Shown here: positions 1 to 64,000 of the stretch, piece by piece
How the letters are laid out: each line of letters begins with the position of its first letter
Numbering within the stretch: the first letter of the stretch is position 1
DNA from: Solicola gregarius
Lineage (GTDB): Bacteria; Actinomycetota; Actinomycetes; Propionibacteriales; Nocardioidaceae
Direction: 5' to 3'
DNA length: 64,000 nucleotides
NCBI RefSeq assembly: GCF_025790165.1
Contig: NZ_CP094970.1
Span: forward strand, 1,302,001 to 1,366,000
Translations under genes and position numbers: made by a program
The notes under the pieces: model-generated
What the model was told of the DNA's origin: nothing
Seen by the model: only the letters and a program-made list of their open reading frames with translations
Databases searched by the model: none

Positions 1-623
1 ACGGCGACCTCGCACTCCTCGAGGTTGCCGACCGCGACCGTGACGCCGGGCAACACCGTGCGGACCTGCTCTGTCGCCGCGGCGGCGGACTCCCAGAACA
101 TCGGCCGGTAGTCGAGATCGAGCACCGTGAACGACTTCCGTGCGCGCGCGGCGAGTACGTCGTGGTGCGTCTGCCGGCTGGGCTCCTCGCTCAACCCGGT
201 CACCGAGAGCCACAACAGGTCGGCGTCGTGTACGGCGTCGAGGTCGACATCGGCCGTACGCACCTGCAGGTCGGGCGCGGTCGGGCGCCGGTAGAACCAG
301 AGCGGGAAGTTGTCGGGCGGGAAGATCTCACAGAAGGTCACCGGTGTCGGGAACTCCGTGTTGGTCACGACGTGCCGGTCGTCGACGCCGAGACGGCGCA
401 GCTCGGCGCGTACGTACCGGCCGAACGGGTCGTCGCCGACTCCGGTGATGATCGCGGCGTCACGGCCGAGCCGGGCGGTGGCCACGGCGACGTTGGCCGT
501 CGTACCGCCGAGGTACTTGCCGAACGTCTCGACGTCCTCGAGCCCGACGCCGACCTGCAGCGGATAGATATCGACGCCGCTGCGCCCGAAGGTCAGGACC
601 TCCGGCGTCGGCCGATCGCCCAT
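1..623 (-). CDS. iolC: 5-dehydro-2-deoxygluconokinase, IolC (partial, 5' part only)
   Basis: PfkB-family sugar kinase of myo-inositol catabolism, which would phosphorylate 2-deoxy-5-keto-gluconate in the cytoplasm. The start is the ATG at 621-623 and the frame runs open off the left edge, so about 207 N-terminal residues are visible. It opens with MGDRPTPEVLTFGRSGVDIY, then the IolC-like stretch LGGTTANVAVATARLG near residue 40 and the PfkB signature GDDPFGRYVRAELRRLGV. The C-terminal half with the catalytic DTxGAGD motif lies outside the window. Other iol genes would be expected further left but cannot be seen. A different PfkB sugar kinase is possible, but the N-terminus is characteristic of IolC. 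Confidence 0.85.
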   Translation of the reverse strand, partial: MGDRPTPEVLTFGRSGVDIYPLQVGVGLEDVETFGKYLGGTTANVAVATARLGRDAAIITGVGDDPFGRYVRAELRRLGVDDRHVVTNTEFPTPVTFCEIFPPDNFPLWFYRRPTAPDLQVRTADVDLDAVHDADLLWLSVTGLSEEPSRQTHHDVLAARARKSFTVLDLDYRPMFWESAAAATEQVRTVLPGVTVAVGNLEECEVA

Positions 624-790
624 CTCGCCACCCCTCTGTACAGCCGCCCGTGCCGTCTCGCCGGCGTCCGCACGGCGTACCGACGACGATACGGGCGGTC
701 GCCGAGCGTCGTCAATCTTTGTCAGGACATACGGTCAATATGTGGTCTGCGCCTCACGGGAAGGTTGCCCGCGGATGCCACGATAGGCGC

Positions 791-1918
791 ATGGCACAAC
801 TACCGGTCGACGACATCGAGCGCCTGCGCCAGCGGCGGAGCGTCAAATGGCGCGCCCACGATCGCGACGCACTCCCGCTGCCCGTGGCAGAGATGGACTT
901 CCAGCTCGCGCCGCCCATCCGACGCGAGCTGCACGCCGCGGTCGACCGCTCGGACACCGGGTACGCGTACGCTGGAACGGACCTGACCGACGCGCTCACC
1001 GGCTTCGCGAAGCGGCGCTGGGACTGGACGATCGCGCCGGACTCCGTGACGGTGGTCGCCGACGTCGGAGTCGGCTGCGTCGAGCTGATCCGGATGCTGT
1101 GCAAGCCGGGCGACGGCGTCGTCGTGAACCCGCCGGTCTACGCGCCGTTCTTCGAGTGGATCGCCGAGACCGGGCGCCAGGTCGTCGAGGCACCGCTCGA
1201 TGGCGGGTTACGCCTCGACCTCGACGCGCTGGAGGCCGCGTTCGCGAAGCGGCCGGCGGTCTACCTGCTCTGCAATCCGCACAACCCGGTCGGACGCGTC
1301 CACACACCCGAGGAGCTCGCGGCGGTCGTACGCCTCGCGGCGCAGTACGACGTGCGGGTGATCAGCGACGAGGTGCACGCCCCGCTCGTACTCCCGGGCG
1401 CCGCACACACGCCGTTGCTCACCGTGCCGGGCGCGGACGACGTCGCCATCGCCCTGGTGGCGGCCAGCAAGGCGTGGAACCTCGCCGGTCTGAAATGCGC
1501 CCAGATCGTCACTGCCTCCTCGGAGATGCGGTCGGTCACCGACCGCCTACCGGTCAACGTGCGCTACCGCGTCGGACACTTCGGCGTCATCGCGTCGGTC
1601 GCCGCGTACACCGAGGGCGAGGCCTGGTTGGACGACCTGCTCGAGACCCTCGATGCGCGTCGCGACCTGCTCGGCCGGCTCCTCGCCGAGTCGATGCCGG
1701 AGGTGCGCTGGCAACGCCCCGACGCGACGTACCTCGGATGGCTCGACTGCCGCGCGATCGGCCCGGATGCCGAACCGTACGAGAAGTTCCTCGCCGCCGG
1801 GGTCGTGACCGACCCGGGCCCGAAGTTCGGCACCGGCGGCGGGGGGCACGTACGGCTCAACCTCGCCACCAGCGAGGAGATCCTCACCGAGGCGGTCGAG
1901 CGCATGTCCGCGGCCTGA
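791..1918 (+). CDS. PatB/MalY-type pyridoxal-phosphate aminotransferase (C-S lyase)
   Basis: Fold-type I PLP enzyme of 375 residues in the MalY/PatB family, whose members cleave C-S bonds (cystathionine beta-lyase activity) or act as aminotransferases. The reading frame extends upstream, but the ATG at 791 (MAQLPVDDIERL) is chosen because the conserved N-terminal pattern VKWRAHD...LPLPVAEMDF starts shortly after it. The PLP lysine is K227 in AASKAWNLAGLK. NPHNPVG and SDEVHAPLVL are the other cofactor-pocket motifs. It is transcribed divergently from iolC across about 165 bp. The substrate cannot be told from sequence. Confidence 0.85.
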   Translation: MAQLPVDDIERLRQRRSVKWRAHDRDALPLPVAEMDFQLAPPIRRELHAAVDRSDTGYAYAGTDLTDALTGFAKRRWDWTIAPDSVTVVADVGVGCVELIRMLCKPGDGVVVNPPVYAPFFEWIAETGRQVVEAPLDGGLRLDLDALEAAFAKRPAVYLLCNPHNPVGRVHTPEELAAVVRLAAQYDVRVISDEVHAPLVLPGAAHTPLLTVPGADDVAIALVAASKAWNLAGLKCAQIVTASSEMRSVTDRLPVNVRYRVGHFGVIASVAAYTEGEAWLDDLLETLDARRDLLGRLLAESMPEVRWQRPDATYLGWLDCRAIGPDAEPYEKFLAAGVVTDPGPKFGTGGGGHVRLNLATSEEILTEAVERMSAA

Positions 1919-1927
1919 CCTTGCCCC

Positions 1928-2055
1928 GCGGATTACCACGGGCCCATAGCAGCCTGCGCCTCTCCTGTGCCAGGACATGGGAAACCACGCCGATAGGTAG
2001 CAAACTTGCTACGTAGCGGCGCGGATTACCATGGGCCCATGGTAATCCGCGCCGC
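1928..2055. repeat. Intergenic palindrome family with TTACCATG/CATGGTAA core, copy 1
   Basis: Positions 2016-2055 form a perfect 40-bp palindrome with 20-bp arms and no loop, centred on GGGCCC; its core reads GGATTACCATGGGCCCATGG. It is preceded by AAACTTGCT (2002-2010). A decayed partial copy, GCGGATTACCACGGGCCCAT, lies at 1928-1947. The element fills the gap between two convergent genes, so it could end transcription from both sides. It is homologous, in inverted orientation, to the element at 13329-13392. Confidence 0.8.
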
Positions 2056-2070
2056 CGCATCGGGCCGAAA

Positions 2071-2448
2071 TCAGCAGGCGCAGAGGCAGAACGGGTGGCC
2101 GGCGGGGTCGGCGTATACCCGGAAGGTGCGTGTGTCGCTGGCGCGCGGCGGCTCCACCGGGTCGAGCGGAGTGGCCCCGAGCTCGACGACCCGGGCATGG
2201 GTCGACTCGAACTCGTCTACGGCGAGGTCGAGGTGGAACTGCTGCGGCGCCCCGTCGGGCCAGGCCGGCGACTCGTAGTCGGGGATTTGCTGGAAGGACA
2301 GCGTGGGCGTTCCTTCCAGGTCGACCCAGTCGTCCTCGCTGTCGGCCGTGACGGCCCGGTCGAGGATCTGCGAGTAGAAGTCGGCGAGTGAGCGGGCGTC
2401 CGGACAGTCGAGTACGACCGCGCCGAACCCGATCTTTGCATCGGTCAT
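2071..2448 (-). CDS. VOC-superfamily (glyoxalase/bleomycin-resistance fold) protein
   Basis: A 125-residue cytoplasmic protein with one vicinal-oxygen-chelate domain. The N-terminal half reads GAVVLDCPDARSLADFYSQI, typical of actinobacterial glyoxalase-like proteins, and the C-terminal half ends RTFRVYADPAGHPFCLC. The pattern QFHLDLAV supplies a probable metal-site His. The ATG at 2446-2448 overlaps the TGA of a small upstream gene as ATGA, so the two are probably translationally coupled. The stop lies 15 bp from the palindrome at 2016-2055. The substrate is unknown. Confidence 0.85.
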   Translation of the reverse strand: MTDAKIGFGAVVLDCPDARSLADFYSQILDRAVTADSEDDWVDLEGTPTLSFQQIPDYESPAWPDGAPQQFHLDLAVDEFESTHARVVELGATPLDPVEPPRASDTRTFRVYADPAGHPFCLCAC

Positions 2449-2633
2449 ACGGCGCACCCGACGGTCCGCGTACGTACGGCCGGCTTCGCATTGCCACGCG
2501 GGCGCAGCGCGGACCGGAGGGCGCCGACGAGCGACCGCAGCGTGCCGCGCCCTTCGCGAACCCGCGCCGGGCGAGCCTCGTCGAGCCGGTGCTGCTGCCA
2601 TACGGCTGCTGGGTGATATCGGTCGGGGTACAC
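2445..2633 (-). CDS. Small basic protein coupled to the VOC gene (hypothetical)
   Basis: A 62-residue frame beginning at a GTG (YPDRYHPAAVWQQHRLDEAR...), with GGAG placed six bases before that GTG. Its stop overlaps the start of the VOC gene in an ATGA junction, which is the main reason to treat it as real. The product is Arg-rich, with no membrane segment or recognised domain. A TTG twelve bases upstream is an alternative start. I do not recognise the family; it resembles short actinobacterial proteins that begin Tyr-Pro/His-rich and continue as a basic helix. Confidence 0.5.
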   Translation of the reverse strand: MYPDRYHPAAVWQQHRLDEARPARVREGRGTLRSLVGALRSALRPRGNAKPAVRTRTVGCAV

Positions 2634-2707
2634 GGCGAGCTCCAATCGGAGTAACTGGTCATCTAAGAATGACAGTTACGCGTCCATTGTGCAACCGGCA
2701 ATTGGCT

Positions 2708-2713
2708 TACACT
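2708..2713 (+). promoter_or_regulatory. -10 box for a leaderless CGNR transcript
   Basis: TACACT fits the actinobacterial TANNNT -10 pattern and ends six bases before the ATG at 2720. Transcription would therefore begin at or next to the start codon and give a leaderless mRNA. No Shine-Dalgarno sequence is visible. The second CGNR gene (11068) has the same geometry. Confidence 0.5.
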
Positions 2714-2719
2714 GGTTTC

Positions 2720-3190
2720 ATGGACATGGACCCGGCCGACACGGTGGTGGCGTTCCTCAACACCATCGACGTCGAAGACGACATCGACACCATGGCGAAC
2801 CCCGACGAGTGGGCGACGTGGGTCGAGTCGACGCTCGGCATCGACGAGCGACAGACCCGCCAGCGTCGCGGTCAGGCGTACGACCTGCGTACCTACCTGC
2901 GCGCGGTCGCGATGGGCGAGACGCCCGCCCGGCCGGTGCCGGTGCCGGTGTCGGTCTCGCTCGACACCGACGGCGCACAGCTGACCTCCGAGACGGCGGT
3001 CGGTGCGATCGCGACGGCCGTCGCACGGCTGTCGATCGACGGGCGGTGGATGAGGGTGAAGATCTGCCCCGCGGACGACTGTCGCTGGGCGTTCTACGAC
3101 GGCTCACGCAACCACTCCCGCCAGTGGTGCTCGATGAGCGTGTGCGGGAACCGTGCGAAGGTACGCAAGCACCGCTCGCGTACTGCCTGA
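2720..3190 (+). CDS. CGNR zinc-finger transcriptional regulator
   Basis: A 156-residue protein with an acidic N-terminal ABATE-like region (MDMDPADTVVAFLNTIDVED) and a C-terminal CGNR zinc finger. The finger reads CPADDC...WCSMSVCGNRAKVRKHRSR, in which four Cys would bind zinc and the basic tail would contact DNA. Many such actinobacterial proteins are one-component regulators. The ATG at 2720 is preferred over an upstream in-frame codon because a TANNNT box lies six bases before it. A paralogue lies at 11068-11598. Confidence 0.8.
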   Translation: MDMDPADTVVAFLNTIDVEDDIDTMANPDEWATWVESTLGIDERQTRQRRGQAYDLRTYLRAVAMGETPARPVPVPVSVSLDTDGAQLTSETAVGAIATAVARLSIDGRWMRVKICPADDCRWAFYDGSRNHSRQWCSMSVCGNRAKVRKHRSRTA

Positions 3191-3321
3191 GCCGATACCC
3201 GTCGCACACGCCACGATCGGTGCGCCTAGTAGAGTGACTCAACTCGCAACCGAGAGTTGCACCGCGTGGTTCAGCCGGCCGGACCCCTGCCTCCATGACG
3301 CGCGTACTGACAGGAATCGCG

Positions 3322-4026
3322 ATGCCGATGGATACTGAGCCGATGCCCGACAGCTTGAGCGACGACGAGCCTCGGCTCCCGCTGCGACCGATGGGCGCAT
3401 CGCTGTCGATGGCCGCGTCGATGATGCGCAACGTCCCGGTCTTCGGACCCGGGATCGCGGCCGCGCAGGATGAGCTCGGCAGGGTCGAGAACCTCATCTG
3501 GCGCGAGGTCAAACATCGGATCGACGACGGCGAGTACGCCGACAGCCACGGGCGAAGCAAGGCGGCCCAGCGGCTGTCGGACCTGCTCACCCAGGCAGTC
3601 GAGCAATCGGCGGCGCATGCCCGCGAGCACCTGATCGTGCGGCTGCTCGACGACATCGAGCCCGACGAGGCACGGATCCTCGCGGCCTTGTCCGACGGCA
3701 CGACGTACCCGCTGATCCACGTCATCACCAAGTCCGCGTTCGGGACGGCCGGAGCCCGCGTGCTCGAGAACGTCTCGAGCGTCGGCCGCTCGGCGGGCAT
3801 CGCACTACCCGACTACGGGCAGATCTACGTCGCCCGGCTGCGCCGGCTCGGGCTGGTCACGGTCGGCCCCGCGTCGTCCGAGCACGCCGACGGGTACGAG
3901 CTGCTCGCGACCGACGGGGCAGTCCGCGAGGCGCGCGAGGCACACGACGCGCCCACCCGCATTCTGCGGCGCACCCTTTCCCTCAGCGCCCTCGGCAGCG
4001 ACCTCTGGGACCTCGCCCATGACTAG
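3322..4026 (+). CDS. DUF4393 (Abi-alpha-like) protein
   Basis: A 234-residue protein resembling the DUF4393/Abi_alpha family. The diagnostic stretch is IEPDEARILAALSDGTTYPL near the middle, preceded by a helical segment that ends in RLSDLLTQAVEQSAAHAREHL. The start ATG at 3322 has AGGAA five bases upstream. Family members are sometimes linked to phage abortive infection, but a defence role is not shown here; no partner toxin or nuclease is adjacent. The next gene, DUF445, follows in the same direction after 92 bp. Confidence 0.65.
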   Translation: MPMDTEPMPDSLSDDEPRLPLRPMGASLSMAASMMRNVPVFGPGIAAAQDELGRVENLIWREVKHRIDDGEYADSHGRSKAAQRLSDLLTQAVEQSAAHAREHLIVRLLDDIEPDEARILAALSDGTTYPLIHVITKSAFGTAGARVLENVSSVGRSAGIALPDYGQIYVARLRRLGLVTVGPASSEHADGYELLATDGAVREAREAHDAPTRILRRTLSLSALGSDLWDLAHD

Positions 4027-4118
4027 GGCGTGTCCCGCAAATCCGCGTCGATCAGGGAGCGGGTCTCGGCGCGCGATCCGGCAAGGCGCGGGAGCGAGCA
4101 CGGAGCCAGGCCGACCCA

Positions 4119-5327
4119 TTGCTGAGTGACGCCTGGATCTACCTCGCCATGCCACTGTGCATGGCCCTGATCGGGTACGTCACCAAGCTGCTCGCGATCA
4201 AGATGATGTTCGCGCCGATCGAGCGGCGCAGCTGGGGACCGTTCGGCTGGCAGGGCATCGTGCCGCGCCACGCGGCGCGGATGGCGTCGATCGCGGTCGA
4301 CCTCATGACATCGCGGCTGCTGAGCCCGCGCGACGTCATCGACCGGCTCGACCCGGAGCTGATCGCGCGCGAGCTCGATGAGCCCCTGCGCGAGACGGTC
4401 GACGAGGTCGTCCGCGATGTCATGCGGGAGTACCAGCCCGGCGTCTGGGAGGCGATGCCGCGCGGGGCACGCGACCTGCTGATCCGGCGCGTGAAGGACG
4501 ACGCGCCGGACGTGATCGCCGGGGTACTCCGCGACATCCGCGGCGACATCGACCAGGTGCTCGACCTCAAGTCGATGGTCGTGACGAACCTCGTACGCGA
4601 CAAGGCGCTGCTGAACCGGATGTTCCAGGAGGCGGGCGCGAAGGAGTTCACCTTCATCGCGAGGTCGGGAATCTACTTCGGCTTCCTGATCGGCTGCGTG
4701 CAGGCACTCGCCTGGTACTTCACCCAGAACCCGCTGCTGCTCCCGCTGTTCGGCATCTTCACCGGGTGGTTCACCGACTGGCTCGCGCTCAAGATGATCT
4801 TCTTCCCGATCCGGCAGCGCCGGTTCGGCCCGTTCACGTGGCAGGGACTCTTCCTTGCGCGGCGACGCGAGGTCGCCGACGGCTACTGCCAGCTGATCGC
4901 CACCGAGCTGATCACGCCGCACCACCTGTTCGAGGCGCTGCTCAAGGGGCCGCTCTCGGATCGTGTGTTCGTCATGGTGCAACGCCACGTACAGCGTGCG
5001 ATCGACGCCCAGAGCGGAGTCGCGCGCCCGATCGTGATGCTGGCCGTCGGCAGCACGACGTACCAGAACATGAAGGGCACCGTCGCCGACCGGGTCATGG
5101 AGCGGCTGCCCGACACGCTGTCGCAGATCGAGGACTACGCGGCCGACACCCTCGACATCGCTCAGACGATGCGGCGAAAGATGGACGACCTCACCGACGA
5201 GGAGTTCCTGCAGCTCATCCGCCCGGCCTTCCAGGCCGACGAATGGAAGCTGATCGCCGTCGGTGCCGCGCTCGGCGGCATCATGGGCGAGGCACAGGTA
5301 CTGCTGCTGGAGTACCTGCACATGTGA
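4119..5327 (+). CDS. DUF445 family membrane protein
   Basis: A 402-residue DUF445 protein with two internally similar halves. Each half has a membrane segment followed by a motif of the form KxxAIKMMFxPI...GPFxWQG: GYVTKLLAIKMMFAPIERR near residue 20 and WFTDWLALKMIFFPIRQRR near residue 220. A further membrane segment sits at the C-terminus (LIAVGAALGGIMGEAQVLLL). The start is taken as the TTG at 4119, since no ATG or GTG fits before the first helix. The function is unknown; the family is predicted to be envelope-associated. A 27-bp-stem hairpin follows the stop. Confidence 0.85.
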   Translation: MLSDAWIYLAMPLCMALIGYVTKLLAIKMMFAPIERRSWGPFGWQGIVPRHAARMASIAVDLMTSRLLSPRDVIDRLDPELIARELDEPLRETVDEVVRDVMREYQPGVWEAMPRGARDLLIRRVKDDAPDVIAGVLRDIRGDIDQVLDLKSMVVTNLVRDKALLNRMFQEAGAKEFTFIARSGIYFGFLIGCVQALAWYFTQNPLLLPLFGIFTGWFTDWLALKMIFFPIRQRRFGPFTWQGLFLARRREVADGYCQLIATELITPHHLFEALLKGPLSDRVFVMVQRHVQRAIDAQSGVARPIVMLAVGSTTYQNMKGTVADRVMERLPDTLSQIEDYAADTLDIAQTMRRKMDDLTDEEFLQLIRPAFQADEWKLIAVGAALGGIMGEAQVLLLEYLHM

Positions 5328-5380
5328 GTGTTCGGAGCGACGCTACCGTCGGATGGCAAGCCGAGTACATGCGTCCGCTG

Positions 5381-5443
5381 CGCCGAGGTACGGATTCCGG
5401 CCAATCCGCCACCGTTGGATTGGCCGGAATCCGTACCTCGGCG
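5381..5443. terminator. Long perfect hairpin between convergent genes
   Basis: Left arm 5381-5407 and right arm 5417-5443 are perfect 27-bp inverted copies around a 9-base loop. The arm begins CGCCGAGGTACGG. There is no T-run, so it may be a Rho-independent-like bidirectional terminator or a mobile palindrome. It lies between DUF445 (+) and the ABC permease (-), whose stop is five bases away. Related arms occur at 10711 and 61986. Confidence 0.75.
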
Positions 5444-5447
5444 GGAA

Positions 5448-6266
5448 CTACGCGTCGCGGCGTACGAAGAGCACGGTCATCAGCAACAGCAGTGCGCCGA
5501 CGAACGCCGCCATACAGACGCCGCCGCCGACCGCACCGAGCGGCTCGACGCCGCTCAGCGTGTCGATCATGTCGGACATGTCGGCTCGGGTGTACATCTT
5601 GCCGCCGGCCTCGAACGGCAGGTATCTCGCGAGCGTGCCGATCGCACCGGGATCACCTGACGTCGCCGCCTTGATCAGCAGGATGGTACGAACGATCGGC
5701 TCGATCACGATCGGCATCGCCAGCATCGTCACGATCGCGCCGGTCTGGTTGCGTACGAGCCCCGCGAACGCGAGCCCGGCCAGCGCGAACAACGCGGTGT
5801 ACGTCATCGCGCCGAGGATCAGCCCTCGCAGCTCGGCGTCGAAGGCGACGTCGCGGCCGCTGAAGATCGACGCGTTGACGAAGCCGACCAGCATCGCGAG
5901 CGTCGACGCGATCGCCGCGACGACGGCGACCGTGATCACCTTCGCCAGCACGACCGCCCACCGCTTCGGCACCGCCGTCAACGTCGTGCGGATCATCTGA
6001 TGGCGATACTCATGGCCCATCGACAGCACGCCGATGACACCGATGATGTAGGCCATCAGCAGCGGCGCGAACCCGGTCGACGCACCGAGCGTGATGATCG
6101 CGGCGTCGACCTGCGTGCCGCCGGTGCTCGAGGCCTCGACCGACTCCGTGATGATCGCGACCGCCATCGTGGCGAAGAAGTAGAGCACCAGCGTCCCGAT
6201 GATCAGCCAGTACGTGGAGCGGACGGTGAGCAGTCGCGTCCACTCGTAGCGAAGCGCGGCGATCAT
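5448..6266 (-). CDS. ABC-2 type transporter permease
   Basis: A 272-residue integral membrane protein. It starts MIAALRYEWTRLLTVRSTYW, the amphipathic entry typical of ABC-2 permeases, followed by about six hydrophobic segments and a basic tail (LFVRRDA). Its ATG overlaps the TGA of the ATPase gene by four bases, so the two form one exporter. The substrate is unknown; antibiotics, lipids and multidrug efflux are all possible. Confidence 0.85.
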   Translation of the reverse strand: MIAALRYEWTRLLTVRSTYWLIIGTLVLYFFATMAVAIITESVEASSTGGTQVDAAIITLGASTGFAPLLMAYIIGVIGVLSMGHEYRHQMIRTTLTAVPKRWAVVLAKVITVAVVAAIASTLAMLVGFVNASIFSGRDVAFDAELRGLILGAMTYTALFALAGLAFAGLVRNQTGAIVTMLAMPIVIEPIVRTILLIKAATSGDPGAIGTLARYLPFEAGGKMYTRADMSDMIDTLSGVEPLGAVGGGVCMAAFVGALLLLMTVLFVRRDA

Positions 6267-7348
6267 CGGCGGTCCCCGTCATGCGTCGGTGGCGGCTCTC
6301 TGTCCGATCCGTCGGACGGGCGTACCTCGGGCTCACCGTACGGCCGCCGCGTTGCCTGACCGGGCGGTCCGGCCGCACCGGTCGACGGTGGTTGGCGCCC
6401 GGCCAGCTCGGGTGGCAGCTCGATGCCACTGAACTCCTGGTCACGCTCCGTCGCGTCCAGGAACGCCTCCTCGAGGGTGGCCTCCCGCACGAACAGCTCG
6501 TGCAGTCGTACGCCGAGCTCGTACGCCGTGTCGCCGACCTGCTCGATGCTCAGCCGCTTGACGGAGTATCGCGGGAGCCCGCTCTCCGCACCGGTGTCCT
6601 CGGGATCCGCCTCGACGAACCCGCCGAGCTCGGCGAGTTTCGGCCCCAGACGCTCGATATCGGGAGACCGGACGATCACGCTGGTGCGATCGCTCGACCG
6701 GATGAAGTCCGTGACCTGCCCGCTCGCGATCATCCGCCCGCGACCGATCACCACCAGCTGGTCGGCGAGCAGCGCCATCTCCGACAGCAGGTGGCTCGAG
6801 ACGAACACCGACCGTCCCTCGCCGGCGAGCTGCTTGAGCAGGTTGCGCAGCCACTGGATGCCTTCCGGGTCGAGCCCGTTCGCGGGCTCGTCGAGAATCA
6901 GCGTGTGCGGGTCACCCAGAAGCGCGGCGGCCATGCCGAGGCGCTGGCCCATGCCGAGGCTGAACTTCTTCGGCCGGCCGTTGGAAACGGTCGACAGCCC
7001 GACCATCGCGAGCACCTCATCGACCCGGCTGGTGGAGATGCCGTTTGCTGCGGCAAGCATGCGCAGGTGGTTGCGGGCCGTGCGCGTCGGGTGGAACGGC
7101 TTGGCCTCCAGCAGTACGCCGACATGTCGCATCGGCTGGTTGAGGCTCTGGAACGGCTGCCCGTCGTACGTCGTGTTGCCCGACCCGTTGTCCAGCCCGA
7201 GCATCAACCGCATGGTCGTCGACTTGCCCGAGCCGTTCGGGCCGAGGAAGCCCGTCACGCTACCGGGGTTCACCTGGAACGACAGATCGATGACGGCGAC
7301 CTTGCTGCCGTACGACTTGCCCAGGTTGTCCGCTCGAATGACCGCCAT
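6263..7348 (-). CDS. ABC transporter ATP-binding protein
   Basis: A 361-residue ATPase partner of the downstream permease. It carries Walker A GPNGSGKST near residue 40, a signature loop written SLGMGQRLGMA (a common DrrA/BcrA-type variant of LSGGQ), Walker B TLILDEPANGLDP, and an H-loop in SSHLLSEM. The last ~60 residues are Pro/Gly-rich and low in complexity. The start is the ATG at 7346-7348 (MAVIRADNLGKSYG). The frame is open upstream, but the ABC domain begins here. It diverges from the helicase-associated gene across only 41 bp. Confidence 0.9.
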   Translation of the reverse strand: MAVIRADNLGKSYGSKVAVIDLSFQVNPGSVTGFLGPNGSGKSTTMRLMLGLDNGSGNTTYDGQPFQSLNQPMRHVGVLLEAKPFHPTRTARNHLRMLAAANGISTSRVDEVLAMVGLSTVSNGRPKKFSLGMGQRLGMAAALLGDPHTLILDEPANGLDPEGIQWLRNLLKQLAGEGRSVFVSSHLLSEMALLADQLVVIGRGRMIASGQVTDFIRSSDRTSVIVRSPDIERLGPKLAELGGFVEADPEDTGAESGLPRYSVKRLSIEQVGDTAYELGVRLHELFVREATLEEAFLDATERDQEFSGIELPPELAGRQPPSTGAAGPPGQATRRPYGEPEVRPSDGSDREPPPTHDGDRR

Positions 7349-7389
7349 CGCGTCACAGCATGCCATCCCGCGTTGGCTACCGTGGACAC

Positions 7390-9609
7390 GTGTCTCCGTC
7401 AGCGGCAGCTCCGCGCACCCTCGCCGAAGAGCTACGACGCCGCTCCGACCAACAGTTGGCGGATCTGTTCCGGACCCGCCCAGACATCGGCATACCCGCT
7501 CCGGTCGACACGAGCCAGGTCGCGTCGCGCGCCGTGACCAGAGTTTCGGTGAGCCGGGCACTCGACCGGCTCGACAGCGGACAGCTCTGCGTTCTCGAGG
7601 CCCTGATGGTCACCGACGCGCCGGTCACCCCGGCGAAGGTACGCCGGCTGGTCGATGCCCCGCGTGCGTACGTCGACGACTCGATCGCCGTCCTACGCGA
7701 GCTCGCACTGGTGTGGGGTACGCAGCGCGCCCTGCACGTCGTGCGAACCGTTCACGACGTCCTCGGGCCGCACCCCGCGGGACTCGGCCCGCCGAGTCCG
7801 TCGCTGGACGCCGGGCGCATCGCCGACCTGATCGCCGACGCGTCCGCGGAGCGGCCGGACGCCGCGGCCGTGCTCGACCGACTCGCCTGGGGCCCACCGA
7901 CCGGCGTCATCGGGCGGAGCTCCGAGACCGTACAGGCGCTCGTCGGCCGGCGTCTGCTGATCCCCGTCGACGACGACACCGTCGCGTTGCCGCGCGAGGT
8001 CGGCCTGCACCTGCGCGGAGGGCGCACGACCCGCGAGCCGATCGATCGGCCGCCCGCGATCGCAACCGTGCCGCGAGACGCTGCCAGGATCGCCAACGCC
8101 GCGGCCGGTGCGGCGTTCGACGTGGTCCGCCGGGTCGACCAGCTGCTCGAGCACTGGTCGCTCAACCCGCCGTCGGTGCTGCGATCCGGCGGTGTCGGCG
8201 TGCGAGACGTACGCGAGGTGGGAGCACTCCTCGGGGTCGAGTCCGCCGACGCGTCGTACCTGGTCGAGCTTGCGTTCGGCGCCGGTCTCCTCGCCCGGTC
8301 CGAAGACCGCGAGCTCGGCCATGTGTGGCTCCCCACCAACGAGTACGACGGCTGGCGCGACGAACCCTTGGCACGGCAGTGGTCGACCCTCGTACGATCC
8401 TGGCTGACCGGCGGGCGGCTCGCCTCGCTGAGCGGCTCACGCGACGAGCAGGGCCGGGTGGTCAACACGCTCGCGTACGACCTGGAACGCCCGCTCGCCC
8501 CGTCGGTGCGGCGGCTGACGCTGGAGATCGCCGGATCGGTGGCACCCGAGGCGTACGCGAGCGCGGACGACGTGGTGAAGCAGGCCCGTTGGTACCGTCC
8601 CCGGCGCAACGAGCTGCGCGACGACATCGTGCGCGCATCCCTCGCCGAGGCGCAGGTACTCGGGCTCATCGCCGCGGGCTGTCTGTCGTCTCCGGCCCGC
8701 GAGCTGCTCAACGGCGCCGACGGGGCCGACGCGCTCGCCCCGCTGCTGCCGGAGCCGGTCGACCATCTGATGATCCAGGCCGACCTGACCGCCGTCGCGC
8801 CCGGACCCCTCGAACGCTCCGTGGCGGCGAGCGTCGGCGACATCGCCGACATCGAGTCCCGCGGCGGCGCAACGGTCTTCCGCTTCACCCCGGCCTCGAT
8901 CCGCCGAGCGCTCGACCGGGGTTGGCCGGCCGACCGCATCCACTCACTCGTCGGCGAGCTCTCGATCACGCCGGTGCCGCAGCCGCTCACGTACCTGATC
9001 GATGACGTTGCCCGCAGGCACGGCAGGCTCCGTGTCGGCAATGCGTCGGTGTACGTACGCTGCGACGACCCGACCGAGCTCGACGCGCTGATCAACAACC
9101 CGGTCGTCGAGTCGCTCCGGCTACGACGGATCGCGCCGACGGTCGCGCTCAGCGACGCACCGGCCGACATCGTCATCGACCGGCTCACCGATGCGGGCGT
9201 GCCACCCGTCGCCGAAGGAATGGACGGCACGCTGCACGTACCCGAGGCGGAGCGCCGCCGGGCGACCGGACGTCCCCAACCGGCGACGTCGCGCGCGCCC
9301 GGACTGTCCGGCGACCAGATCGACCGGCTCGTACGCGCGATCCGGGTCGGTGACAGCGCCGCGGACCGGCGACCGGTCGGCGGCGACCAGCCGTCGGCGG
9401 CGGGGACCCTCGCCGCGCTGCGAGACGCCGTCGAGAGCGGCTCGACCGTGTGGCTCGCCTACCTCGACCAAGCAGGTACGCCGTCGGAACGAGTGGTCGA
9501 CCCGATCCGCGTCGACGCCGGCTGGCTCACGGCGTACGACCATCGCAGCGAGCGGGCGCAGAGCTTCGCGATCCACCGCATCGGGAAGGTCTCGACCCGA
9601 CACGCGTAG
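7390..9609 (+). CDS. Helicase-associated (XPB-partner type) protein with WYL-like C-terminus
   Basis: A 739-residue protein of the actinobacterial helicase-C-terminal-domain family that usually accompanies the XPB-type helicase (Rv0862c next to Rv0861c in Mycobacterium, as remembered). The GTG at 7390 opens VSPSAAAPRTLAEELRRRSDQQLADL, the usual N-terminus. A central winged-helix region includes TAVAPGPLERSVAASV and FRFTPASIRRALDRGW. The C-terminus (VWLAYLDQAGTPSERVVDPI...GWLTAYDHRSERAQSFAI) resembles a WYL ligand-binding domain. No Walker motifs are seen. The XPB helicase lies 2 kb downstream. The role is probably in DNA repair or replication-fork processing, by inference. Confidence 0.8.
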   Translation: MSPSAAAPRTLAEELRRRSDQQLADLFRTRPDIGIPAPVDTSQVASRAVTRVSVSRALDRLDSGQLCVLEALMVTDAPVTPAKVRRLVDAPRAYVDDSIAVLRELALVWGTQRALHVVRTVHDVLGPHPAGLGPPSPSLDAGRIADLIADASAERPDAAAVLDRLAWGPPTGVIGRSSETVQALVGRRLLIPVDDDTVALPREVGLHLRGGRTTREPIDRPPAIATVPRDAARIANAAAGAAFDVVRRVDQLLEHWSLNPPSVLRSGGVGVRDVREVGALLGVESADASYLVELAFGAGLLARSEDRELGHVWLPTNEYDGWRDEPLARQWSTLVRSWLTGGRLASLSGSRDEQGRVVNTLAYDLERPLAPSVRRLTLEIAGSVAPEAYASADDVVKQARWYRPRRNELRDDIVRASLAEAQVLGLIAAGCLSSPARELLNGADGADALAPLLPEPVDHLMIQADLTAVAPGPLERSVAASVGDIADIESRGGATVFRFTPASIRRALDRGWPADRIHSLVGELSITPVPQPLTYLIDDVARRHGRLRVGNASVYVRCDDPTELDALINNPVVESLRLRRIAPTVALSDAPADIVIDRLTDAGVPPVAEGMDGTLHVPEAERRRATGRPQPATSRAPGLSGDQIDRLVRAIRVGDSAADRRPVGGDQPSAAGTLAALRDAVESGSTVWLAYLDQAGTPSERVVDPIRVDAGWLTAYDHRSERAQSFAIHRIGKVSTRHA

Positions 9610-9665
9610 ATCGGCACGCTCCCCGCACCCGGATTGCTTGGCCGTACCACCTAGGGTTGGGGCAC

Positions 9666-10673
9666 GTGTACCGCTCTCGCCGTCCAGACGCCGCCCGAAC
9701 GGTCCCCACTGCCCTCGGGGTGCTGACGCTTGTCGTCGTGCTGCCGACGTCATCGGCAGGTGTGGCACCCGACTCGACGACAGCGGCGGGGGTGTCGCCG
9801 ACGATCGCGAGCCGATCGGACGACGCGGTCGAGAAGAACAAGCCGCCCCGCATCATCGCGCACCGCGGAGCGAGTGCGAAGTTCCCCGAGAACACCATGC
9901 TGTCGTTCCGCAAGGCGATCAACCGCGGTGCCGACTGGATCGAGATGGACGTGCAGCGCACGAAGGACGGCCGCCTCGTCGTGTTCCACGACTGGTCCCT
10001 TCGCCGGACGACCAACGTGGAGAAGGTGTACCCGAAGCTGAAGAGCCCGTCGGTCGGCGACCTCTCGTACAAGAAGCTGCGCAAGCTCGACGCCGGCAAA
10101 TGGAAGAAGAAGCGGTTCAAGGGCGCCAGGATCCCGCCGCTCAAGCAGGTACTGCGACTCGGCAAGAAACGCGACGTCAAGATGCTCGTGGAGTTGAAGA
10201 ACCCGGGCCGCTACCCCGGCATGATGAAGAAGACGCTCAAGCTGTTCAACCAGCTGAACCTGATGAAACGAGGCCACAAGCACGACCGCGTGCAGCTGCA
10301 GAGCTTCAAAATCCGCACGATGCGCCATGCGGCCAAGCACAGTCCGAAGGTCGAGATCGGGTTGCTGTATCCCGACCCGCCCGTGACGCTCAAGCGGCTG
10401 CGCTGGGCGCAGAACATCAACTCCTACCACCGCGAGGTGGAGCGCAAGTACATCCGGCGTGCCCAGAAGGACTACAACATCAGGGTGTTCGTCTGGACGG
10501 TCAACGGCAACGGCGGGGTCAAGCGGGCGATGCGGATGAATGCCAACGGCATCATCACCGACCGGCCCAAACACACCCGCAAGGTGGTGAACCGGAACAA
10601 GCGGTTCGCGCCCGACGAGCTACGCATCCAGCTGCCGCCGTACGACGGCACCGTGCCACGGCATCGCGCTTAG
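9666..10673 (+). CDS. Secreted glycerophosphodiester phosphodiesterase
   Basis: A 335-residue exported enzyme that would hydrolyse glycerophosphodiesters to glycerol-3-phosphate and an alcohol. The GTG at 9666 starts a signal peptide: basic VYRSRRPDAAR, a hydrophobic stretch, then a small-residue region. The GDPD domain begins IIAHRGASAKFPENTM, with catalytic HRGAS, EMDVQRTKDG and VFHDWSLRRTT, and ends with the TIM-barrel closing strand VFVWTVNGNGG...NGIITDRP. The mature protein is strongly basic (KWKKKRFKGAR, KLFNQLNLMKRGHKH), which may aid wall binding. Confidence 0.9.
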   Translation: MYRSRRPDAARTVPTALGVLTLVVVLPTSSAGVAPDSTTAAGVSPTIASRSDDAVEKNKPPRIIAHRGASAKFPENTMLSFRKAINRGADWIEMDVQRTKDGRLVVFHDWSLRRTTNVEKVYPKLKSPSVGDLSYKKLRKLDAGKWKKKRFKGARIPPLKQVLRLGKKRDVKMLVELKNPGRYPGMMKKTLKLFNQLNLMKRGHKHDRVQLQSFKIRTMRHAAKHSPKVEIGLLYPDPPVTLKRLRWAQNINSYHREVERKYIRRAQKDYNIRVFVWTVNGNGGVKRAMRMNANGIITDRPKHTRKVVNRNKRFAPDELRIQLPPYDGTVPRHRA

Positions 10674-10710
10674 GCGAGGCGGATCGCACGCCCGTCGGAC
10701 TCACACAATG

Positions 10711-10774
10711 GCGCCGAGGCACGGAGCGCGGCCAATGGCGGGGGGTCCATTGACCGCGGTCGATACCTCGGCGC
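10711..10774. repeat. Decayed long hairpin of the CGCCGAGG family
   Basis: Arms 10711-10738 and 10747-10774 (28 bp each, 8-base loop) pair with several mismatches. Both outer ends read GCGCCGAGG and both inner ends contain CGCGG(C/T)CAATGG. The start matches the perfect hairpins at 5381 and 61986. It lies between the GDPD gene (+) and a small gene on the minus strand, where it could end both transcripts. Confidence 0.65.
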
Positions 10775-10789
10775 GGTGGTGGTGCGCGC

Positions 10790-10957
10790 TCAGCGCACGA
10801 CGGCGCTGTGCACCTGGCCGGTCAGTCGCTCTCGCCGGCGACGCAGCCTGGTCTCTCGATTCGCGAGACGAACCGTCGTGGACAGCGATGCGGCTTCCGC
10901 ACCCGCCCGCCGGTACGCGCCGAGCTCACGCGCTACGGCATCCGGTGCGGTCACCAT
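10790..10957 (-). CDS. Small conserved-looking basic protein (hypothetical)
   Basis: A 55-residue frame starting at an ATG with a strong AGGAG five bases upstream. The product begins MVTAPDAVARELGAYRRAGA and ends in an Arg-rich helix (NRETRLRRRRERLTG...HSAVVR). The clear ribosome site and the position just before a hairpin terminator argue for a real gene. The frame could start 45 bases earlier, but that start has no ribosome site. The family is not recognised and no membrane segment is present. Confidence 0.55.
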   Translation of the reverse strand: MVTAPDAVARELGAYRRAGAEAASLSTTVRLANRETRLRRRRERLTGQVHSAVVR

Positions 10958-11055
10958 GACAACTCCTGACAGGTCTGAAAGTTGGGGTGTGATCACGGTC
11001 ATGTGATGTAAGGCACATCTACCGTTACTGACTCTTACATCTTAGCCGTCGCGCG

Positions 11056-11061
11056 TACGAT
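11056..11061 (+). promoter_or_regulatory. -10 box for a leaderless CGNR transcript
   Basis: TACGAT matches TANNNT and ends six bases before the GTG at 11068, the same spacing as at the first CGNR gene. No ribosome-binding site precedes the GTG, so a leaderless mRNA is likely. An A/T-richer stretch (11020-11045) just upstream probably holds the remaining promoter elements. Confidence 0.5.
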
Positions 11062-11067
11062 GCTCAA

Positions 11068-11598
11068 GTGGACCTTGTTCGTTACGCCGAGCGCGCCGCC
11101 GACCTGGTGAACGCCGACCTCGAACCGACCGAAGCGGTCGACGCGTACCTCGCCGACCGCCGGTGGCTCGCCGACCAGGTGACCGATAAGGACGCCCGGC
11201 TGCTGCGCCGTTTCCAGAAGGAGCTGCGCCCGATCTTCGATCAGCGGGCCCGCGACGCCGAGGTCGTCGACCTCCTGAACTCCTTGCTCGGCAAGCACCC
11301 GGTCACGCCCTACATCGCCGGCGACGACGCCGACTCGTGGCACCTGCACGTCAGCAACAAGGCATCGACGGTTGCGGACCTGCTGGTCGCCGAGGCCCTG
11401 ATGGGACTCGCGACGCTCGCCTGCGACCTGGGTCCGGGCCGGTTCGGAGAGTGCCAGGCGAGCCGCTGCGACGCGGTGTTCGTCGACACCTCACCGAACC
11501 AGTCGCGGCGCTACTGCTCCGAGCGATGCTCCTCGCGTGCCAACGTCGCGGCGTACCGTGCGCGACAGAAGGCGCTAGCCCGCGAGGATGCGGACTGA
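11068..11598 (+). CDS. CGNR-type zinc-finger regulator (variant finger)
   Basis: A 176-residue protein with an all-helical ABATE-type N-terminal domain (RYAERAADLVNADLEPTEAV) and a C-terminal zinc finger, CQASRCDAVFVDTSPNQSRRYCSERCSSRANVAAYRAR. The four Cys are kept, but the CGNR tetrapeptide is CSSR-AN here. The start is a GTG, set by the TANNNT box six bases upstream. It lies 63 bp before the XPB helicase gene in the same direction, although a separate ribosome site precedes the helicase. The target genes are unknown. Confidence 0.8.
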   Translation: MDLVRYAERAADLVNADLEPTEAVDAYLADRRWLADQVTDKDARLLRRFQKELRPIFDQRARDAEVVDLLNSLLGKHPVTPYIAGDDADSWHLHVSNKASTVADLLVAEALMGLATLACDLGPGRFGECQASRCDAVFVDTSPNQSRRYCSERCSSRANVAAYRARQKALAREDAD

Positions 11599-11661
11599 GA
11601 CGACCCCGGCGGAATCCGCCGGCGACGTAGAATTGTCAGTTCGTCTCAGAGAGGTACCCGT

Positions 11662-13299
11662 GTGTCCTGCTTGATCGTCCAGTCCGACAAGTCGCTACTG
11701 CTCGAGGTCGACCACGAGCAGAGCGCGGCTTGCCGCCGGGCAATTGCTCCGTTCGCCGAGCTCGAGCGCGCGCCCGAACACATCCACACCTACCGCATCA
11801 CGCCACTCGGCCTCTGGAACGCGCGCGCCGCCGGTCACGACGCCGAGCAGGTCGTCGACACCCTGATGGAGTACTCGCGATACCCCGTCCCCCATGCCCT
11901 GCTCGTCGACGTCGCCGAGACGATGTCGCGGTACGGCCGGCTGCGACTCGAGAAGCATCCGACGCACCACCTGGTACTCGCGACGACCGATCGTCCCGTG
12001 CTCGAAGAGGTCATGCGACACAAGCGCATCGCGCCGATGCTCGGCGACCGCATCGACGACGAGACCGTGGCCGTACACCCGTCGGAGCGAGGCCAGCTCA
12101 AGCAGGCACTGCTGAAGGTCGGCTGGCCGGCCGAGGACCTCGCCGGGTACGTCGACGGCGAGCACCATGCGATCGAGCTGGCCGAGGACGGCTGGTCGCT
12201 GCGGCCGTACCAGCAGGAGGCCGTCGAGTCGTTCTGGCACGGCGGGTCCGGCGTCGTCGTACTCCCCTGTGGCGCGGGCAAGACGCTTGTCGGCGCGGGC
12301 GCGATGGCGGAGGCCAAGGCGACCACGCTGATCCTGGTCACCAACACGGTCGCCGCGCGGCAGTGGAAGGACGAGCTCGTCCGCCGCACGTCGCTGACGG
12401 CAGACGAGATCGGCGAGTACTCCGGCACCCGCAAGGAGATCCGGCCCGTCACGATCGCGACGTACCAGGTGATGACGACGCGGCGGAAGGGCACGTACAC
12501 CCATCTCGAGCTGTTCGACGCGCGCGACTGGGGCCTGGTCGTGTACGACGAGGTGCACCTGCTCCCGGCGCCGATCTTCCGGATGACCGCCGACCTGCAG
12601 GCGCGGCGGCGCCTCGGACTCACCGCGACGCTCGTCCGCGAGGACGGTCACGAGAACGACGTGTTCAGTCTGATCGGGCCGAAGCGGTACGACGCACCGT
12701 GGAAGGACATCGAGCAGCAGGGCTACATCGCGCCCGCCGACTGCCTCGAGGTGCGCGTGACGCTCAGCGACGGCGAGCGCATCGCATACGCCACCGCCGA
12801 GCCGGACGTGCGCTACCGGCTCGCGTCCTCGACGGATCGCAAGACGGCGGTCGTCGAGGAGCTGGTCGAACGTCACCGTGGCGATCCGACGCTGGTGATC
12901 GGGCAGTACATCGACCAGCTCGACGACCTGGCCGAGCGCCTCGGTGCGCCCGTGATCAAGGGCGAGACGAGCGTCAAGGAGCGCGAGCGGCTGTTCACGG
13001 CGTTCCGGGAGGGGGAGCTCGATCTGCTCGTCGTCAGCAAGGTGGCGAACTTCTCGGTCGACCTCCCCGAGGCGAGCGTGGCGATCCAGGTGTCGGGAGC
13101 GTTCGGGTCGCGCCAGGAGGAGGCGCAGCGGCTCGGCAGGCTACTGCGGCCCAAGGAGGACGGCCGTTCGGCGCACTTCTACGCCATCGTCTCGCGAGAC
13201 ACCGTCGACGCCGACTTCGCCCAGCACCGACAGCGTTTCCTCGCCGAGCAGGGGTACGCGTACAACATCGTCGACGCCGAAGACCTCTCCTCCCGCTGA
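11662..13299 (+). CDS. XPB-family DNA repair helicase
   Basis: A 545-residue superfamily 2 3'-to-5' helicase of the bacterial XPB/ERCC3 group. The N-terminal ~170 residues are the damage-recognition-like domain. Motif I is PCGAGKTLVG, motif II is the DEVH box in VVYDEVHLLPAP, motif III is LGLTAT, and motif VI is QRLGRLLRP. GTG start with GAGAGGTA upstream. The helicase-associated protein at 7390 is its usual genomic partner, separated here by GDPD and CGNR genes. The role is probably nucleotide-excision repair or transcription-linked DNA unwinding. Confidence 0.93.
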   Translation: MSCLIVQSDKSLLLEVDHEQSAACRRAIAPFAELERAPEHIHTYRITPLGLWNARAAGHDAEQVVDTLMEYSRYPVPHALLVDVAETMSRYGRLRLEKHPTHHLVLATTDRPVLEEVMRHKRIAPMLGDRIDDETVAVHPSERGQLKQALLKVGWPAEDLAGYVDGEHHAIELAEDGWSLRPYQQEAVESFWHGGSGVVVLPCGAGKTLVGAGAMAEAKATTLILVTNTVAARQWKDELVRRTSLTADEIGEYSGTRKEIRPVTIATYQVMTTRRKGTYTHLELFDARDWGLVVYDEVHLLPAPIFRMTADLQARRRLGLTATLVREDGHENDVFSLIGPKRYDAPWKDIEQQGYIAPADCLEVRVTLSDGERIAYATAEPDVRYRLASSTDRKTAVVEELVERHRGDPTLVIGQYIDQLDDLAERLGAPVIKGETSVKERERLFTAFREGELDLLVVSKVANFSVDLPEASVAIQVSGAFGSRQEEAQRLGRLLRPKEDGRSAHFYAIVSRDTVDADFAQHRQRFLAEQGYAYNIVDAEDLSSR

Positions 13300-13328
13300 C
13301 CCACGGGACCTGCGGCCGACTATGCCCT

Positions 13329-13392
13329 GCGGATTACCATGTGCCCATGGTAATCCGCGCCGCTACCCAGCAAGTTTCCTGGGTAGCGGCGC
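13329..13392. repeat. TTACCATG/CATGGTAA palindrome plus hairpin, copy 2
   Basis: A 30-bp near-palindrome at 13329-13358 (core GGATTACCATGTGCCCATGG) overlaps by two bases a second hairpin with 14-bp arms, 13357-13370 and 13379-13392. On the opposite strand it lines up with copy 1 through AAACTTGCT, TAGCGGCGC and the palindrome, so both copies derive from one ~60-bp element. It lies between the convergent XPB and NUDIX genes. Confidence 0.75.
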
Positions 13393-13475
13393 CGACTTGC
13401 CCCCGAGGCGTACGCAGCCTTGCCATGGCTCCAGGGTATGGTGCGACACTGGCCACGGACCGCGCTCCCGCGACG

Positions 13476-13928
13476 TCACTGTTCCAGCAGGTCGACCAGG
13501 TTCGCGGGATAGACGGTCTCGTCGGTCGTACGCAGCTCGTGAAGGGTCCACCAGCGGTAGCTGTTCACCGACCGTCGTTCCAGCTCGGTCCAGCCACGCG
13601 TATCGACGTCGGGCACGTCATCGACCCGTACGCGGTAGTACGACTCCTGTTGGCGAATCATGCCGCCGTTGAACGCGAACTCGGTGTACCGCTCGTACAC
13701 GACCGGTCCCAGCTCGTCGACGCGTACGCCGGTCTCCTCCAGGAGCTCCCGCCGCCCCGCGTCCTCGATCGTCTCGCCCGGATCGACGCCTCCGCCGGGG
13801 GTGAACCACCACGTACCGCCTTCGGGACGCGCGGGATCGCCGCCGTTGAACAGCAACGTACGTCCGGCCGCGTCGACCAGTACGACCCGCGCGGCGAGTC
13901 GGTCTGCTGCGTTGTTCTCGATGCCCAC
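13476..13928 (-). CDS. NUDIX hydrolase
   Basis: A 150-residue enzyme that would cleave a nucleoside-diphosphate-linked substrate. The Nudix box is GGGVDPGETIEDAGRREL followed by LEETGV, with all catalytic Glu and Arg residues present. It starts at the ATG (MGIENNAADRLAARVVLVD). The residues WWFTPGGG just before the box are common in actinobacterial members. It stands alone, divergent from helD across 130 bp. The substrate is unknown. Confidence 0.9.
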   Translation of the reverse strand: MGIENNAADRLAARVVLVDAAGRTLLFNGGDPARPEGGTWWFTPGGGVDPGETIEDAGRRELLEETGVRVDELGPVVYERYTEFAFNGGMIRQQESYYRVRVDDVPDVDTRGWTELERRSVNSYRWWTLHELRTTDETVYPANLVDLLEQ

Positions 13929-14058
13929 GCACAGCAGCCTACGAGCGGCCCGGGCCGGTGCTGTCGCCGCATCGCAGACCTACGGCTCGGCGGTGCACGA
14001 TCGCCGACTCGGCGGAAACCCGGGTGCGTACGCGCGCCCGACCCGGCAGAATGCCCCG

Positions 14059-16062
14059 GTGGGCGACTTACCCGATCCCGAGCTCGCATCCGAACGAAAC
14101 CATCTCCAAGACTCCCGCAAGCGCCTCGCGCAGATGCGCGCGAAGGTCGAGGGACTCAGCGCCATCGGCGGCGACGCCGTCTCGACCGAATACCTCAAGG
14201 CCGCACTGTGGCAGCGGATGCGCGCCCTCGAGGATGACCCGACCGTGCCGCTGTTCTTCGGGCGGCTCGACTACACCGCTGCCAACGAGCGGCTGTACAT
14301 CGGCCGTCGGCACGTGACCGACGACATCGGCGACCCGATGGTGATCGACTGGCGCGCGTCGATGTCTCGGCCGTTCTACCGGGCCAGCAAGCAGGAGCCG
14401 ATGGGCGTCGGGTTGCGGCGCCGGTTCGGATTCGACCACGGCGAGCTGACGGCGTACGAGGACGAGCACCTCGACCGCGGCGACGACGGCGTGACCGGGC
14501 AGATCCTGCGCGACGAGATCGAACGCCCGCGCGCCGGCCCGATGCGCGACATCGTCGCCACGATCCAGCCCGAGCAGGACGACATCGTGCGGTCCGACAT
14601 TTCCACCTCGGTATGCGTCCAAGGGGCTCCCGGCACCGGCAAGACCGCCGTCGGGTTGCACCGCGCGGCGTACCTCCTCTACGCGTTCCGCGACCAGCTC
14701 TCCCGCCAGGGTGTGCTCGTCGTCGGACCCAACGCATCGTTCCTGCGCTACATCGGTGACGTGCTGCCTGCGCTGGGCGAGATCGAGGCGACCCAGACGA
14801 CGGTTCCGGACCTGGTCGGTCGCGTTCGCATCCGCGGCGTCGACGCGCCGGCGGCCGCCGCCGTGAAGACCGATGCCCGCATGGCCGAGGTGATCGCCGA
14901 GGCGTGCTGGTCGCATCTGCGACCTCCTCAGGACGCACTCGTCGTGCCGCGCGGTTCACGACGCTGGCGCGTGCCGGCGTACGAGGTCGGCGAGATGCTC
15001 GACGAGCTGCGTGCCCGAGGTGTCCGGTACGCCGCCGGTCGTTCGATGCTCGCGCAACGCATCGCGCATGCCGTACTCCTCAAGATGGAGGCCGCAGGCG
15101 ACTCCCCCGACGACCGCGTCCAAGACGCCGTCGCGCGCTCGGCGCCGGTACGTAAGTACGTCGACGCCACGTGGCCGAGACTGCAGCCGGAGAAGGTCGT
15201 TCATCGGTTGCTCAGCGAACCCCAGTTCCTCGAGCGCTGCGCCGCCGACGTACTCACCGCCGACGAACGAGCGACCGTCATCTGGTCGAAGCCGCCGAGG
15301 TCGGCGGGTGTGGCGCGCTGGACGGTGCACGATGCGGTGCTGATCGACGAGGCCGCCGACGTCATCGACCGTACGCCGAGCCGCGGGCACGTCGTGCTCG
15401 ACGAGGCGCAAGACCTGTCGCCGATGATGCTGCGCGCCGTCGGGCGGCGGGCGAGCACCGGCTCGGTGACGGTGCTCGGCGACCTCGCGCAGGCGACGAC
15501 CCCGTGGGGATCCCGCGACTGGGCGACGTCGCTCGCCCATCTCGGCAAGCGCGACACGGTCGTCGACGAGCTCTCCCAAGGCTTCCGCGTACCCTCGGAC
15601 GTGATCGGTTTCGCCGCCCGGCTGCTTCCGCAGATCGCTCCCGATCTCGCGCCGCCCACGTCGGTACGCGAGGCATCCGGATCCCTCGTGGCTCTCGCGG
15701 GCGACGACGCGTACGTGCTTGCGTGCGACGCCGTGGCGCGGCTCATCGACGAGTTGGGGTCGGTCGGGGTTATCGTCGCCGATGCCCAGCACGACGCGAT
15801 GGCTAAAGCGCTCGACGCTCACTCCCTCACGTACAGCCGCATCGGCGCCGACGACGACATGTCCGCACACGTCGACCTGGTGCCGGCGAGCCTCGTCAAG
15901 GGCCTGGAGTTCGACCATGTCGTACTCGTCGAGCCGCAGGCCGTCGTCGACGACGAGGACGACCACGTGACGGGGCTCCGCCGGCTGTACGTCTGCCTGA
16001 CCCGTGCGGTGACGTCGCTGACCGTCACGCACGCGCGGCCGCTTCCGGAGCTGCTCCGATGA
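14059..16062 (+). CDS. helD: HelD-like RNA polymerase-recycling ATPase
   Basis: A 667-residue superfamily 1 (UvrD-like) ATPase of the actinobacterial HelD type, which in studied species releases stalled RNA polymerase and contributes to rifampicin tolerance in some. The N-terminal coiled arm begins ELASERNHLQDSRKRLAQMR; Walker A is VQGAPGTGKTAVGLHRAAYL; Walker B is HVVLDEAQDLSPMMLRAVGR; the late motif is VKGLEFDHVVLVEP...YVCLTRA. The GTG start is set by the N-terminal arm; an upstream extension of the frame encodes low-complexity Arg/Ser sequence. Its third codon after GTG is a rare TTA. The stop overlaps the next gene as ATGA. Confidence 0.88.
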   Translation: MGDLPDPELASERNHLQDSRKRLAQMRAKVEGLSAIGGDAVSTEYLKAALWQRMRALEDDPTVPLFFGRLDYTAANERLYIGRRHVTDDIGDPMVIDWRASMSRPFYRASKQEPMGVGLRRRFGFDHGELTAYEDEHLDRGDDGVTGQILRDEIERPRAGPMRDIVATIQPEQDDIVRSDISTSVCVQGAPGTGKTAVGLHRAAYLLYAFRDQLSRQGVLVVGPNASFLRYIGDVLPALGEIEATQTTVPDLVGRVRIRGVDAPAAAAVKTDARMAEVIAEACWSHLRPPQDALVVPRGSRRWRVPAYEVGEMLDELRARGVRYAAGRSMLAQRIAHAVLLKMEAAGDSPDDRVQDAVARSAPVRKYVDATWPRLQPEKVVHRLLSEPQFLERCAADVLTADERATVIWSKPPRSAGVARWTVHDAVLIDEAADVIDRTPSRGHVVLDEAQDLSPMMLRAVGRRASTGSVTVLGDLAQATTPWGSRDWATSLAHLGKRDTVVDELSQGFRVPSDVIGFAARLLPQIAPDLAPPTSVREASGSLVALAGDDAYVLACDAVARLIDELGSVGVIVADAQHDAMAKALDAHSLTYSRIGADDDMSAHVDLVPASLVKGLEFDHVVLVEPQAVVDDEDDHVTGLRRLYVCLTRAVTSLTVTHARPLPELLR

Positions 16063-16622
16063 GCGGCTGGCAGGCAGGACTCGAGCGCCGGTGGTCGGAG
16101 CCGCACCGCCATCACCACGACCGTACGCATCTCGCCGACGTGCTCGCGGCACTCGACGAGCTGGCGGCCGGCGGCGAGCCGTTCGACGCCGAGGTCGTAC
16201 GTACGGCGGCATGGTTCCATGACGCGGTGTACGACCCGCGCGCCGATGACAACGAGGAGCGCTCGGCCGAACTCGCGCTCGAGCTGCTGCCCTCGGACGA
16301 GAATCCCAGCGAGGTCGCCCGGCTCGTACGCATCACCCGAACCCATGCGGCCGATGCCGGCGACTCGAACGCCGCCGCCCTGTGCGATGCCGACCTCTCC
16401 GTGCTCGCATCCGACCGCGAGCGCTATGACCGATACGCCGACAACGTGCGTCGCGAGTACGCCCACGTACCCGACGCCGACTTCCATGCCGGCCGAGCGG
16501 CAATCCTCGTGGGGTTCCTCGAGCGCGCCGCACTGTTCACGACCGCGACCGGCCGCGCGCGCTGGGAGTCGCCCGCCCGCGCCAACCTCGACCGAGAGAT
16601 CGCCACCCTCCGCTCACGGTGA
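16059..16622 (+). CDS. HD-domain metal-dependent phosphohydrolase
   Basis: A 187-residue protein of the COG4339-like HD family. It opens with WSEPHRHHHDRTHLADVLAAL and carries the HD pair in AAWFHDAVYDPRADDNEERS, which should bind a divalent metal. The ATG overlaps the helD stop (ATGA), so the two are co-translated. Its own TGA supplies the first two bases of a 22-bp repeat unit (GA of GAGGAGAGG). The substrate is unknown. Confidence 0.85.
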   Translation: MSGWQAGLERRWSEPHRHHHDRTHLADVLAALDELAAGGEPFDAEVVRTAAWFHDAVYDPRADDNEERSAELALELLPSDENPSEVARLVRITRTHAADAGDSNAAALCDADLSVLASDRERYDRYADNVRREYAHVPDADFHAGRAAILVGFLERAALFTTATGRARWESPARANLDREIATLRSR

Positions 16623-16751
16623 GGAGAGGATTCCGGCCCTCTCGCGAGAGAATCGCGTACGCGCCGCGGCCGGGATCCTCTCCTCGCGGGGCCGGGATCC
16701 TCTCCTCGCGGGGCCGGGATCCTCTCCTCGCGGGGCCGGGATCCTCTCCTC
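16621..16751. repeat. Phased 22-bp repeat array (1 forward, 4 inverted units)
   Basis: The forward unit at 16621-16642 (GAGGAGAGGATTCCGGCC...) is followed by a 21-bp unrelated stretch. Four inverted units of exactly 22 bp follow, at 16664-16685, 16686-16707, 16708-16729 and 16730-16751; the last three are identical. The first base pair of the array on each side belongs to a stop codon: TGA of the HD gene on the left, and TGA of the DUF4031 gene on the opposite strand on the right. The array fills the whole convergent gap and may act as a terminator. It is related to the array at 33428-33625. Confidence 0.9.
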
Positions 16752-17010
16752 AGCGGTGTTTGCGGCGGCGTAGGCCCGACTCGACGAGCGCGTGGACGAG
16801 CACCTTGCTCGAAACCGGTGTCGCCCCCGCCGCGACGACGGCATCGAACAGCCGGTCCGGCACGTCGTAGTGGTCGCGCTCGAACAGCCGCTCCGGAAGG
16901 CCCTGCTCCTGCGCAAATGCATGCAGCTCGGCGTACGACGCCGTGCTGACCAGATGCGACCACAACCGCCCGTGCCCGGGCCACGACGGCGGATCGATCA
17001 GGATCGTCAT
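16750..17010 (-). CDS. DUF4031 domain protein
   Basis: An 86-residue protein beginning MTILIDPPSWPGHGRLWSHL, the standard opening of DUF4031, with HYDVPDRLFDAVVAAGA later and a basic tail ending GLRRRKHR. The ATG at 17008-17010 is chosen because the domain begins exactly there; the frame continues upstream only as a short nonconserved extension. The stop codon TGA runs directly into the 22-bp repeat array. The family function is unknown; it is sometimes found near HD-domain proteins. Confidence 0.85.
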   Translation of the reverse strand: MTILIDPPSWPGHGRLWSHLVSTASYAELHAFAQEQGLPERLFERDHYDVPDRLFDAVVAAGATPVSSKVLVHALVESGLRRRKHR

Positions 17011-17060
17011 CGGCTGCCTCCGCCCACTCGTACCTGCGCCTACGATGCCAGACTGGTCCA

Positions 17061-17411
17061 ATGCCGGCCGACGCGTTCGACATCGCGCGCGCGTGCGCGC
17101 TCCGCGACCTGTGCGCGAGCGGGCACGACGACGCGCGTACGGTCTCGCTGCTCGACCAGGTCGTGGCCGATCGACGCTGGTGGGTCGACGAATGGCCCGA
17201 CGGTGCAGCGTTCCTGCCCGGGCTGGTGGCTCAGGACCTCCAAGACGCGCTGCACGACCGCGGCGTGCGCTGGCCGCAGTGCACCGCGTGCGAGACCGAC
17301 GCAGTGCACTGTCTGCAGGTCGATCCCCCGCTCGACGCCGACCCGTCGTGGGTCTGCGACGAGGCCGGCATCGTCGTCGCTGCGATCGGCGCGCTCGGTA
17401 CGACGGACTAG
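17061..17411 (+). CDS. Conserved hypothetical protein
   Basis: A 116-residue soluble protein with a Trp/Asp-rich N-terminal half (VVADRRWWVDEWPDGAAFLPG) and a Cys cluster, CTACETDAVHC, that could bind a metal. No membrane segment or recognised domain is present. It starts at an ATG. Its TAG stop and that of the convergent pobA gene share the same CTAG, giving a four-base tail-to-tail overlap. Confidence 0.7.
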   Translation: MPADAFDIARACALRDLCASGHDDARTVSLLDQVVADRRWWVDEWPDGAAFLPGLVAQDLQDALHDRGVRWPQCTACETDAVHCLQVDPPLDADPSWVCDEAGIVVAAIGALGTTD

Positions 17412-18583
17412 AAGCCGATCGGTAGGCCGGCGTAGTTCTCCGCGAGTCCGGCGGCGCCGGCGCCGCTCGTCGTCACCCAGCGCAGCTGCGACTGCTGGAG
17501 CGCCGCATCGAACGGGTCGCCGCTCTGATGCAGCATCGTCGTCATCCACCACGAGAAGTGCGTACACCTCCAGACACGTCGGAGCGCGGTCTCGGAGTAC
17601 GCGTCGGCGAGCCGGGGATCGTTCTTGCGAAGCATCGCGACGAGCGCCGGCGCCAGCAGCGCGACGTCCGCGACCGCGAGGTTGAGACCCTTCGCGCCGG
17701 TGGGTGGCACGATGTGCGCGGCATCGCCGGCCAGGAACAGCCGGCCGTGCCGCATCGGCTCCGACACGTGGCTACGCATCGGGAGCACGGACTTCTCGGC
17801 GATCGGTCCGCGCTGGAGCTCCCAGCCGTCCTGCCCGTGCCCCAGCCGGGCAGCGAGCGCGTCCCAGATCCGCGCGTCCGACCAGTCGTCGATGCTTGCG
17901 CCGGCGTCGACCTGCAGGTAGAGACGGCTCACCGTGGCCGAGCGCATCGAGTGCAACGCGAAGCCATCGGGATGCCAGGCATAGATCAGCTCGTCGGTCG
18001 AGGGCGCGACATCCGCGAGCACTCCCAGCCAGGCGTACGGGTACACGCGCTCCCACGTACGGCGAACGCGTTCGGGCACCGCCGAGCGGCACGGGCCGAA
18101 CGAACCGTCGCAGCCCACCACGACGTCGGCGTCGAGCCGCTGGTCGACACCCGCGGAGTCGCGGTACGTCACGTACGGATGCTCGGTCTCGATGTCGTGC
18201 ACGGCAGTGTCGCTGATCTCGTACGCGAACTGCTGACCGTGCGCGTCCCGCGCGGCGCCGAGGTCGCGGGTCAGGTCGGTCTGCCCGTATACCCACACGC
18301 TGCGCCCCACGAGATCGACGAAGTCGAGATGGTGTCGTTCGTGCGGCCACTGCAGGTAGATGCCGCGATGCTCGTCGCCCGCGGCGTGCACCCGGTTTCC
18401 GAGCCCCACAGCGTCGAGCAGGTCGACCGTCGAGCTCTCCAGGATGCCGGCCCGGATACGCGCCTCCACGTACGCGCGGGAGCGCCGCTCGACGACAACC
18501 GAGTCGACTCCCTCGACGCCGAGGAGCTGGGACAGCAACAGCCCGGCCGGACCCGCGCCGACGATGGCGACCTGCGTACGCAT
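17408..18583 (-). CDS. pobA: 4-hydroxybenzoate 3-monooxygenase, PobA
   Basis: A 391-residue FAD-dependent aromatic hydroxylase that converts 4-hydroxybenzoate to protocatechuate with NAD(P)H and O2. The FAD-binding motif is VAIVGAGPAGLLLSQLL at the N-terminus, a CDGSFGP motif lies mid-protein, and GRLFLAGDAAHIVPPTGAKG is the second FAD site. PobA-specific segments include IRAGILESSTVDLL and VWVYGQTDLTRDLG. It lies just left of the pca genes and supplies their substrate. It diverges from the AhpD-like gene. Confidence 0.92.
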   Translation of the reverse strand: MRTQVAIVGAGPAGLLLSQLLGVEGVDSVVVERRSRAYVEARIRAGILESSTVDLLDAVGLGNRVHAAGDEHRGIYLQWPHERHHLDFVDLVGRSVWVYGQTDLTRDLGAARDAHGQQFAYEISDTAVHDIETEHPYVTYRDSAGVDQRLDADVVVGCDGSFGPCRSAVPERVRRTWERVYPYAWLGVLADVAPSTDELIYAWHPDGFALHSMRSATVSRLYLQVDAGASIDDWSDARIWDALAARLGHGQDGWELQRGPIAEKSVLPMRSHVSEPMRHGRLFLAGDAAHIVPPTGAKGLNLAVADVALLAPALVAMLRKNDPRLADAYSETALRRVWRCTHFSWWMTTMLHQSGDPFDAALQQSQLRWVTTSGAGAAGLAENYAGLPIGF

Positions 18584-18718
18584 GCCGCCAGTGAATCGCC
18601 TGGCAGGTCAGACCCGCCACGTCCGACTTCCGCTGGGTGAAACGTCGGCCACGGCTGTCACGGAATCGTGTCTCGCGTTCGTCATAGCCGTCGAGACACC
18701 ATCAACGGAGGAGAAATC

Positions 18719-19159
18719 GTGAACCAACGCCTCAAGTTCGCCGAGACGGCGCCCGAAGCGTACGCGACCGTGCTCGGGCTGGAGAAGTACAACCGGCGCT
18801 CGGTCGACCCGATCGTCTACGAGCTGGTCAAGATCAGGGCCTCGATCCTCAACGGCTGCTCGTTGTGCGTCGACATGCACACCCACGAGGCGATGGAGGC
18901 GGGCGAGACGCCGCAGCGGCTGTTCGGCCTCGGCGCCTGGCACGACGCACCGTTCTACACAGAGAAGGAGCGGGCAGCGCTCGCGCTCACCGAGGCGGTC
19001 ACCAAGCTCGGCGACCACGGCGTGCCGGACGACGTGTGGGACCAGGCCGCCGCCGTATGGGACGAGAAGGAGATCGCCGACCTGTTGACGGCGATTGCGA
19101 CAATCAACGTGTGGAACCGGCTGATGATCTCGACCCAGACGCCGCCACCGCTGCGTTGA
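18719..19159 (+). CDS. AhpD-like carboxymuconolactone decarboxylase-family protein
   Basis: A 146-residue protein with the redox motif CSLCVDMHTHEA (CxxC and a nearby His), typical of AhpD-type peroxidase partners. The GTG start has GGAGGAGA five bases upstream, one of the best ribosome sites in the window. The next gene is SigJ, whose probable TTG start overlaps this TGA. AhpD-like genes beside SigJ are common in actinobacteria and suggest a peroxide response. It is probably unrelated to the pathway decarboxylase, which is fused in pcaDC. Confidence 0.88.
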   Translation: MNQRLKFAETAPEAYATVLGLEKYNRRSVDPIVYELVKIRASILNGCSLCVDMHTHEAMEAGETPQRLFGLGAWHDAPFYTEKERAALALTEAVTKLGDHGVPDDVWDQAAAVWDEKEIADLLTAIATINVWNRLMISTQTPPPLR

Positions 19160-19992
19160 CCACGGTGACCTGGGCGGCCGAGCGTCCGCGCCTGCTGACG
19201 CTCGGCTACCGCATGCTCGGCTCGTGGCACGACGCCGAAGACATCGTCCAGGACGCCTGGCTGCGCTGGGCGGCCGCCGATCGCACCGACATCGAGTCAC
19301 CCACCGCGTACCTGACGACCATGGTGACCCGGCTCGCGATCGACCGGCTCCGCGCCCGCCAGCGCAGCCTGGAGGCGTACGTCGGCCCGTGGCTCCCCGA
19401 GCCGGTCGCGACGGACCGGCTTCCCGACGACCTCGCGGGCGATGCCGACTCGCTGTCGCTCGCGACGCTGCACCTGATGGAGCGCCTCACGCCGCCCGAG
19501 CGCGCCGTGTACGTGCTGCGCGAGGGGTTCGCGTACTCCTTCCGCGAGATCGGCACGATCCTCGACCGGACCGAGCCGGGCGTACGCCAGCTCTTCAAAC
19601 GGGCGCGGCAGCGGATCGGCGACAAGCCGCGGTTCCAGGCCGATCCCGCCGAGCACGAGCGCCTGCTGCGGGCGGTGATGGACGCGTCGCGCGCGGGCGA
19701 TGTCGACGAGCTCGAACGCGAGCTGCACGACCAGGTCGTGCTCTGGTCGGACGGCGGCGGCAAGGCCGCGGCCGCGCTCAAACCGATCGTCGGACCCGCC
19801 AAGGTCGCCCGCTTCCTCGCGGGGGTGTACGGCCGGCGTCCGGCCGAGTTCGAGCTCGTCGAGCTCAACGGCCTGCCCGCACTCGAGATCACGGCCCGCA
19901 ACGGTACGCGGATCATGGCGCTCGACCTGGTCGATGGCGCGGTCGCCGGCGTCTACATGGTCGCCAACCCCGACAAGCTCGCGTACGTATAG
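19156..19992 (+). CDS. sigJ: ECF41/SigJ-type RNA polymerase sigma factor
   Basis: A 278-residue extracytoplasmic-function sigma factor. Region 2 is ERPRLLTLGYRMLGSWHDAED; region 4 is LTPPERAVYVLREGFAYSFR...LDRTEPGVRQLFKRARQ. A SnoaL-like C-terminal domain (LWSDGGGKAAAALKPIVGP...VARFLAGVYG) replaces an anti-sigma factor. The start is uncertain: a TTG overlapping the upstream stop (TTGA) or the GTG nine bases later. Co-transcribed with the AhpD-like gene. Family members respond to oxidative stress. Confidence 0.9.
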   Translation: MTTVTWAAERPRLLTLGYRMLGSWHDAEDIVQDAWLRWAAADRTDIESPTAYLTTMVTRLAIDRLRARQRSLEAYVGPWLPEPVATDRLPDDLAGDADSLSLATLHLMERLTPPERAVYVLREGFAYSFREIGTILDRTEPGVRQLFKRARQRIGDKPRFQADPAEHERLLRAVMDASRAGDVDELERELHDQVVLWSDGGGKAAAALKPIVGPAKVARFLAGVYGRRPAEFELVELNGLPALEITARNGTRIMALDLVDGAVAGVYMVANPDKLAYV

Positions 19993-20059
19993 CCGCTCGT
20001 CAGCGGGTGCCTTGCATCGCGAGCGTCCGCTCGGCACGGCGGCGTCACAGTGCAGAGCG

Positions 20060-20089
20060 GACGTTTACCATGCTTACATGGTAAACGTC
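20060..20089. terminator. Hairpin with TTACCATG...CATGGTAA arms
   Basis: Perfect 13-bp arms, GACGTTTACCATG (20060-20072) and its complement (20077-20089), around CTTA. It lies between the convergent sigJ and iclR genes. The arms share the TTACCATG core of the palindromes at 2016 and 13329, but lack their GCGGA flank. Confidence 0.7.
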
Positions 20090-20095
20090 GGCCCG

Positions 20096-20842
20096 TCAGA
20101 TGCTGCGGCCGATGCCGTGTGCAGCGACCTGCAGCGCCGCGACCAACCGCGGGCGGTCACGGCTGAGGTTCGCCACGACGATGCCGAGCGCGGCCACGAC
20201 GACGTCGCGTCCGTCGCGAATGGGTACCGCGACCGAGCACGCCCCGAGGCTCATCTCCTCGCTGGTCTGCGCGAAGCCGTCTCGACGTACGCGGCGCAAC
20301 TGGTCACGCAGCCGGCCGGGTTGGGTGACCGTGTACGGCGTGACATGCCTCAGATCGGCGAGCACCTCGTCGACGAGGCCCGGCGGCGCGTACGCGAGCA
20401 GCACCTTGCCAACTCCCGTTGCGTACAACGGCAGTCGCGAACCCACCTGGCTCACTACGGGGACCGACGAGTGGCCCGCGTGGCGGTCGACGTACAGGGC
20501 CTCGGTGCCGTCACGCACGGCGAGATGCACCGTCGCAAGCGTCGCACCGTAAAGGTCGTGCAGGAACGGCGACGCCACCTCGCGGAGCCCGGACTGTACG
20601 GGCGCGAGCAGGCCGATGTCCCAGAGCCGTCGCCCGACGACGTACGCGCCGTCCGGCTGACGTACCAGCGCGCCCCACTGCGCGAGCTCACCCACCAGGC
20701 GGTGGGCGGTCGGCAGCGGGAGGTCGGCCCGGCGCGCGATCTCGCTGAGCGCCAGTCGTCGGTGCTCGGAGTCGTAAGCCCCGAGCACGGCCAGCACCCG
20801 CGACGCGACGCTCACGCCGGTGCGTGCGCTGTTGCCGGCCAT
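20096..20842 (-). CDS. IclR-family transcriptional regulator of the pca genes
   Basis: A 248-residue regulator with an N-terminal winged helix (SVASRVLAVLGAYDSEHRRL...EIARRADLPLPTAHRLVGEL) and a C-terminal effector domain (ALYVDRHAGHSSVPVVSQVG, GKVLLAYAPP). The ATG at 20840-20842 (MAGNSARTG) is used; the open frame further upstream crosses the pcaH promoter. It is divergent from pcaHGB-DC across 67 bp, so it probably controls them in response to protocatechuate or a pathway product. The DNA-binding domain begins within 15 residues of the chosen start. Confidence 0.88.
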   Translation of the reverse strand: MAGNSARTGVSVASRVLAVLGAYDSEHRRLALSEIARRADLPLPTAHRLVGELAQWGALVRQPDGAYVVGRRLWDIGLLAPVQSGLREVASPFLHDLYGATLATVHLAVRDGTEALYVDRHAGHSSVPVVSQVGSRLPLYATGVGKVLLAYAPPGLVDEVLADLRHVTPYTVTQPGRLRDQLRRVRRDGFAQTSEEMSLGACSVAVPIRDGRDVVVAALGIVVANLSRDRPRLVAALQVAAHGIGRSI

Positions 20843-20909
20843 TCCGCGCCTTCCGTTCAGTGAAAGTCCACTATCGCACTCGGTCGTCGAACGGCCTACC
20901 GTGCCTGGG
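20843..20909. promoter_or_regulatory. Divergent iclR-pcaH control region
   Basis: The 67-bp gap between the regulator and pcaH contains GTTCAGTGAAAGTCC (20854-20868), the least GC-rich part of the gap. A loosely similar GTTCATTCAGCGGAC occurs upstream of pcaF on the minus strand. Both may be IclR operators. No confident -35/-10 pair was found. Confidence 0.35.
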
Positions 20910-21701
20910 GTGAACGAGACCTCGGCACCCGTCGCATCCTCGGACGCCGCTACCGCGACGCAGATCGAGATCAGCGACGAGATCGGCGGCATCGTCCGGG
21001 CGTACGAAACGCAGACGGCCGTCGAGTCCGCTCCGCGGCTCGACTATCCGCCGTACCGCAGCAGCATCCTGCGCCATCCGACCAAGGACCTGCGCCACGC
21101 CGACCCCGAAGCCGTGGAGCGGTACGGTCCGGTGTTCGGCGAACACGAGATCGACCCGCTGGAGTCGGACCTCACCGTGCAGCACGACGGTGAGCCGATC
21201 GGCGAGCGCATCGTCGTCACCGGACGCGTGACCGACGGCGACGGCCGACCGGTCGCGGGGCAGCTGGTCGAGGTCTGGCAGGCCAACGCCGCGGGCCGCT
21301 ACATACACAAGCGCGACCAGCATCCCGCTCCGGTCGACCCGCATTTCACCGGCGCCGGCCGCTGCCTGACCGCGCGCGACGGCTCGTACCGCTTCACGAC
21401 GATCAAGCCCGGGCCGTACCCGTGGAAGAACCACCACAATGCCTGGCGTCCCGCGCACATTCACTTCTCGCTGTTCGGCACCGATTTCACCCAGCGCTTG
21501 GTGACCCAGATGTACTTCCCGGGCGACCCGCTGTTCGCCCTCGACCCGATCTACCAGTCGATCGTCGACCCGAGCGCTCGCGACCGACTCGTCGCGACGT
21601 ACGACCACGGGGTCACCCAGCACGAGTGGGCGACGGGCTATCGCTGGGACATCGTGCTGTCGGGCGGGACGCGTACGTGGACCGAGCAGGACGAGCGGTG
21701 A
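20910..21701 (+). CDS. pcaH: Protocatechuate 3,4-dioxygenase beta subunit
   Basis: A 263-residue iron-binding subunit of the intradiol dioxygenase that opens protocatechuate to 3-carboxy-cis,cis-muconate. The non-haem Fe(III) ligands are visible as Tyr in KPGPYPWKN, Tyr in TQMYFPGDP, and the two His of WRPAHIHFSLFG. The N-terminal beta-subunit signature is YPPYRSSILRHPTKDL. The GTG at 20910 is chosen; another in-frame GTG lies nine bases upstream. The stop overlaps the pcaG start (GTGA). Confidence 0.95.
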   Translation: MNETSAPVASSDAATATQIEISDEIGGIVRAYETQTAVESAPRLDYPPYRSSILRHPTKDLRHADPEAVERYGPVFGEHEIDPLESDLTVQHDGEPIGERIVVTGRVTDGDGRPVAGQLVEVWQANAAGRYIHKRDQHPAPVDPHFTGAGRCLTARDGSYRFTTIKPGPYPWKNHHNAWRPAHIHFSLFGTDFTQRLVTQMYFPGDPLFALDPIYQSIVDPSARDRLVATYDHGVTQHEWATGYRWDIVLSGGTRTWTEQDER

Positions 21702-22252
21702 GCGCGCCGACCCCCGGTCAGACGGTCGGGCCGTTCTTCGGATACGCCCTGCCGTACGGCGGCGGCAACCTGCTCGTGCCGCGCGACCGTCCGGACGCGA
21801 TCCGCCTGCACGGCCGGGTGATCGACGGCGCAGGCGAGCCCGTACCCGATGCGTTGGTGGAAGTCTGGCAACCCGACAACGACGGCCGGGTGATACGCGA
21901 GGCGGGGTCGCTGCGACGCGACGGGCGTACGTTCACGGGCTGGGGCCGGGCGGCGACGGCCGCAGACGGCGAGTACGAGTTCACGACCGTCGAGCCGGGC
22001 AGCGCGGAGCCCGGTCGCGCGGCGTTCTTCGCGATCACCGTGTTCGCCCGTGGGCTGCTCGACCGGCTCTTCACCCGCGCGTACCTCCCCGATCAGCGTT
22101 CGCTCGCGTCGGACCCCCTGCTCGCCGGGCTGCCCGAGGCGCGGCAGGCGTCGCTGATCGCGACCCGTGACGCGGGCGGGTTTCGTTTCGACATCGTGCT
22201 GCAGGGTACGAACGAGACCGTGTTCCTCGACCTCGCCGGAGACCGCTCGTGA
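21698..22252 (+). CDS. pcaG: Protocatechuate 3,4-dioxygenase alpha subunit
   Basis: A 184-residue alpha subunit that forms the heteromeric dioxygenase with PcaH. It starts at an overlapping GTG (VSAPTPGQTVGPFFGYALPY) and continues with the intradiol fold motif VPDALVEVWQPDNDGR and GRAATAADGEYEFTTVEPG. Unlike PcaH it lacks the AHIHF iron ligands, as expected (its equivalent reads AFFAITVFARGLLDRLFTRA). It overlaps pcaB by GTGA. Confidence 0.95.
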   Translation: MSAPTPGQTVGPFFGYALPYGGGNLLVPRDRPDAIRLHGRVIDGAGEPVPDALVEVWQPDNDGRVIREAGSLRRDGRTFTGWGRAATAADGEYEFTTVEPGSAEPGRAAFFAITVFARGLLDRLFTRAYLPDQRSLASDPLLAGLPEARQASLIATRDAGGFRFDIVLQGTNETVFLDLAGDRS

Positions 22253-23466
22253 GCGACCTGTTCTGGCCGGGCGACGAGCGGGCCGGCGACGCGATGAGCG
22301 AGACGGCGCTGCTGCAGGCGATGGTTCGCGTCGAGGCCGCGTGGCTCGCCACCCTTGCCGACGCGGGCATCGCCGAGACCACCGCCGACCTCGGCGGCCT
22401 GGTCGGCGAGGCGGATGTGCCCGCCATCGCGGCCGACGCGGAGTCCGCCGCCAACCCGGTGCTCCCGCTGCTGGCGCTGATCCGCGAGCGTCTCGGCGTA
22501 CGCGACGAGCAAGCAGCGTCCTGGCTGCATCGCGGGCTGACGAGCCAAGACACGCTCGACACCGCAATCGTGCTGTGTCTAAGGGATGTCGGCACTGTCG
22601 TACGCCGCGAGCTCGAGCATCAGGTCGGTGCACTTGTCGACCTGACGGAGCGTCACCGCAACGACGTGATGGCCGGCCGTACGCTCGGCCGGCACGCCGT
22701 GCCCGTGACGTTCGGGCTGAAGTCCGCGGGCTGGTTGCAGGGAGTTCTCGATGCGGTCGACGACATCGCCGCCACCGAACGCCTGCCCGCACAGCTCGGT
22801 GGGGCCGCCGGAACCCTCGCTGCGTCAACGGCGCTCGCATCCGATGCAGGCCTGGGTGACGCCGCGCGCTCCGCGCAAGGTCTCGCCATGCAGTGTGCAT
22901 CGCGGCTCGGCCTGGCCGCTCGTCCGCCGTGGCACACCAATCGGGCCCCCATCACCAGGGTCGGTGACGCGCTGGTGGGCTGCACCGATGCGTGGGGGCA
23001 CATCGCGAACGACGTCCTGTCGCTGTCTCGACCGGAGGTCGGCGAGGTGACGGAGCCCGCTGGGCGCGGCGCATCGTCGACGATGCCGCACAAACAGAAC
23101 CCCGTGCTGTCGACGCTGATCCGGCGTGCCGCGCTGGCGGCGCCGACGGATGCCGCGCGCCTGCACCTCGCCGCTGCCGACACGCACGACGAGCGACCGA
23201 CCGGCGGCTGGCACCTGGAGTGGGCAACTCTTCGAAGCCTCGCCCGGCACGCGGTCACGGCGTCGAGCCAGACCACCGAACTGCTCACCGGACTACACGT
23301 CGACGCCGCCCGTATGCGTACCAACGCCGAGGGCGCGGCCGATGCGCTGCTCTCCGAACGCGACGCGTTCTCGAGCAAGACCGGCCCCGTCGACTCGTAC
23401 CTCGGTGCCACCGACCTCGTCATCGGCGCGGCACTCGACCGAGCTCGCCGGATGCAGACCCGATGA
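22249..23466 (+). CDS. pcaB: 3-carboxy-cis,cis-muconate cycloisomerase
   Basis: A 405-residue member of the fumarase/aspartase superfamily that lactonises carboxymuconate. The superfamily signature is SSTMPHKQNPVLS near residue 280; LHRGLTSQDTLDTA and GRTLGRHAVPVTFGLKSAGW are the other active-site segments. The GTG start overlaps the pcaG stop, and its stop overlaps the pcaDC start as ATGA, which makes a tightly coupled operon. Confidence 0.95.
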   Translation: MSDLFWPGDERAGDAMSETALLQAMVRVEAAWLATLADAGIAETTADLGGLVGEADVPAIAADAESAANPVLPLLALIRERLGVRDEQAASWLHRGLTSQDTLDTAIVLCLRDVGTVVRRELEHQVGALVDLTERHRNDVMAGRTLGRHAVPVTFGLKSAGWLQGVLDAVDDIAATERLPAQLGGAAGTLAASTALASDAGLGDAARSAQGLAMQCASRLGLAARPPWHTNRAPITRVGDALVGCTDAWGHIANDVLSLSRPEVGEVTEPAGRGASSTMPHKQNPVLSTLIRRAALAAPTDAARLHLAAADTHDERPTGGWHLEWATLRSLARHAVTASSQTTELLTGLHVDAARMRTNAEGAADALLSERDAFSSKTGPVDSYLGATDLVIGAALDRARRMQTR

Positions 23467-24635
23467 GCTCCCCGGATATCGCCGCGGTCCAGCTCGGCGG
23501 GAGCCCGGACCTGCCGCTGCTCGTGTGCGGACCCGCGCTCGGGACCTCGGCGACTGCGCTGTGGTCGGCGTGTGCCGAGCGCCTCGCGGATGCGTTCCAC
23601 GTCGTCGCGTGGGACCTGCCCGGCCACGGGCGGAGCCCTGCTCCGAGCGAGACGTTCGACATCGCCTCGCTGACGGCCGGCGTCCTGGAGCGGATCGACC
23701 GGGTACTCGACGAGCGCGGGGACCCGGGCGCGGCGTTCGTGTACGCGGGCGACTCGACGGGTGGCGCGGTCGGCCTTCAGCTCCTGCTCGAACATCCCAC
23801 GCGCGTACGCGCGGCGGCGTTGCTGTGCACGGGTGCACGCCTGGGCGAGCCCGACGGCTGGCGCGAGCGCGCCGAGCTGGTTCGGACGGCGGGCACACCG
23901 GCGGTCGTCGAGCTCTCGGCGAAGCGCTGGTTCGCTCCGGGCTTCCTGGAGCGACGGCCCGCGGTAGGTGGGGCTCTGCTGCACGCGCTGCAGTCGACGG
24001 ACGCCGCCGGTTATGCGGGCGTGTGCGACGTGCTGGCGGCGTTCGACGTACGCGAGCGACTGCCCGCTGTCGGATCGCCCGTGCTCGCGATCGCGGGTGC
24101 CGATGACGTGGCGACCCCGCCCCCGATGCTGCGCGAGATCGCAGACGGCGTACCCGATGGGCGGCTGGTCGTTCTCGACCGGGTCGCGCATGTCGCTCCG
24201 GCCGAGGCGCCCGACGAGGTCGCCCAGCTGATCCGCGAGTTGTCCGGGGCCGATCGGTCTCCGTCCCGGACGAAGGTTCGCGCCGCCGGCATGGAGGTAC
24301 GCCGGGCGGTGCTCGGCGACGCGCACGTCGATCGCGCCGTAGCGGGCACGACCGAGTTCAGCCGCGACTTCCAGGAGCTGATCACCGAGTACGCGTGGGG
24401 ATCGATCTGGACGCGACCCGGGTTGGACCGGCGAATGAGGTCGGCGATCACACTGACGGCGCTCGTTGCCGGCGGACACCACGACGAGCTCGCGATGCAC
24501 GTGCGCGCGGCGCGTACCAACGGGCTCGGCGTCGACGAGATCAAGGAGGTACTGCTGCAGTCGGCGATCTACTGCGGCGTGCCCGCCGCGAACTCCGCAT
24601 TCCGGATCGCTGCGGACGTACTCGCCGAAGGGTGA
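23463..24635 (+). CDS. pcaL: Fused 3-oxoadipate enol-lactonase / 4-carboxymuconolactone decarboxylase
   Basis: A 390-residue two-domain protein. Residues ~1-260 are an alpha/beta-hydrolase (PcaD-like) with oxyanion region CGPALGT, nucleophile in YAGDSTGGAVG, acid in IAGADDVATP, and His in RVAHVAPAEAP. Residues ~270-390 are the decarboxylase (PcaC): RRAVLGDAHVDRA, WGSIWTRPGLDRRMRS and the helix HVRAARTNGLGVDEIKEVLL. Such pcaL fusions are typical of actinobacteria. It is the last gene of the operon, followed by a hairpin. Confidence 0.93.
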   Translation: MSSPDIAAVQLGGSPDLPLLVCGPALGTSATALWSACAERLADAFHVVAWDLPGHGRSPAPSETFDIASLTAGVLERIDRVLDERGDPGAAFVYAGDSTGGAVGLQLLLEHPTRVRAAALLCTGARLGEPDGWRERAELVRTAGTPAVVELSAKRWFAPGFLERRPAVGGALLHALQSTDAAGYAGVCDVLAAFDVRERLPAVGSPVLAIAGADDVATPPPMLREIADGVPDGRLVVLDRVAHVAPAEAPDEVAQLIRELSGADRSPSRTKVRAAGMEVRRAVLGDAHVDRAVAGTTEFSRDFQELITEYAWGSIWTRPGLDRRMRSAITLTALVAGGHHDELAMHVRAARTNGLGVDEIKEVLLQSAIYCGVPAANSAFRIAADVLAEG

Positions 24636-24672
24636 GAAGAGGGTTGGTCGACATGCCTTGCGTACCTACACG

Positions 24673-24738
24673 TTCTGGTCCGTCAGGGCTCTTCCGGTAC
24701 AGCGCCTACCCGATGGCGGTCGCCCTGACGAACCAGAA
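24673..24738. terminator. Inverted repeat between convergent pca operons
   Basis: Arms 24673-24689 (TTCTGGTCCGTCAGGGC) and 24722-24738 are 17 bp each with one G/T-type mismatch, separated by 32 bp. It lies in the 192-bp gap between pcaL (+) and pcaJ (-), where no gene is evident, and probably ends both transcripts. Confidence 0.6.
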
Positions 24739-24827
24739 CCTATGCGCCGCGGTGGTCGACGTTCGTTCCTGCAGCATTGATACCCGATCGCCGTGGCAGA
24801 GGTTTCCGGTTGCCCGTCGTTGTGTTC

Positions 24828-25508
24828 TCACGGCCGACGCGGATGGGTCAGCTCGATCGGGAGCCAGTCGCGGAGGTCGTCGACCGTGCAGCCGTACGTC
24901 TCCCGCACCGCGACGCCGGGCTGCCCGATCTCGAACACCGCGTACTCCGTGTAGACCCGGCTGACGCAGCCGAGACCGGTGAGCGGGTACGTGCACTCGG
25001 GGACGAGCTTCGCCGTGCCGTCCTTGGCGAACAGCGACATCATCACGAGCACCGAGCGCGCACCGGTCGCGAGGTCCATCGCGCCGCCGACCGCGGGAAC
25101 CGCGTCGGGTGCACCCGTGTGCCAGTTGGCGAGATCGCCGCCCACCGAGACCTGGTAAGCCCCGAGCACACAGAAGTCGAGGTGCCCGCCGCGCATCATC
25201 GCGAAAGAGTCGGCGTGGTGGAAGTACGAGGCGCCGGGGAGCTCCGTCACCGGGATCTTGCCCGCGTTGACGAGGTCGCGGTCGATCTCGTCGCCGCTCG
25301 CGTACGGGCCCATGCCGAGCATGCCATTCTCGGTGTGCAGGGTGACACCGGCGTCGGGATCGAGATGGTCGGAGACCTTCGTAGGTTGCCCGATGCCGAG
25401 GTTCACGTACGAGCCGCGCGGGATGTCGCCGGCGACCAGTGCCGCCAGCTCGTCGCGCGACAAGGGCGCGCGGTCTGCGCGCTCGATCGTCGGCGTACGA
25501 ACGTTCAC
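24828..25508 (-). CDS. pcaJ: 3-oxoadipate CoA-transferase subunit B
   Basis: A 226-residue beta subunit that transfers CoA from succinyl-CoA to 3-oxoadipate. The catalytic Glu lies in LHTENGMLGMGP. The family pattern is YVNLGIGQPTKVSDH near the N-terminus, with NAGKIPVTELPGASYFHHAD later and MSLFAKDGTAKLVPECTYPL. The GTG start overlaps the pcaI stop (GTGA). A frame extending upstream is a shadow of pcaI. Confidence 0.93.
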   Translation of the reverse strand: MNVRTPTIERADRAPLSRDELAALVAGDIPRGSYVNLGIGQPTKVSDHLDPDAGVTLHTENGMLGMGPYASGDEIDRDLVNAGKIPVTELPGASYFHHADSFAMMRGGHLDFCVLGAYQVSVGGDLANWHTGAPDAVPAVGGAMDLATGARSVLVMMSLFAKDGTAKLVPECTYPLTGLGCVSRVYTEYAVFEIGQPGVAVRETYGCTVDDLRDWLPIELTHPRRP

Positions 25509-26188
25509 GCGGGCAGCTCCTCGAGAGCGGGCTCGGCGACGACCACCCGGTCGACGTAGATGCCGGGCGTGACGACGGCTTCGGGATCGAGGTCGCCGGT
25601 GTCGACCACCCGGGCGACCTGCACGACGGTGAGGTCGGCGGCCGCGGCCATGATCGGCCCGAAGTTGCGCGCGGTCTTGCGGTACACCAGGTTTCCGCTT
25701 CGGTCGGCTCGGTGTGCGGCGACCAGCGCGACGTCGCTCTTGATCGGGTACTCCAGCACGTAGTGGCGGCCGTCGATCTCGCGGCTCTCCTTGCCCTCGG
25801 CAAGCGGGGTGCCGTAGCCCGTCGGCGTGAAGAAGCCGCCGATGCCGGCGCCGGCCGCACGGATGCGCTCGGCGAGGTTGCCCTGCGGCACGACCTCGAG
25901 CTCGACCTTGCCCGCACGGTACAGCTCGTCGAAGACGTACGAGTCGTGCTGCCGTGGAAACGAGCAGATCACCTTGCGTACGCGCCCGGCCGCCAACAGC
26001 GCGGCAATGCCGGTGGTGCCGTTGCCGGCATTGTTGTTGACGACGGTGAGGTCCGACGCCCCTTGGCGCAGCAGCGCGTCCAGGAGTGCGTACGGCATGC
26101 CGGCGGCGCCGAAGCCGCCGACCAGCACGGTGGCCCCGTCGGCGATGCCGGACACCGCCTGGTCCGGGTCGTCGACCAGGTCGATCAC
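25505..26188 (-). CDS. pcaI: 3-oxoadipate CoA-transferase subunit A
   Basis: A 227-residue alpha subunit. The CoA-transferase loop is GATVLVGGFGAAGMPYALLD, followed by TVVNNNAGNG and GGFFTPTGYGTPLAEGKESR, the segments that bind CoA and the acid. The GTG start overlaps the thiolase stop, so pcaF-pcaI-pcaJ form one coupled transcript on the minus strand, convergent with pcaHGBL. Confidence 0.93.
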   Translation of the reverse strand: MIDLVDDPDQAVSGIADGATVLVGGFGAAGMPYALLDALLRQGASDLTVVNNNAGNGTTGIAALLAAGRVRKVICSFPRQHDSYVFDELYRAGKVELEVVPQGNLAERIRAAGAGIGGFFTPTGYGTPLAEGKESREIDGRHYVLEYPIKSDVALVAAHRADRSGNLVYRKTARNFGPIMAAAADLTVVQVARVVDTGDLDPEAVVTPGIYVDRVVVAEPALEELPA

Positions 26189-27363
26189 GTCGCTGCCTCG
26201 TTCTCGAGCACGACGGCCAGGCCTTGGCCGACGCCGATGCAGATCGCGGCGACTCCCCACCGCCGACCCGTGTGCCTGAGCACGTACGCGAGGGTGCCGA
26301 GCACTCGCGCACCCGATGCGCCGAGCGGGTGCCCGATGGCGATGGCCCCGCCCCACTGGTTGACGATGTCGGGGTCGACACCCCAGGCGTCGATGCACGC
26401 GAGCGACTGCACGGCGAACGCCTCGTTGAGCTCGACGGCGCCGACGTCGGACCAGCCGATGCCCGCTCGCTCGAGTGCCCTGTTGGCCGCCTCGACGGGC
26501 GCGTACCCGAACAGCTGTGGATCGAGCGCCATCGCCCCGCGCCCTGCGACTCTCGCCAGGGGGTCGCGGCGTACGGCATCGGCCGCGCGCTCGGACCCGA
26601 CGAGTACGCCCGATGCGCCGTCGCTCAGCGGCGACGCGTTGCCGGCGGTGATCGTTCCGTCGGCGCGGAACGACGGTGCAAGGCCGGCGAGCTTGTCGAG
26701 GGTGGTGTCGGGGCGGATACCCTCGTCGCGTACGAGACCGGCACCGGGAGCCTCGATCGCGAGGTCGCCGTAGAGGCCCTCGGCCCAGGCCCGGTCGGCG
26801 CGCTCGTGCGAGCGGAGCGCGAACTCGTCCTGGCGCTCTCGCGAGATGTCGAACTTCTGCTGCAGCTGCTCGTTGCACTCACCGAGCGATGCGGTCCACT
26901 CCGCGGGCATCCGCGGGTTGACCAGACGCCAGCCGAGTGTCGTCGAGACGGCGGTCAGGTCTCCGGCGGGGTACGCGCGCGACGGCTTCGGGAGCACCCA
27001 GGGTGCACGCGACATCGACTCGACACCGCCCGCGATGACGAGGTCGGCGTCACCGGTCTCGACGCTGCGCGACGCGAGCATCGCCGCGTCGAGGCTCGAA
27101 CCGCACAGGCGGTTGACCGTGGACCCGGGGACGCTCGTCGGCAGGCCCGCGAGCAGAGCGGACATCCGCCCGACGTTGCGGTTGTCTTCACCTGCGCCGT
27201 TGGCGTTGCCGAAGACAACCTCGTCGATCGCTTCGGGAGAGGCACCACGATCGACGAGCGCAGCGATGACCGCGGCTCCCAGGTCGTCGGGGCGTACGCC
27301 TGCGAGGGCACCGCCGAATCGCCCGAACGGCGTCCTGACTGCGTCGTAGACGTACGCCGACAT
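26185..27363 (-). CDS. pcaF: 3-oxoadipyl-CoA thiolase
   Basis: A 392-residue thiolase that yields acetyl-CoA and succinyl-CoA, the last step of the pathway. The nucleophile Cys is in RLCGSSLDAAMLAS; the C-terminal sites are GGAIAIGHPLGASGAR and the second Cys in AAICIGVGQG. The start is the ATG at 27361-27363 (MSAYVYDAVRTPFGRFGG), with GGGAG five bases upstream; a GTG six bases earlier is less well placed. First gene of the FIJ operon. Confidence 0.94.
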   Translation of the reverse strand: MSAYVYDAVRTPFGRFGGALAGVRPDDLGAAVIAALVDRGASPEAIDEVVFGNANGAGEDNRNVGRMSALLAGLPTSVPGSTVNRLCGSSLDAAMLASRSVETGDADLVIAGGVESMSRAPWVLPKPSRAYPAGDLTAVSTTLGWRLVNPRMPAEWTASLGECNEQLQQKFDISRERQDEFALRSHERADRAWAEGLYGDLAIEAPGAGLVRDEGIRPDTTLDKLAGLAPSFRADGTITAGNASPLSDGASGVLVGSERAADAVRRDPLARVAGRGAMALDPQLFGYAPVEAANRALERAGIGWSDVGAVELNEAFAVQSLACIDAWGVDPDIVNQWGGAIAIGHPLGASGARVLGTLAYVLRHTGRRWGVAAICIGVGQGLAVVLENEAAT

Positions 27364-27373
27364 CTGCACTCCC

Positions 27374-27408
27374 GTTCGTTGAGCGAACGCTTGTCCGCTG
27401 AATGAACA
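27374..27408. promoter_or_regulatory. Possible IclR operator upstream of pcaF
   Basis: GTTCG-TTGAG-CGAAC (27374-27388) is a perfect 5-5-5 dyad 11 bp before the pcaF start. It is followed by CGCTGAATGAAC (27397-27408), whose complement GTTCATTCAGCG resembles a site upstream of pcaH. A further dyad, TTGACCG...CGGTCAA, lies at 27489-27510. The spacing suits regulation of pcaFIJ, but binding is inferred only. Confidence 0.35.
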
Positions 27409-27588
27409 CTCTAGTGCTGCACGGGCACGCTGTCACGCTCAGGGTTGCACGGGGTTGGTTCGTACCGCCGCGACGCAAGAATTGGCACTTGACCGCCCAG
27501 GACCGGTCAAAGGTAGATTCTCTGCACGCCATCGCCGCCGCCGTCACACGTACGGCGCGAACCCCGGCATGCGACGGCGACCGGAAGA

Positions 27589-28728
27589 TCAGCGTCGAGC
27601 GACCTGCGCCTGCCCGACCCGCGCCGCGAGCTCCTCCCGGACCGCGACAACGCCCGGCGCCGACGACTGCGGGAGCACCGGGCCCCGGTACGCGGCCTCC
27701 GCGGCCTCGACGTCGCCCTCGTCCAGAAGCTCGCGTACGTCGTGGATGTCGGTGCGAAGCTCCGACTCCAGCCGGTACGGCCGCGAGGCCAGCTCCACCG
27801 AACCCAGAACCGCGCGCAGCCGCGACATCTCCGCCCTGATCGTCACGGACGCGTGCTCGCGGCCGCTCAGCGCCATCGCCAACTCGTCGCCCGTGAGACC
27901 GTCGGGCGCATCGGCGAGGAGCACCAGGATCTCGCTGTGCCGCAGGCTCAGCCGCCGCAGGCGATGACTGTCGTACAGCGTCGCGCAGTGCAGCCCGAGC
28001 GTCTCGAGCCGTGACGTCGCCACCGGCTCCGCATCGTAGCCCGTTGGCTCGGTCATGAGCCCCAAGAACCGCAGCTCCGACTCGACGGCCGCGACGGTGG
28101 CGCGCACGAGCGAGAGGCTCTGCGCCGAAGCGACCTCGTCGCCGCCCGTCACGTCGAGGACGCCGAGGATCCCGCCGGTCGCAGGATCGTGGATCGGCGC
28201 CGCCGAACAACTCCACGGAGTGACCGGGCGAGCGAGGTGCTCGGCACCGAAGATCGCCACGGCGTCGTCGAGCGCGAGCGCTGTGCCGGGGGCATTCGTG
28301 CCGACAGCGGCCTCGCTCCAGTCCGCCCCCTCGATGAAATGCATCCCCTCGGCGCGCGAGCGCAGTCCGGCGTGGCCCTCTACCCAGAGCATCCGGCCCT
28401 CGTTGTCGCTGACCGCGACCAGGAGTCCGGCGTCGGTCGCGCTGTCGACGAGCAGCTTGCGGATCACCGGCATCATCGCGCCGAGCGGATGCTCACGGCG
28501 CAGCGTCTCGAGCGCATCGTCGGCAAGCCGTACGGGGGCCGCCGGTGTCTCCGGGTCGACGCCGTGCCGCAGGCTCCGCCGCCACGAGTCCAGCACGATC
28601 GGGCGTACCTGCGGTGTCGACCGGCCGGTGCTGAGGAAGTCGTCGTGCGCCATGTGCAGGAGGCGTCCCCACGCGGCCGGGTCGACGCCGTGCGGGTACG
28701 CCGCCACCTGCCGGTCCGGGTACGACAT
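27589..28728 (-). CDS. GAF-domain transcriptional regulator
   Basis: A 379-residue regulator related to the GAF sensor half of AcoR-type activators but lacking an AAA+ domain. The N-terminal segment is WGRLLHMAHDDFLSTGRSTP...VLDSWRRSLRHGVDP. The GAF core is GMHFIEGADWSEAAVGTNAP, then HLARPVTPWSCSAAPIHDP. The C-terminal third has HSEILVLLADAPDGLTGDEL, a winged-helix-like region. In actinobacteria such proteins often sit beside dehydrogenase or oxidase operons. Here it follows coxG on the same strand and may control the cox genes. Confidence 0.8.
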   Translation of the reverse strand: MSYPDRQVAAYPHGVDPAAWGRLLHMAHDDFLSTGRSTPQVRPIVLDSWRRSLRHGVDPETPAAPVRLADDALETLRREHPLGAMMPVIRKLLVDSATDAGLLVAVSDNEGRMLWVEGHAGLRSRAEGMHFIEGADWSEAAVGTNAPGTALALDDAVAIFGAEHLARPVTPWSCSAAPIHDPATGGILGVLDVTGGDEVASAQSLSLVRATVAAVESELRFLGLMTEPTGYDAEPVATSRLETLGLHCATLYDSHRLRRLSLRHSEILVLLADAPDGLTGDELAMALSGREHASVTIRAEMSRLRAVLGSVELASRPYRLESELRTDIHDVRELLDEGDVEAAEAAYRGPVLPQSSAPGVVAVREELAARVGQAQVARR

Positions 28729-28843
28729 GCCCTTACCGTAGCCGCAACGACGCCTTCCCGGCAGCCGTTCGAGCCGTCAGCTGCAGGCGGCGACAGGTCA
28801 TCGCCGTCGCACCGATCGGCGAGGGCGGCAGACCGGCGTACGC

Positions 28844-29536
28844 TCAGCGGCGCCGGATCAGCTTGTAGAGGACGATCGCCACGACCAGTCCGATCACGTA
28901 CGGCGCCGCACGCTTGGCGATCACCGGGCCGACGGTCGCCGCCAGGTTCAGCTCGGCGGCCTCGGCCTCCGGCTCGGGCGCCCGCGTCGGCGCAGACAGA
29001 CCCGCGTCCGCGTCCGTATCGACGAGCGGCGTCGTCGCGGTCGCGGCAGTCGCGTCCGGTGCGGCCGCGGTAGCGTCGGCAGGCGCAGACTCCGGCTCGC
29101 CCAGCTTCCCGGCGATACAGTCGACGAACTGCCCGAGCAGCTTGTCGCTGACGTCCTGGATGACGCCCCGGCCGAACTGCGCCGGCTTTCCGGTGATCGA
29201 CAGGTCGGTGTCGACCTCGACGGCGGTGCCGTCGCCGTCGGCCGACATCCGCGCCGTGATGGTCGCCGCGGCCGTACCGTTGCCGCGGCGATCCTTGCCC
29301 TTCGCCTCGATGACGGCACGATGCTCGGACTCGTCACGTTCGGTGAACTGCCCGGTGCCGTTGTACTGCAGGGAGATCGGGCCGAGCTTGACCTTCACGC
29401 TCCCCTTGAACTCATCGCCCTCGACCGACGCCAGGGTCGCACCCGGAAAACACGGCGCTATGCGCTCGAGGTCGTTGAACGCCGCCCACGTCTCGTCGAC
29501 GGATGCCGGGACGGTGAACGTGTGTGTGAGCTGCAT
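28844..29536 (-). CDS. coxG: CoxG-like SRPBCC protein with C-terminal membrane anchor
   Basis: A 230-residue protein with a START/SRPBCC domain typical of CoxG (TFTVPASVDETWAAFNDLER...APCFPGATL, VKVKLGPISLQYNGTGQFTE). An Ala/Thr/Pro-rich linker (about residues 140-195) precedes a single C-terminal transmembrane helix, YVIGLVVAIVLYKLIRRR. In studied systems CoxG helps bind the hydroxylase to the membrane. It is last in the coxSLMG order, 39 bp after coxM. Confidence 0.88.
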   Translation of the reverse strand: MQLTHTFTVPASVDETWAAFNDLERIAPCFPGATLASVEGDEFKGSVKVKLGPISLQYNGTGQFTERDESEHRAVIEAKGKDRRGNGTAAATITARMSADGDGTAVEVDTDLSITGKPAQFGRGVIQDVSDKLLGQFVDCIAGKLGEPESAPADATAAAPDATAATATTPLVDTDADAGLSAPTRAPEPEAEAAELNLAATVGPVIAKRAAPYVIGLVVAIVLYKLIRRR

Positions 29537-29575
29537 GGACCTCTCCCCACCTCAGTCATCGCACTGCGTCGCGGG

Positions 29576-30424
29576 TCACCTGCCCGCAGCCGCCCGCAGT
29601 GCGCGTGCTGTTAACACCGTAGCCAGGTGCCGGCGATACGCCGCATCGCCGTTGAGGTCGGTCGGGGGGTTGGTGCCGTCGGCGGCCGATGCCGCGGCCT
29701 CGGCGATCGCGTCGATCGCCGCTCCCGCGACGGCCTGCTCGACCGACGAGGCACGCACCGGAGTCGAACCCATGTTGGTCAGCGCGACCCGCGCCTCGGC
29801 GATCGTGTCGCCCTCGGTGCGTACGGTCGCGGCCACCCCGACGATCGACCACTGTTGAGCCACCCGGGTGAACTTCTGGTAGTCGGCGCCCCAGCCGGTG
29901 TGCTTCGGCACGCGTACGTGGGTGAGGATCTCGTCGTCGCCGACCGCGGTCGTGAAGAGGTCCTCGAAGAAGTCCGCCGCGGCGACGGTACGCGTGCCGC
30001 CAGAACCCGCAATGGCGAACTCCGCACCGAGCGCGAGCGCCGGGGCCGGCATGTCACCGGCCGGATCGGCGTGTACGAGCGCGCCGCCGAACGTACCCCG
30101 ATGCCGTACCTGCGGATCGGCGACGGTGTGCACGGCCTCGGTGATGAGCCGGGCATGCTCGGCGACCAACGGGTCGTTCGCGACGACGTGATGCGGTGTC
30201 ATCGCACCGATCACGATCGCGTCGCCGTCGTCGCGTACGCCCGAGAGCTCGTCGACCCGCCCGAGATCGATGATCACCTCGGGTGCGGCCATCCGCAGCT
30301 TGAGCACCGGAATCAGGCTCTGCCCGCCGGCGAGCACCTTCGCGTCGTCACCTGCCTGCGACAGCAGCGTCAGTGCCTCGTCGACGGACGTGGGTGCGTG
30401 GTAGTCGAACTGTGCAGGGATCAC
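29576..30424 (-). CDS. coxM: Molybdenum hydroxylase FAD-binding subunit (CoxM type)
   Basis: A 282-residue medium subunit that carries FAD between the iron-sulfur and molybdenum subunits. FAD motifs are AGGQSLIPVLKLRMA near residue 35 and RHRGTFGGALVHADPAGDMP near residue 105. The GTG start ([20 protein letters not shown]) overlaps the coxL stop by four bases. The ORF extends upstream but those codons lie inside coxL. Confidence 0.9.
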   Translation of the reverse strand: MIPAQFDYHAPTSVDEALTLLSQAGDDAKVLAGGQSLIPVLKLRMAAPEVIIDLGRVDELSGVRDDGDAIVIGAMTPHHVVANDPLVAEHARLITEAVHTVADPQVRHRGTFGGALVHADPAGDMPAPALALGAEFAIAGSGGTRTVAAADFFEDLFTTAVGDDEILTHVRVPKHTGWGADYQKFTRVAQQWSIVGVAATVRTEGDTIAEARVALTNMGSTPVRASSVEQAVAGAAIDAIAEAAASAADGTNPPTDLNGDAAYRRHLATVLTARALRAAAGR

Positions 30425-32805
30425 TGGTCGTCTCCTGTCGCGCTGGCGCTGGTGCTCGATGCCGCTTGGATCGTCTGCCACACCCGACTCGGGGAGCATG
30501 GCATCTCCATATCCGCGACCCCGAGCGGTCGTAGTGCATCGATGACGCCGTTCACGATCGCCGGTGTCGACGCGATGGTGCCCGCCTCACCAACGCCCTT
30601 GACCCCGAGGACGTTCGTACTCGACGGCGTCTCCGTGCGCCCGGTCTCGAACGACGGCACGTCGGCGGCGCTGGGCACGAGATAGTCCACGAACGACCCG
30701 GTGACGAGCGTGCCCGACTCGTCGTGGACGGCCTCCTCGAACAGCGCCTGCGCGATGCCTTGCACCAGGCCTCCGTGCACCTGGCCGTCGACGATCAGCG
30801 GGTTGATCACGTTGCCGATGTCGTCGACGCATACGTACTTACGCAGTTTCACCTCACCGGTCTCCGTGTCGACCTCCATGGCCGCGAGGTGCGTGCCGTG
30901 CGGGAACGAGAAGTTCTGCGGGTCGAACGTCGCAGACGAGTCGAGACTCGGTTCCATCCCGTCCGGCAGGTCGTGCGCCGCAAACGTCGCGAGCGCAAGA
31001 TCGGCGAGGGCGACGCTCTGGTCGGTGCCTTTGACGCCGAGTTTCCCCGAGTCGAACTCGATGTCGTCGGCACTGGCCTCGAGCATGTGCGCAGCGAGCA
31101 CCTTCGCCTTCTCGATCACCTTGTCGGCCGCGGCGACGATCGCCATGCCGCCGACGGCGAGTGACCTCGAACCGTACGTGTCCATGCCCTTCGCCGAGAT
31201 CTGGGTGTCACCGTGCAGGACCTCGACGTCCTCGAACGGCACGCCGAGACGGTCGGCCACGATCTGGCTCCACGCGGTCTCGTGGCCCTGCCCGTGCGGG
31301 CTGGTACCGGTGACCAGCTCGATCTTGCCGGTCGGCAGCACCCGGATATCGGCGTGCTCCCAGCCGCCCGCACCGTAGCTGAGCGAGCCGAGCACCCGCG
31401 ACGGCGCCAGGCCGCACATCTCCGTGAACGTGGAGATGCCGATGCCGAGCTGGACCGGATCGCCCGCGTCACGGCGCCGCTGCTGCTCGGCGCGCAGCTC
31501 GTCGTACCCGAACATCTCGAGCGCCTTGTCGGTCGCGGCCTCGTAGTTGCCGCTGTCGTACTCGAGCCCTGCGACCGTCGTGAACGGGAACTCCTCATGG
31601 GTGATCCAGTTCTTGCGGCGCAGCTCTATCGGGTCCATGTCGAGCTCGGCGGCGAGATCGTCCATCAGACGCTCGACGGCGTACGTCGCCTCTGGCCGGC
31701 CCGCACCGCGGTACGCGTCCGTCCACGCCTTGTTGGTGAAGAGCGCGTTGGACTCGAAGCGGTACGCGGGGAACTTGTAGATCGAGTTGAACATGAACGC
31801 GCCGAGGACCGGCACTCCCGCCGCGACCAGACCGAGGTACGCGCCCATGTCGGCGAGCAGGTTGACCGCGAGGCCGGTGACCGTGCCGTCGCGGTTCGCC
31901 GAGATGCGTAGCCGCTGCACCTGCGCGCGGCCGTGGTGGGCGGCCATCAGTGACTCGCTGCGGGTCTCGGTGTACTTGCAGGGCTTGCCCGTACGCTGCG
32001 CCGCGAGCGTGGTGATGAACTCCTCGGGCGTCACCTGCAGCTTGCCCCCGAACCCGCCACCGACGTCGGGCGCGATGACGCGCACCTTGCTCTCGGAGAT
32101 GCCGAGCGACATCGACAGCATCAACCGCAGGATGTGCGGTACCTGCGTCGCCGACCACATGACAAGCTGCTCGCCGGTCGGGTCGACGACGGTCGATCGA
32201 GGCTCCATGAACGACGGGATCAGCCGCTGCTGGTGGTACGTACGCTCCAACACCACCTCGGAGTCACGGGCGGCATCCGAGACGCTGCCGCCAGTGCCGG
32301 CCTCCGCCGAGTCGAAGACCCACTTCGAGGAGAGGTTCGTACCGAGGTCGGGATGCGCCAGCACGTCGCCCTCGTACGCACGCTCGAGGTCGAGTACGAC
32401 CGGGAGCTCGTCGTACTCGACGTCGATGAGCTCGGTGGCGTCACGTGCCTCCGCGGCGGAGCGTGCAATCACGCAGGCGACCACCTCGCCGGCGAAGGCG
32501 ACCCGGTCGACGGCGATCGCCGGGTGCGGTGGCGCCTTCTGGTCTTCGGTGACCGGCCACGCATTGGGCAGGCTGCCTTGGATCTCGGCGACATCGGCGC
32601 CGGCCAACACGGCCACCACTCCGGGTGACCGCTTGGCCTCACCGGCGTCGACGGAGGTGATGCGTGCGTGCGCGAACGGGCTCCGCACCATCGCGATGTG
32701 CAGCATGCCGGGCAGGACTATGTTGTCGGTCCAACGGGTGCGGCCGGTGATCAGCCGGCGGTCCTCCTTGCGGCGCCTCGGTGCGCCGATCTCCGTGACG
32801 GTCAT
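30421..32805 (-). CDS. coxL: Molybdenum hydroxylase large subunit, form II CoxL type
   Basis: A 794-residue molybdopterin-cytosine-dinucleotide subunit of the xanthine oxidase family. The active-site loop reads [10 protein letters not shown], the form II signature; form I CO dehydrogenases have AYRCSFR with a Cys that binds copper. Other motifs are the glycine loop [31 protein letters not shown], and [19 protein letters not shown] with the catalytic Glu. The ATG at 32803-32805 overlaps the coxS stop. The substrate may be CO at low affinity or, more likely, an aromatic, aldehyde or N-heterocyclic compound. Confidence 0.92.
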
Positions 32806-33299
32806 GCCACCCCCTCGGCCGGTGCGGTGCTGGACTCCTTGGCCGCGGCCTGGACCGCCTTGACGATGTTCTGGTAGCCGGTGCAGCGGCAGAGGTTGCC
32901 CTCCAGGCCGTTGCGTACGGTCTCCTCGTCGGGGTCGGGGTGCTCGTTGAGCAGGTCGATCGACTGCATGATCATGCCGGGCGTACAGAATCCGCACTGC
33001 AGTGCGTGGCACTCGTGGAACGCCTTCTGTACGGGATGCAGCTCGCCGTCGTGCTCGAGGCCCTCGATCGTGGTGACCTCGTGCCCATCGGCCTGCACCG
33101 CGAACATCGTGCACGACTTGACGCTGACGCCGTCGAGATGAACCGTGCACGCGCCGCAGTTCGTCGTGTCGCAGCCGACCACCGTGCCGGTCTTGCCGAG
33201 TCGCTCACGCAGATACTGCACCAGCAGCATTCGGGGCTCCACGTCGTCGCTGTAGCGAGCCTGGTCGACGGTGAGATTGATCGTGTGCCGATTAGCCAT
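32802..33299 (-). CDS. coxS: Molybdenum hydroxylase [2Fe-2S] subunit (CoxS type)
   Basis: A 165-residue small subunit with two [2Fe-2S] clusters: the ferredoxin-like set [15 protein letters not shown]...SC near residue 42 and the C-terminal set [10 protein letters not shown]...[12 protein letters not shown]. The ATG at 33297-33299 is chosen at [11 protein letters not shown], with AGGAGCC upstream; the frame extends far upstream through the 22-bp repeats without meaning. It starts the coxSLMG operon, and ATGA/GTGA overlaps join the first three genes. Confidence 0.92.
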
Positions 33300-33427
33300 G
33301 CCGGCTCCTTGGGGAGTTCGCCGCTGGGGTGATTCCGTTCTACACCCGTGTGACCCGGGCCACAACGTTGCAGAGACGTTGCAGCGACGTCGCACCAACC
33401 CGCTGACGAGGCCCCTCCCCGCACGGT

Positions 33428-33625
33428 GAGGAGAGAGTTCTGGCCCCCCGAGGAGAGAACCCCGGCCCCCCGAAGAGAGGATCCCGGCCCAGCGAGGAGA
33501 GAGTTGTGGCCGCCCGAGGAGAGAACCCCGGCCGTCCGAGGAGAGAGTCCCGGCCCAGCGAGCGGTCAGAACTCTCTCCTCGCGGGGCCACGAGTCTCTC
33601 GTCACAGGGCCAGAACTCTCTCCTC
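33428..33625. repeat. Phased 22-bp repeat array (6 forward, 3 inverted units)
   Basis: Exactly nine contiguous 22-bp units. Six forward units start at 33428, 33450, 33472, 33494, 33516 and 33538 (consensus GAGGAGAGnnnYYYKGGCCC). Three inverted units follow at 33560, 33582 and 33604 with no break in register. Both ends are flanked by the same ACGG-T, giving ACGGTGAGGAGAG as a terminal inverted sequence. Units differ from one another by several bases. The array stands between coxS (start 33299) and a gene relic. Nothing recognisable lies in 33300-33427. Confidence 0.9.
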
Positions 33626-33630
33626 ACCGT

Positions 33631-33819
33631 TCAGGGGACGAAGGCTTCGATGACCAGCGGGTGCGTGCGATGCGGTGCCGACGCGAGAGCGGTACGCAGC
33701 GCGCCGGTGTCGTACACCCGCACCACCTCGCAGCCCGATGCGAGACAGCTCCTCGCGGAAGTTTGCCGACCGTACATATGTACGTATAGCGAACCTACTA
33801 TGCGGCGATCACTCGTCAA
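33631..33819 (-). pseudogene. Possible C-terminal relic of a thiamine-diphosphate enzyme
   Basis: A 62-codon minus-strand frame. Its last ~38 residues, CEVVRVYDTGALRTALASA...HPLVIEAFVP, resemble the extreme C-terminus of acetolactate synthase or benzoylformate decarboxylase-type ThDP enzymes, where a Gly-Cys-x-x-x-x-V strand, an acidic-residue/Leu helix and a closing P(L/V)VIE-V strand occur. The preceding residues match no such enzyme. A neighbouring frame encodes NFREELSRIGLRGG, which hints at frameshift decay. There is no ribosome site. It could be chance. Confidence 0.3.
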
Positions 33820-33840
33820 CGACAGAGATAGGGTGCGAGC

Positions 33841-34629
33841 GTGGTGGACGAGAAACGGCCGACGGAGTCGGTGCAGTCACTCGAGCGAGGGCTCTCGGTC
33901 ATCCGCGCGTTCAGCGCGCGGAATCCGAGGATGACCCTGTCGCAGGTGGCGAAGGAGACCGGGCTGACCCGGGCGACGGCACGTCGTTTCCTGCACACCC
34001 TTGTCTCGCTGGGATACACCGCGACCGACGGCCGCGAGTTCTGGCTGCGGCCGCACGTACTCGAGCTCGGGTACGCCTACCTGTCGAGCATCTCGCTGCC
34101 CGAGCTGGCGACGCCGCATCTGCGGCTGCTCGTCGACAAGGTCGACGAGTCGTCGTCGGTGTCGGTGCTCGACGGCGCCGACGTCGTGTACGTCGCGCGG
34201 GTGCCGACCCGGCGGATCATGACCGTCTCGATCAGCGTGGGCACGCGCTTCCCCGCGTACGCGACGTCGATGGGGCGCGTCCTGCTCGCCGGCGCACCGC
34301 CCGAACGGGTCGACGAGCTGCTGGCCGACACCGAGTTCGAAGCGCTGACCCCGAAGACGATCACCACGATCGACAAGCTCGTCGCGGAACTCGACCGCGT
34401 ACGCGAGCGCGGCTGGGCGATGGTCGACCAGGAGCTCGAGCTCGGGCTCCGCTCCATCGCCGCACCGATCCGAGACGCCGGCGGACGTACGGTCGCCGCG
34501 GTCAATGTATCGGCGAGCGCGACGGGCGGCACCGCCGCCGACGTACGCAAGCGACTGCTGCCCCCGCTGCTCGAGGCCGCCGCGCAGATCGAGAAGGACC
34601 TCCGCGCCGGCCCGCAAGCGCACGACTGA
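33841..34629 (+). CDS. IclR-family regulator (PcaR/PcaU type)
   Basis: A 262-residue regulator. The winged helix is VQSLERGLSVIRAFSARNPR...SQVAKETGLTRATARRFLHT, and the effector domain begins WLRPHVLELGYAYLSSISLP, a wording typical of PcaR/PcaU/PobR-like IclR proteins; GMRL-type residues appear as TSMGRVLLAG. GTG start. It lies next to the cox operon and 6 kb from the pca genes, so it may regulate either. A hairpin follows the stop. Confidence 0.88.
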   Translation: MVDEKRPTESVQSLERGLSVIRAFSARNPRMTLSQVAKETGLTRATARRFLHTLVSLGYTATDGREFWLRPHVLELGYAYLSSISLPELATPHLRLLVDKVDESSSVSVLDGADVVYVARVPTRRIMTVSISVGTRFPAYATSMGRVLLAGAPPERVDELLADTEFEALTPKTITTIDKLVAELDRVRERGWAMVDQELELGLRSIAAPIRDAGGRTVAAVNVSASATGGTAADVRKRLLPPLLEAAAQIEKDLRAGPQAHD

Positions 34630-34652
34630 CCCGCCGCCTGCCCTCCCCCTTC

Positions 34653-34711
34653 GCGAGTGGCGCAGATCCGTTGCTCAGGCAGCCTCAAAGCAACGGATCT
34701 GCGCCACTCGC
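34653..34711. repeat. Hairpin repeat flanking the DUF559-like gene, copy 1
   Basis: Perfect 23-bp arms (34653-34675 and 34689-34711) around a 13-base loop. The arm starts GCGAGTGGCGCAGATCCG. It lies between the iclR stop and the stop of the minus-strand gene. A second copy in the same orientation lies at 35782-35840, 1.1 kb away, on the other side of that gene. Confidence 0.85.
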
Positions 34712-34723
34712 ACATTTCAGTCG

Positions 34724-35704
34724 CTAGCTATTGGTCGACCGGGGAGAGATGTCCCGGACGAAGCGGTGCATTCTCGCCGCGAGCCGATCCCTGCCACCGG
34801 GCGTCAGCGACGATCGGCGGTACTCGACGAGCCAGCCCTGTATGCGCCGCGGGTCGTGCCGTAGCCCGAGGGCCCCCTCGGCGTCGAGCAGGATGCGGCT
34901 CGCCTCCCGATGAATCTCCGATGCGGTGTACCCGAACCGCTCGAATCCGATCCGGATCAGCAGCTTCTCGCGACGAAGGTCGGCCCGGTGCTGCGGCCCG
35001 TCTCGGTGTACCGCACCGTCGTACTCGCTGAGCCGCCTGGTCGTACCGAGCCGTAGATCTGCGCGTGCGACGATCGTCCCGGCAGCGTCACGTATGCATG
35101 CCTGCGGCTCGACATCGGTGATGCCGGACAGCACATGGACGAGCCGAAGGATCGTCTCCCATGCCGACTCGCTCCGCCCATCCGCGAGCACCATCGCTCG
35201 CCGGAGCCGCTTGACGCCACGCCGACCCGGCACGACCGCCCGGTCGAGAGATGCCATCGTGCAGTCTCCGAGATGGAGCGCCGAGTCGATCGCGACAACG
35301 AGATCGATCAGGGACAGATCCTCGGCGAGCTCCAGTATCGTCCATTCGCTCGATGCGGTGGGGAGGTCCTCGAGCGCGTGCCGATGAGCGCTCGGGATCG
35401 CACATCGGCGGACGTACACCCCGCGTCGATCGTGGTGTGGCGAGCCGCCGTCGGTGCACGCGATCACCGGCCAGTCCCGCATCCCGGAGGGAAGCCACCA
35501 GCCGCGCAGTTGTGCCGACGTGACGTGGGTGAAGACCGCGTTGTCCGCGAGCGCCAGCCGGATCGCCGCACAGTGCTTGACCAGGCTGGCCGCGTCCTCC
35601 CGCGGCATCGAGACGCCGTCGGTCGGATGCCACCAACGCGGATGGCGAAGCTGCATCTGGGTCAGACCGCGTTCGGCGCGGTCACGATGTCGAATCGGCT
35701 GCAT
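34724..35704 (-). CDS. AbiEi/DUF559-like protein (putative nuclease-fold)
   Basis: A 326-residue protein of a widespread actinobacterial group. The N-terminal half has an AbiEi-antitoxin-like pattern (NAVFTHVTSAQLRGWWLP). The C-terminal half has a Vsr/DUF559-like fold: SESAWETILRLVHVLSGI, then RADLRLGTTRRLSEYDGAVH, RREKLLIRIGFERFGYTASE. The EYDG pair sits where the family has a catalytic acid. The ATG at 35702-35704 is used; a second ATG 48 bases in is equally plausible. Both flanks carry the same hairpin, so the gene may travel as a small cassette. Function unknown. Confidence 0.6.
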   Translation of the reverse strand: MQPIRHRDRAERGLTQMQLRHPRWWHPTDGVSMPREDAASLVKHCAAIRLALADNAVFTHVTSAQLRGWWLPSGMRDWPVIACTDGGSPHHDRRGVYVRRCAIPSAHRHALEDLPTASSEWTILELAEDLSLIDLVVAIDSALHLGDCTMASLDRAVVPGRRGVKRLRRAMVLADGRSESAWETILRLVHVLSGITDVEPQACIRDAAGTIVARADLRLGTTRRLSEYDGAVHRDGPQHRADLRREKLLIRIGFERFGYTASEIHREASRILLDAEGALGLRHDPRRIQGWLVEYRRSSLTPGGRDRLAARMHRFVRDISPRSTNS

Positions 35705-35781
35705 GGCCGGAATCGTCCTCGGAGGGCGGTCATCCGGCCAGCCCCGCGGATCGGAGTGTGGAAAACCCTGTTCTCAACCAC

Positions 35782-35840
35782 GCGAGTGGCGCAAGTCCGT
35801 TGCTCAGATAGCTTAAAAGCAACGGATCTGCGCCACTCGC
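35782..35840. repeat. Hairpin repeat flanking the DUF559-like gene, copy 2
   Basis: Arms 35782-35804 and 35818-35840 (23 bp, two mismatches) around a 13-base loop. The right arm is identical to that of copy 1. The loop keeps the TCAG..AGC pattern in the same orientation, so the two elements are direct repeats. It lies upstream of the DUF559-like gene start and 17 bp from the stop of the PIG-L gene. Confidence 0.85.
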
Positions 35841-35857
35841 GGGTCAGGGTCAGTGGG

Positions 35858-38569
35858 TCAGCGGACCTTCACCGCCGTACTGGTCGTGCCACCGGCCTTG
35901 GCGTCGTACCCGAGCACTACGCGCACCGCGCCCTTGGCCTTCGGGATGCGGACCGTACGTACGCCGGGCTTGAGCGCCTTGCGTACCGACGCCACCGCCT
36001 GACCGTCGGCGTCGACGGCGAACAGATGCGCCTTACCTGCGCCCCTCACCTTGACTCGCGCGACCACGGCCTTGCCCGACCGCTTTGCATTCACCAACGT
36101 GGCCGACGTCGCCTTGCGTGCCTGCGGCCCGCCCGACAAGGCGACTCCGGTACGTGCCGCCTGCGCGATCGACTGCGGGGAGTCGAGGCTCTCCAGCGCG
36201 TCCAGCGGGATCACCGGATCCTGCGTCTCGACCTCCGGCGGTGTCCAGTCCGGCAGGTTCGCGATGCCCCAGCGGTACGGGTCACCCTGGACGCCACCCC
36301 AGGTCGACCAGCCGATTCGGGTCTGGCCGGTCTTGTCCTGGGTGTCGGAGTCGTAGATGAACATGTTCAGGCCCAAGTGCTCGGGGTCGACCGTCGACGG
36401 CAGCGCCGACGCCGGAATCTTCCCTTCGATCACATACCCCGTGAACGGCTCCTTCAACTTCGACGCGACCTCGATGTCCGGGTTGTCGATCGGGCCCTGC
36501 TGGTTGTCGGCGTCGCGCGCCGTGCAGGGTCCACCCTCCTCGGTCGTCGGCAGCACGAGCTGCTTGAACGTCGAGGAGGTGTTCTCCGAACGGCCGTCCG
36601 GGTCGATGGCGACCTCGAGCGAGTCCGTACGCCAGTGCCGCTTGCAGTCCGACTGCGCCAGCACGGTGCCGAGCTCGTCGTCCATGACGTCGACCGCGTA
36701 GTACAGGTCGTCACCGTTGCGGGTCACGTAGCCCGTCGCCGAGCAGTCGTCGGCGCTCTCGCACGCGTCGCCTTCCCACACCCGGCTCAGGTCGATCTCC
36801 GCGGTGTACTCGTCGGAACCGATCTCGCCGTCGACCTCGGGAGCCGCCGAGGACTCCTCGATCGTTGTCGCCGGTACGAGCTCCAACGCCGGCTCCGTCG
36901 TCGACGTGCCTGCATCGGAGGTCGTCTCGATCGAGTACGCGTAGTCGCCCGCTTCGCCTCCCTCGTTGGAGGTCGGCAGCGAGTCGTCGGTATTGGTCAC
37001 CTCGAACTCGACGGTCGTCGACTCCCCCGCCGCGAGGTCGGAGTACGACTTGCTCGCCGCGTCCGCCTCGAAGCCATCGGGCAGGTCGATGGAGACCTCG
37101 CCCGACTGCGCCCCGTCGCTGCTGTTGTGCAGGTCGACGCCGATCGTACGAGAGCCGCCGCTTGGCAGTGTCTGCACCGGCTTCACGGTGCCCTTGAGCT
37201 GCGGTACGCCGGTCGTGTCGGCCCACTCGTGGAAGGTCTCGACCCGCGGCAGCAGGTCCTGTGTACCCGTCACCGCCGGAGCGACCTCGAACTGCTGGTT
37301 GGTGTACCCGCGCTGGCCGCCCTTGACCGAGACGTTCGCCGAGACCAGCGCACGCTCGTTCGTCGCGGCATCGGCTGCCGCGGTCACCGTGACCGTACGC
37401 TGCTTGGTCTGACCCTTCTTGAGGTCGCCGAACGTGACCTTCTTCTTGGCCTTCCAGCCGTCGGGCAAGCGTACGTTAGCCGCGGCATTCTTGAGCGCCG
37501 TCTTCGCCGGAGCGGTCAGGCTGATCCGTACGTCGGACGACCCGCCCGGCGTGACCTCGAACTGCTCGGTCGACATGTCGAGCTGGGTTCCGAGCGGCAG
37601 GCCACCGTGCTCCTGCAGCACCGCACCTTCGAGCATCGTCGCCGACGACGCGGCTTCGGCCGTCAGATCGCCACGTACGAAGGGAACTCGCGAGTCGACC
37701 TGGTACATGAAGTCGCAGCCGAGCTTCGCCGGGTCGGGATCGACATCGGGGAACCCGGCCCAACCCTGCGATGCGTACTCGCGCTGTGACTCGCGCTCGA
37801 TCTGCGCATAGGTCTTGTCCTGCGTCGCGGATCGGCGCCCGCTCCACACGCCGTAGATGTCGTCGGCCGGGTTGTCGGGCTGCAGCGTCGTCGCGCAGTT
37901 CGCTCCTGGCGACGAGCCGGTGCCCCTTGCACCGCTGGAGAACAGTTTCTTCGGCGCGTACGGCTCGAGCCCCTCCTTGCGGATCTGCCCCGGGAAACGC
38001 GACGGGTCCCCGGCCGCGTAGTAGGCCTCCGCGGCGAGCAGCGACGCTTCCTGGTGGCCACCATGGTTGCCGGGACTCGGCGCGGTGTCCATCGTCATGA
38101 TGATGTCGGGCGTCGTCTCCCGGATGACCCGCACTACCTTGCCGAGCGAGTCGTTGTGGCCCCACGTCTCGCGGTGCAGCGGCTCGCTCACCGAGTAGTA
38201 GAAGTCGACCTTGTCGAGGTTGTACACGTCGGTGACGCCCGAATGCCCGACCGCGCGGCGCTCCTCGGCCTCGCGGATCAGGCCGAGCGCGGGACCCTCC
38301 TCGGGACCGACCGCGTTGCCGCCGCCCTCGCCACGAGTGACGGTCACGACGCCGGTCTTCACGCCGAAGCGTTCGCGCCACTCGCCGAACATCGACAACC
38401 GGCCGGACTCGTCATCGGGGTGCGCGCCGACGAACAGCACGTCCAGGTCACCTGGGTTGTCGGGCGGCGCTACGTGCCGCTGCGAGTCGGCCGTCGCCGG
38501 CGGGGCCGCGAGCGTCCCCGCAACGAGCAACGCGCCGACGACCGCTGTGGCCTTTCCTCTCAGTCTCAT
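35858..38569 (-). CDS. Large secreted PIG-L/LmbE-family deacetylase with beta-sandwich and CBM9-like domains
   Basis: A 903-residue exported protein. A signal peptide (MRLRGKATAVVGALLVAGTL, cleavage near PATADS) is followed by the PIG-L zinc-hydrolase domain: VGAHPDDESGRLS, GEGGGNAVG, and NHGGHQEASLLAAEA with the metal His. The middle has two NEW3-like sandwich modules (SLTAPAKTALKNAA, GGSRTIGVDLHNSSDG). Residues ~600-780 are a CBM9/DOMON-like sugar-binding domain (EVDGEIGSDEYTAEIDLSRV). Start set by GAGGAGAAGG upstream. Its place beside a sugar ABC transporter suggests deacetylation of an N-acetyl sugar outside the cell. Confidence 0.85.
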   Translation of the reverse strand: MRLRGKATAVVGALLVAGTLAAPPATADSQRHVAPPDNPGDLDVLFVGAHPDDESGRLSMFGEWRERFGVKTGVVTVTRGEGGGNAVGPEEGPALGLIREAEERRAVGHSGVTDVYNLDKVDFYYSVSEPLHRETWGHNDSLGKVVRVIRETTPDIIMTMDTAPSPGNHGGHQEASLLAAEAYYAAGDPSRFPGQIRKEGLEPYAPKKLFSSGARGTGSSPGANCATTLQPDNPADDIYGVWSGRRSATQDKTYAQIERESQREYASQGWAGFPDVDPDPAKLGCDFMYQVDSRVPFVRGDLTAEAASSATMLEGAVLQEHGGLPLGTQLDMSTEQFEVTPGGSSDVRISLTAPAKTALKNAAANVRLPDGWKAKKKVTFGDLKKGQTKQRTVTVTAAADAATNERALVSANVSVKGGQRGYTNQQFEVAPAVTGTQDLLPRVETFHEWADTTGVPQLKGTVKPVQTLPSGGSRTIGVDLHNSSDGAQSGEVSIDLPDGFEADAASKSYSDLAAGESTTVEFEVTNTDDSLPTSNEGGEAGDYAYSIETTSDAGTSTTEPALELVPATTIEESSAAPEVDGEIGSDEYTAEIDLSRVWEGDACESADDCSATGYVTRNGDDLYYAVDVMDDELGTVLAQSDCKRHWRTDSLEVAIDPDGRSENTSSTFKQLVLPTTEEGGPCTARDADNQQGPIDNPDIEVASKLKEPFTGYVIEGKIPASALPSTVDPEHLGLNMFIYDSDTQDKTGQTRIGWSTWGGVQGDPYRWGIANLPDWTPPEVETQDPVIPLDALESLDSPQSIAQAARTGVALSGGPQARKATSATLVNAKRSGKAVVARVKVRGAGKAHLFAVDADGQAVASVRKALKPGVRTVRIPKAKGAVRVVLGYDAKAGGTTSTAVKVR

Positions 38570-38642
38570 CGAAACCTTCTCCTCCTGTGTCGTGGCAGGC
38601 ATCTGGATACTGCGGTTCCCGAGGCGCGGCAGTCGCAATGGG

Positions 38643-39494
38643 CTAGCCCTTCACCGACCCTTCGACCATGCCGCGGATGAAGTGCCGTTGGGCGAAGATG
38701 TAGAAGACGATGACCGGGAGCGCGACGAGCACCGCGCCGGCCGCGAGCAGCGCCGTGCCGGACGTGTACTGGCCTTGGAACGTCGCCAGCCCCAGCGGCG
38801 CCGTCCGCATCGACTCCTCGGTCGGCACCATGACGAGCGGGAGCAGGAACTCGTTCCAGGTCCACATGAAGACCAGCACCATCATCGTGATGATCGCCGG
38901 CCGACCCATGGGCACCAGGATCGACCAGAAGATCCGGAAGTGACCCGCGCCGTCGAGCCGTGCGGCCTCGACCACCTCGGCCTGCGAGCTGCGGAAGTAC
39001 GCGCGCATCCAGAACGTCCCGAACGCAAGCGACTGTGCCACCTGCGGAAAGATCAACGCGGGATAGGAGTTCAGCAGGTCGAGCTCCTGGAAGCCGAAGT
39101 AGAGCGGGATCACGATCGCCTCGCTCGGCACCATCAGCCCGAGGAGCAGGAGGTAGAACAACACGCTCGAGCCGCGGAACCGCATCGTGCCGAACGCGTA
39201 CCCGGCAAGGCAGGCAAGCAACGTACTGAGAATGACCACGCTCACGGTCACGATCACGCTGGTCTTCAGGTACGTACCGAAGTTGCCGCGGTCCCATGCG
39301 GTGGCGAAGTTGCCGAAGTCGACGCCGCTCGCGCCGATGCTCTCGGGCTGGATCGCGGTGAAGAGGATCACCAGCATCGGGTAGAGCGCGAACGCCGCAG
39401 CAAGGATCAGCACCGCGTACGTGATCGTGCGCTCGATGGACGAGTTGTTCACAGTGCCGACCTCGCGCTCGTTGCTCGCTCGCCGCTCATGCAT
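38643..39494 (-). CDS. Carbohydrate ABC transporter permease (MalG type)
   Basis: A 283-residue inner-membrane permease with six hydrophobic segments. The conserved EAA loop is EVVEAARLDGAGHFRIFWSI. The start is the ATG at 39492-39494, which overlaps the partner permease by eight bases; a GTG 42 bases later (VNNSSIERTITYAVL) is an alternative. It works with the next permease and the binding lipoprotein. No ATPase is encoded here; a shared MsiK-like ATPase elsewhere is likely, as in many actinobacteria. Confidence 0.9.
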   Translation of the reverse strand: MHERRASNEREVGTVNNSSIERTITYAVLILAAAFALYPMLVILFTAIQPESIGASGVDFGNFATAWDRGNFGTYLKTSVIVTVSVVILSTLLACLAGYAFGTMRFRGSSVLFYLLLLGLMVPSEAIVIPLYFGFQELDLLNSYPALIFPQVAQSLAFGTFWMRAYFRSSQAEVVEAARLDGAGHFRIFWSILVPMGRPAIITMMVLVFMWTWNEFLLPLVMVPTEESMRTAPLGLATFQGQYTSGTALLAAGAVLVALPVIVFYIFAQRHFIRGMVEGSVKG

Positions 39495-40428
39495 CCCCCG
39501 CGGTCTCGGACAGCCGGTTGATCAGCATCGTCGCCAACAGGATCAGCACCATCAGCACGAGCGCGATCGTCACGCCCGTGCCGACCTCGCCCTTCTGCAT
39601 CGCGCGGTCGTACACCTCGTACGCCGGGACCGTCGACGCATAGCCGGGGCCACCACTGGTCATGACGTACACGAGGTCGAAGGTACGAAGGGCCGCCACC
39701 AGGGTCAGCGTGAGCGCGACGGCCATCTCGCCGCGCACGGCAGGCATGCTCACCGCACGGAACTCGCGGAAGAACCCGGCGCCGTCGAGTCGCGCCGACT
39801 CGTACAGCTCACGCGGAACCTTCGAAAGTCCGGCGAGGAACAGCACCGTGCAGAGTCCGGTGCCGACCCAGATGCCGACCACGCCGATGGACGCCAGGGC
39901 GAAGTTCTCGTCTCCGAGCCAGCCCCGGGCGAAGCTGTCGAGCCCGATCGCCCGCAGGGCGTCGTTCAGAGAACCGTCGGGTTCGTAGATCTTGCGCCAC
40001 GCAACGGCGACGACCGTCAGCGCGACCACCTGCGGCAGGAACAGCACCGTGCGGAAGAAGCCGAGCCCGCGCAGCCGCGCACGCGTCATGAGGCCGGCGA
40101 TCAGCATGCCAAGTGCCACGGGAATGAAGCTGAAGAACACCACCAGCACGCCGGCGTGCAGGAACGGCGCCCGGAGCTCGGAGTCCGTCAGTACGTCGAC
40201 GTAGTTGCCGAGCCCCACCCACGTACTGGCGCTCAGACCGTCCCACTCGAAGAAGGACAGCCAGACCGCGTACACGAGCGGTGCCGCCATGAACAGTGCG
40301 AAGACGATCAGGGCGGGTGCGACGTAGAGGTACGCGACGCGGCGTGGCTCTCCGGGAGGGCCGGCCTGCCGGCGGCCCTCCCGGAGAGGTTTGCGGGCGG
40401 CGGGTGCCACCGTGCTGGTGTCAGGCAA
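39487..40428 (-). CDS. Carbohydrate ABC transporter permease (MalF type)
   Basis: A 313-residue permease. A cytoplasmic N-terminus (Arg/Pro-rich) leads into six membrane segments, the first being VAYLYVAPALIVFALFMAAP. The EAA loop is ELYESARLDGAGFFREFRAV. The start appears to be a TTG (LPDTSTVAPAARK), eight bases after the stop of the binding-protein gene. Part of the SBP-F-G transporter operon. Confidence 0.9.
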   Translation of the reverse strand: MPDTSTVAPAARKPLREGRRQAGPPGEPRRVAYLYVAPALIVFALFMAAPLVYAVWLSFFEWDGLSASTWVGLGNYVDVLTDSELRAPFLHAGVLVVFFSFIPVALGMLIAGLMTRARLRGLGFFRTVLFLPQVVALTVVAVAWRKIYEPDGSLNDALRAIGLDSFARGWLGDENFALASIGVVGIWVGTGLCTVLFLAGLSKVPRELYESARLDGAGFFREFRAVSMPAVRGEMAVALTLTLVAALRTFDLVYVMTSGGPGYASTVPAYEVYDRAMQKGEVGTGVTIALVLMVLILLATMLINRLSETAGDA

Positions 40429-40436
40429 GGGTGTCC

Positions 40437-41813
40437 CTACCCACCGCTGTTCTCGGACACGAACCCGCTGTAGTCCTCCTCGAGCGCCGCGAGGAAGTCA
40501 TCGGGCGATTCGTCACCGGCGGTCAGCTTCTGGACGTTCCCGGTGAGGGTGTCGTAGAAGTCTGGCGTCGCGTAGTCGAGGTACGGGACCAGCGCGTCGT
40601 CGGAGTTGACCTGGTTCCAGGCGTCGAAGACCTCGGCGCGTACGCCCGAGACGTTGGCCTGGTCGGAGTCGACGACGGGGAGCTGCCCGGCATCGGCCAT
40701 CATCTTCATCGCGTCCTCGTTGGTGATGAAGTCGATGTACGCCGCAGCGACGTCGGCGTTGTCACTCGCATCGGTGACGGCGTACGGGAGTCCGGTGCCG
40801 CCGGTGACGGTCTGCTCACCCGACGGGCCGACGGGCGGCAGCATGAACCCGAGGTCGTCTCCGAGCGCGGGCACGAGGTCTTCGGCGAGCATCCAGGTGC
40901 CCTGGACCAGGAACACGCCCTTGCCCTTGGCGAAGTTCTGCCACGCCGGATCGGACCCGAGCCCGTTGAAGTCGTCGCTGAAGTAGCCCTTGTCGGCCCA
41001 GTCGGCGAGCGTCTGCGCCGTCTCCACGTTCTCGTCGCTCTCCCACGAGCCACCCTCGCGGCCGAAGCCGAGAGTGCGGATATCGTCACGCGGGACGAAC
41101 TGGTTCTGGACGAACCCGAACATGTGGATCCCCGGCCACGCATCGAGGTCGCCGTACTGGATCGGCACCTCGCCCGCGTCCTTGGCCGCCTGCAGCACCT
41201 TCTCGAACTCCTCGGTGGTCTTCGGCGGGTCGACCTTGAGCTTCGCCAGCTTCGCCTTGTTGTACCAGAGGCCGACCATCTCGCCGAGCTGCGGAACGCC
41301 GTAGAGGTTGCCCTCTCCGAACGTCGACCCGTCGTCGGTGTACGACGCGAGCGCCCGCACGCTGTCGGGGAACCGGTCCGCCCAGCCGTACGCCTCGGCG
41401 TACCCGTCGAGCGACTGCAGCAGACCCGCCTTGACGAACTGGCCCATGTCGGAGCGGCCGTTGTTGGCCTGCACGACGTCCGGCGGCTCGTCGTTGGTGA
41501 TCGCGAGCCGGAGCGTCTTGCGCAGGTCGGCGAACGACTTCGAGACACGCTCGATCTTGACGTTCGGGTACTTCTGCTCGAACGCGGTGTTGAGCTGGTC
41601 CATGACCTTGCTCTGCTCGCCGCGTACCTCTTGGTCCCACACGGTCAGGGTGACGTCGCCGACGCCCGAGATGTCGGTGTTGACGTCCTCCTTCTTGGTC
41701 TCCGTGCCGGAGCCGCCGTCGTCTCCGGGTGCGCACGCGGCGGCCGTCGCCAACGCGAGCACGACGCCTCCCGTCGCGATGACGCGCCCGATCTGGCGCC
41801 GTGTACCGCTCAT
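40437..41813 (-). CDS. Sugar ABC transporter substrate-binding lipoprotein
   Basis: A 458-residue extracellular binding protein of family 1. The signal ends in a lipobox: MSGTRRQIGRVIATGG...ALATAAACAPG, so Cys would be lipidated. A Gly/Asp/Ser linker follows, then VTLTVWDQEVRGEQSKVMDQ, which resembles maltose/chitobiose-type binders. The ATG at 41811-41813 has AAGGAG six bases upstream. Its ligand probably matches the PIG-L/GH4/PfkB enzymes around it. Confidence 0.92.
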   Translation of the reverse strand: MSGTRRQIGRVIATGGVVLALATAAACAPGDDGGSGTETKKEDVNTDISGVGDVTLTVWDQEVRGEQSKVMDQLNTAFEQKYPNVKIERVSKSFADLRKTLRLAITNDEPPDVVQANNGRSDMGQFVKAGLLQSLDGYAEAYGWADRFPDSVRALASYTDDGSTFGEGNLYGVPQLGEMVGLWYNKAKLAKLKVDPPKTTEEFEKVLQAAKDAGEVPIQYGDLDAWPGIHMFGFVQNQFVPRDDIRTLGFGREGGSWESDENVETAQTLADWADKGYFSDDFNGLGSDPAWQNFAKGKGVFLVQGTWMLAEDLVPALGDDLGFMLPPVGPSGEQTVTGGTGLPYAVTDASDNADVAAAYIDFITNEDAMKMMADAGQLPVVDSDQANVSGVRAEVFDAWNQVNSDDALVPYLDYATPDFYDTLTGNVQKLTAGDESPDDFLAALEEDYSGFVSENSGG

Positions 41814-41830
41814 TGCTGTCTCCTTCATCC

Positions 41831-42991
41831 TCACTTGCCCCCTACGTCATGCCCGCCGTGCCGCTGGATGCCGGACGGCCGGGGGCCGTGGCGACCGTGC
41901 TCCTCGGTGCTGTAATGAAACCCGACCGTCGGCACGGCACGTTCGAAGACCCGGTGCTCGACGGTCGCGAGTACGTCCTCGAGGAAACCGTAGTCGCGCG
42001 CGAGCCGCGGCCGGTCCTTCGCCTCGGTCCACCAGTCGCACACGTCTCCCCAGCCGGGCGAGGCGAGCGCCCCGCCGAAGTCGCGTACCGACAGCGCGGC
42101 ACACAGGTTCGCGAAACGAAGGCGCTGCGTCAGCGACCAGCCGGCGAGCGTCGCGTGCATCAGCGATGCCAGGAAGACGTCTCCGGCACCGGTCGGATCG
42201 AGCGCCTTGACGCTCAGGCCCGGCACCCAGGCGGTCTCACCCGTTGTCGCGTCCGCGGCGAACGCGCCGCCGCTGCCTGCCGTGACGACCGCGAGCGGCA
42301 CCCAGTCGCGCATCGCCTCGAGCGCGGCACCCGGGGTGTCGGTGCCGGTGAACGACATCGCCTCGTCGGCGTTCGGCACGAACGCGTGACATCCGTCGAG
42401 CCGTCGACGCAGGGAGTCGTGGTCCCAGGCCCCGCTCTCGTCCCAGCCGAGGTCGGCGAACACCAGGGTGCCGTCGGCGATCACCGTGTCGACCCAGGCC
42501 GGCCGGTCGCCGCCCATGTCGGCGAAGCAGGCGCGCGTACGCGGGGGCGAGCCAACGATGTCGTCGGGTGGGATGGGCGGCGGATGAGCGTGGGTGACCA
42601 TCGCGCGGTCGTCGTCGTACGCGAGGGAGACCGTTACCGGCGAGTGCCAGTCGTCGAACCGCTTGGAGCAGCTGAGGTCGACGCCCTCGGGCCCGGCGAG
42701 GGTCGACCAGCAGAAGTCGCCGTACTGGTCTGCCCCGAACGCCGACGTCAGCGACGTACGCAGGCCGAGTCTGGATGCGGCGACGGCGAGGTTCGCGGCG
42801 CCGCCGGGACTCGAGCCCATGCCGGTCGACATGATCTCCTGGCCGCCGACCGGTGCCGAGCGCAGGCCGGTGAAGATGATGTCGAGAAACACCGTGCCCG
42901 AGACGAACACGTCGAACGGCGCCTCGGCGTCGTCGGGGCCGGTGCCGCTCTCGTCGGGGCGCGGCGCCGTCGCGGCGTGGGATTCGGTCAC
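41831..42991 (-). CDS. PfkB-family sugar kinase
   Basis: A 386-residue kinase. PfkB motifs are SSPGGAANLAVAASRLGL near residue 60 and the ATP/catalytic motif KALDPTGAGDVFLASLMHAT near residue 275. The GTG start (VTESHAATAPRP) has GGAGG six bases upstream. The C-terminal ~40 residues are His/Gly-rich and extend beyond the usual domain. It is first in the minus-strand transport operon and divergent from deoR. The substrate is probably the imported sugar. Confidence 0.88.
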   Translation of the reverse strand: MTESHAATAPRPDESGTGPDDAEAPFDVFVSGTVFLDIIFTGLRSAPVGGQEIMSTGMGSSPGGAANLAVAASRLGLRTSLTSAFGADQYGDFCWSTLAGPEGVDLSCSKRFDDWHSPVTVSLAYDDDRAMVTHAHPPPIPPDDIVGSPPRTRACFADMGGDRPAWVDTVIADGTLVFADLGWDESGAWDHDSLRRRLDGCHAFVPNADEAMSFTGTDTPGAALEAMRDWVPLAVVTAGSGGAFAADATTGETAWVPGLSVKALDPTGAGDVFLASLMHATLAGWSLTQRLRFANLCAALSVRDFGGALASPGWGDVCDWWTEAKDRPRLARDYGFLEDVLATVEHRVFERAVPTVGFHYSTEEHGRHGPRPSGIQRHGGHDVGGK

Positions 42992-43150
42992 GTGCAACCT
43001 CCTGCGAGCAGTCTCATCGATCTGCACATGTTTGCGCAAGTACGTAGGTTGATGAAAATTTCTGCGCGTTCTTTCGGTGATCCTGCCGTAGGTGCCGGCG
43101 GAATGTGCGCGATTCGGCCCAACTGGACGTGGCCGTGCACGTTTATGACT

Positions 43151-43156
43151 GATAAT
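43151..43156 (+). promoter_or_regulatory. -10 box of deoR, near-leaderless
   Basis: GATAAT lies nine bases before the deoR ATG (43166), so the transcript would have almost no leader. The shared 42992-43165 gap, much less GC-rich than its surroundings, contains TTTGCGCAA (43025-43033) and TTTCTGCGCG (43058-43067), possible operator halves for the DeoR protein acting on both divergent units. Confidence 0.45.
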
Positions 43157-43165
43157 GTTCGACCC

Positions 43166-43927
43166 ATGCTGGCGCAACAGCGATACGAGCGCATCCTCGA
43201 GCGGCTCCGCACCGACGGGCCGGTCGAGGTCGGCACCCTCGCGCGCCAGCTGCACGTCAGCGAGGCGACGGTCCGACGCGACCTGCGCCGGCTCGAAGAC
43301 CGCGAGCTCGTCACCCGCCTGCACGGTGGCGCGTCGCTGCCGACCGCGCAGGAGCCTCCGTTCGCGCATGTCGCGACGAGCCACGTGCCCGACAAGGACG
43401 CCGTCGCGCGGGAGGCTGCCGGGCTTGTCAACGACGGCGACGTGCTGCTGCTCGACATCGGTACGACCACGCACCGGCTGGCGGCCGCGCTGCGCGGACG
43501 TACGGTCACGATCATCACGTCGAGCCTGGCGGTGTACGAGGAGCTCGCCGGCGACTCGTCGGTCGAGCTGATCCTGCTCGGCGGTGTGGTGCGGCGCAAC
43601 TACCGGTCGATGGTGGGGTTTCTGACCGAGCAGGCGTTGCGGCAGGTTCGCGCCGGAGCCCTGTTCCTCGGCACCAGCGGCGTACGCCCCGACGGCACCG
43701 TCCTCGACACGACGGTCGTCGAGGTGCCCGTCAAGCAGGCGATGATCGCCGCGGCCGAGCGGGTCGTGCTGCTCGCCGACGGCAGCAAGTTCCCCGGCGG
43801 CGGCCTGGCCCGGGTGTGCGGCGCCGCCGAGGTTGACGACCTCGTCTCGACCGAGGACGCCGACCCCGACACGCTCACGACCTTCAGCGATTCCGGCACC
43901 GTCGTGCATCTGGCACCTACGTCCTGA
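43166..43927 (+). CDS. DeoR-family sugar-phosphate-responsive repressor
   Basis: A 253-residue repressor. The N-terminal helix-turn-helix is MLAQQRYERILERLRTDGPV...LARQLHVSEATVRRDLRRLE. The sugar-phosphate sensor domain has LLLDIGTTTHRLAAAL, ELILLGGVVRRNYRSMVG and ERVVLLADGSKF. The ATG at 43166 directly follows a -10 box. It is divergent from the PfkB-transport operon and 15 bp before the GH4 gene, so it probably represses both until a phosphorylated sugar binds. Confidence 0.92.
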   Translation: MLAQQRYERILERLRTDGPVEVGTLARQLHVSEATVRRDLRRLEDRELVTRLHGGASLPTAQEPPFAHVATSHVPDKDAVAREAAGLVNDGDVLLLDIGTTTHRLAAALRGRTVTIITSSLAVYEELAGDSSVELILLGGVVRRNYRSMVGFLTEQALRQVRAGALFLGTSGVRPDGTVLDTTVVEVPVKQAMIAAAERVVLLADGSKFPGGGLARVCGAAEVDDLVSTEDADPDTLTTFSDSGTVVHLAPTS

Positions 43928-43942
43928 CCCAGAAGGAGCTCC

Positions 43943-45280
43943 ATGAAACTGACCGTGCTCGGCGGCGGAGGATTCCGCGTGCCGCTCGTCTACCGAGCGC
44001 TGCTCGGCGACGACAGCGCCGTCACCGACCTCGTGCTGTACGACGTCGACCGCGCCCGGCTCGACGCGATCGCGGCGGTGCTCCAGCAGGTGCAGCGCGC
44101 GGACGGGCGGCCGGGACCGAACGTCTCGCTGTCGACCGACCTCGCCGAGGCCGTCGGCGGGGCCGACTTCGTGTTCTCCGCGATCCGAGTCGGGGGGCTA
44201 GTCGGACGAGTGTGCGACGAGCGGATCGCCTTGGCGAACGGCGTTCTCGGGCAGGAGACCACCGGCGCCGGCGGAGTCTGCTACGGACTCCGTACGGTGC
44301 CGGTGGCTCTCGAGGTCGCGGAGACGGTGGCCGAGCACGCGCCCGGCGCGTACGTCATCAACTTCACCAACCCGGCGGGCATGGTCACCGAGGCGATGTC
44401 GCGGGTGCTCGGCGACCGGGTGATCGGCATCTGCGACTCGCCCGTCGGGATGTTCAAGCGGGTCGCTCGAGCCCTCGACATCGGGTTCGGCGACGCGACG
44501 TTCGAGTACGCCGGGCTCAACCACCTCGGCTGGTTGCGTCGGGTGGTCGTCGACGGCGAGGACCGACTGCCCGGTCTGCTGGCCGATCGAGACCGGCTCA
44601 TCGGCATCGAGGAGGGTCGGTTGTTCGGGCCCGAGTGGCTCGAGACGCTCGGTGCAGTGCCGAACGAGTACCTCTGGTACTGGTACTACAACGCCGACGC
44701 GATCGCCGCGATCGAGGCGGCGGAGCAGACTCGCGGCGAGTACCTCGTCGCACAGCAGGCCGGCTTCTATGCGTCGCTCGGCGACACTGACCCGTTTGGC
44801 GCGTGGGACCGCACGCGGCGCGCCCGTGAGGAGTCGTACATGGCCGACAGCCGCGACTCGTCCGGTGCCGGTGAGCGCGACGAGGAGGACCTCGACGGCG
44901 GGGGGTACGACAAGGTCGCGCTCGATCTGATGCACGCGATCGCGCACAACCGGCCCGCGCGGCTCGTGCTCAACGTCGCGAACTCCGGCACCCTCCCCGG
45001 ACTCGACTCCGAGGCGGTCGTCGAGGTGCCGTGTGTCGTCGACTCGGCCGGGCCGCGGCCGTTGCCCGCCGAGCCGCTGGCCGCGTACCAGCAGGGCGTC
45101 GTCACGTCGGTGAAGGACGTCGAGCGTACGACGATCGAGGCCGCCTCAGCGGGTTCGATGCGCCTGGCAGTACGCGCGCTCGCGCTGCATCCGCTTGTCG
45201 ACTCGGTGACGCGTGCGCGGTCGATCCTGGATGAGCAGGTAGCGCAGGTTCCCGCGCTGGCGCGCGTACTCCGGACCTGA
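43943..45280 (+). CDS. Glycoside hydrolase family 4 (6-phospho-beta-glucosidase-like)
   Basis: A 445-residue NAD- and metal-dependent glycosidase. The N-terminal Rossmann motif is KLTVLGGGGFRVPLVYRALL; further motifs are INFTNPAGMVTEAMSRVLG, the metal Cys in VIGICDSPVGMFKRVA, the His in GLNHLGWLRRV, and NEYLWYWYYNADA. ATG with AAGGAGCTCC upstream, co-transcribed with deoR. GH4 enzymes act on 6-phosphoglycosides or on unphosphorylated glycosides; with no PTS here, a substrate phosphorylated by the PfkB kinase is the simplest guess. Confidence 0.9.
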   Translation: MKLTVLGGGGFRVPLVYRALLGDDSAVTDLVLYDVDRARLDAIAAVLQQVQRADGRPGPNVSLSTDLAEAVGGADFVFSAIRVGGLVGRVCDERIALANGVLGQETTGAGGVCYGLRTVPVALEVAETVAEHAPGAYVINFTNPAGMVTEAMSRVLGDRVIGICDSPVGMFKRVARALDIGFGDATFEYAGLNHLGWLRRVVVDGEDRLPGLLADRDRLIGIEEGRLFGPEWLETLGAVPNEYLWYWYYNADAIAAIEAAEQTRGEYLVAQQAGFYASLGDTDPFGAWDRTRRAREESYMADSRDSSGAGERDEEDLDGGGYDKVALDLMHAIAHNRPARLVLNVANSGTLPGLDSEAVVEVPCVVDSAGPRPLPAEPLAAYQQGVVTSVKDVERTTIEAASAGSMRLAVRALALHPLVDSVTRARSILDEQVAQVPALARVLRT

Positions 45281-45419
45281 TCGCTTCGGAGTTCGCGACG
45301 GATATCTCCCCGCTGTCGGTCGGTGGCAGCGAGATGGCAGCGATATGTCGGCGCCACAGCGCACGATCGGTCGGGTCGGCCAAGCGGTCGACAACGGATC
45401 GAACAGGGAGATGACATCG

Positions 45420-45614
45420 ATGCGATCACGACTCGCATATGCCGGAGTAGCCGTGGCGTCAGCCGTTGCCGCGGTTGCGTTCACCTCGCAGGCGGCTTCG
45501 GCGTCGGCCACGACAGGCTCGCCCGACGACGAGCACGACTGGGGCGTCATCGGGGCGTCCAGCGAGCACGACTGGACCGTCACCGGCGCCACCGGCGAGC
45601 ACGAGTGGACCTGA
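45420..45614 (+). CDS. Small secreted protein with EHDW tandem repeats
   Basis: A 64-residue precursor: signal peptide MRSRLAYAGVAVASAVAAVA, cleavage near QAASASA, then a mature part of about 33 residues built from three 11-residue repeats: DEHDWGVIGAS, SEHDWTVTGAT and GEHEWT. The repeat is also visible in DNA as a 33-base period. The ATG at 45420 is used with GGGAG nine bases upstream; an ATG at 45411 is possible. The mature peptide is very acidic. Function unknown; the next gene is another exported protein. Confidence 0.65.
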   Translation: MRSRLAYAGVAVASAVAAVAFTSQAASASATTGSPDDEHDWGVIGASSEHDWTVTGATGEHEWT

Positions 45615-45662
45615 CCGACGCCCGATCCGGGTGACACCGCACCAACGACCTCTGGGGGCAGC

Positions 45663-46259
45663 GTGAGAAAGACAGTCAGGGCCATCACCATCTCGACGGC
45701 GCTCTTCGGCGGGCTGTTCGGCGTGTCCGCGGCCGCAGACGATGCCAAAGTCGTCGTACAACGCGACCGTACGGGCGACGTACGCACGAAGTCGCCGACG
45801 AAGGCGGAGGAACACTCACCGCGCTTCGTCAAGCAGTCGGTCGACCTGAAGCGCGTTCGCTACCAGGTCGACCGGGCCGCGCCCGTACCGAAGATCCGCG
45901 TCACATACGAGGCACGCAACGTGCTTCGCGCCGACGTCGTCCGCAATCAGGAGTTCCGGACCCACCTCGCCGATGAGGATCGATACTCGTTCGCGTGGTT
46001 CCATTCCAAGGACCACGGACCCGTCGAGGTCTGGCAGTACGACCGTGGCGGGCTGTTCGAGGTCAAGTGCCCACGTGCCCGGGTGAAATTGCTGCCCGGC
46101 CCTCGCAAGAACCGAGTCGTACAAGTCGTCCCGGTTCGCTGCCTGGTCGCGACCGACGGCGCGTACCTCCGCTCGAGCGCACGCGTGCTGCCGTTCGACC
46201 CGAAGCGGTTCGTCTCCAGCGACAACGCGCCCGAGACCGGCCTGGTCAAGCTGCGCTGA
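45663..46259 (+). CDS. Secreted hypothetical protein
   Basis: A 198-residue exported protein. A GTG start (RKTVRAITISTALFGGLFGV) gives a signal peptide with cleavage near SAAADDA. The mature domain is rich in Lys, Arg and Val (VDLKRVRYQVDRAAPVPKIR, KCPRARVKLLPGPRKNRVVQ) with two Cys that may form a disulfide. The family is a recurrent actinobacterial type without known function. It lies 48 bp after the EHDW protein and may share its transcript. Confidence 0.7.
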   Translation: MRKTVRAITISTALFGGLFGVSAAADDAKVVVQRDRTGDVRTKSPTKAEEHSPRFVKQSVDLKRVRYQVDRAAPVPKIRVTYEARNVLRADVVRNQEFRTHLADEDRYSFAWFHSKDHGPVEVWQYDRGGLFEVKCPRARVKLLPGPRKNRVVQVVPVRCLVATDGAYLRSSARVLPFDPKRFVSSDNAPETGLVKLR

Positions 46260-46265
46260 TTCCGC

Positions 46266-47393
46266 TCAGTCGTGGTGGATGCGGCCGCCGAGCTCGCTCA
46301 ATCGCTCGCCGCGGCCGCCCCACCGCGACGCGATGATCTCGGCGGCGATCGACACCGCGGTCTCCTCGGGCGTACGCGCGCCGAGGTCGAGCCCCACCGG
46401 GCTCGACAGCCGCGACAGCTCCTCGTCGCTCAGGCCGGCCTCGCGCAGGCGTACGAGCCGGTCGTCGTGGGTACGCCGCGATCCCATCGCGCCGATGAAC
46501 GACGGCCGGTGCGGAGGCTCCATCCGCAGGGCGACCTCGAGCAGCGGTACGTCGAACTTGGGGTCGTGGGTGAGCACCGCGAGGACCGTACGCTCGTCGA
46601 CCGCGTCGGCCTCGATCTGCTGCTTGAGATAGCGATGCGGCCAGTCGACGACGACCTCGTCGGCGTGCGCGAAACGTTGGGACGTCGCGAACACCGGCCG
46701 TGCGTCGCAGACCGTCACGTGGTAGCCGAGGAACGAACCCTGCCGCGCGACCGCGGCCGCGAAGTCGATGGCACCGAACACCAGCATCCGGGGCTTCGGG
46801 GCGAACGACGCAGCGAACACGCGCATGCCCTCGCCGCGACGCTGGCCCTCCGGACCGTAGGTGATCATCGCGCTGCTTCCGGCCGCCAGCAGCCCGCGTA
46901 CGTCGTCGGCGACCGCGTGGTCGGCGCGCTCCAGGCCGAGCGTGCCGCCGGTCGAGTCCGGCCGTACGATCAGCCGCCGACCGACCCAGTCGGAGTCTGG
47001 GTGCTCGACGACGGTCGCGACCGCGACCGGCCGCCCGGCACCGATGTCGTCGGCGACGGCGCCGAGCTTGGGGAACGTCTGCTGCGAAACGGGTTCGACG
47101 AACACGTCGAGGATGCCGCCACAGGTGAGTCCGACCTCGAACGCGTCGTCGTCGCTGACGCCGTAGCGCTGCAGCACCGGCTCGGCCTTCTCGACGACCT
47201 CTTGCGACAGGTCGTACACCGCACCCTCGACGCAGCCGCCGGATACCGATCCGACCGCTCTGCCGTCGGGGAGGACGAGCATCGAGGCGCCCGCGGGCCG
47301 CGGCGCCGACCGGAAGGTCTGAACCACGGTGCCCATGCCGATCGTCCCGCCGTCGCGCCAGGCGGCCAGGAGTTCGGGGAGTACGTCACGCAC
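46266..47393 (-). CDS. XdhC/CoxI-family molybdenum-enzyme maturation protein
   Basis: A 375-residue protein of the XdhC/CoxI family, which binds or sulfurates the molybdenum cofactor before its insertion. The N-terminal motif is GSVSGGCVEGAVYDLS; a Rossmann domain follows (PRMLVFGAIDFAAAVA), then GAMGSRRTHDDRLVRLREAG and GLDLGARTPEETAVSIAAEI. GTG start. It is last in the minus-strand group coxD-coxE-xdhC, 13 kb from the structural cox genes. Confidence 0.92.
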   Translation of the reverse strand: MRDVLPELLAAWRDGGTIGMGTVVQTFRSAPRPAGASMLVLPDGRAVGSVSGGCVEGAVYDLSQEVVEKAEPVLQRYGVSDDDAFEVGLTCGGILDVFVEPVSQQTFPKLGAVADDIGAGRPVAVATVVEHPDSDWVGRRLIVRPDSTGGTLGLERADHAVADDVRGLLAAGSSAMITYGPEGQRRGEGMRVFAASFAPKPRMLVFGAIDFAAAVARQGSFLGYHVTVCDARPVFATSQRFAHADEVVVDWPHRYLKQQIEADAVDERTVLAVLTHDPKFDVPLLEVALRMEPPHRPSFIGAMGSRRTHDDRLVRLREAGLSDEELSRLSSPVGLDLGARTPEETAVSIAAEIIASRWGGRGERLSELGGRIHHD

Positions 47394-47483
47394 GCTTCTA
47401 GCCTGCCACGTTCTTCCCGACGCGCCCCCTGGGCCGCACGATTCGGCCGCTGAATCGGCGAAAACGGGGCCGGAACGTGCGGC

Positions 47484-48584
47484 TCACGGGGCGGGAGCGG
47501 CGACGACGGCCAGCAGCTCGCCGAACGTACGCATCGAGTGGCCCGCGACGAGCGCGTCGACGTACGGAAGCACCGCCGCAATGCCGCCCTGCACCGGCTC
47601 GTACCCGACCTTGCCGCGGTGCGGGTTGGCCCAGACGAGCCGGTACGTGAGGCGCGACAGCCGCTCGACCTGCTGGCCCAGCAGCACCGGGTCGCCGCGC
47701 TCCCAGCCGTCACTGCACACGACAACGACGGCACTGCGCGCCATGCCCCGCTGGCCCCACCGGTCGACGAACGCCCGGAGTACCTCACCGAGGCGCGTGC
47801 CACCGGACCAGTCCGGCACCACGCTCCCCGCGGTGGTGAGCGCCAGCTCCGGATCGCGCAGGCGTAGGGCCGGCGTGACCCTGGTCAGCCGGGTGCCGAG
47901 CGTGAACACCTCGGTCGTACGGGGCGCCGCCGTCACGGCACGATGCGCGAGGCGGAGCAGGCTGTCGGCGTACGGCTCCATCGATCCGGACACGTCGATC
48001 AGCCAGACGGTACGCCGCTCTCGTACGCGCCGACGCCGGTAACGGAGCGGCCCCGGCTCGCCCGCCCTGCGCAGCTGATCGCGCACCGTGCGGGCAGGAT
48101 CGATCTCCCCGCGCCGGCTGTGCCGTCGTCGCGGACTGCGCCGGGTCGGCGGATGCGGCTCCAGCCGGGCGAACATCCGGTTGAGCAGGGTTCGCTCGGC
48201 CGGCGGCAGATCGGCGACATCGCGGTTGCGCAGTACCTCCTCGGCGCTGGCGACGACCGAGAGGTTGTGCGAATCGCCGTCACCCTCGGCGTCGGCCGAC
48301 GACAGGTCTGCCTGCGGCACCGAACGCGACTCCGTGCGCCGCTTGTCGCGCAGGGTCGGCGGCTCGGCGCTGAACCACGTCTCGAACGTCGCGTCGTACG
48401 CCGCGAAGTCGTCGGGCGTCGAGCACAGCGTCGCGCGCCCTGCCCAGTACGACGCCGCGCGGTCGTCGGCCCCGGCGCGCGAGACCGCCTCGAGGTAGGT
48501 CTGGGTGCGGTCGGGCGTGACGGAGACCCCGGCCGCCGCGACCGCGCGCGCGAAGCCGGCGAAGACCTCGTCGGCGTCGCTCAT
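47484..48584 (-). CDS. coxE: CoxE-like von Willebrand factor A protein
   Basis: A 366-residue VWA protein. The metal-ion-dependent adhesion site is WLIDVSGSMEPYADSLLR near residue 195, with VVVCSDGWERGDP later. An Arg/His/Pro-rich middle (RRSPRRRHSRRGEIDPARTV) precedes it. The ATG at 48582-48584 is preferred over a GTG 15 bases upstream. It works with the MoxR ATPase encoded just upstream; in the CODH system, CoxD and CoxE assemble the active site. Confidence 0.88.
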   Translation of the reverse strand: MSDADEVFAGFARAVAAAGVSVTPDRTQTYLEAVSRAGADDRAASYWAGRATLCSTPDDFAAYDATFETWFSAEPPTLRDKRRTESRSVPQADLSSADAEGDGDSHNLSVVASAEEVLRNRDVADLPPAERTLLNRMFARLEPHPPTRRSPRRRHSRRGEIDPARTVRDQLRRAGEPGPLRYRRRRVRERRTVWLIDVSGSMEPYADSLLRLAHRAVTAAPRTTEVFTLGTRLTRVTPALRLRDPELALTTAGSVVPDWSGGTRLGEVLRAFVDRWGQRGMARSAVVVVCSDGWERGDPVLLGQQVERLSRLTYRLVWANPHRGKVGYEPVQGGIAAVLPYVDALVAGHSMRTFGELLAVVAAPAP

Positions 48585-48615
48585 GTGTTCAACGACCACG
48601 GCGTCGCCGGGGAGT

Positions 48616-49503
48616 TCATGTGCGTAGCAACCGATCGAGCGACTCTCGTACCCGGTCGATGTCCTCGCGGTACTTGCAGACCGCGCCGATCGTCGCCGCG
48701 GCCGTCTCGAGGTCGAGTTCCTGACGACCGAGCTGGCGCAGTGCCCGTGCCCAGTCGAGTGTCTCGGCGACGCCGGGCGGCTTCAGCATCTCGTCGGTCG
48801 CACGCAGCTGCTGCACCGCGGTCGCGACCTGCTCGGCGAGCAGCTTGGGTACGTCGGGGATGCGCGCGCGTACGATCTCGATCTCGCGGGCCAGCCCGGG
48901 ATGGTCGATCCAGTGGTAGAGGCAGCGCCGCTTGAGCGCGTCGTGCAGCTCGCGGGTGCGGTTGGACGTGAGCACCACGATCGGTGGTTCCGCGGCGCGT
49001 ACCGTGCCGAGCTCGGGGATCGTCACCTGGTTGGTCGACAGCACCTCGAGCAGGAACGCCTCGAACTCGTCGTCGGCGCGATCGATCTCGTCGATCAGCA
49101 GGATCGCCGGGCTCTCCTGCAGCGCCCTCAGGATCGGCCGGGCGAGCAGGAACCGGTCGTCGAACAGCGACTGCTCGACCGCGGCAGCGTCGAGGTCACC
49201 GCGCGAGGTCGCCTCGACCGTACGCAGGTGCAGGATCTGGCGGGTGAAGTCCCAGTCGTACAACGCCTGGGTGGCGTCGATGCCCTCGTAGCACTGCAGT
49301 CGTACGAGCGGCAGCGCGAGTGCCTCGGCGAGTGCCTCGGCGAGCGCGGTCTTGCCCGTACCCGGCTCGCCCTCCAGCAGGATCGGACGCTGCATGGAGA
49401 GAGCGAGGTACGTGACGGTCGCGAGCCCCTCGTCTGGCAGGTAATCGACCGAGCGGAGCCGCTCCGCGAGCGTACCGGGGGAAGAGGGCAAATGATCCGA
49501 CAC
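48616..49503 (-). CDS. coxD: CoxD-like MoxR-family AAA+ ATPase
   Basis: A 295-residue AAA+ protein. Walker A is LEGEPGTGKTALAEALAEAL, Walker B is PAILLIDEIDRADDEFEAFL, and sensor 1 is IVVLTSNRTRELHDALKRRC. GTG start. The next gene encodes the VWA partner, the classic MoxR-VWA pair. In carboxydotrophs CoxD is needed for maturation of the metal site of CoxL. Confidence 0.92.
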   Translation of the reverse strand: MSDHLPSSPGTLAERLRSVDYLPDEGLATVTYLALSMQRPILLEGEPGTGKTALAEALAEALALPLVRLQCYEGIDATQALYDWDFTRQILHLRTVEATSRGDLDAAAVEQSLFDDRFLLARPILRALQESPAILLIDEIDRADDEFEAFLLEVLSTNQVTIPELGTVRAAEPPIVVLTSNRTRELHDALKRRCLYHWIDHPGLAREIEIVRARIPDVPKLLAEQVATAVQQLRATDEMLKPPGVAETLDWARALRQLGRQELDLETAAATIGAVCKYREDIDRVRESLDRLLRT

Positions 49504-49622
49504 ATCCCCACCCTAATCCCCGTCCGAAACCGCCCTACGGGCGACGGGGAGACCCGCGTTCAGGTACCGTTCACCGTTGACCTGGCCGAATTTCGTTCGA
49601 CCGACGACGCGAGGAGACAACA

Positions 49623-50021
49623 GTGGCCGACCGTACGGTCATCACGTTTGGCACCTACGACGTGTTTCACGTCGGCCACGTACGGCTACTCGAGCGCGCG
49701 CGAGCGCTCGGCGACCGGCTGGTCGTCGGAGTGTCGTCGGACGCGCTGAACATCAGCAAGAAGGGTCGCCCGCCGGTGTACTCCCAGGACGAGCGGATGG
49801 AAATCGTCGCCAGCCTGCGCGCCGTCGACGACGTGTTCGTCGAGGAGAGCCTCGAGCTCAAGCGCGAGTACATCGTCGAGCACAAGGCCGACATCCTCAC
49901 GATGGGCGACGACTGGAAGGGCCGCTTCGACGAGATGGCCGACATCTGCGAGGTCGTCTACTTCCCGCGCACGCCGTCGGTCTCGACCACGGCGCTGATC
50001 GAGCACATCGCCAACCGCTGA
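49623..50021 (+). CDS. Cytidylyltransferase (TagD-like)
   Basis: A 132-residue nucleotidyltransferase. The HxGH motif is GTYDVFHVGHVRLLERARAL; the second is RTPSVSTTALIE. This length and wording match glycerol-3-phosphate cytidylyltransferases that make CDP-glycerol for wall teichoic acid. GTG start, with GAGGAGAC upstream. It stands alone between coxD and mocA genes and has no obvious functional link to them. Confidence 0.88.
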   Translation: MADRTVITFGTYDVFHVGHVRLLERARALGDRLVVGVSSDALNISKKGRPPVYSQDERMEIVASLRAVDDVFVEESLELKREYIVEHKADILTMGDDWKGRFDEMADICEVVYFPRTPSVSTTALIEHIANR

Positions 50022-50029
50022 GAGCCCTC

Positions 50030-50590
50030 TCAGCGGGAGTCGATGTCGATGCCGGTCGCGAGGTCGGAGCAGTCGATGGCCGCCACCTCGCGTCCGGCCA
50101 GGTAGTCGCGCGCGCCGCGGTCGCCCACCGCCGCGGCGATCGCACCATGCCAGTGGTCGCGACCGATCAGCACCGGGTGGCCCGGACGCCCGTCGTCGTA
50201 CGCCGCCCGCGCGAGCCCGTCGTGCACGGCGACCCGGACGAGCCGCCCGACGACGTCCGCCCCGACGTCCGGGAGGTCGACGAGGTGGACGACCACTGCG
50301 TCCGCCCGCGACCCGGTCGCGAGCGCACTGAGCCCTACCCGCAGCGACGCACCCATCCCCTCCGCCCAGGACGACGCGAACACCGTACGCACCGGCTCGT
50401 CGTGCAACACCCGACGTACGCGCTGGGCCGCCGCACCGACGACCACGACGACCTCGTCGCACCCGCCGTCGCGTAAGACCTGCGCCGACGACACCGCCCA
50501 CGGCACACCGTCGGCGCCCTCGACGAGGGCTTTCGGCCCGCCCATCCGAGTGCCTGCTCCGGCAGCGAGCAACAATCCGGCAACGCTCAT
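50030..50590 (-). CDS. MocA-like molybdenum cofactor cytidylyltransferase
   Basis: A 186-residue nucleotidyltransferase. The signature is LLLAAGAGTRMGGPKALVEG at the N-terminus, and HLVDLPDVGADVVGRLV carries the metal Asp. Proteins of this family make molybdopterin cytosine dinucleotide, the cofactor form used by CoxL-type hydroxylases, which explains its place near coxDE-xdhC. It could also act on another nucleotide-sugar. Confidence 0.85.
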   Translation of the reverse strand: MSVAGLLLAAGAGTRMGGPKALVEGADGVPWAVSSAQVLRDGGCDEVVVVVGAAAQRVRRVLHDEPVRTVFASSWAEGMGASLRVGLSALATGSRADAVVVHLVDLPDVGADVVGRLVRVAVHDGLARAAYDDGRPGHPVLIGRDHWHGAIAAAVGDRGARDYLAGREVAAIDCSDLATGIDIDSR

Positions 50591-50622
50591 CTTCCGCGTC
50601 CTATCCGCCCCCGATGGGGTGG

Positions 50623-51708
50623 TCAGTCGGGTACGGCCGCGCGTAGCACGCGGAGGACATTTCCATGCGCCAGCAGCGCGAGCTCCGATTCGGACCAGCC
50701 TCGTTCGGCCAGCCTGGCAAGAAGATTGGGGTAGCAGCCGACGTCCTCGAGGCCGCGAGTGAGGAACGTCGTGCCGTCGAAGTCACCGCCGAGTCCGACG
50801 TGCTCGACGCCGGCGACCTCGCGTACGTGCTCGATGTGCGCGACGACGTCGTCGAGTGTCGACGTGGGCGGCGGATCGGTCTTGGCCCGAGCCACCATGA
50901 CCGGGTCGAGATCGGCGAAGCTGCGCGGGTCGAGTCCCCGCTCCGCTGCGATCTCAAGGCACTCCTGGTACCACCTCGCGGCACCCGGGCTGGTGAACAT
51001 CGGCACGAACGTCAGCATGCAGACACCGCCGTTCGACGGGAGCTCCGCCAACACGTCGTCGGGCACGTTACGCGTGACGTCGCAGACCGTACGGGCGTTG
51101 GAGTGGCTGAAGACCACCGGCGACGACGTGACCTCGAGGGCGTCCCGCATGACGTCGGCGCTCACGTGGGAGAGGTCGACGAGCATGCCGATGCGGTTCA
51201 TCTCGCGTACGACCTCGCGGCCGAAGTCGTTGAGCCCGCCGAGCACTGCAGCGTCGGTCGCGGAGTCGGCCCACGGCACATTGTCATTGTGCGTGAGGGT
51301 CATGTACCGCACCCCGAGCGCGTGCATCGCCCGCAGCGTGCCCAGCGACTCGTTGATGCTGTGCCCGCCCTCCATGCCGAGGAGCGAGGCGATCCGGCCG
51401 TCGGCCATCGCCGCCTCAACCTCACCGGCGGTCCGCGCGAGTACGAGGTCGTCGTAGCGCTCGATCATCCGGCGTACGAAGTCGACCTGCTCGAGTGTCG
51501 CGGTCACGGCGGCGTCACCTGCGAGCTGCGACGGTACGAAGACCGACCAGAACTGCGCACCGACGCCACCCTTGCGGAGACGCGGCAGGTCGGTGTGGAG
51601 CTCCGGTCGCGGCAGCGCGATGTCGCCGCGATCGAGGTCGTACGCGTACAGGTCGCGATGCGCCCACGGCAGATCGTTGTGACCGTCGAAGATCTCAGGG
51701 CGAGGCAT
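50623..51708 (-). CDS. Membrane dipeptidase, M19 family
   Basis: A 361-residue zinc dipeptidase. Metal ligands are in [18 protein letters not shown] at the N-terminus, [34 protein letters not shown] and [17 protein letters not shown]; the C-terminus has [16 protein letters not shown]. The ATG at 51706-51708 is preferred to an upstream GTG because the conserved domain begins there. No signal peptide is seen, so it may act inside the cell. It could hydrolyse dipeptides or D-amino-acid derivatives. Confidence 0.92.
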
Positions 51709-51891
51709 ACCCCGATCGTTACACAGCGTCACTACGGTGCGCTCGCCGGACGTCCGAGTACTGGTGGTTGCGGCCGTATACCAAAGTCACGGCGGTTTAG
51801 ACCAAACGCCGTACCACCGAGGCGTACACCCGGCGATCATTTGAGTACGAGGTCCGCGGCGGACGGCCGCATCGACGAGGGAGTCCCAGGC

Positions 51892-52581
51892 ATGACCGCG
51901 CGCAACCGCCACGACGAAACATCGGTCGGCTGCTCCGTCGGGTCGCGCGTCACGCTCGCCGTCGGCGCCCCCGTACTCGCGGTGCTGCTCGCCTGGGTCG
52001 TCCCTGCGGCCGCCGACTGGATCCACGGCCGTCCCCGGTTCGCAGAGTCGAGCACGGTGCAGCGGATCGCGGCCGCGCACGACGGAACGACGCAGGCCAT
52101 CGTGCTGACCGCGGCATTGATGTGTGGCGCGGCATTGGCGGCGTACGCGATCCGCACCGCGCTGACGATCCACGTCGGTCACGACACCGTCACCCTGTCG
52201 CGCGGGCGCCGAGTCGAGTCGTACCCGCGCGACCTGATCGACGCCGTCTTCGTCGAGGACGGCCGACTCGTCCTGTTGGACACTCGTACGCGGGTCCTCG
52301 CCGACGCCCGGCTCACCGGCCACGTCGACGCCCTGCCCGACGCGTTTCGCATCCACCACTACCCGTGGAACGACCACGACCCGTACGCAGACGAGTTGCA
52401 GCGATGGATCGCCGACGGCCCCGAGATCGGGCACGCGGACCACGAGGTGTTCCGCGCCCGCGCGCAAGCGCTCGCATCCGACGACCGAGCGACCGCCCGC
52501 CGGCTCCGCCGGGAGCTCGACGGGCTCGGCTACATCGTGCGCGACGAAGGCAACCGACAGTACTGGCGCCGGATGCATTGA
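51892..52581 (+). CDS. YqeB-like membrane protein
   Basis: A 229-residue protein with two transmembrane segments (LAVGAPVLAVLLAWVVPAAA and AIVLTAALMCGAALAAYAI), then a PH-like beta domain (TIHVGHDTVTLSRGRRVESY...LDTRTRVLADARL) and a helical tail (ATARRLRRELDGLGYIVRDE). This layout resembles YqeB-family proteins of actinobacteria and Bacillus. The ATG at 51892 has GAGGGA upstream. Function unknown. A longer upstream frame is antisense to the dipeptidase gene. Confidence 0.7.
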   Translation: MTARNRHDETSVGCSVGSRVTLAVGAPVLAVLLAWVVPAAADWIHGRPRFAESSTVQRIAAAHDGTTQAIVLTAALMCGAALAAYAIRTALTIHVGHDTVTLSRGRRVESYPRDLIDAVFVEDGRLVLLDTRTRVLADARLTGHVDALPDAFRIHHYPWNDHDPYADELQRWIADGPEIGHADHEVFRARAQALASDDRATARRLRRELDGLGYIVRDEGNRQYWRRMH

Positions 52582-52616
52582 CGACGCCGTGGCCCGCCGT
52601 CGTGCACACTGGTGGC

Positions 52617-53879
52617 ATGAACGACGCCGAAGCCAAGGTGCTCGCGCAGATCGACGAGGACCAGATCGCCGCCGACCTCGCGGCGCTCGTGAGCATCCCC
52701 AGCGTCGACGGCAGCGATGCCGAGCACGAGGTCCAGGCGTGGTGCGCCCAGCGCCTCGGCGAGCTCGGCCTCGACGTAGACCACTGGCGCATCGAGCTCG
52801 CCGACCTGCGACAGGATCCCGAGTTCCCGGGCATGGAGGTCGAGCGCGAGGAGGCGTGGGGCTGCGTGGGTACGTGGCAGGGCGCCGAGCCCGACGAGTG
52901 GCCCGCGCTCATCCTGAACGGCCATGTCGATGTCGTACCACCTGGTGACCTCGAGCTGTGGCCGAACCACGACCCGTTCACGTTGCGGCTGGTCGACGGC
53001 GAGTGGTGGGGGCGCGGGGCCAACGACATGAAGGGCGGGGTCGCCGCGATCCTCGGCGCCGTCGCCGCGCTCAAGCGTGCAGGCGTGCGCCCGCGGCGGT
53101 CGCTCGCGGTGCACACCGTCGTCGGCGAGGAGGACGGTGGTCTCGGCACGTACGCCACGCTGCTGCGCGGCCACACCGGCGACACCTGCGTGATCGCCGA
53201 GCCGACCAACCACGACATCGTGTCGGCCAACGCCGGATCGCTGACGTTCCGCATCATCATCCAGGGCCAGTCGACGCACGGCTCGCGGCGTACGACGGGT
53301 GTGAGCGCGATCGAGAAGTTCGAGGTGGTGCACGCCGCCCTCCGCGAGCTCGAACTCGACCGCAACGAGGAGATCGAGTCGCGCTTCGCGCATCTCGATC
53401 TCGGCTGGCCGATCTCCGTCGGCATCATCAGCGCGGGCGATTGGGCGAGCACCGTACCCGACCGCTGCACGATCGAGGGGCGCTACGGCGTGATGCCGGG
53501 CGAGTCGGTCGTCGACGCGAAGGCGGCGTTCTTCTCCGCCGTGATGGCCGCCTGCATGAACGATCCGTGGCTTCGCGAGCACCCGGTCGAGCTGACCTGG
53601 CCGGGCGGGCTCTTCGCACCCGGCCAGCTCATCGACGGACACCCGCTGCTCGAGCAGGTGCAGCGCGCCGCCGTCGACGCGGGTGCGGCTCTGCCCAAGG
53701 CGATCGGCGGCCCGTACGGCTCGGACCTGCGGCAGTACGCCGCGGTCGGTGTCCCCACCCTTCAGTACGGGCCTGGCGACGCCAGGTACGCGCACTCGAT
53801 CGACGAGCGGGTCGCGGTCGACGACGTCCTGCACTGCGCCAAGACCTACGCGCTGATGGCGCTGCGCGAGTGTGGGTGA
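52617..53879 (+). CDS. M20-family metallohydrolase (ArgE/DapE type)
   Basis: A 420-residue amidohydrolase. The zinc motifs are ALILNGHVDVVPPGDLEL near residue 100, GRGANDMKGGVAAILGAVAA, the catalytic EE pair in VVGEEDGGLGTY, and the late His in QYGPGDARYAHSIDERV. The dimerisation domain begins GSLTFRIIIQGQSTHGS. The ATG at 52617 follows the YqeB-like gene by 35 bp. It would remove an acyl or formyl group from an amino acid or related compound; the substrate is unknown. Confidence 0.9.
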   Translation: MNDAEAKVLAQIDEDQIAADLAALVSIPSVDGSDAEHEVQAWCAQRLGELGLDVDHWRIELADLRQDPEFPGMEVEREEAWGCVGTWQGAEPDEWPALILNGHVDVVPPGDLELWPNHDPFTLRLVDGEWWGRGANDMKGGVAAILGAVAALKRAGVRPRRSLAVHTVVGEEDGGLGTYATLLRGHTGDTCVIAEPTNHDIVSANAGSLTFRIIIQGQSTHGSRRTTGVSAIEKFEVVHAALRELELDRNEEIESRFAHLDLGWPISVGIISAGDWASTVPDRCTIEGRYGVMPGESVVDAKAAFFSAVMAACMNDPWLREHPVELTWPGGLFAPGQLIDGHPLLEQVQRAAVDAGAALPKAIGGPYGSDLRQYAAVGVPTLQYGPGDARYAHSIDERVAVDDVLHCAKTYALMALRECG

Positions 53880-53883
53880 CGGA

Positions 53884-54684
53884 ATGCGTACTCTCTCGGT
53901 CCTCGGCTGCGCGTTCGTACTCGCGATCGGCGCGTGCGGCTCCCCCGGCGACGACACGGAGCCGGTGAGCGACTCGTCGGCACAGCTCTCCGCCGACTCT
54001 GCCGATGCCGCGGCCCGCAAGCCGCTCCGCGGCAAGCGAATTGTGCTCGACCCCGGCCACCAGCTCGGCAATGCGCGGTTCCCCGACAAGATCAACCGCC
54101 CGGTTCCCGCCGGGGGCTTCAAGAAGCCGTGCAACACCACGGGCACCTCCACGAACGGCGGGTACGCCGAGGCGACGTTCACCTGGCGGGTGAGCAGGCT
54201 GCTGGCGCACAAGCTGCGCCGGCTCGGCGCGAAGGTGCGGCTCACCCGGCACTCGAACCGGCTCGACCGCTGGGGTCCGTGCGTGAACGTACGCGGTCGC
54301 GCCGGCAACAAATGGAGGGCGCAGCTGAAGGTCAGCGTGCATGCCGACGGAGCGTCCGCGAGCGGCCGGGGGTTCCACGTGATCGCGCCGACCCGACGCA
54401 AGCCGTGGACGGCAGACATCTACCGTCCGTCGAAGCGACTCGCCAAGGCGACCAGGCACGGCCTGCACAAGCGGCACTTCCCCGTATCGAACTACGCCGG
54501 CTCGCACGGGCTCGACTTCCGCAGCGATCTCGGCACCCTCAACCTGTCGGACGTGCCGACGGTCATGGTCGAGCTCGGCAACATGCGCAACCGCCGCGAT
54601 GCGCGCACCATGACGAGCGGCAAGGGCCGCCACCGGTACGCCCGCGCCCTGCTCACCGGCGTACGCACGTACCTCCACCGCTGA
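53884..54684 (+). CDS. Lipoprotein N-acetylmuramoyl-L-alanine amidase
   Basis: A 266-residue exported zinc amidase (Amidase_3). A lipoprotein signal (MRTLSVLGCAFVLAIGACGS) would place it on the outer face of the membrane. Catalytic elements are IVLDPGHQLGN, the AEATFTW segment with Glu, VSVHADGAS and TVMVELGNMRN. The ATG at 53884, five bases past the M20 stop, has GACGGA in front; an upstream GTG is possible. It would cut peptide stems from peptidoglycan. Confidence 0.88.
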   Translation: MRTLSVLGCAFVLAIGACGSPGDDTEPVSDSSAQLSADSADAAARKPLRGKRIVLDPGHQLGNARFPDKINRPVPAGGFKKPCNTTGTSTNGGYAEATFTWRVSRLLAHKLRRLGAKVRLTRHSNRLDRWGPCVNVRGRAGNKWRAQLKVSVHADGASASGRGFHVIAPTRRKPWTADIYRPSKRLAKATRHGLHKRHFPVSNYAGSHGLDFRSDLGTLNLSDVPTVMVELGNMRNRRDARTMTSGKGRHRYARALLTGVRTYLHR

Positions 54685-54773
54685 TCCGGCGCTCGTCCGG
54701 AAACGCACCAGCCGCTCGGTTGCGAATGGCATCGGCTCGTTGGCTCATGTCAAGATGCCCACGTGCGGGTTTT

Positions 54774-55410
54774 CGTTGCCTCATTTGATGTTGCTCGCGT
54801 AGCGGCCGCTGGCTTTCGCTGGCAGTTTGGTCAGTGGGTGCTTGGTTTGACGAGCTTCAAGGAGTGGGAGGTCGAGCAGGTCGCGGTGGATCTGGGTCGG
54901 GGTTCAGGGTCTTGTGCTGCCACTGGGCTAGACGGTATCGAGTAGCCGGCGATCGATCGTGGCCGCACTCATCCCGCACAGCATCGCCGCGGTGTCGTCG
55001 TCGACATCGAATTCGCCGAACGCCCGCGGCCGCGGCCGCGCCACGATCTCGGGCAGAGACGGAGCGAGTCGCTTGTCCGCCGCCGGGCGTCCATGACCGC
55101 CCGCCCCTGCGCAACGCGGCCATCACCTGTTCGTCGTATTTCGGGGCCCGAGCCCGACGCGTCGTGCGCACCGGCCGCGGTCCCAGCGCATGCCGCAGCG
55201 CCTTGCGGGCATGATCGCGATGCCATCGCGTGGTCGCGCACAGCTCGTCGAGAATCCGCACCTTCTGCGTCTTCGTCGCCGACCGATACCTGGTCGCACC
55301 CGCGGGTGACCGCTCTACGCTGGCCGTCGTCAGTCCCATGTCCGTGGCTGTCCCGACCGGCCCCCACCACGATAGGCGCTGTCAGGCGGGCACTTCTTCA
55401 TGAGGCAACG
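54774..55410. mobile_element. Remnant of an insertion sequence
   Basis: The 11-bp sequence CGTTGCCTCAT (54774-54784) recurs in inverted orientation at 55400-55410, enclosing a broken transposase. They may be the terminal repeats of a shrunken insertion sequence. No target-site duplication is seen, and the inner end sequences differ. In the 835-bp gap from 54685 to 55519 nothing else gene-like is visible. Confidence 0.45.
54928..55339 (-). pseudogene. Broken integrase/transposase, N-terminal part
   Basis: The frame from the ATG at 55337-55339 encodes YRSATKTQKVRILDELCATT, WHRDHARKALRHALG and KYDEQVMAALR, the usual N-terminus of a class of actinobacterial integrase-core transposases. Near position 55090 the match shifts to another frame: KRLAPSLPEIVARPRPRAFG, then DDDTAAMLCGMSAATIDRRL, ending at a TAG at 54928-54930. 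The catalytic DDE/rve domain is absent. One frameshift and a large 3' deletion make it inactive. Confidence 0.75.
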
Positions 55411-55451
55411 AATCGCTTACTCGGGCATCTTTGATGAGTCAACGCGGTCTG

Positions 55452-55484
55452 TTGACATTCCCCCCCCCCTCTTCCTTCTATGGT
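55452..55484 (+). promoter_or_regulatory. Promoter with a 10-C tract between -35 and -10
   Basis: TTGACA (55452-55457) is a perfect -35 box. A run of ten C (55460-55469) follows. A possible -10 is TATGGT (55479-55484, spacer 21) or the poorer TTCTAT (55476-55481, spacer 18). The secreted-protein gene starts at 55520. Homopolymer length could change the spacing. Confidence 0.45.
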
Positions 55485-55519
55485 TCGACGCATCGCATTC
55501 GACAATGAGGGGGCGTCCC

Positions 55520-55879
55520 ATGAGAGGGATCACGATCGCAATCGCCGCTGGCGTCTTCGCCGTAGCGATGTCGCTCGCGCCGACGGCGCTCGCCGGTGAC
55601 AGTATCAGCTGGGTATGGAACAGCTCCGACGCCGACGCAAAGGCGAAGTTCAAGGCATATGGCGACCACATCATATTGTGCAAGGTCGGCCATGGCCACA
55701 TGAAAGTGAATTACAAGACCAGGCGCGCCGAGGGCACTCACCATCACGATGGCGACCAACATACCTGCAAGGACTTCAACCACAACTTCCGCGAAGGCAT
55801 GGACGTCGATATTCAGGTGTGCCAGGTGAAGCGGTTCTATCCCGACGATTGCAGCGACTGGCACGACGGCGAGGCATGA
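55520..55879 (+). CDS. Small Cys/His-rich secreted protein
   Basis: A 119-residue precursor with a signal peptide (MRGITIAIAAGVFAVAMSLA, cleavage near TALAGDS). The mature ~94 residues have four Cys (54, 83, 101, 111), enough for two disulfides, and nine His including HHH at 74-76. Motifs KAYGDHIILC and CKDFNHNFREGMDVDIQVCQ recall short secreted proteins of Streptomyces. GAGGGG precedes the ATG at 55520; an ATG 15 bases upstream is possible. Function unknown; it may be a metal-binding or toxin-like peptide. A transporter pair follows 34 bp later. Confidence 0.75.
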   Translation: MRGITIAIAAGVFAVAMSLAPTALAGDSISWVWNSSDADAKAKFKAYGDHIILCKVGHGHMKVNYKTRRAEGTHHHDGDQHTCKDFNHNFREGMDVDIQVCQVKRFYPDDCSDWHDGEA

Positions 55880-55913
55880 TCGCCCAACCTGCACCCGCAT
55901 CTACTATCCTCGT

Positions 55914-56606
55914 ATGAACTACGCCGTTGACGTACGCGATGTCCGAGTTTGCATCGCCAGTCGGCCGGTCCTCGACGGAGTCGAGCTCCGGGTAGCTAGT
56001 GGTGAGGTCGTCGCGATCGAGGGGGCCAGCGGTGCCGGGAAATCCACGCTGCTCCACACGGTAGCTGGCCTCATTCGACCTTCCTCTGGGTCAGTCGAGA
56101 TCGCCGGACGGCGGATCGACAAGCTGAATGACCGTCGTCGTAGCGCGCTGCGTCTCCGAATGATCGGGTCGGTATTCCAATTCGGCGAGTTGTTGCCCGA
56201 GTTCAACGTGATCGAGAACGTCGAGTTGCCACTGCGGCTTCTCGGTCATGGCCGCACGCATTCGCGCGCTCGAGCCAAGGAGCTTCTCGAAGAGGTTGGG
56301 ATCGACGACCTCGCCGAACGCGGGCTTTCCGAAGTCTCTGGTGGGCAGATGCAACGTGCCGCGATCGCCCGTGCTCTGGCGCATGAGCCGCACGTGCTCC
56401 TTGCCGACGAACCCACGGGGTCTCTCGATGAAGACGCGGCCGAAACCGTCCTGAAGTTGCTGATCGACGCCTCACATCGGCACGGTGCCGGACTGATCGT
56501 GGTGACGCACCATCACGACGTAGCACGTCAGTGCGACCGAACGCTCCAACTTGTCCACGGCACACTCAAGGGCCGGACGGATGCAAACGAGGCCGTCGTC
56601 ACGTGA
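55914..56606 (+). CDS. LolD/MacB-type ABC ATP-binding protein
   Basis: A 230-residue ATPase. Walker A is IEGASGAGKSTLLHTVAGLI, the signature is LSEVSGGQMQRAAIARALAH, Walker B is HVLLADEPTGSLDED, and the H-loop is VVTHHHDVARQC. This subfamily pairs with FtsX-like permeases. The GTGA junction at 56603-56606 couples it to the permease gene. The local codon use is less GC-rich than in the neighbours. Confidence 0.92.
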   Translation: MNYAVDVRDVRVCIASRPVLDGVELRVASGEVVAIEGASGAGKSTLLHTVAGLIRPSSGSVEIAGRRIDKLNDRRRSALRLRMIGSVFQFGELLPEFNVIENVELPLRLLGHGRTHSRARAKELLEEVGIDDLAERGLSEVSGGQMQRAAIARALAHEPHVLLADEPTGSLDEDAAETVLKLLIDASHRHGAGLIVVTHHHDVARQCDRTLQLVHGTLKGRTDANEAVVT

Positions 56607-58576
56607 TCGCCCGCGAGCTCGTACTCGGTGCCCGACTCGCCACACTGTCAGGCTATACCGCGCGGATGCGCGGCCTTCTACTCGCAATCACAGTCGCAAT
56701 CGTCACGTTCGTCGCACTCTGTGCTATTGCCGCACCCGGCCTCAGTTCGGCGCAGGCGGAACGGTTGGCTGCACGAAGTCCTGTCCTCGCATTCGCCGAC
56801 GAACGGGCTGCGTTTCAGGTCGAAGCAGAGGTCGACTCCGACCTGGGCCGATGGAACGGGCACGACATCAGCGGCCTGTACGTTCACGGGCCGCGGAACG
56901 CACCAACGCCTCCAGGCATCGACGAACTGCCGCGTCCGGGGACGATGTACGCTTCGCCGAAACTTCGCGAGCTGATCGAGTCAGACAACGTCGTGGCGGC
57001 TCTATTCCACGGATACCGCATTGTTGGCGTCGTCTCCGACGAAGGACTTGTCTCGCCGAACGAGGCGATGGCCGTGGTCGGCGTTGAGCGCGATGTCGAT
57101 GACCTGGATTCTGCTCAAGGCTTCGGAATCTCCGGCACCAGTTTGCTCGACGATCCGACGACTCAGCGGCTCAACCTTGTTGTTGCCGCCATCGTCCTCC
57201 TGCTCATCGCAATTCCGGCGAGCGCGCTCATCGTCATCGCCGCCAGGATGTCGAGCGCGGAACGCTCCGCGCGTGCAACGGCTCTCCATCTAATTGGGAT
57301 GCCGTGGCGACGGATCCGGGTCGTTCTTGCCTTCGAAACCCTTCTCCTCGCTACTCCATCGGCCAGTGTTGGCGTCGCAGCGTTCTGGTTTGCCCGTGCA
57401 CGGGTCACGTCCATTCCCGGCACCGACATCGGCTTCTTCGGCGGGGACATCGACCTCGCGCTGCCGTTGCAGCTTCTCACCGCAGTCGCGGTGATTGTCC
57501 TCACCACCGTGGTCGCGGCATCAGCGAGCTACCCGACCGCGCGTAGCGTGCGAGCGGCCAACACCTCGGTTCGCACCCGGCGCACGCCTCTTGTTCTCGC
57601 CGGGATCGGTCCGATCCTCATCCTGACCGCTGCATTCCTTCCTGGGCTCGCGGATCCGATTCCCGCCGTAGCGCTGTACGCGGGCGTAGCGGCACTCGCA
57701 ATCGGGGTACCGCTCTCCGGCCAGGTGATCGTGGCAACCGTCGCACGCTCAGTTGCCCGGTTGACGAAGTCTGCTGCGTCGATACTCGGGCTGAGAATCT
57801 CTGTCAACGCCCCGGGCTCGGCAGTTCGGATCGCGTCTGTCGTTGCCGGAGTGATCGTGATGCTCGGATTCGTTGGTCCGTTTCTGACCATCCTCAACGG
57901 CTCCGACGGTGCCAGGGCCGCGGAGCTGACCACCAAAGGTCGAAGCGTCCCGGTCAAAGTCTTCCAGCCGGACGAGCGACTCGATTCAGTTGACTTCTCG
58001 GTCTGGGACGGTGTCACCGATGTCGAACGGGTCAGGAACGGCCGCGGCGAGACACAATGGCTTCGACTCACTGCACAGGGTGACCACGCCAAGGAAACCC
58101 AAGCTCGGATCGCCGGGCTGGACACGTCCGCCGACCCGCGGTTCGGCGGCGACCTGCAATGGGTCGATCCCGACGACGCGCTGTACACCGTCCAAACGAC
58201 AATCATCGGCGTCGGCTCCGGTCTTTGCGTGATTCTCGCGACGTTCGCCCTGACGATGGGCGCGCTAGGCGATGCAAGGTCGAGGCGAGCGCGTGTACGC
58301 GGTTTGAAGCTCGTTGGCGGATCCCAGCTCGACACCCTCCGAGCACATGTTGCCTCGACGGGTCTGCCGATCGCGGTCCTCGGCGTCACCGCCACCTTCG
58401 CGGCGACCATCACCTGGCGTGCACTCCTTCATCTCGACGATCGCGCCGTCGCAACCTGGTGGTTCTACTCGGGCCTCGCGGTCGGATCGGTGCTCGTTGG
58501 TCTCGTTATCAGCGCCGTCACTGCTCCCACCATGAGCTCGGCGCTGAAGTCGGACGAGTTATCGCCACATGCGTAA
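56603..58576 (+). CDS. FtsX-like ABC transporter permease
   Basis: A 657-residue permease. N-terminal helix MRGLLLAITVAIVTFVALCA, an extracytoplasmic domain (to about residue 180), three membrane segments, another long loop (AAELTTKGRSVPVKVFQPDE), and three C-terminal helices (about 530-650). Motif RATALHLIGMPWRRIRVVLA is the FtsX/MacB coupling segment, repeated later as RVRGLKLVGGSQLDTLRAHV. GTG start overlaps the ATPase stop. It would use ATP to move a substrate or drive an envelope process, perhaps acting on the secreted protein upstream. Confidence 0.85.
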   Translation: MIARELVLGARLATLSGYTARMRGLLLAITVAIVTFVALCAIAAPGLSSAQAERLAARSPVLAFADERAAFQVEAEVDSDLGRWNGHDISGLYVHGPRNAPTPPGIDELPRPGTMYASPKLRELIESDNVVAALFHGYRIVGVVSDEGLVSPNEAMAVVGVERDVDDLDSAQGFGISGTSLLDDPTTQRLNLVVAAIVLLLIAIPASALIVIAARMSSAERSARATALHLIGMPWRRIRVVLAFETLLLATPSASVGVAAFWFARARVTSIPGTDIGFFGGDIDLALPLQLLTAVAVIVLTTVVAASASYPTARSVRAANTSVRTRRTPLVLAGIGPILILTAAFLPGLADPIPAVALYAGVAALAIGVPLSGQVIVATVARSVARLTKSAASILGLRISVNAPGSAVRIASVVAGVIVMLGFVGPFLTILNGSDGARAAELTTKGRSVPVKVFQPDERLDSVDFSVWDGVTDVERVRNGRGETQWLRLTAQGDHAKETQARIAGLDTSADPRFGGDLQWVDPDDALYTVQTTIIGVGSGLCVILATFALTMGALGDARSRRARVRGLKLVGGSQLDTLRAHVASTGLPIAVLGVTATFAATITWRALLHLDDRAVATWWFYSGLAVGSVLVGLVISAVTAPTMSSALKSDELSPHA

Positions 58577-58614
58577 AGTCCCGGCGCAGGGACGCGCACA
58601 GTAGGCTGGACCAC

Positions 58615-58746
58615 ATGTTGTGGATCCTGTTGATCATCGCCGCGGTCGTCGTCGCGTACGTCTTCCGCGTGCAGATCCTTTCGAAGGTGCTCGGCCAGTC
58701 GGAGGATCGCGTACGCCGCTCGCTCGAGCGCCGCAAACGAGACTGA
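58615..58746 (+). CDS. Small single-pass membrane protein
   Basis: A 43-residue protein: one helix (MLWILLIIAAVVVAYVF) then a basic cytoplasmic tail (SEDRVRRSLERRKRD). The ATG has GTAGGCTGGA upstream, a weak ribosome site. Small proteins of this build are common in actinobacteria. Its DNA is GC-rich again, so it lies outside the low-GC block. It is convergent with the MFS gene. Confidence 0.65.
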   Translation: MLWILLIIAAVVVAYVFRVQILSKVLGQSEDRVRRSLERRKRD

Positions 58747-58794
58747 CCGCCTAGCGCCGCGTCCGCGTTTCGGCGACCAGGCGCGGGTCCTGCC

Positions 58795-60048
58795 TCACGA
58801 GGACCCACCCGACGTCGCCGAGGCGGGTACACGCCGGCGCTGCTGCTCGACGCGCAGGGGACGCCCCGCGGCGAGCGCGAGTGCCGTCGCAACGACACCG
58901 GCGCCGACCGTGACGGCGTACGCGGGCGTGTGCCCGCCCCAGTCGGCGAGACGCCCACCGAGGCTCGATCCGATCGCATAGCCCAGCCCGGTCGCACCGG
59001 CGAGCACGGTCATGACCGCACCGAGGCGCCGCTGCGGGGTGATCCGCTCGGCCATCGTGAACACGCAGATCATGTACGGTCCGACGGCGCAGCCCAGCAC
59101 CAGCAGCGTGATCGCGGCGGTGCCGAGGGTGTCGACGAACAGCAGCGGCAGCGACAGCACCAGCAGCGCGCACGCGAACACTCGCAGCCGCTGCTCGTAC
59201 CCGAACGACTCGGGCAGGACCACGATGGCCAAGGCGAGCGTCACGCTCCCCACGCCGAGGAGTGCGTGCATGATGCCCGTCAGGCCGGGCATTCCGGCGG
59301 AGGTGGCGAGCACCGACGACCCGGTCTGCACCGATCCGAAGACGGTGCCGACGGTGAGCTGCATGATCGCCAGCACGATGATGATCGAGCTGACCGGCGT
59401 GTGCGCGGTGTCGAGCGTCGCCGACGTGTCGCGCCGGGTGAGCTCGGCGCTGCGGTGCAGCGCGAACCACGAGCCGAACACCGCGAGTAGCACTCCCGCG
59501 AACACCAGCGCCGCGGCCGGGCTGGCGACCGCGATCGCTCCGCCGACGATCGCCGGGCCGAGCACGAAGGACGCCTCGTCGGCGGCACCCTCGTACGAGA
59601 ACGCGGTGTCGACGAGACGGCGCTGATGGGCTGCTCCGGCATCGGCGGCCATCGGCCGCCAACGTACGCGGGCGAGCGGGCCGACCTGCGGAAGGGCGAT
59701 CCCTGCGACCCCGGCGACGACCGCGAGCAACGGCCAGGTGGCATCGGTCTGCGCCAGGCCGACGAGCGCGAACAGGGCGACCCCACCGGCGAGCGACTGC
59801 CCGAGCACGACGACACGCTGGCCGGCCCGGTCGGCGAGCGCTCCCCACAGCGGACCGGCAACGGCGTTCGCGACGGCGAGTACGCCGGCGCACGCCCCTC
59901 CCGCGCCATAGCTCCCGGTCGCTTCGGACACCAGGACGAGCGTGCCGATCTGGCTCATCGCGAGCGGCAGCCGGCCGAGAAAGGCAACGAGCACGTAGAG
60001 GGGGCCGGCGACCTCGAGGAGGCGCCGGTAAGCGCGGAGCGAAGACAC
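58795..60048 (-). CDS. MFS transporter
   Basis: A 417-residue major facilitator protein with 12 predicted helices. The loop 2-3 motif is GPLWGALADRAGQRVVVLGQ, a good match to the MFS GxxxDRxGRR rule, and the second half repeats it as GSSLGGRLADWGGHTPAYAV. GTG start with no strong ribosome site. The frame extends upstream and downstream only as shadow. The substrate is unknown. Confidence 0.88.
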   Translation of the reverse strand: MSSLRAYRRLLEVAGPLYVLVAFLGRLPLAMSQIGTLVLVSEATGSYGAGGACAGVLAVANAVAGPLWGALADRAGQRVVVLGQSLAGGVALFALVGLAQTDATWPLLAVVAGVAGIALPQVGPLARVRWRPMAADAGAAHQRRLVDTAFSYEGAADEASFVLGPAIVGGAIAVASPAAALVFAGVLLAVFGSWFALHRSAELTRRDTSATLDTAHTPVSSIIIVLAIMQLTVGTVFGSVQTGSSVLATSAGMPGLTGIMHALLGVGSVTLALAIVVLPESFGYEQRLRVFACALLVLSLPLLFVDTLGTAAITLLVLGCAVGPYMICVFTMAERITPQRRLGAVMTVLAGATGLGYAIGSSLGGRLADWGGHTPAYAVTVGAGVVATALALAAGRPLRVEQQRRRVPASATSGGSS

Positions 60049-60219
60049 GAATTATCCGAACGTGCGATGCGGCGGGCCAGTGGGCCCGGGGCGAACGGCT
60101 TACACAACGCCTCGCCACCATCAGGTTACGCCATCGTGCGCGATGCAACCGAATCGGCGCCGAGGGTCGTCACGGGTGGCAGCAGGGCAGACAATGACAG
60201 GGCCTGGGGCGGAGGACGG

Positions 60220-60735
60220 ATGAGGAAAAGCGATCGCGAGGAGTTCGACGCGTTCGTGCTGGGCGCATGGCCACGGTTGTTCCGCACCGCGTACGCGCTC
60301 AGCGGCAACCGGCACGACGCCGAAGACATGCTGCAGAACGCGTTCGCGAGGGCATACGCGAACTGGCGCAGGGTACGCCGCGCGGACAGTCCCGAGGCGT
60401 ACGTGCACCGCATCGTGGCGAACGAGACGGTGACGGCCTGGCGGCGTCGCTGGCGGCAGGTCGAACGGTCGACGGAAGCGCCGCCCGACACGGCGTCTCC
60501 CGGCCACGCCGAAGCGGTGAGCGAACGCACGGCGATCTGGGAGGCGATCCGGGCGCTGCCGCCGCGACAGCGAGCCGTCGTGGTGCTCCGGTACTACGAG
60601 GATCTCAGCGAGAAGGACATCGCTGCGGTCCTCGGCATCGCACCAGGAACCGTGAAGTCCCAGGCGAGCCACGCGATGAAGACCTTGCGAAGCCAACTTC
60701 GACCCGTACCCGCGACCGATGGGGAGGCACGATGA
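60220..60735 (+). CDS. SigE-family RNA polymerase sigma factor
   Basis: A 171-residue ECF-type sigma factor of the actinobacterial SigE family. Region 2 is LFRTAYALSGNRHDAEDMLQ...AYANWRRVRRADSPEAYVHR; region 4 is LPPRQRAVVVLRYYEDLSEK...VLGIAPGTVKSQASHAMKTL. ATG with GGAGG five bases upstream. The stop overlaps the start of the next gene as ATGA, a layout typical of sigma factors with a membrane anti-sigma or sensor partner. Confidence 0.93.
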   Translation: MRKSDREEFDAFVLGAWPRLFRTAYALSGNRHDAEDMLQNAFARAYANWRRVRRADSPEAYVHRIVANETVTAWRRRWRQVERSTEAPPDTASPGHAEAVSERTAIWEAIRALPPRQRAVVVLRYYEDLSEKDIAAVLGIAPGTVKSQASHAMKTLRSQLRPVPATDGEAR

Positions 60736-61970
60736 ACATCGACGAGCTGATCAAGGAATCGATCGACGACGCGACCGGCCCGACGCCGACGCCGGATCTG
60801 GACCGGATCCACCGGCACGGGCGACGCCGCTCGACCGTGCGGGTCGGCGCCGCGGCGCTCGCCACGATCGGCGTGGTGGCGGCGGGTACGTACGCGGTGC
60901 AGGGAATCGACGACGTCAACGGCTCGGACGAGCTCCCTGCGTCCGTTCGTACCCAAGGTCCCGCGCTGGCGTTCGTGACCTACAACCCGACGCGTGCACA
61001 CATCGACGGGAAGGCGGTCGAGCCCGACCACAAGGGCGGCCTCGAGGCGAGTGCACTCACCACCGCCGGACTCGTCTACATCAGTGGCGACAGCAACGGG
61101 ACGCCGTACTTCAAGGACCGCTCCGGCGCGGAGATGCGGCTCGGAGACCCGGTGAATCCGGACGGCGCCAAATCCTGGGGTTCGGAGGTCGTCGCCGACT
61201 CCGACCGAAGCAGCGCTGTCTGGTCGGCGGACGTCGCGGGCCCGGAGGTGCAGCTCAACCGGTTCGACGCCGACGCGCAGAAGGTCGCCGACTCGGTCAC
61301 CTTCGACCCCGCCGACGTCAGCGGGATGTCGGGCACCTCCCTGATCTGGCCGTCGATGTACTACGACGGTGTCGTCTACGCCGACGTCGAAGCGGGCCGC
61401 TTCGACCAGACCTTCGCCTGGGATCCGTCGCTCCCGGAGGGCCAACAGGTGTACGCGGCCACCGACCCGGACACCGTCATCGCAGCCGTGGGCAACGACC
61501 GGCTCGTTCTCAAGGGCAAGGGCAACGCGTACGGGGGCCCGGAGCAGCAGCCGCTCGACCCGTCGACCCGCGTCACCCGGCTGCCGGGAACCCTGTACGG
61601 CGGCGTCGGTGTCGACAGCTCGCGCTTGTCGCCGGATGGCACGTGGGCACTGGTGGATCCCGATCAGGCCAACGACTCCGGCTACCCGGTCGACGGCCCC
61701 GATGCCGACACCTTCAACGACCCGAGCGATGACTACGCGGCGATGAACCTCGACACGGGAAAGCAGTTCCCGTTGCACTCCCAGGGCATCGTGGAGGCGA
61801 GGTTCGACGACGACGGGAGCGTGCTGATCATCGAGGTCACCCCCGACGGCGGCGACCGACTGATCGACTGTGCACTGCCGTCGGACGAGTGCGCCACCGT
61901 CCTGGACGACGTACCCAACGGCGGCCCCGAATGGGAGGACGACTCCCCGGTTGCGGGCTTCCTCGACTGA
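60732..61970 (+). CDS. Membrane protein coupled to the sigma factor (possible anti-sigma)
   Basis: A 412-residue protein: a short cytoplasmic N-terminus (MNIDELIKESIDDATGPTPT), a transmembrane helix (VGAAALATIGVVAAGTYAV), and an extracytoplasmic domain of ~330 residues with propeller-like repeats (LVYISGDSNGTPYFKDRSGA, SLIWPSMYYDGVVYADVEAG, SRLSPDGTWALVDPDQANDS). It overlaps the sigma gene and probably controls it by sensing the envelope. No HxxxCxxC zinc anti-sigma motif is present, so the mechanism is uncertain. Confidence 0.75.
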   Translation: MNIDELIKESIDDATGPTPTPDLDRIHRHGRRRSTVRVGAAALATIGVVAAGTYAVQGIDDVNGSDELPASVRTQGPALAFVTYNPTRAHIDGKAVEPDHKGGLEASALTTAGLVYISGDSNGTPYFKDRSGAEMRLGDPVNPDGAKSWGSEVVADSDRSSAVWSADVAGPEVQLNRFDADAQKVADSVTFDPADVSGMSGTSLIWPSMYYDGVVYADVEAGRFDQTFAWDPSLPEGQQVYAATDPDTVIAAVGNDRLVLKGKGNAYGGPEQQPLDPSTRVTRLPGTLYGGVGVDSSRLSPDGTWALVDPDQANDSGYPVDGPDADTFNDPSDDYAAMNLDTGKQFPLHSQGIVEARFDDDGSVLIIEVTPDGGDRLIDCALPSDECATVLDDVPNGGPEWEDDSPVAGFLD

Positions 61971-61985
61971 CGGCGATCGACGAGA

Positions 61986-62059
61986 ACAATCCGCCGAGGT
62001 ACGGCGTCCTGCCACAAGACGGCGCTCTTGTGGCAGGACGCCGTACCTCGGCGGATTGT
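61986..62059. terminator. Very long perfect hairpin between convergent genes
   Basis: 34-bp perfect arms (61986-62019 and 62026-62059) with a 6-base loop (CGGCGC). The arm contains CCGCCGAGGTACGG, the start shared with the hairpin at 5381. It lies between the sigma-partner gene (+) and groEL (-). No T-run, so it is either a bidirectional terminator or a palindromic repeat. Confidence 0.8.
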
Positions 62060-62094
62060 GGCGGGTACGACAGCGGATTGTGGCGGGTACGACA
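62051..62094. repeat. Tandem duplication of a 22-bp unit
   Basis: Two identical 22-bp units starting GCGGATTGTGGCGGG (62051-62072 and 62073-62094) follow the hairpin, the first overlapping its right arm by nine bases. They lie 63 bp before the groEL stop. The period equals that of the GAGGAGAG arrays, but the sequence is unrelated. Confidence 0.8.
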
Positions 62095-62156
62095 ACGGCC
62101 CCCGGCGAGTACGCCGGGGGCCGAGTCGATGTGGTGCTACGACGAGCGGGCTGGAC

Positions 62157-63905
<1,749 letters not shown>

Positions 63906-63952
63906 TCATCGGCTCGGTCCGCTGACTTCTTTGTTTCGGTACTGCGGTGTTG

Positions 63953-63979
63953 CTGGCACTCTCGTATATGGAGTGCCAG
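63953..63979. promoter_or_regulatory. CIRCE operator of groEL
   Basis: CTGGCACTC, nine bases, GAGTGCCAG: a perfect inverted repeat with the N9 spacing of CIRCE (consensus TTAGCACTC-N9-GAGTGCTAA). It lies about 150 bp upstream of the groEL start and should bind HrcA. Confidence 0.85.
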
Positions 63980-63987
63980 CCTCATGT

Positions 63988-64000
63988 TTAGCACTCGCCC
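63988..64000. promoter_or_regulatory. Left half of a second CIRCE operator (cut by window edge)
   Basis: TTAGCACTC at 63988-63996 is an exact consensus CIRCE half-site, followed by GCCC at the window end. The other half would lie at about 64006-64014. Two tandem CIRCE sites before groEL fit strong heat-shock repression by HrcA. Confidence 0.7.

Follow-up and report, generated by a model that had tools for sequence, protein, structure and literature searches.

Palindromic arrays of 22-bp units at gene ends in Solicola gregarius and a nuclease gene enclosed by related arrays in Nocardioidaceae

The array at 33428-33625 and its surroundings

The window analysed here is a 64,000-bp stretch of the Solicola gregarius genome, positions 1302001-1366000 of a contig of 4,915,757 bases. 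Between two genes that we read as divergent lies an array of 22-bp units, six forward and then three inverted, which occupies the 198 bp from 33428 to 33625 (Table 1). Its left neighbour, on the minus strand, is presumably a coxS-like gene; its other neighbour is an IclR gene according to Pfam. Genes were called with our own codon-score script trained on the window, rather than taken from annotation. Sequence inspection, TRF and pattern search agree that the array is 6 x 22 plus 3 x 22 bp long with no change in unit length, which confirms the preliminary description of this DNA. Forward cores start at 33428, 33450, 33472, 33494, 33516 and 33538, and reverse cores at 33564, 33586 and 33608, in the pattern search. 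Also as described earlier, ACGGTGAGGAGAG occurs at both outer ends in opposite orientations, and the symmetric element therefore extends from 33423 to 33630. To the right of the array, a short minus-strand open frame, for which Pfam matched no family, ends at 33631-33633. We take this frame for a gene remnant, which would explain the divergent placement of the array.

Table 1. Elements of the array family and an adjoining frame in the window
Feature	Position	Strand	Basis
Entire solo element, bounded by ACGGTGA and its inverse	33423..33630	.	sequence, pattern search, RNA fold
Forward arm, six 22-bp units	33428..33559	+	sequence, TRF, pattern search
Reverse arm, three 22-bp units	33560..33625	-	sequence, TRF, pattern search
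Open frame ending at the element, putative gene remnant	33631..33735	-	no Pfam match
Second element, one forward and four reverse cores	16616..16756	.	TRF, sequence

The array had been described as a single locus. The array itself stands; the window nevertheless holds a second element (Table 1), each end of which provides the stop codon of one of two convergent genes. In total, 17 unit matches with at most two mismatches were found in the window, as compared to a mean of 4.94 in 100 shuffled windows, the highest of which had 12. As RNA, the segment 33424-33629 folds at -133.8 kcal/mol (z -9.83), and none of 200 shuffled sequences was equally stable.

Two other arrangements in the window are recorded here as separate observations. 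Similar hairpins of about 58 bases at 34654-34711 and 35782-35840 (-51.4 and -44.9 kcal/mol) bracket a minus-strand DUF559-like gene at 34724-35704 (Pfam E 0.05), which has TTTTCCACA upstream and sits between the convergent plus-strand IclR gene and an apparently PIG-L-like gene on the minus strand. This is the same design as that of the nuclease locus described below, with another repeat; PADLOC gave no match for the DUF559-like protein. At 61985-62113 there is a long palindrome with about two copies of a 22-bp repeat, flanked by an upstream gene and, on the minus strand, a gene presumed from its appearance to be groEL.

A dispersed repeat family at gene 3' ends

A genome search with the unit pattern, as the preliminary description had proposed, gave 139 exact copies of the unit core against none for a reversed-pattern control, and 228 matches against 21 when one mismatch was allowed. 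Arrays were delimited in 47 sources, made up of the window and 46 fetched stretches, and 45 of these sources yielded at least 51 arrays. They are a working set rather than a census, in which the two arms around the nuclease gene of this genome count as separate arrays. Two stretches (L114 and L115) contained no array at the cut-off. The delimited arrays follow the orientation rule noticed at the first locus: a reverse unit precedes a forward unit in none of the 51, and of the 124 steps between same-strand neighbours, 121 measure exactly 22 bp and one more is a multiple of that length. At 84 of 102 ends, the tetranucleotide ahead of the first TGA is ACGG or ACGC. Among 48 two-armed elements, 38 have an inner-core gap of 7-10 bp plus 0, 22 or 44, and 10 are otherwise spaced. 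The flip of orientation on a unit boundary at 33428-33625 reflects a short centre of this kind. Similarity between arms is higher within an element than between elements (0.851 versus 0.760, n=48; 0 of 10000 permutations). Along the contig the delimited arrays are spread unevenly, with 2, 1, 7, 2, 0, 4, 10, 13, 11 and 1 in successive 0.5-Mb segments. The plasmid collection contained no match to the array at 33428-33625.

In terms of gene context, the neighbouring genes are convergent for 31 of the 51 arrays, tandem for 18 and divergent for 2, and the convergent share is well above that at other junctions of the same genome (24 of 169; Fisher p 2e-10). A gene 3' end adjoins 48 arrays; the array at 33428-33625 is one of the three remaining. 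At 31 of 80 array-adjoining 3' ends (19/45 left, 12/35 right) the TGA of the first unit serves as the stop codon. Arrays that enclose no gene, referred to as solos below, behave similarly elsewhere: 17 solos of other species, with limits set by eye, comprise 13 convergent, 3 tandem and 1 divergent case. The context counts for other genomes cover 40 of the 43 close nuclease loci and these 17 solos, and leave aside the array pairs of two loci (L122 and L180).

Strong hairpins at gene 3' ends are a feature of intrinsic terminators, and the earlier view that the array is not a terminator would be premature, as the elements adjoin stop codons and the RNA fold at 33428-33625 is very strong. It could be argued that the solos are mainly bidirectional terminators useful to the host at convergent junctions, and that a nuclease only supplied their sequence in the past. 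The placement at 3' ends, the stability of the fold relative to shuffled sequences and the covariation of the arms all agree with this explanation. It leaves four things unaccounted for, namely the nuclease gene found between arms, the fixed period, the different units in a sister species, and the two unit families that match two nucleases within one genome; in addition, no U-rich tract was seen after the stems in the elements inspected by eye. We consider this explanation unlikely.

Array units differ between related species

A strict pattern of the unit, searched over 84,980 species with S. gregarius excluded, matched only Aeromicrobium terrae, another member of the Nocardioidaceae. With a wider pattern, 3 of 245 genomes of the family matched: S. 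gregarius itself, A. terrae (G129, 29 matches) and one genome with a single hit. A count of the strict GAGGAGAG pattern across 149 genomes of the family put the second genome of the genus at control level (13 versus 18 for the control). This pattern had suggested a species-specific unit family, an idea overturned by A. terrae and by the unit of that other genome. The latter (G008), the only other sampled genome of the genus, has a different unit, TGACACGCGAGAA, in 17 copies against 0 for the control, and its elements keep the 22-bp spacing, the forward-then-reverse order and the position at stop codons.

A scarcity of copies in relatives had been named beforehand as a sign against the array being a selected structure. 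Taken literally, that sign is present, because A. terrae is the one further species in which near-identical units were found; in spirit it is absent, because G008 and other relatives keep period and orientation with a different unit.

Comparison of individual sites indicates both shared and differing positions. At four of eight G008 loci compared, an element is also present at the same site in S. gregarius, and the other four had no match in the fetched stretches of that genome. Conversely, five S. gregarius sites, selected without regard to G008 elements, were aligned to G008: two are empty there, one carries a G008-type element and two contain unrelated DNA. Three more sites with elements in both species were found by starting from G008 elements. 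At the empty G008 site corresponding to the S. gregarius element at 16620 the two stop codons overlap, by our own reading of the sequence, and at that corresponding to 3371172 they abut. Compared by eye, these two empty sites revealed no clear target-site duplication.

Several further arrangements were noted during these comparisons. Elements at 4151868 and 4158929 of S. gregarius (L148) bound about 7 kb that is absent from G008, where the flanks are 151 bases apart. At 3726697-3728383 (L072) two palindromes surround two genes, which by eye encode alpha/beta-hydrolase-like and MarR-like proteins, and G008 has one palindrome at this site. In A. terrae (L122, G129:C2), a hexapeptide-repeat (carbonic-anhydrase-like) gene has arrays of the S. 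gregarius unit type on each flank, and the array to its left sits between divergent genes. A stretch of 150-170 bp at 10492-10662 of locus L147 has six dispersed relatives in G008 with 76-84% identity.

A nuclease gene is enclosed by array pairs in 11 genera

At about 4426661-4427955 of the S. gregarius contig, two arrays enclose one gene. The G008 genome contains a gene whose product is 55% identical to that of S. gregarius; it lies inside an element at another site, and this site holds a gene-less palindrome in S. gregarius. The proteins, described in the next section, have a nuclease-like domain. In the ORF lists of these two loci we recognised no second gene between the arms that would encode a toxin or a nucleotidyltransferase. 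A profile of the two proteins was searched in the family genomes, and 182 of 245 genomes matched at E 1e-25. All matches listed at 268 bits or more form a close tier of 43 loci from 35 genomes and 11 genera of one family, and 20 distant homologues were picked from lower-scoring matches before their flanks were viewed.

The flanks of the close homologues are characteristic. An inverted match between left and right flanks is present at 41 of 43 loci, as compared to 8 of 400 random spans. Arrays with a 21/22-bp period that score above the 99% level of random windows, a pool that itself contained a few real arrays (maximum score 42), occur on at least one side in 40 of 43 and on both sides in 31 of 43. 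Where enough flank was available, 39 of 40 loci lie between convergent genes. Among the 20 distant homologues, 15 have an inverted flank match and 11 have 22-bp arrays on both sides; in 6 the best period is 32 or 33 bp on at least one side, and 3 are without an array. TRF returned 26 rows for the window, and short GC-rich repeats are not rare in it, so chance or simple tandem duplication with no underlying system deserves mention; against the shuffled windows, none of which reached the observed count, the 139 to 0 contrast in the genome and the inverted flanks at 41 of 43 loci versus 8 of 400 spans, we regard its probability as negligible.

Near 24 of the 43 close loci (8 genera) there is a frame with the C-terminal motif of the gene to the left of the G008 nuclease element, a gene which we take to be RelA-like. 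In S. gregarius the site beside the RelA-like gene carries a solo and the nuclease gene lies elsewhere. Judged from these neighbourhoods, one site seems to have harboured the nuclease form for a long time, and the S. gregarius solo there looks like a derivative of it. The same 24 loci seem to share one site; this speaks against the mechanism proposed below, as inheritance, and not activity, may account for most occurrences of the nuclease form. In the protein tree, the two nucleases of the genus are not joined.

The enclosed gene combines an AbiEi-like region with a Vsr-like domain

The AlphaFold model of the nuclease is confident, with a pLDDT of 93.8. In a comparison with the PDB, residues 197-300 of this predicted model resemble the catalytic domain of I-Bth0305I (Z 10.8, rmsd 2.6 over 93 residues) and Vsr (Z 8.8), which corresponds to a Vsr-type catalytic fold. 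All 43 close homologues have E200, D233, H251 and D260, residues singled out by this invariance rather than by residue-level alignment to a solved structure. The N-terminal part is related to the DNA-binding AbiEi component of AbiE type IV toxin-antitoxin systems according to Foldseek (E 5.2e-6), PADLOC (AbiEi, 3.4e-9, protein of S. gregarius) and Pfam, with the structural match over residues 5-192 reaching a Z of only 6.8 at rmsd 8.5. In Pfam at E up to 0.1, the MTES_1575 nuclease family was found in 41 and AbiEi_4 in 31 of 50 aligned members; the S. gregarius protein itself is under the MTES_1575 cutoff (22 versus 38.2 bits). PHROGs gave no match for two of the nucleases, NCBIfam gave none for six of seven proteins and weak hits far under cutoff for the seventh (L223), and the profile searched against sequences of solved structures had one hit only (E 0.83). 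The gene thus appears, from the predicted structure and family matches, to join an AbiEi-like region to a Vsr/I-Bth0305I-like nuclease domain.

According to an excerpt of PMC7319586, each of AbiEi and Rv2827c binds inverted repeats of 23 bp in its own promoter, two in the case of AbiEi and four in that of Rv2827c. The idea of a helix-phased array of protein sites, put forward in the preliminary description, gains indirect support from this relationship and from the unit lengths of 21/22 bp, or 32-33 bp in 6 of 20 distant homologues, which are about two or three helical turns. The relationship also invites another explanation, in which the protein would control its own expression as a regulator of AbiE-like or orphan antitoxin type, with the arrays as operators, and the dispersed copies would be decoy or regulon sites that arose by duplication and gene conversion with no nuclease action. 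The AbiEi-like N-terminus and the promoter repeats of AbiEi and Rv2827c speak in its favour. We nevertheless find it quite unlikely, as the arrays flank the gene on both sides and the solos are mostly at 3' ends and not at promoters, the ORF lists of the two loci contain no gene between the arms that we recognise as a toxin, and the four acidic and histidine residues of the nuclease domain are invariant.

Upstream of the gene, TCCACAG is present at 41 of 43 close loci, as compared to 0.76% of random windows, and in 32 of 43 it is 42-51 bases before the start of the match. Among the 20 distant homologues, 7 have it upstream in the orientation of the gene and 10 on the opposite strand. With the surrounding bases the motif reads [TC][CT][GA]TCCACAGG. 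One form of this pattern is TTGTCCACA, the actinobacterial DnaA box as given in an excerpt of PMC4285127, and DnaA may therefore act at this site, to judge by the match between the motifs.

Unit type follows nuclease type

For the 40 of 43 close loci with measurable arms, similarity of units is correlated with identity of the enclosed proteins (Mantel r 0.38 for all 40 loci and r 0.50 for 23 loci of one genus; 0 of 1000 permutations in each test). By region of the protein, the correlation for the 40 loci and for the genus is 0.44 and 0.54 in the middle part, 0.33 and 0.47 in the nuclease domain, and 0.19 and 0.40 in the N-terminal helix-turn-helix. Such a correlation could result from co-inheritance alone. 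Several genomes encode two nuclease paralogues with two unit types.

Solos were sampled in three genomes. Within 400 kb of G131, four solos have the unit of one of its nucleases and one has the unit of the other; in a G086 sample of the same size, the 32-bp unit of its nuclease occurs in one solo. In cross-checks, the two G131 unit patterns occurred 0 and 1 times in the G086 sample, and the G086 pattern occurred once in the G131 sample. The 133 kb sampled from G069 contained no solo of its nuclease's unit, only one lone 10-mer.

These differences in units bear on whether the arrays are iteron-like sites for a host protein that organises or replicates the chromosome, unrelated to the nuclease. 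The constant period of about two helical turns, the strict orientation and the uneven spread of delimited arrays along the chromosome are compatible with that explanation. The unit changes, though, between two species of one genus and between paralogues of one genome, and since a conserved host protein would not predict species- and paralogue-specific units, we judge it very improbable. The term iterons, used in the preliminary description, likewise finds no support in its replication sense, as dozens of arrays lie at gene 3' ends.

A proposed array-nuclease element

The array-nuclease architecture recurs in 11 genera, is placed at convergent junctions and has units that match the nuclease type; from this we infer that the nuclease binds and moves the arrays. 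The array at 33428-33625 is probably a solo, that is, a gene-less satellite of a two-part array-nuclease element. The dispersed family and the nuclease partner are beyond what the preliminary description could see.

In the proposed mechanism, a complete element would be an inverted pair of arrays, with 21/22-bp or in some distant cases 32/33-bp units, around the AbiEi-like/Vsr-like gene. Through the AbiEi-like region, a single protein would bind to each unit, with all of them aligned along the same side of the helix, and a protein complex would form across both arms. The nuclease would then cut the ends of the arms or an empty target, and repair or copying would set the element at another convergent stop-codon junction, with subsequent gene loss leaving palindromic solos. 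The DnaA-box-like upstream site might couple nuclease expression to replication, at a time when repair could draw on a sister copy. Transcription from both sides may end at the hairpin, and insertion would for that reason be harmless. A unit length near two or three helical turns, together with a free sequence, is what we would expect from selection for binding on the same face.

It is conceivable, although we would rather doubt it, that these elements represent a separate class of nuclease and satellite, in which a homing-type nuclease reads helically phased repeats through its AbiEi-like region, installs them at convergent stop-codon junctions, has its expression timed to replication via the DnaA box, and keeps gene-less palindromes in step, a design that would also have been reached with unrelated nucleases. 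Such unrelated nucleases could be the GIY-YIG-like gene of G069 and perhaps, as a second case, the DUF559-like gene about 1 kb from the array in the window. The G069 gene, a small gene at 5560-6360 of locus L252 that we presume to be GIY-YIG from its motif, lies between inverted copies of GCTGGTTGAGCGAGCGAAGCGAGTCGAAACC and has GTTGTCCACAGG beside it.

These arrays are unusual in their link to a nuclease gene across one family of bacteria, and we file them under no known family; the pairing appears to be a type of mobile or domesticated DNA not described before. In the open PMC literature, the titles and beginnings of abstracts among the matches listed do not describe phased arrays that bracket a nuclease gene; no pairing of GIY-YIG with 'repetitive extragenic palindromic' was found there, and the matches for DUF559 with palindromic are unrelated by title and abstract beginning. 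The spread of short palindromes is still poorly understood, according to an excerpt of PMC8266576. For this question REPIN-RAYT is the known case of one enzyme tending short palindromes. If the array-nuclease pairing is an independent system, its unrelated nuclease, its repeat of fixed length and changing sequence, and its paralogue pairs with two units would make the question testable. It would also provide a role for the group of AbiEi/Vsr-like genes and one explanation of dispersed gene-end hairpins in Nocardioidaceae.

Comparison with known systems

Iterons of replication origins form a cluster confined to the origin together with a Rep gene, whereas the arrays described here are dispersed over the contig at gene 3' ends. 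As in MITEs and other IS-derived sequences, there are gene-less dispersed copies that are lineage-specific, with some sites empty in the sister species. The differences from this group are that no target duplication was identified at the two sites compared by eye, that the arms differ in their number of whole units, and that the enclosed gene is not a transposase of any family in the Pfam scan.

AbiEi and Rv2827c share with the nuclease the N-terminal fold and family matches, and their binding to 23-bp repeats (PMC7319586, in the excerpt cited above) recalls the units of the arrays. In our case, by contrast, the AbiEi-like region is fused to a nuclease domain and repeat arrays lie on both sides of the gene. 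The nuclease domain is in turn closest to the EDxHD/Vsr-like homing endonuclease I-Bth0305I in the PDB comparison (Z 10.8), and the G069 gene with a GIY-YIG motif, like the nuclease gene, lies between its own inverted repeats. Free-standing homing endonucleases differ in that the protein described here has an AbiEi-like region, is bracketed by arrays and is accompanied by dispersed gene-less copies.

REP hairpins have GTAG or a similar tetranucleotide beside them; GTAG/CGTC also appears in an excerpt of PMC3733652. The resemblance of our arrays to REP/REPIN-RAYT systems lies in palindromic extragenic repeats at high copy number (139 exact cores, at least 51 arrays). The enzyme between the arms is AbiEi-like and Vsr-like here, and not a HuH (Y1) transposase as in RAYT (TnpA-REP); moreover, the arms are tandem arrays of 21/22- or 32/33-bp units, and the elements are mostly at convergent stop-codon junctions. 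In REPIN-RAYT systems, palindromic extragenic repeats in many copies are tended by one or few enzyme genes that are flanked by the same repeats. By this analogy, the array-nuclease system would work most like REPIN-RAYT, with an unrelated enzyme.
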